Origin: Ectocarpus siliculosus
Taxonomy: Eukaryota; Sar; Phaeophyceae; Ectocarpales; Ectocarpaceae
Assembly (NCBI GenBank): GCA_000310025.1
Contig: FN648913.1
Location: 1-21,944, forward strand
DNA: 21,944 nt
Direction of reading: 5' to 3'
A model generated the notes under the pieces. It was not told where the DNA came from and did not search any database. It worked only from the letters and a program-made list of their open reading frames with translations. The first letter of the stretch is position 1. Every line of letters starts with the position of its first letter. Of this stretch, positions 1-21,944 are shown in pieces. The translations under genes were made by a program, and so were the position numbers.

Positions 1-285
1 CTCAGCTTTCAAGGAAGCGATTTTGTACATACCCCCTGGGCGAGCAACAATTTAAACATACCATGCGGGTATTTGGGCTTCCGAGTACTTCGTACTCATC
101 AGCAACAACAACACATCAGTGCGGCCTCTTCTTCAACTCTGTCCTTCCTGTGCTTCTCTCCTTTCGTCCGTACCACGAATAAAGTGGTGGACGATTGGTT
201 GCATCTGAAAAGATGCTCGTCGGGAGTGTCTGCTATTCTTTCGTGAGACAAGGAACAATCCTTTCTTCCTGACTACCCTTCCGGG
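1..285. other. Downstream flank of the zinc cluster gene; no gene seen
   Basis: This stretch lies 3' of the minus-strand zinc cluster gene and should hold its 3' UTR and intergenic DNA. I see no reading frame with a recognisable product. A short palindromic motif (gagtacttcgtactc) lies near position 82. No clear polyadenylation signal can be assigned. Confidence 0.4.
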
Positions 286-587
286 CTATTCCTCTGCCGC
301 TGGTGCTGGTGGTGCTGGTGCTGGTGGCGCTGCTTTAGCCTTCCCACTGTCGCTCTCGTTGCCGCCACCGATGGCACCGCCAGCTTGGCCTCTCGCTCCG
401 TACAAGAGCAAGCCCGCGGCGGCGAGCTCGGTGTTTTCTCGCTGCTGCGCCGACCCACTCGCGGTTGCCGGAGCGGCGCACGCCACCGTTCCAGTTCCAC
501 CACCACCGCCTCCCGAACCTTCTGCATCAAAATGATTGCGTTGTGTGGGCGTGAGAGGGGCTTTAGGGGCTGTATCACCGCCACTAC

Positions 588-620
<33 letters not shown>

Positions 621-1983
621 TACCGCCGCCGCTGCCATCGCCACCACCGTTGGGCGGCACCGCCGAAGACGACGACGCGCAGCCGTTCTTCGCGTCGTCC
701 TTGTCCGTGGGAGAGGTTTCCGCAACGGCCGCCGCCACTGCCGCCGCGAGGGCAAGCGATGATGCCGCCGCCGCTGCTGCCTGCCCGGCGTAGCGCTCGC
801 CGCTACTCCTCTCGTGCTCATCACGGGAAGCTTGTGCAACGTACGCGAGGGGCACGGCGTTCGGTTGTACGTCGTTGGCGTTGCTGCTGCTGCTGGCCGT
901 ACCACCACCACCCTTGTTTCCGGCCCACTCTCCCCCGAAGCCCGGCAACAGGTGTCCTCCAGGTTTGCTCGCTGATGGATCTGGCTCACTTGCCGTCGCG
1001 CCTGGCCCGATCCCAGTCGAACCGCCTTCGGCACCAGTATTGGTTGTACCAGCAGCATAATCTGGAGCTAACGCCGGCTTCCCCTCCCAGAGCCCGGAGA
1101 CAGAGGGAGCTGCCGTTGTGGAGGTGTCATTACTGGGAGTTGGGTTGTTGTTGATGCTGCCGCTGCCGCTGCTGCTGCTGCTGTTGTTGATGCTGCTGCT
1201 GCCGGTGCTCCGTTGCCGAAGCTCCGCGAGGTACACCGCGTACACCTCTGGCGGGTACTGGTGGTAGTAGACGCCGGCGCCACCTCCACCGCCGGGCAAT
1301 CCTGGGAGAGCGGGCGGGGGTTGAAGCATGTACTGCGGGCGCAAGCCCGCGGCTGACAGCGCGGGGGCGACGGGAGCAAGGGCGTTCAAGCGGCTCGCCG
1401 CTACGGCTGCCGCTGCCGCCGCCCTGGCTTCAGGGGATGGGCCGAGCGGAGGCGACTGCACCGGAACAGATTGCTGCGCAGACGCCGGTGCGGGGGGCTG
1501 AGAGTGCGCCTGAACGGGTTTCTGGGTGCTTACGATTGGCGCGGAGGAAGAGGAGCCATGGTGGCTTCTGTAGTCGCTGCCACCACTAACACCGCCACCG
1601 CCGCCGCTCCTGCTTTGCTCGTTCACCTCGTTGCCGTTGTTAGCGACTCCTGGCCATGCCGATGCCGCTTCCGCTGCCACTGCTTCCTCTGCGGCGGCTG
1701 CTGCTGTCGCGGCGGCTGGGAAACACCCGCCGCCTTCACCACCTACACCGTTGCTTCCGCCGACGCCGATGAGTCTTCTTGGCGTCGGCTTGATCGGCCT
1801 GTTTTCGAGGAGGTCATCCTCGTCCTCGATGAGCTTGCGCTTGCTGCCTTTGGGCGGGCCGGACTTCTGCTTGTAGCCATAGACGCAGTCGCGGCCGCGC
1901 CGCTCGCAACGAGTGCACGGGTGCTTTCCGTCGCACTTGCGCTTCATTCGATGGCATGCATCGCAGGCAGAACGAAGGAGCAT
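286..1983 (-). CDS. Zn2Cys6 (Gal4-type) zinc cluster transcription factor
   Basis: The minus-strand frame encodes 565 residues. Six cysteines near the N-terminus (C7, C10, C17, C23, C26, C33) follow the Gal4-type spacing C-x2-C-x6-C-x5-C-x2-C-x6-C, with the basic stretch HRMKRK between the second and third. This binuclear zinc cluster binds CGG-type DNA half-sites in the nucleus. A Lys/Arg-rich linker follows (about residues 38-51), which could serve as a nuclear localisation signal. The rest is low complexity: Ala, Ser, Asn and Gln-rich stretches and a long Gly run around residues 450-475. I see no fungal-type regulatory middle domain. The ATG at 1981-1983 gives a complete zinc cluster. However, the frame stays open for six codons upstream to a plausible 3' splice site (exon start 2001), so this ATG may be internal and an exon at 2825-3253 may precede it. 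The family is best known in fungi but also occurs in other eukaryotes. DNA targets cannot be inferred. Confidence 0.8.
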
Positions 1984-2824
1984 CGTGCTGCTGGTGGAGT
2001 ACTAGACTCACAAGAGCAATCAGTCGCGTGGAGTACGATATGGGGTGCGGGGACGGGGCGAAGGGGCGAAGGGGGGGGGTGAGATAGGAAGAACGAGGGG
2101 AGGGTGCTGGCAATGAAAGTATGACTTCCAAGAGCACTGTCTTGCTGCTGACCTGGGAAAAATATGCATCGTGGCGGCCTTGCGCCGTGTACTTCTGCGT
2201 TGGCTCGGTAGCCCTACACTTCGGTTCATGGCCTGATAGAAATGCGTTTCTCGTGGAAGCTCGGGTCGTATTTGACGGCGTTTACTATTCACTAGGTAAC
2301 ACACATTCTCCCAAATTCTGACAGACGGGCATCTTATTCAATGGTAAGCAACGAACAACCGACCCCGTTGGAGATTAGCCAATTTCTTCACTCGAAGCGG
2401 CAGCACGCATATCACATGGGTAGCACTGCATACGGCATGAAGAGTGGAGCGGGATGATCTATACGTTTGCAACACGATGAGCTTCGGTCGACCACTTGCG
2501 AGTAGACACTCACGCGATGTTAAAAAAAGTGAGCGGTACTTTTGCCCCACGCGAACGTCAACGTTCAATCGGCAAGGGACATTGTTTTGTGCAACTGTCT
2601 CCAGTACGTTCGCCTTCCCATCGGTGTCGGCAAATACACGGTATATTGCCAGTGGTGTTTTAGGGTTGGTCATACCGCCCCCGGAGGAAACATGATAGCA
2701 CAGAAATATAATCAAAACACGTGAAACGGAAGAACACGTAGCTTAGAGCAAGAGCACGCAGAGCGTCCGATATTCGTTGACATCAATGAAAGCATGCGCC
2801 GGAAACACGTGCATGCAAACCTAC

Positions 2825-3253
2825 CAAAGGTCCACTACAGCGGGGGCCACTCGGATGCTCTGCCATCATTCCCGTCGTGGCCGGAATCAGGGTCTGGGCT
2901 GTCTTAGGGGCAGCTGCAGTGGCGCTTGAAAGATGATGGTGAACAAGGCTTGCGGAACCAGGCCTCGTCGCTGTGCCGGACTCAGCCATCGGGGCCGACT
3001 CTGGCGACGAAGACAGCCCCGGTAGAGTCGGCCACACAACATTCCCGTACGCTGTCGTGAAACGCTTGTCGCCTGCTCCTGCTACTGGGTGGTTCGTGAC
3101 CCCTACTGCGGCGGAAGATGCTGCTGCAGGAGGGTGAACGGGAGGCTGCGGCTGCGCGTGTATTGCGTAGCTCGTTGAGTGCTCCCCATGCCCGCCTTTA
3201 GAGAAGCCGGGCGGCGGTGTTGTTTGTTTGCCATGGACGATAGTTGACGACAT
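2825..3253 (-). CDS. Possible first exon of the zinc cluster gene
   Basis: A minus-strand frame of 143 codons runs from an ATG at 3251-3253 to a donor-like site (cctttg|gtaggt) after 2825. It is rich in Pro, Ser, Ala and His, like the disordered part of the zinc cluster protein. Splicing from 2825 to the acceptor before 2001 (gtctag|tactcc) keeps the frame, adds six codons and reads into the ATG at 1983. The product would be about 714 residues, and the intron 823 nt. A competing AG lies five bases upstream of the chosen acceptor, but it is preceded by G, a poor acceptor context. The exon has no domain I recognise. Support is phase, composition and position only. It could instead be a chance open frame. 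Confidence 0.42.
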
Positions 3254-3586
3254 ATGTTTGAGGCTCTCCCTCCGTCGATGGGGTTCTGACGCGTCCTTCC
3301 TTACCCTGTCCAAGCAACACCTTGTACATCACACGGTATTTGCAGGGGGTAGCAGATTGAGGCTGCCTTGTACGCGCGCTGTTTCGGATCCCCGAATACG
3401 AGCAGGTCTTTTCTTTCTCTACCGACACAGCAGTCGAAGACGAACAGTCTGCATGTAAAAAACGAAACGTCGCGTAACGCCTCGTCACGTTGTGGAACTC
3501 CACCATTTTAATTGCGCCGCACACTGCACTCACTCCACACTCCACGCATCGGCGCCTCGGGCAAAGAGAGAGAAAGAAGGACGGTG
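3254..3586. promoter_or_regulatory. Putative divergent promoter between zinc cluster gene and CLPTM1L
   Basis: If the first exons at 2825-3253 (minus) and 3587-3658 (plus) are right, the two genes are head to head with only 333 bp between their start codons. This stretch would then hold both 5' UTRs and promoters. No TATA box is clear. It contains the palindrome TTCGGATCCCCGAA at 3383-3396, which has the CGG-N4-CCG form of paired zinc cluster half-sites, and a CAC/CTC-rich stretch at about 3520-3550. Confidence 0.35.
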
Positions 3587-3658
3587 ATGGGCGCAGAAGT
3601 CATGGAGCGCAAGAAGGGTGGGCGACTCAAAGGGTTGTTCAATGTATCCTGCCTGTCG
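3587..3658 (+). CDS. CLPTM1L: Proposed CLPTM1L exon 1 (start codon)
   Basis: Twenty-four codons run from ATG 3587-3589 (a second in-frame ATG is at 3602) to a strong donor TCG|gtgagt. The peptide has a Lys/Arg-rich start (MERKKGGRLK) and then turns hydrophobic (GLFNVSCLS). Joined in phase 0 to the exon at 5324, it makes an N-terminal signal anchor, as expected at the start of CLPTM1L. The intron would be 1665 nt. The call rests on phase, donor quality and topology, not on strong sequence identity. Confidence 0.5.
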
Positions 3659-6600
3659 GTGAGTGTCGTGCATTCCACAACGTGCGGAGGAGCGACATAT
3701 TCCACGCATGCCGCACATGCCTGCAAGATATATAAGGACCAGACGATTATTAGGAAAGAGATTATATTACACAGCAGTAGTGCAGGTGGCACATCCTCGA
3801 AGCGTGATTGTTTCTGTTTCCTTGAAATCAGATCAGCTTAAGCCACTTGGTGATCTTGGTGGACTTCATGTGGTTTTGACGTAAAGAGTGGCTATTCTAA
3901 GCTTCCCTTGCGGATTGTTAGCTGACATCTCACGTGTTGCTCCGGCTGGGTGCAACCGCCGGCCTCGACTCTGGCATGCACCCAATGCACATCGTCCGCA
4001 CGTGCAAGCCGGAGAGAGTAGGAGAAGTGATGTTCGATGGATGTGCCACGATATTGATTGGTTCTCGCCTGCCATCGGGCTGCGTTTCGTCGGCGTGTGT
4101 GGTTGATGGGATTCTCGATGCCGGCAAGAGCGGCACATGGCTGGATGGCACGACGTGTCGGCACAACGGACGCCGCTGGACGATGCCGTTGTGGCGTTGT
4201 GCAACGTATGCGTACCGTGCTATGTAGGCACAAAGTGTCAACTGCCTGATCATTCATTTGAACCTATTGAGTATTCAAGAAATTCAGCACGCTGAGCCTG
4301 TAGCAGCTGATGTAACGCAGACTGCTGGACCGCAAAGAGCGAGCTCAGAACACCTTGTCGCGTGGTGTAACGGACTCATTTTGACGAGTAAGCCTACCGG
4401 AGATTGGGCCTATTTATCTCGTGCACGAAAGCGCCGCAAGAAAGTCTTGCTGCGTGACTCGTGCGTGCATGTATCTCCGCCTTGCGTGCCGGCGGCGGCG
4501 GCGGCTGAGGCTGCGGCTGCTTCGTCGCTCGTTTCTTGGCAGAGGCTATGCCGGCGAAGGTGTCGGTTTGATATCATGGCGTTCATACCCATAGCGTGCC
4601 GCACACCTCTTCAACTGAAAGTACTAATTTATGGTCAATTTGCAACCGAAAGGAGTAACTAATGGCCAACTGTTGGCGTTATTGTGCGAGTGACGGCACC
4701 CATCGGAGTTACCATTGCATCGGAGCGCGGTTACAGTCAGTCGTTGTCGTCGCTTTAGGGACAGTTTTCGAGACAAGGGACGACTTCTGTACAATCAAGA
4801 GCCAGATTATGTACGTTTCATTTCCGTATTTATATCGGAGTTGTCGCACCGCGATACAATTACTCGCTCGGAGTCCCCTGCTCCTTCGCGCGTGAGGTTC
4901 AGTGCCGCAACGGCATTCATGTTGAGTTTGTCATCGGGGCTCCGCTGCTCTTTGTGGGTGAATCACAGCAGTCGAGGAACAAGTTGAGATGATCGGGTTG
5001 CTTTCACTAAGGAAGTGAAAAGTGAAGATGATACACGCATACGCTTAACCGCAGCCTATAAATTACCGTTTTGCCGATTTCACAAGTACTCAACTCGTAT
5101 GGTAAGGTACTCAATCCGTACGGTCCTATCTACTCATTTTGGTACTCTAACGTTACTGCTGAAGTAGTTACGTTAGGAGGAGGATCAGTAAAGCCTTAAC
5201 GTGTTATTGGCACACCGCCAAACCTTTTGGGGTGTGTGTGTGCACAACTTTGTGCCCGAACTAACCAGCTCGTGCTCCCTCTATGCCGTGCCCTTTTGGT
5301 ATGATGGGTGTTTAAATCGGCAGACGACCCTCTTCGGGGTATACGTGGTCTACGTGGCGTACAACATGCACGGGGTCATGAACCCAATGAGGCACGCGGT
5401 CATAGAGCCGGGAGCGCCGACCATCAAACCGCTCTGGAGCGAGGGGACAAAGGCGAGCACGGCTGACCTAAAACTATCATGATCGATGCTGTGTTTGCTA
5501 TGGTGTTCTTCAACCATTGTTTAGGAAAGCACCGCAGGAGGGGGGATCGGGGGCCTTGGGGTGGGGGGGTGGGGGGGCAGAAATTGTCACCCGAGATCGG
5601 GGTCGCTTGGTTGCAATAACAACTCAACACGAAATTTGAAGACAATAGACGAAGAATTAACGACTAAGATTGTGTCTGCAGTAGATCGATCCGAGAGTGG
5701 TGAAGAGAGGACCACACCGGCATTTATGCATAAAACATATCGTACTACGCACGCAATGAAATGGCAACGGGACCGGAGACGGCAGGGTGAAGCGAAAGGG
5801 CTTTGTCTACGCTCGTGGGTACTCTCAGTCTGCATTCGTTGCTTTACCCTTCCAATTCTGCCGCACTTTTGATGCTGCTGGACCGCCTGCCCCCGTCGGG
5901 GCACAAAGGGCGGGGGAGTTCTCGACTCCTGTCTTAATGTAGGGCGGAGATGGTTGGTTGGGCCCAATTCTAGAGCTCTTCTCCTGCCGAAACTTGCTGG
6001 ATTTCTTGCTTTGCTGGCTTGTAATCCCGAGTACTCCTATTGGAGAGCAAACGCTGAATTGTAACCTATCTCGCGGTCTCAGTTGTTTTCCTTGTCCCTT
6101 CTTTCTTCTTTTTGTTATTTCGTTCTTTGTTCGCTCCTCTCTCTCGCTCTCGATGCGTGTTTTGTTCCGCCACAGATGACTGCAACGTGCTACCTCGCCG
6201 CCAGCAAAACGTTTCGCCAGTCGTTTCTAGATCGATCGAGCCCATCGGCAGACAGGGTACCTCTCGTTGGAAGGTGACAAGTGACAGCAATTACAAATTC
6301 CACAACTACAGAAGGCAGTACCGTGCTATTGCTTTACTGATCGCCCCAATCGTCTGTATTCGGCATATATACTACTGCTGTGTCTATTTTGCTACGTCAC
6401 CAACCACCACAGAGCCACAACCGCTGGAACAACTGAGTTTATTTATGGAACCAAACTGGTGCGCTTTGTTGTTGTTGGTTGATTGTCCGTAGGGTTGGCA
6501 GAAGAAGAGAGGTTTGTTGTTGGCGCATCGTCATCCATGCTCTTGCCTGATACTGAGTCTCGCACCGATCTGGTAATCGAGTTAGCAAGCTGCCGCGCCT

Positions 6601-9600
6601 ATACCTACGCTGCAACCACAAGAGCACTACGACCACAGCTACTCTCACGACCGACAGCATCAGCAACAACCAAAACAGCAGCAACAGCAGCAACAGCTAA
6701 CAACAGTATTTCCACGCTCTTGTAACCTGCTCCCTGCCCCCTGCTCTTTGTCGGTGCCGTTTCTATCACACGCACACTCAAACTGCTTCTGGGGACACCG
6801 CCGTGCCGGACGGGCACATCACGAAACGCCACGACAACTCGAAACGGCACCCAAACGCGAAACGGCGCATCACGAAACGGCATGGTGCCACCGAACGGAA
6901 CAAACAACACGCAGGGCGGAGGGTTTAACGTTTGACCACGACATGACTCGTCACTCGTTCGATTTGAACTTGACCGCTTTGGCTGCGGGAGCGGACGAGA
7001 CGTGGCCCAACACGACTATGGTGAGAGGGCGCCTCCTTCTTCCCCAACAGACTCTCGAGTGGTAAATAACAAATAACAGGAGCGTAAATCTAGCAGTAGC
7101 AACGTAAGTTCAAGGTAGCAGGCGGCGATGTCTGCGAATTGATCGGCACAGGTGGTAGTGGTGGTGGTGGTGGTGGTGGTTGCCTTTTATTGCGGGAGGG
7201 AGCAGGATCGTTTTGACACCCCAACCCACGCGCGCATCGCATCACATCTCCCGTTCGTCCGTTCGTTCTGTCTGTCGTCTCTGCCGCTTGCGCGTTGCAT
7301 GGCAGCTCGACAGCCAAGATTGGAACGGCTTGATGTCCAACAAGACCATGTACTTCCACGTCATCCTCGAGGCGGAGTGAGTGATGTCGTATCTGCTGCT
7401 GCTGCGGCCGCCGCCGCCGCTTCATGCCAACCACGGGCGGCCTACGTAGCTGATTCGGCCGTTGTTTGTTGCTTCACACGATGAACACTTGTTTGTCGAG
7501 TTGTTGTTCGTGTTCCGACAGTGCGCATGTCGCGGTACCTTCTCTTGGATGTTGCGTAGCAACGCTCCGTCTGTCCGCGGCAAAGACATCGAAGTGCCGT
7601 CTATGGACCGAACACTGCGGGTATCAGACCTGTCCCGTTTTGGAGGAGGTTCTTCGCTTGTCTGGCCCATTTATAGATAAAACGACCTCCATCCTTTTCT
7701 CTCTTTCTCTGGCTGCGCTTCGATATTTCCCCCTTCTTCCCACTTGCCCGTGTCTTTGGAACTCTCTCTATGATACCTTCGAACTCGCTGATGCCCTCGA
7801 ACTCGAACTCGATGTTGTCTCGGAACTCGATGTCGTCTTCGCACACGGTGGTACGGAACGGCAAACAAAGACCGCCGCAGACCCAGGCGGTGCCGGAGGA
7901 CCGGCAGCTGTGGACCCTGCTGGACTCGGTTCCTCTCGTGAAGTTCGGACCGGCGACGAAAACGAGGGGTATGAGGTTTCTCCTCGGCGACCTTGGCATC
8001 GGGGGCGGCGGCGGCGGTAACGGCAGCTTGGAGTCAGATAGCCGGGGCGGGGGCGGGGGCGGGTCTTCTTCTAGAGCGTCGTCGAGGAAGGGAGAATATA
8101 TATCCTTTTGGAAGCCGGAGGTGAGTGGGTGGGTGTATGGGCGAGTTTAGGTCCGTTTTCTGGTTTTCTTGTGGTACTTGCTTACTGTTGACGGTTGTGC
8201 TTGTTGCCGGGAGGTGTTGTTGCTGTTTTGGTATGATGGCTGTGTTGGCCTTTTTGGTGGTGCAGTAGCGGCGGTGGTAGTGCTGTTTCCACGACCATTC
8301 TCGTCTCTTTGAACAGACCCGTGGCCTCAACAATACCGGGTACACTATTTTTAAGACAAGCACCCTTTCCCCTTCGAGAACACAAGGTATAATTCCCTTG
8401 CCTCGCAACCTCTTTCAATCCACGAGCTCGTTACGACGAATCCGTTCGTGTTTACTTTAGGTGGCTGTTCGAGTCGTGGCGGACTTCACGGAGTACCCGC
8501 ACAACTACCTTCCCCAGACTATTCAGCGAGCGGCCGAGATCATCGGCTTGACCAAGGACGGCCAGTGGGCCAATGGCGCCTGGGACAGCCTGGTGAGCTT
8601 TGCGGAGGTCCCACGTACCAGTGCTGTGATCAATGTTGAAAAATGTGTCGCCACCAATGTGGTTGGGAATGGATGAGCGTTTGGGTGAAGGGTGGATCTA
8701 TCGTCGACCTACGTACGTACGCTGGATCGAGGTTGGGTGTACACGTGTACACGAGAGAGATTGGTGAAAGTATTTACGATCAAATCAAAGAAAATCCGGG
8801 GTCGGTGCATCCGTGAAGCACGTTTTGTCGCTCACACATGGTACGCATACATGAGGGTCTGCTGCTGTTTAGGCGTAACATGCGCCCGAGGATGGGCGGA
8901 GACGCGAGAGAAAGACAACATAACATATGTCAGCCTGTCGAAAACGAAAAAACCTAGCCGCACCCTGCGTTAGGATTATGCTCTCACTGTTCGGCGGCCC
9001 CTCAGATAGGAAATTTTGGGTACCGTGTTTTTGGGTCCAATGACACGAGAACGCGCCATAATCTTCCCCGAACTTTCGCCGCCGCCGCCATCCCGCTGGT
9101 CTCCTCCCCTCCGCCGGTCGCCGCCGCTGCCACCGTCTTGTCTGATTTATGCCCCTTGACGGGAAAAAGGCGTACAAGCCGATCGTGCACGTGGACGAGA
9201 TAGGCCTCACGTCCGACAAGTACGTGCCCCTCAACAGGACCCTCTCCTCGCTACCCCTTAAGGTTACCATCGAGCCCATGTCCCTGCAGCGCTGGCAGCT
9301 CATGCAGGTGCGCACGCCTCTTTTGTCGAGGCACCGCTGTAAGAGCTCGAGCCTTGGTAATTAATCGGATTTTTTAGTATTGTATAGCGGGCGGGCGCTG
9401 TGTACCTCTTGACCCCCTGGAACGCTTCGCCTCGCCCTGTCTCCCTCACGAACCTTGAAACCTCGGAACGCAGAGCATGGAGCACTCTCTGCAGCAGCAG
9501 AAGGAAAGCTTCGGCTTCCAGGACTCGGACGTCGACGACGTCCGCCGGTTGATTAGCGACACCAACGTTTACCTGCTCATCGTCACGCTCTTCGCGTCCA

Positions 9601-12600
9601 CCCTCCACCTGTTGTTCGAGGTACGTAGGGCAGCCTTGTCTGTCTGTCCTGCCCGTTGACTGTTTTAACTCTGGCCCGCAGCGCAGTCTCTCTTGCGGTG
9701 TGTCCTTTGTCTTGGTGCTGCCTCTGTTTTGGTGCCTACGCGTTTTGCGTACCGCTGCTGTGGGATGGCATCGCTTTGGCAGTCCGTTTCACCTCTCGCT
9801 CTCCTGTCCCGCAGCGTCGACCTCCATCTTCTCCCTTCTGTGCACCTCCCTCCCTTGTGTATTGCCCTTTTCCTCATCCCCCACCTCTCTCCCTATCCTT
9901 CCTTACCCCCCGGGGCCTTTGTTTCCGTACTCCCTCGTCTCACCCTACCAACGGAACGGAACGTGCCCATGGCACACGAACCCTGCCTGCCGACGCGAGA
10001 GAGCAGTTCTTGGCGTTCAAGTCGGACGTGGACTTCTGGCGGCGAAACAAGAGTCTCAGGGGGCTGTCCGTGCGGACCCTCTTCATGGAGGTCTTCTTTC
10101 AGACGGTGATCTTGCTGTCGCTCATCGAAGAGGACGCGTCCTTGCTGGTGACGGTTCCCGCCGGCGTGGGGGTACTCATCCAGGTGATACAGGGAGCCCC
10201 CGTGGCGCGATGGGTGCAGTACTTGTTATGTGAAACGTATGTGGTACTTGTGTGGCACGTGTCAAGCGTACTGTAGCTGGCCCCCTCTCTTGACTTTCTC
10301 TGGTGACGACAATTGTGCCAGCTTGTTTCGAGGCTAGAGGTCGACGTTAATGTTTAATGAAAGCGTTTCGGAGAAGTTGTTATTTTCGATTGTTTTTTTA
10401 AGTCCTGCTGGCCGAAATTTCGATCTGTTGTTGTCTTCGATCTCTGCTCAGTACCTACCATACCTTCCGACATCCGTGGTCACAGCACATTAACGTTCTC
10501 CTTCATATTGTACATATATATGAGCAGTAGTTTGCGAACATATTTTTGTGTGGTTGCCTTTGTCAAGTCGTTAAGGAGGTGCAGAAAAGGGGTTGTGACG
10601 CTGGCTCTTTTTCCCATACTTTAATCCTATACAAAGAAAGAAAACAACCTTCCCGCCAGGGCTAGGTTTCGCATTCTATTGTCATCTGTGGAGGACACCA
10701 TGAAGAGGCGTCGTGCGTGCTGGTACGTTCAGGTTTGCTGCTGGAGCTGAAATATCGAAGGTCGCAGCAGCCTCTGAAAACTGTCCGAAATCGGCGCCGG
10801 AACCAAGCGGCATCCAACATTTGTCACAGACGGACACTAAACCCCTGAACCACGGGTCGTCAGCAGTAGTGGTATCAGCTACTGCTGTAAACCCGCAGTT
10901 CAGTGGATTGGAGCCAGTGGCGGCGAGCACGGCTGTGACAAATGTTGGATGCCGCTTGGTTCCGGCGCAGATTTCGGACTGTTTTCACAGGCTGCTGCGA
11001 CCTTCGATATTTCAGCTCCAGTAGCAAACCTGAACGTGCCAGCACGCACGACGCACCTTCATGATGTCCTCTACTGATGACAATATATGCGACACCAAAC
11101 ACTCAAAGTCGACCCTGTTTGAGCGCCTTCCGTGTTGGCTCTATGAACAGAATTTAGAATGGTGTGAAGTAATTTTTAACTTGATTTCAAAGGAGGCGTG
11201 CGGAGGTAGATGCGTGAAATGTATGTTTTGAGCAGCCTCTACTGCCGCCCTGTGCGAGAATCAACGATTTCTGTTTTTCGCGCTGCCTTCCCACTGGTCT
11301 GGTGTGTCTGTTGTGCAATTTTCCGGTGCTCTTGCATTTGATTTCAAAATTAGTCAACATCAAAATTCGGCTTCTGCACCCCATTTTAGCCCTTTTTGTC
11401 CACCTTGCGTGGCCGCCTCAACTTGTACTCTGTGGTACGCCTGTGTTCATTTATTTTCTCGCCTCCCTTTTCTGCGTTCTTGAACTTTAATTTAAATCCA
11501 TGCCATGTGAGTCAATCAATCCCCGCACGGTCGGTTATCTCCACGAACCAACAGATCTGGAAAGTTCGAAGAGCGACGGGCATGCAGATCGGGTGGGGGG
11601 GCTTCCTGTTCACGCGGNNNNNNNNNNNNNNNNNNNNNNNNNNNNNNNNNNNNNNNNNNNNNNNNNNNNNNNNNNNNNNNNNNNNNNNNNNNNNNNNNNN
11701 NNNNNNNNNNNNNNNNNTGGTGCGAAGGCTTTGTTTGAGGCATCAAGTTTGTTCCCTCCCCACCCTACTCGCCCGTGACCGACCACCGTACCGGCCCTTT
11801 GCCCCCTCCATGGCAGTGATCGGGCCAACAGAGCAAAGGTTTCAAAGTGCGATGCCCCCGGCAGCGGGCTTGGCTTCAAGGCATTGGGACGAAGAATCGG
11901 TTTCCCGGCCCCAAAGCCCACCAGTACCACGATGTGAGGAAAACCCCCCCCCCCCCCCCCCCGAATAGGGACTGGAAACAGGCATTTGTGTCCCCCTTCG
12001 GTTTCGTCCGGATGACCCCTCAGGACCCCCCCCCCTCCCTCCCGGGCACACCTCCCTCATAACCAGAACCCCCCTCCCCCCCCCCCCCTATTCGAACTTG
12101 AAACAGGCATTCGTGTACACCTTTGGCTTCGTCCTAATGACGCCGCAGCTGTACATCAACTACAAGCTCAAGAGCGTGGCACACCTGCCATGGCGGTTCC
12201 TGTGCTACCGCAGCCTCAACACGGTGATCGACGACCTCTTCGCGTTCGTGATACGAATGCCGACGATGCACCGCCTGGTAAGGGAGAATAAAGGGCGAAA
12301 CAAGAAGAAGACAATAGGGGCGCACTACCGCCGTCCAAGGTTGTCGGGAGAATCATATAATCTTTTGGTCCACTTGGCAACCAATGACCGGGAGTTGATA
12401 GGCCTAAGGCGTTGTTGTGGGCTGTATCTTCGAGTTGTTTTTCCTCTCTGCTTGCAACAGTTTTCAGCACTCAATCTAAAATCGTTTCTCAACGTAGGCG
12501 ACATGACGTAAGATATCACACACCCCGGCCCGATTTTTCAAGGCTCGATTTTCTCCACGGCGGAAAGCGTGGCGGTGCCGCCAATCGCAGCGAGCGTTGG

Positions 12601-13141
12601 CACCATGTCGTGGAGAGCTTTCCCACAACTGCTGTATCGTTTCATTTATATATCCTCTTCTGTCGTGGAGTAGCTGAGCTTTATGAAGATCGGATCAGGG
12701 TGTGTGTTGTGTTACGTCATGCCTACGGCAATGAAGCGACACACAAAGTTCCGCCGGTGATGGGCACACGATGCACCGCTCGGTCGGTGAGAGGGACAAA
12801 AAAAAGGCGGGGAAACGTAAACCTTGTCGAAACGAATTGTAGTACTCTACTGGTGCGACGCGAAGATGACTAATTTGGAGAAAACGTTCCCCTTGTTGCC
12901 GAAACTAACCGTCTCCTGGCTACCTTGTCTCGACTGCCTCTCCGCCGTGTCTCGTGTCCGTCTTAACTGCCTTGGCCGCCGCCGCTGCCGCTGCTGGTGC
13001 TGGTGCTGGTGTTGGTGCTTGTCTCTGTGGCGCGGCTGCTTGTAGTCGTGTTTCCGTGACGATGTGGTTTTCGTCGTGTACCTCTACCAGAGATGGATAT
13101 ACCCGGTGGACGAAAGCCGACCACAAGACAGAGGTTCCTAG
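3587..13141 (+). CDS. CLPTM1L: CLPTM1L (CLPTM1-like, CRR9) multi-pass ER membrane protein
   Basis: Rebuilt exons: 3587-3658, 5324-5452, 6176-6273, 6915-7020, 7306-7376, 7871-8120, 8461-8592, 9170-9307, 9474-9620, 10007-10183, 11555 to the N gap at 11618, 12107-12277 and 13046-13141 (stop TAG at 13139). All junctions keep phase. About 549 residues are visible, and roughly 60 are missing at the gap. Family signatures include LPLKV..EPMSLQRWQLM (exon 8), the TM stretch VYLLIVTLFASTLHLLF (exon 9), FLAFKSDVDFW and VPAGVGVLI (exon 10), QLYINYKLKSVAHLPWR and IDDLFAFVIRMPT (12107-12277), and CFRDDVVF..YLYQRWIYPVD in the last exon. The ending YPVD and the CFRDD motif fit CLPTM1L better than CLPTM1. 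The N-terminal half is a luminal-type domain with NKT and NTT glycosylation-like sequons, and the rest is multi-spanning. Human CLPTM1L is an ER protein reported to scramble glucosaminyl-phosphatidylinositol for GPI-anchor synthesis; the same role here is inferred. Exons 8-10, 12107-12277 and the last are firm; exons 1-6 are weaker. Confidence 0.88.
5324..5452 (+). CDS. CLPTM1L: Proposed CLPTM1L exon 2 (signal anchor), GC donor
   Basis: Forty-three codons after an acceptor at 5321-5323 (atcggcag). They encode LFGVYVVYVAYNMHGVM, matching in kind the single N-terminal membrane segment of CLPTM1L, then a PG..TIKPLW stretch that resembles the following luminal segment. There is no GT donor in the usable interval; the frame hits TGA at 5480. 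The only donor giving a sensible junction is AAG|gcgagc after 5452, a GC-AG intron of 723 nt joining in phase 0 to exon 3 at 6176. Confidence 0.52.
6176..6273 (+). CDS. CLPTM1L: Proposed CLPTM1L exon 3
   Basis: It follows an excellent acceptor: a long pyrimidine-rich tract at about 6090-6170 ending in ccgccacag. It encodes CYLAASKTFRQSFLDRSS, which sits where the family has its first luminal strand (a Val-Tyr-Thr/Ser type motif). The donor GGAAG|gtgaca after 6273 leaves two bases, completed by the first base of exon 4 at 6915. An earlier donor-like gtacct after 6256 is phase-incompatible with exon 4 at 6915. Confidence 0.5.
6915..7376 (+). CDS. CLPTM1L: CLPTM1L exons 4 and 5 (6915-7020, 7306-7376)
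   Basis: Exon 4 follows caacacgcag and ends ATG|gtgaga. It encodes FDHDMTRHSFDLNLTAL and ends with the sequon NTT. Exon 5 follows gcatggcag and ends GCGGA|gtgagt. It encodes SNKTMYFHVIL, the family's 'N-G-T/S-hydrophobic-Y-x-H-V' luminal strand. The intron between them is 285 nt (phase 0). It includes a TGG repeat at about 7151-7180, which encodes nothing in this gene. Confidence 0.62.
7871..8120 (+). CDS. CLPTM1L: CLPTM1L exon 6 with a Gly/Ser-rich insert
   Basis: It encodes PLVKFGPATKTRGMRFLLGD, matching the family's luminal 'PLV.Y.PK....LL.G' stretch. A 30-residue Gly/Ser-rich run follows (about 7999-8088), then FWKPE before the donor GAG|gtgagt after 8120. Exon 7 continues the core with VVADFTEYP. 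The 3' end is firm. The 5' boundary at 7871 is chosen because it is the only AG that fits the phase of exon 5; its context (aaacaaag) is weak. The upstream DNA at 7775-7845 is an in-frame degenerate repeat and might be partly coding. Confidence 0.6.
10665..11096. repeat. 432-bp near-palindrome (fold-back element) in a CLPTM1L intron
   Basis: The left arm (10665-10869) and right arm (10879-11096) are reverse complements. The outer about 165 bp pair at roughly 93 percent identity by eye, and the inner arms match more loosely with about 13 extra bases on the right. The loop is nine bases (10870-10878), inside cagcagtag/ctactgctg. Outer ends read ggtttcgcat on the left and the complement of ggtgtcgcat on the right. 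I see no target-site duplication. It lies wholly inside the 1371-nt intron between 10183 and 11555. The form fits a fold-back transposon or MITE, or a hairpin RNA source. Confidence 0.85.
11618..11717. other. Assembly gap of exactly 100 N
   Basis: The run of N is exactly 100 bases, a common placeholder for a gap of unknown size. It cuts CLPTM1L exon 11 after about 21 codons (IWKVRRATGMQIGW and a few more). The true missing DNA must carry the rest of this region, roughly 60 residues including a membrane segment. The sequence on both sides is rich in G or C homopolymers, a likely cause of the break. Confidence 0.95.
11944..12056 (+). pseudogene. Corrupted extra copy of the CLPTM1L exon at 12107
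   Basis: After a 19-base C run, bases 11971-12025 match 12096-12150, the end of the intron and start of the real exon, at about 80 percent by eye. The copy reads AFVSPFGFVRMTPQ against AFVYTFGFVLMTPQ. It goes on, badly C-rich, to a second matching patch (ggcacacctccc against ggcacacctgcc), about eight bases shorter overall. Many differences replace other bases by C or G. This fits a low-quality read end placed beside the gap better than a true exon duplication. Confidence 0.7.
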
Positions 13142-13696
13142 GCACGATGGTCGAGATTTTTGTTTATTGCGCCACAAGCGTGCGTGCTGGATTGGTGTGT
13201 GTCTCCTAGTCTGCCCGGCGGTGAGAAGAAGAGGGGCATTTGGCAGGGTGTCCAGGCAACAACAACCCGGCAACATGTATCGCTGGCTCTGTACACGGAT
13301 AAATGTTACGGCTTTCAAAAGTTGCGGACTCTGTAGATTATTAGTATCATACCAAGCTTCGAAGATTGAGCCCTGAAGATTTCGTCCAGGGACGGTGGTG
13401 GTGATGATGCAAACGAAGGATAAGGGTTGTACCCTTGTTGGTCCATGGGTCTCGTGGTGCAGTTAGAGGCCTATAAATATGCGTGCCGTCGCGGTTGGGC
13501 GAGGGAACCTTGTTTGTGGCCCGTTTGGTCAATGCTGGTTGTGCTCGGTGAGAAGCAGATTCGGGAGGGATGGGGAGAGGGGTCAAACGTAGAGCAAAAC
13601 AGTCTCAAGGGTTGGGCATTTTCTACGGATGAGACCCTTCTTTTTCAGCGATCTTGCCGGGAAATACCACTCAACAAGGAGTCGTTGTGTGAAATG

Positions 13697-13777
13697 GCTG
13701 GAGTCGATCGTAGCCGTCGTGTAAAAAAGCTGGAATCGATCGGAGTCGTCGCGTGGAAAGGCTGGAATCGATCTCCA
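13697..13777. repeat. 32-bp tandem repeat, about 2.5 copies
   Basis: Copies start at 13697, 13729 and 13761 with the shared start gctggartcgatc. The first two are 32 bp each and differ at a few positions; the third is partial. Each carries the palindrome tcgatcg or a near match. Confidence 0.75.
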
Positions 13778-15901
13778 GGCGTGACCCTTTATTTGTTATG
13801 GCGGCCACCTCCTCCTCAGCAGCAGTTAGTCGCGCCTGATCCCGTGTGATACGCGTTGCCGGGTTGTGTGCGCGGTCCTCAAGAGTTTCATCTCTGTAAG
13901 TGACGGCCGTACCCTTCTCGTCTCCAGCGATCTTGCGATGAAAAGTACTTGGGAGAATCAACGTTCACAGTCGTGTGTCAAATTATTTTGGTCTGGCTTC
14001 ACTGAGAAATTGGGCCACGATTATTGGTGTGGGGCGCAGGAGTTCAGCGACATCAACAACCCATTTTTGTTGGGTACCGTATGCATAGCACCTGGTGGTT
14101 TTTGCGTTTCGTGGCTTTCGGGGAAGACTCCTAGAATTTTCTGACGTTGGTGGAAATCACTTGATCGACTTGTGGCTAACGTCGTTCAGAATGGAATCAT
14201 GATCATTAATCATGACTCGAGAGAGAAGAGAGTCGCCTTTTTTCTACGATCCACCCTGCAGTAAGGAAGTAGTAAGGAGAACTCAAGAGGCCCTTTAAAT
14301 CAGAAACATCTCGTAACATGAAGAGATTGAAGAACGGTCGGTCCCCAAGGTGGTGCGGTAGGAAGTTGTCTTTAGCTCGCTACTGACGGACGGCAGCTTT
14401 GTCTCGCGTGAGATTTAGGTGAAGTGAAGACAAGGGTTACCACATAGAGGAGAGTGCGAGTCTGGCGGAGCCTTCAACGCGGGTCCGCGCGACCATGCCC
14501 ACAAGTTGCCTTCTAAGGCATGGAAGAGTTGTTGCACGGACAACACGCGCCCGCGAGCGGTAGCCGACTCCCAGCAAAGGTTGTCGGAATGCTCTGGGGG
14601 AAGGGTCTGTTGCCACACCATGCCATACTCTGGTGAACTCGAGTGGATGTACCGTCCACAATAACCTCGGGCATGCACGATAAGACGCGAAAACACGCGC
14701 GCGTTCGTTCCTCGTCCTGTCCGAAAGGCCTCGGATTACTCCCGTCACTTACTTTGCCGAAAACGTTCGTTCACGACCACACAAACCATGATCGCATGAT
14801 CTGGCATTGTTCAACCAAATTCAAAACACCCTCTCTGATCAGTGATCTCCTTCAACTCCTCCTACCTCATCACACTGCCTCTCGTTCCATGCACACAACC
14901 GAAACCACAAAAACACACATGCCATTATTGTCCTCCCCCTCCCGCATGGTACCCGGCAATGGCCCAACACTGCTGCTGTGTGCCGCAAGGAACCTCTCGC
15001 CCACATGCCCACACACAGAGACACTCGCCTCTCTCCTCACATTGCGGTTTCTGAACTTGGGGGAAAGGAACGGTGGTAAACAAATATGTGCACCCTTTTA
15101 CGCAAAGCAACTTTTTTTTTTCCATTTCACCCACCCTCCCATCCCCATCCCCAACAAAAATGCCTTACACCTATAAAAAAACCATCTTGCACTCCACTCT
15201 CAAACGTTAGACAACACCCTCCTTTTCCTGTTTGCTTGCCAAAACATCATACTCTAGATCTCGCCGGTGCTACGTGTGGGTGGGCGATCTAAAAAATTAA
15301 AGGAGCGAGAACTCGAATAATAGCTCTCTTTATTTCTGAACAGCCCGGAGCTGCATGTGGCACACAGCACTTTTTCGGGACAGCACGATTCACTTTTTGC
15401 GAATGCTCAAGACTATGCTTGAAACCAGCGGGGAAAAAAAAAAAAAACGCATCGAAAGCCGGCCAGCTCACTTGGTTCAGTTGCCCCAAATCGCACCAAA
15501 AAACTATAGAACACACAAGCATATGTTCAAGACCCACGTACACAATGATACCAGGAATTGTGCTGTCTCTGGCGATCGCACCGACGCAACCAGAGCGCGC
15601 CTCTTCCCCGCTCGGCCCGATCAAGGAGACAAGTAGTGAAAAACAAGCAAAAAAAAACTGCCGCCATATCATCATCATGCGGGTGGGTGAGATAGGTGTT
15701 GGGGATGCCTACAGCTACTCAGGCGCCATGACGGCCTTGTTCGAACATGTCATGAGACCACGCCATCTTCCACCAACGACGGTTTCAACAAAGAGCTCCA
15801 TATGCATAGCTCGACACGCAAGCCACGGCGTGAAGCACTTCCACAGCCGTCGGCCTACACCGACCAATACGAGTACCGCGCCCTCGCTGACGCACACAAT
15901 T

Positions 15902-16139
15902 TCCACAAAAGCATCCACGCCCCCCTACGTATCGCAACAAACAGGGCGAGCATCCACGAACAATCCACATCCTCTCCCCCGACAACACCGAGAGAGCATC
16001 CACACAGCACCCACGTCCTCCTCTCTCGACAAGCAGGGAGAGCGAGCATCCACAAAGCATTCACATCCCCTCCCCCGCACCAACCGACCGAGCTCCCACG
16101 AAGCATCAACATCCCCCTCCTCCCCTCAACAAGGGATCA
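15902..16139. repeat. Degenerate minisatellite, five copies of 46-51 bp
   Basis: Copies begin at about 15902, 15953, 15999, 16049 and 16095. Each starts close to tccacraagcatccac and then has a C/T-rich stretch and an agcaggg- or gaccgag-like end. On the plus strand the units read as about 16-residue Ser/Thr/Pro-rich repeats because most copy lengths keep frame loosely. The array sits just downstream (minus sense) of the 36-nt J-domain exon of the DNAJC7-like gene. Confidence 0.65.
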
Positions 16140-16216
16140 TCACCCCGAAGACGCTTGTTTTGCATCCATCACCATCACCGCCAACCGGGGGACTGCCCCG
16201 CCAACCGGAGGCTCAC

Positions 16217-16252
16217 GTCATACGTGCGGCGTTCTTTCTCGTCGCTAAGCAC
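16217..16252 (-). CDS. DNAJC7: 36-nt micro-exon completing the J domain
   Basis: On the minus strand, gctgcag is followed by twelve codons encoding [12 protein letters not shown] and then gtgagc. This is the helix IV end of a J domain (typical form VLSD..KR..YD) and follows AAYE of the previous exon in phase 0. A CTG repeat (CAG at 16280-16303 on the plus strand) lies about 28 nt upstream in the intron. The exon is easy to miss automatically because of its size. What follows it is not identified. Confidence 0.85.
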
Positions 16253-17612
16253 CTGCAGCCGCAGCATAATCACCAGCATCAGCAGCAGCAGCAGCAGCAG
16301 CAGCGGCAGCCGCAGCGGCAGCGGCAGCGGCAGACAACAGGCAGGGGCACCCAAGGCGCCAAAGCGTTGGCGGAAATCAGCGACAAGCAGCAGCGCCAGC
16401 AGAGCAGGAAACCAACAAAACACACAAAACACGCGCGCAAACAAGACTACACACATGAGCGCACAGCAAACAAACACCGCGGTTGTCGACGGAACATGTT
16501 GAAACCGACCGCCGGCATCAACTTCCATACAGCAGCAGTAGCAGCAGCATTCATCGATCGCCAACAATCCCGACCCATGAACGAACACGGTCCCTGGTGT
16601 ATTTCTCCTCTTCTCTTCTCTTGTCTCTGGCTCATACAGCAGTAGTCACTCACCTCATAGGCTGCCGTCACGTCCTTGAAGATGTTGGCGGAAGCCTCGT
16701 TGCCCTGGTTCTTGTCCGGGTGGTGCTGCAACGCCAGCTTGCGGTACGCCTTCTTCACCTGCCACGCCCAACACGGGGGAGACGTCGGAGGGGGTCGGTC
16801 GTCGGAGGATGAGAGAAAAAAAAACACCAGACGGGGACATGGAGGAGAAGGGTGTACCCATGTAAACGCATGCCGTAGTCGTCAGACCATTGACCTCGCA
16901 ATGCCGGGAAGGAACGACATGTATGCCGGGTTTCCGCCGACCGGCCCAGGCTAAGTTTTACAAGGATGAGCCCGAAGGCGGTCATCATCTTGCGGTTGTT
17001 GTGCCAAACTAGATAGGTTGGTTGGGTGCCCCCGGGCTGTAACCACCAAATACCACGGCATCATAGCTGTAGCACACGTGCTTCGTCGCCACGTTCCGCT
17101 CCTCCGCCTCAATAATAGCTCCCTTTCGCCTCCCCCTCGATTGCAAACATCTTCGTACCTCTGCCGTCGTCGCCGTCGACTTTATCCCCAGCGTCGTGTA
17201 GTGCCCGGATGTAGGCACCGGACCGGGGGGAGGGGGGGAGTCGTAGTTCGACCTGCCGCCGGTACCTCTCCCTCTCCGGCTCCAAGAACTCCCACCTGTG
17301 TAGAAATACAACCAACAGAACGCCAAAGGGAATGGGCGATTGATGTAAACGACGACATGGTACAAACTAGGGGGCGACGAGAAGGCGACACAGGCGGGGG
17401 GCATCGGGCCAGCGCGGGAGCGGGGTACGAAGACAAAGAAAAGGAAGCAATACAACAGGTTTACTCGTATACCAGGTGGAGAGGAACGAGAACGGAAACG
17501 GTTCCTCAGCGCCGAGTGCAACCACACAAGGTTTCGTGACTACAGGTACGTGGTTAGATTCTTAGTACTGCTATTGTTCCGCTAGTCTCTCCAAAAGAGA
17601 AGCCAATGCCAA

Positions 17613-17653
<41 letters not shown>

Positions 17654-19259
17654 TGGCTCTCTCTATCCCCTCCCTACCCCCCCCCTCACCCGAGAAGAAC
17701 TTGAAAGGGTCGTGGTCGTCCTTGTCATCGTCAGAGTCGTCGAACAGCCCGTGCCGGCTCCCCCCGCCGCCGCGGCCGCCGCTGCGCGAGCTGCTGCCGT
17801 AGAAGTAGTCCCCCCGCTCGTACGCCCTCGCCTCCGCCTCCCTCCTCCTCTCCTCATCGTTGGCCCTGCGTTGGCTCAGCCGGCACTGATCGAGCTCGCT
17901 CGCGGCCTCTTCCCACGTGGAGTGCAGAACTCCCACGCTGTTGCGGTAAGTCTCGTAGTCCTGGAGATACAAGAGACGGGAAGGAGAGCGTGTATGTGAA
18001 GTGCGGATGGAGGGAGGGGACCCGGGGGGTGCGCTCGCAAAACGTGCACCGTACCCGTGGAATACGGTAGGTGACACAAAGATACCATACCCCTTGCAAT
18101 GATTTTCAAAGCGCGAGTACTCCGACGACAAACAGGATTGTACCAGAACAAAAAGCAATTATTTTCGGAGAGCTCTCGACGAGCCGGTTCCAACGCCTTC
18201 CGCCATTTTCGACGTCGCCACTATTTGTTGCTGTGGAAAAATCGAACTTTGAAAAATGAAAAATGGTCCAGGGGGTGTGATACCTCTTTTACGTCATGCC
18301 ACCTACCGTAATTTCTTCTCTTTAGAAGAAGGTACTGGGCAGAGAGAACAGAACGGTTTTAATGTGAAGACAACAACTACAACTGTGGTCTGGTTCCTAG
18401 GTATCCATAGGACCAGACTGGATGGATGCGCAGGGTAAGGTGGGGGGTGGAGTCGCACGCCTGTTCTGCCCTCCCAATCTAAATGAAGTCGCGTTACCTT
18501 GATGGCAAGGTCCCACTGGCTCAGGCGCTTGTGAAGCCGAGCCTTCCGCAGCAACACCTTCGGGTAGTTGGGCTTCAGACGCAACGCCTGAACAGGACGA
18601 GGGGGGGGGGGGGGGGGCGTACTCTCATGTTTTGCATGCCTTAGCGGTTAGACCATTGACCACGCGTCCTAGAGAGGACGGAGAATTGTTCCCACAGGAC
18701 CGATCACCGATGGCCAATCGTTCCTTCCTAGTTTGCCAAAGGTGGCTCAAAAATGTCTTCCCTATCTATCCTACCGATATCACTTCCCGCCTTTTCAACC
18801 CACTTCCTATGCCCCAGTACAGCTAACGTCTTATCCTGGCTACGCTATACCTCAAACATCTCCCTGTGCTTTCCTTCTACTTCCCCCAGCTCAGTCACGT
18901 ACACGAAAGGAGGGAGGGGAGTGTTCATGAGGAGGGTGGGATGAGAGAGAGAGTCAATGGGCATACAGGAAACCGCTCAACGTTCGGATCTTAACACGAG
19001 CAGCAGCAGCCCCAGACCAGCATCAACAGCAGCTAGAATGGCGGCAGAAGCAGCAGCAACAACAGCAACAACAAATGACTCGCCTCGATGCAGTCCTTGA
19101 GTGCGTCCTTGTTCCTGGCCAAGTTCATCAGGGCGGCCGCGCGGTTGGCGAAGAGGAGGGCGTTGGTGTAGTAGTCCTGGGGGTCCACGCAGATCGCCTC
19201 CGAGTAGAGCTCGTGCGCGAGGCGGTACCTGTTGCTCGCGTACGCTTTGCCAGCTCGCT

Positions 19260-19312
<53 letters not shown>

Positions 19313-20692
19313 GGGAGAGGGCAGAGACCAGGACAATTCGTTAACGCGAATACACCAACAACAGCTCGTGCACACTTCTCACAGCTGCCTAGCTGCGTGT
19401 AAAGTACAATCTCTACGCTTCCCCCCCATCTCTCCATAACAATCGCTGCGTCTTGTTTCTGCAGTCTCTTACCTCCTTCTTGTCCATCACGTCCTGTCGC
19501 CTCCTGGTCATCGACATGGCCCACGGCACGCCGGTGCCTGTAGCCGCTGCCAGCGCCTCCTTGAACTTGTCCGTCTGACCGGCGTTGCTGTACAACAACC
19601 GACACCAACAGGGGACGGCAATGAGCACGCGCACGCACAAAAGGGTCAAGGTTGTGTTTTGCAGCCGGTGTGTGATGGTCACGCTCGGGGTAGAGTTGAA
19701 CAAAAAATTAAAATATAAACCACGTATCAAGCATCAAATCGGTCCTACTGCTCCCGTTACTAACCGAGCTCTCGCTGCCAAGAAAACGCCGCATCGAGAG
19801 AGAGTTGACGTAAAACCGATGAACCCAAACCATGCCCGGTGTACCAGTGTATACTCAACCATACCCAAAAGAATGTTCCATCTTTGCTTAACTGCACTCC
19901 GCGATTGAGCAGTACATAGTCTTACCCAACCATTATCAAATGGCTCGAGCACAGAATACCCAAGAATTTTCCCGGAGCACTCGAAATACCCCACAAAACA
20001 CCCCTTGGCAAGATTACAGCAATACATACACATAGGGTGGGGGGGGGTGGGGGGTGGCAACAGAATCACGAAAGCAGGAGTCCCCCGCTGAAATAAAAGC
20101 GATCATAACAAGTGAGGAGTGTTTTGATCTGAGAGTGGTCGGGACAGGCCAGGCTCCGGTTTGAATCGCAAAGGCCTACTGCTTAGGTTCTGCCTTTTAG
20201 TTCAGGTACTTCACACCAAAATGCAAACAGCAGGGCGGGCGGGCGGGCTAATCGAGAGTGCGCGAGTGGGCGCGTCCACTCCCCCGGCGGCTCCTCGCGC
20301 CACCACTGTACCACCACGGACAGGACGGAGGTCGTTGTTGCAGGCCTCCCCTTCGACCTCTCGAGGAGACACGGGTGGTAAAAATGGCCAAATAACAGCT
20401 GAGGCATAGAACACGTGAGTCTTCCCCCGCCTCCCCCCCCCCCCCCCGGCATCGTCGCCCCGCTCACCGCAACGCCTTGCAGTACCCCTCCTGGAGCGAG
20501 GCGTGCATGGCGGCGATACACAATTCGGGCGGGCCGCCGCCCTCCGCGTACCCCGCGAGGTTATTCCTGCCCGACTCGAAGTCGCAGTTGGCCCGCTTGT
20601 GGGCCCACACCTCGCACCTCCTCTGGGCCTCCTCCCACTGCCGTCGGCCTTGCTCGAGGGCATCCAGCTGCAGCAGCAGCGGCAGCAGCAGA

Positions 20693-20733
<41 letters not shown>

Positions 20734-21389
20734 AGACAACGGCATCACAACGGCGGTGGAAGAAGCAGGAGCCGAAATACTGCGGTCAAGTCATGGAACC
20801 GCTGCGCAGAAAATTACCGTGGTGTTGTCTGGAACACTGGCCGTCGGCCACCACAACAACCGCGGCGTAGAAAAATACCGTTTTGCCCTTGTGCTAAAGT
20901 TCCGCGAAACCCAAGAATTCCAACATTGCGACTGCGTGCATGCACGTACTGCCATGGTGTTTGTCAACGCAACCGGCACAACAATATGTAATCAGTTACC
21001 GCAATAATAGTGCACGTGGTCGCAACCCCCGACCCCCCCGTGAGGCTTGACAATCTAAGCCGAATCCTCCACAATCAAAAGCGTGCTCAACTTGGCGGAC
21101 ACGACACGAGCAGGGAACGCAAACTAGCTCTCGACGAGATTCATATTTCCAACCGGGGCCCTTTCCGGCAACAGCCTCTCTCTCCCTTGGTTTGTGGAGC
21201 AATCGACCTACTACACACGAAATTTCGGTCTATGTTGACCACTCGCGCTTCTGTGTTAAGTTACGGTTGTCAACTGCTGCTCTCCTGCTAGTACATTTAC
21301 TGCTCACGATCAACTTCTGGGCAGACTCGAGGTTAGGCGCGAGCGCCAGCGCTCGTTCTGCGCAGTCGATAGCGCGCTCGATCTCCTTC
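16217..21389 (-). CDS. DNAJC7: DNAJC7-like co-chaperone: TPR repeats plus C-terminal J domain (partial)
   Basis: Exons in minus order: 21308-21389, 20468-20667, 19473-19587, 19084-19257, 18498-18587, 17690-17960, 17159-17295, 16654-16758 and 16217-16252. They total about 403 codons, and all phases match. TPR helices appear in 21308-21389 ([17 protein letters not shown]) and in the run from 19257 to 17960, with [44 protein letters not shown] and WDLAIKDYETY. An Arg/Glu-rich helix follows, then a Gly/Ser/Asp-rich linker ([15 protein letters not shown]). The J domain is split over three exons: [15 protein letters not shown], then [17 protein letters not shown] with the HPD motif, then [12 protein letters not shown]. 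The order TPR then J, and the TPR sequences, match DNAJC7 (TPR2), a cytosolic protein that passes clients between Hsp70 and Hsp90; HPD triggers Hsp70 ATP hydrolysis. No signal peptide is visible, though the true N-terminus is missing. The last exon is unidentified. Identity is firm; exon ends are by eye. Confidence 0.88.
16280..16303. repeat. CAG/CTG trinucleotide repeat, 8 pure copies
   Basis: Eight pure CAG units on the plus strand, followed by interrupted CGGCAG units to about 16334. On the minus strand this is a CTG tract within the intron, upstream of the acceptor for the 36-nt J-domain exon. Confidence 0.9.
16868..16899. repeat. Fragment related to 18634-18668
   Basis: Bases 16868-16899 (gcatgccgtagtcg, then agaccattgacc) match 18634-18668 at most positions. 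Both are in introns of the DNAJC7-like gene in the same orientation. The shared part resembles a tRNA D-arm region (ttagcggttaga in the better copy), so it may be a worn tRNA-derived SINE. I see no full tRNA fold and no clear B box next to either copy. Confidence 0.4.
17616..17651. repeat. (CT)18 microsatellite
   Basis: Thirty-six bases of pure CT lie inside an intron of the DNAJC7-like gene, about 40 nt past the donor of the exon ending at 17690. On the transcribed sense it is a GA repeat. Confidence 0.95.
18634..18668. repeat. tRNA-like fragment, better copy of 16868-16899
   Basis: It contains gcatgccttagcggttagac followed by cattgacc. The core ttagcggttaga looks like a tRNA A-box and D-arm. 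The following 200 bases are C/T-rich with no obvious B box. It may be the head of a SINE. It lies in the intron between exons 18498-18587 and 19084-19257. Confidence 0.35.
19268..19309. repeat. (GA)21 microsatellite forming a pyrimidine tract
   Basis: A 42-bp GA repeat on the plus strand. Read on the minus strand it is a CT tract ending about ten bases before the acceptor cag at 19258-19260, so it is the polypyrimidine tract for the DNAJC7-like exon that begins at 19257. Confidence 0.93.
20695..20730. repeat. (CAG)12 repeat at a splice acceptor
   Basis: Twelve pure CAG units on the plus strand; interrupted units extend down to 20669. On the minus strand the CTG tract runs into the acceptor ctgctgcag of the exon starting at 20667, and it appears to stand in for the pyrimidine tract. 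Confidence 0.92.
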
Positions 21390-21944
21390 CTGAGAAAATC
21401 AACAACAAAAAAGAACCAAGCACAGAACAAGGACGTGGTGAAGGGAAATCGAAGCATCAAAAATAAAAAACTCGACAAGACGGAACACAGTACATTCATC
21501 GTCGTCGAAAAGCACGCCAGCACTTTCGCAATAAATCGTGTTCGTCAACGTCATCATCGCGAGCAGATACAGCACCGGGAGCAGCAAGAGGTCATCGACC
21601 TCAGCAGGGTGCCAGCGTGTCTATCTTCCACACGACACACGCCAGCGGCGTAGGCAATGGGGGCAGAAACTCGGGACCTCTAAGCGTGCAAAGCTGTCGC
21701 TGTCAACATGTGTGTGCCCTCCAAAACGTAGCCTCAACCGAAACACCAACAACCCCGGTAGGAAAAAACACACGCCGCGCGCGCGCACATACACACGCAC
21801 ACAAACACGCCGCCTTTGTGCGAAAACGTCTTCACACACCCAACCTCGTGCTCCAGACGCGAAGAGCTCGAAAGGACAAGCCAAGCATTGGAGCACTGGC
21901 GTTCCAACACACCATGGGATGAAAACTCGCGGTACCAAGCGTCC
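21390..21944. other. Upstream part of the DNAJC7-like gene; no firm exon
   Basis: The exon at 21308-21389 starts in mid-codon and needs an upstream exon ending with two extra bases. On the minus strand all three frames are open from 21944 to about 21845, and a weak donor (cacgag|gttggg) ends that stretch. None of the frames looks clearly like a TPR. The rest is A-rich or repetitive, including a CA/CG-rich run at 21772-21812. The true start may lie outside the window. Confidence 0.4.

Follow-up and report, generated by a model that had tools for sequence, protein, structure and literature searches.

A long near-palindrome in an intron of a CLPTM1-family gene is related to the MIR8622 hairpin

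One intron in the window (the whole stretch of 21,944 nucleotides that was analysed) carries a near-palindrome of more than four hundred base pairs, which raises the question of where it came from and what would become of its RNA once the host gene is transcribed.

Geometry and predicted fold of the palindrome

The 432-bp near-palindrome given in the original prediction was recovered at 10665-11096. It ranked first as the longest inverted repeat of the window in a repeat search, among the best 25 of 253 inverted pairs. Its parts were as follows:

10665 to 11096, no strand assigned: whole near-palindrome, from the repeat search, a gapped alignment and RNA folds
10677 to 10832, plus strand: well-paired part of the left arm, 156 nt, ungapped, 93% complementary to the right arm
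10930 to 11085, minus strand: well-paired part of the right arm, 156 nt, ungapped, 93% complementary to the left arm
10794 to 10829, plus strand: uninterrupted helix of 36 nt, partner 10933-10968
10871 to 10877, plus strand: terminal loop of the predicted hairpin, 7 bases, from the RNA fold
10919 to 10932, plus strand: right-arm stretch of about 14 nt without a left-arm partner, limits approximate, from the arm alignments and the MIR8622 consensus

In the gapped alignment from these outer ends, the arms matched at 17, 17, 17, 19, 20, 18, 19, and 20 positions per 20 columns from the outside inwards, and nearest the centre at 10, 12, and 14 per 20 and then at 1 of 6. The outer 165 bp had been put at about 93% pairing; this figure held for the 156 nt listed above, while the best pairing lay in the middle of the arms and became weaker at the outer ends and at the centre.

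The RNA of 10660-11100 was predicted to fold with −349.6 kcal/mol, whereas its shuffled versions averaged −146.05 kcal/mol (sd 5.84, z −34.85); for the opposite strand the value was −348.7 kcal/mol (z −37.96). None of 100 shuffles was as good on either strand. The very long RNA hairpin proposed earlier was thus borne out by the predicted fold of both strands, and its terminal loop was present, with seven bases in the plus-strand fold instead of the nine that had been suggested. The fold of 10665-11096 contained 188 predicted pairs, about 157 of them in the outer stem, and its unbroken helices comprised 66 and 36 pairs. Elsewhere in the window, tandem arrays were seen at 13678-13773 (32-base unit) and at 15948-16114 (46-base unit), the latter inside the long plus-strand open frame 15293-16645.

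The host intron

A Pfam CLPTM1 match was found in the plus-strand open frame 9893-10225 (E 1.5e-23), and further CLPTM1 matches were found in the frames 9146-9361 and 9459-9656. When the exons were joined at 10183/11555, the CLPTM1 profile was matched without a break over positions 310-384, with 102.7 bits compared with 83.9 bits without the second exon. This unbroken match places the palindrome in a GT-AG intron of 1,371 nt, in agreement with the intronic position that had been predicted. The host had been named CLPTM1L. The Pfam CLPTM1 family is not known to separate CLPTM1 from CLPTM1L, and we therefore keep the family and call the host a CLPTM1-family gene. Searched against the PDB, the CLPTM1 exon matched nothing. 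The parts of the gene around the palindrome were:

10007 to 10183, plus strand: CLPTM1-family exon that precedes the intron, its 3' end set by the splice join and its 5' end putatively at a frame-keeping AG
10184 to 11554, plus strand: intron of 1371 nt, GT...AG, from the splice join, holding the palindrome
11555 to 11617, plus strand: beginning of the following CLPTM1-family exon, which the 100-N gap at 11618-11717 interrupts

The palindrome lies 481 nt after the first base of the intron and 458 nt before the last. For comparison, the autosomal introns of Ectocarpus have a reported median of 524 bp (Dinatale 2025, PMC12477816).

Some features of the surroundings were also recorded. The gap that interrupts the CLPTM1 exon consists of exactly 100 N. 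Behind it, 11956-12023 is a decayed direct copy of 12081-12148 (53 of 68 bases identical), and both copies adjoin C runs. By eye, 12081-12148 has the look of an acceptor and the first codons of a further CLPTM1 exon, and the Pfam search with the frame at this site returned solely a sub-threshold PQ-loop match (E 0.006). The neighbouring genes alternate in strand, with a Zn2Cys6 protein at 286-2001 (minus), the CLPTM1-family gene at 9146-11617 (plus), and a DnaJ protein at 16447-16881 (minus). Such alternation has been described as a trait of Ectocarpus (Tarver 2015, PMC4513859).

Relation to the MIR8622 hairpin and history of the arms

An Rfam scan of the whole window gave no matches at gathering thresholds. 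At E ≤0.1 there were five, namely two with RF04141 (MIR8622), two with isrG that fall on CAG arrays, and a weak one with a plastid intron. The RF04141 matches identify the inner part of the palindrome:

10785 to 10977, plus strand: core matching RF04141 MIR8622, model positions 1-212, with 137.3 bits on the plus strand and 129.2 bits on the minus strand

With the palindrome alone, the E-values were 4.6e-27 (plus) and 2.6e-25 (minus), and the matches covered 212 of 212 model positions, so that the core is homologous to the MIR8622 precursor hairpin from end to end; in the whole-window search they were 2.3e-25 and 1.3e-23. In the same orientation, 173 of 193 aligned bases were identical to the MIR8622 consensus, with 19 gap columns, and in the opposite orientation 164 of 193. 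Since neither strand reached the gathering score of 197 bits, we file the core as a relative of the MIR8622 hairpin and not as a certified family member. MIR8622 itself we take to originate from Ectocarpus and presumably to be one of the loci of Billoud 2014. Composition and CAG arrays had at first pointed to Toxoplasma as the source, a reading that was given up in view of the MIR8622 match. At the level of sequence, the match to an annotated precursor supports the earlier suggestion that the palindrome may be a small-RNA precursor.

The weak Rfam matches to mir-1000 (E 0.92) and isrG (E 0.95) inside the palindrome were taken as chance or repeat artefacts. Likewise, the CAG arrays at 20665-20733 and 16249-16319 attract isrG matches below the gathering score, which were taken as repeat artefacts. 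In the literature, some occurrences of mir8622 turned out to be the underscore spelling miR862_2/MIR862_2 of a plant family.

The two hairpins also differ. Folded alone, the MIR8622 consensus gave −193.4 kcal/mol and the core in the window −132.8 kcal/mol, and the pairing of the present palindrome continues past the annotated 212-nt precursor by about 120 bp; the comparison is with the family consensus and not with its locus. Moreover, the left arm of the present copy has probably lost about 14 nt near the centre, because the consensus has about 14 nt there whose complement is kept by the present right arm. These features bear on the explanation that the palindrome is an assembly or cloning artefact in which a single arm was fused with its reverse complement. 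The 100-N gap is only about 520 bases away, so the assembly is not seamless here. However, the arms differ at many sites in addition to the 14 nt, and the separately described MIR8622 family has the same palindromic layout, which makes an artefact highly improbable.

To follow the history of the arms, the two arms of the present copy and the two arms of the MIR8622 consensus were compared, and gap columns were dropped. Among seven informative sites, four joined left arm with left arm, two joined the arms of one copy, and one went a third way; the numbers are small, and one of the two rows is a consensus and not a locus. As four of the seven sites join left with left, the ancestor of both copies was probably already a single imperfect palindrome, asymmetric near the centre, rather than the two having folded back independently. 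An identical pattern would arise if MIR8622 were the orthologue of the present locus, and the common asymmetry would also fit that relation. The 36-nt helix at 10794-10829 was identical in three of the four arms and had one difference in the fourth.

The retained pairing had been read as a sign of recent origin or of selection on the fold. Neither was established, and the asymmetries of the arms point to a palindrome older than its split from MIR8622. With 14 of the 87 model pairs set aside for gaps, 73 pairs could be compared; two were changed on both sides, and one of these was still paired. One compensatory change against an upper bound of 0.27 expected by chance (P 0.25) is not significant, and we therefore make no claim of selection on the fold. 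Between the copies, the outer zone of the core differed at 4 of 91 positions and the inner zone at 16 of 102 (Fisher P 0.016, with zones chosen post hoc from the alignment), which may be due to selection, to arm-to-arm conversion, or to chance.

These data can be set against the explanation that the palindrome is a MIR8622 microRNA gene, whether this is the same locus as seen in a sister strain or species, or else a true paralogue. A precise Dicer cut would then release a single microRNA, acting in trans to regulate a target. The precursor model was matched from end to end on both strands, the outer zone of the core has fewer differences, and protein-coding genes, chiefly their introns, were reported to contain 75% of the microRNA loci of Ectocarpus (PMC4513859). 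One criterion for a microRNA gene, following Tarver et al. 2015, is that the microRNA be paired with the other arm over at least 15 nt; given the predicted uninterrupted helices, many candidate positions would satisfy this. However, the score stays below the gathering score, there is no significant compensatory change, and pairing runs so far past the annotated precursor that several dicing products would be expected. Furthermore, if MIR8622 is in the Billoud 2014 set, then it is among the 23 loci that were all judged most likely to be siRNAs (Tarver 2015, PMC4513859). On balance, we regard a microRNA gene as unlikely.

Origin and possible processing of the palindrome

A fold-back transposon or MITE had been suggested as the origin of the palindrome. 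The shape fits: terminal inverted repeats reach 10665 and 11096, and the four open frames between them that were searched in Pfam up to E 1 gave no sign of a transposase gene. This is a weak criterion, since it is the pairing that defines the ends. Target-site duplications gave no support. None had been visible in the original prediction, and there was no exact duplication of at least 4 bases within 12 bases of the ends, although such duplications occurred by chance within the same limits in 249 of 300 random placements. There was also none of at least 2 bases flush with the ends, and no inexact one of 6-10 bases with 1-2 mismatches within 8 bases of the ends. A duplication of 2-3 bases at slightly shifted ends cannot be judged from one copy.

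Further copies were searched for in the window and in prokaryote, viral, phage and plasmid collections, none of them algal. Against the rest of the window, with the low-complexity filter on, the palindrome gave no second copy (16 rows to E 10, the best with E 0.09 over 14 bases). In prokaryote genome contigs, an arm 35-mer and a 20-mer gave 0 and 2 stretches; in viral contigs, an arm 22-mer, 25-mer, and 17-mer gave 0, 0, and 7. What each of these nine stretches had in common with the palindrome (E up to 1) was a single exactly matching block, 17 to 25 bases long, and they were taken as chance. The least comfortable was that of Jiella flava, with 25 exact bases where 20 had been asked; an RF04141 search of the Jiella flava genome gave no match, which says little, since the search matched none of 14 control genomes either. 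A blastn search of 10600-11160 against phages and plasmids also gave no match. An inverted duplicate of a coding gene was rejected as the source, as the four open frames across the palindrome had no Pfam match up to E 1 and one frame had only a PDB match with E 0.85.

The lack of a target-site duplication and of another copy in the window would suit a local inverted duplication of the intron without any mobile element, which concerns the origin only. On the other hand, MIR8622 is a homologous palindrome with the same left and right asymmetries, and a local duplication fits this only if MIR8622 is the orthologue of the present locus. We consider such an origin quite unlikely. A mobile element is the likeliest reading, for which we rely on the shape, on the fact that a homologous palindrome exists, and on what is reported of the likely host. 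In Ectocarpus, Mariner-Tc1 MITEs are abundant and introns are rich in DNA elements; 34.1% of the transposable-element bases lie in introns, and short non-autonomous DNA elements are abundant (Dinatale 2025, PMC12477816). The non-autonomous Mariner-Tc1 and Harbinger elements described there are like the present palindrome in being short and often intronic. The likeness, however, is one of description and not of termini, and a single copy does not allow a TA, TNA, or ANT duplication to be claimed. The main text of that paper makes no use of the words hairpin, foldback, or palindrome.

The explanation that we favour, and hold to be somewhat probable, is that the locus, probably from Ectocarpus or a near relative among the brown algae, is a long imperfect palindrome of the MIR8622 repeat family, a MITE-like or foldback-like insertion that is read through by the host gene and diced to several 21-nt siRNAs. 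To the established palindrome, predicted fold, intron position, and MIR8622 homology, this adds mobility, transcription, dicing, and targets, which we inferred. A non-autonomous inverted-repeat DNA element of the MITE or foldback type would have been inserted as a ready-made palindrome. RNA polymerase would read it through as part of the pre-mRNA of the host gene, and the intron RNA would fold into a hairpin with its long outer stem. Dicer would then cut this hairpin into several 21-nt siRNAs, not one precise microRNA, and the targets of these, if they have any, would be transcripts of the same repeat family. The RF04141 score below the gathering score, the lack of a third copy in the window and the non-algal collections, and the lack of a target-site duplication count against it, as do the findings of Tarver 2015 on transposons and duplication that are given below. 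The likelihoods given here for this explanation and its rivals overlap, as some concern origin and others working.

In its working only, the favoured explanation differs from that of a dead MITE-like insertion, which would yield no small RNAs and would leave the transcript by splicing, to be degraded along with the rest of the intron. In Ectocarpus, introns often contain transposable elements, and these hardly affect the expression of the host genes. The share of transposable-element copies overlapped by small RNAs was reported as 28.1% overall, 64.7% for intact copies, and 21.8% for non-intact copies (PMC12477816); the pairing, in addition, shows no sign of selection. Nevertheless, a related sequence carries the annotation of a small-RNA precursor, and the predicted long uninterrupted helices are the kind of RNA that Dicer cuts. 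A dead insertion is therefore somewhat unlikely in our view. The small RNAs of Ectocarpus show a 21-nt peak with a 5' U and are denser on transposable elements than on coding sequence (Dinatale 2025, PMC12477816).

Processing of the favoured kind has precedents. In Ectocarpus, many loci were found in extensive palindromes that span several hundred base pairs and give rise to multiple small RNAs, and 65 such palindromic loci were presented as weak microRNA candidates (Tarver 2015, PMC4513859). The present palindrome resembles these 65 candidates in its length of several hundred bases and in its position, with 67% of the candidates lying in protein-coding genes. Small-RNA output is documented for them, however, and the likeness to the present locus is one of description and not of sequence. 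Most likely, the palindrome is one more member of this known brown-algal class of long palindromes yielding small RNAs. Outside the algae, read-through expression of MITE palindromes was proposed as the source of the human mir-548 genes (PMC1784062), and a conversion of MITEs to microRNAs has been described (PMC1784062, PMC10004981). The MITE-derived microRNA genes (human mir-548 from Made1, and those of wheat) are likewise near-palindromic repeats in transcribed regions that form stable hairpins. Made1, however, has 80 bp and the present palindrome is much longer. A literature search that joined brown algae, miRNA, MITEs, and inverted repeats found nothing. A review stated that none of the microRNAs of Saccharina japonica resembled those of Ectocarpus (PMC12026948); if MIR8622 is an Ectocarpus hairpin, a match as close as the present one would therefore indicate a closely related source, to which the alternating strands of the neighbouring genes and the long intron also point.

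In kind, then, the palindrome appears ordinary, and what is of interest is mainly the suggestion that MIR8622 is perhaps a clipped piece of a longer repeat. An unexplained intronic palindrome is now tied to the annotated microRNA family MIR8622, and the comparison suggests that the family entry may cover just the inner part of that repeat. Extending this, we tentatively put forward, at slightly less than even chances, that MIR8622 is no microRNA family but a clipped fragment of a dispersed transposon family of palindromes several hundred bases long. Intronic copies like the present one would then make up a class of hairpin-siRNA genes in brown algae. For the validated microRNAs of Ectocarpus, RepeatMasker was reported to give no relation to transposons, and the microRNA loci were little duplicated (Tarver 2015, PMC4513859). 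If the clipped-transposon reading is true, it would therefore bring a transposon origin into a lineage in which one was sought for microRNA loci and not found. If copies are found, the locus would provide a concrete test case for the idea that small-RNA hairpins of brown algae arose from transposons, and an argument for reviewing the MIR8622 annotation.
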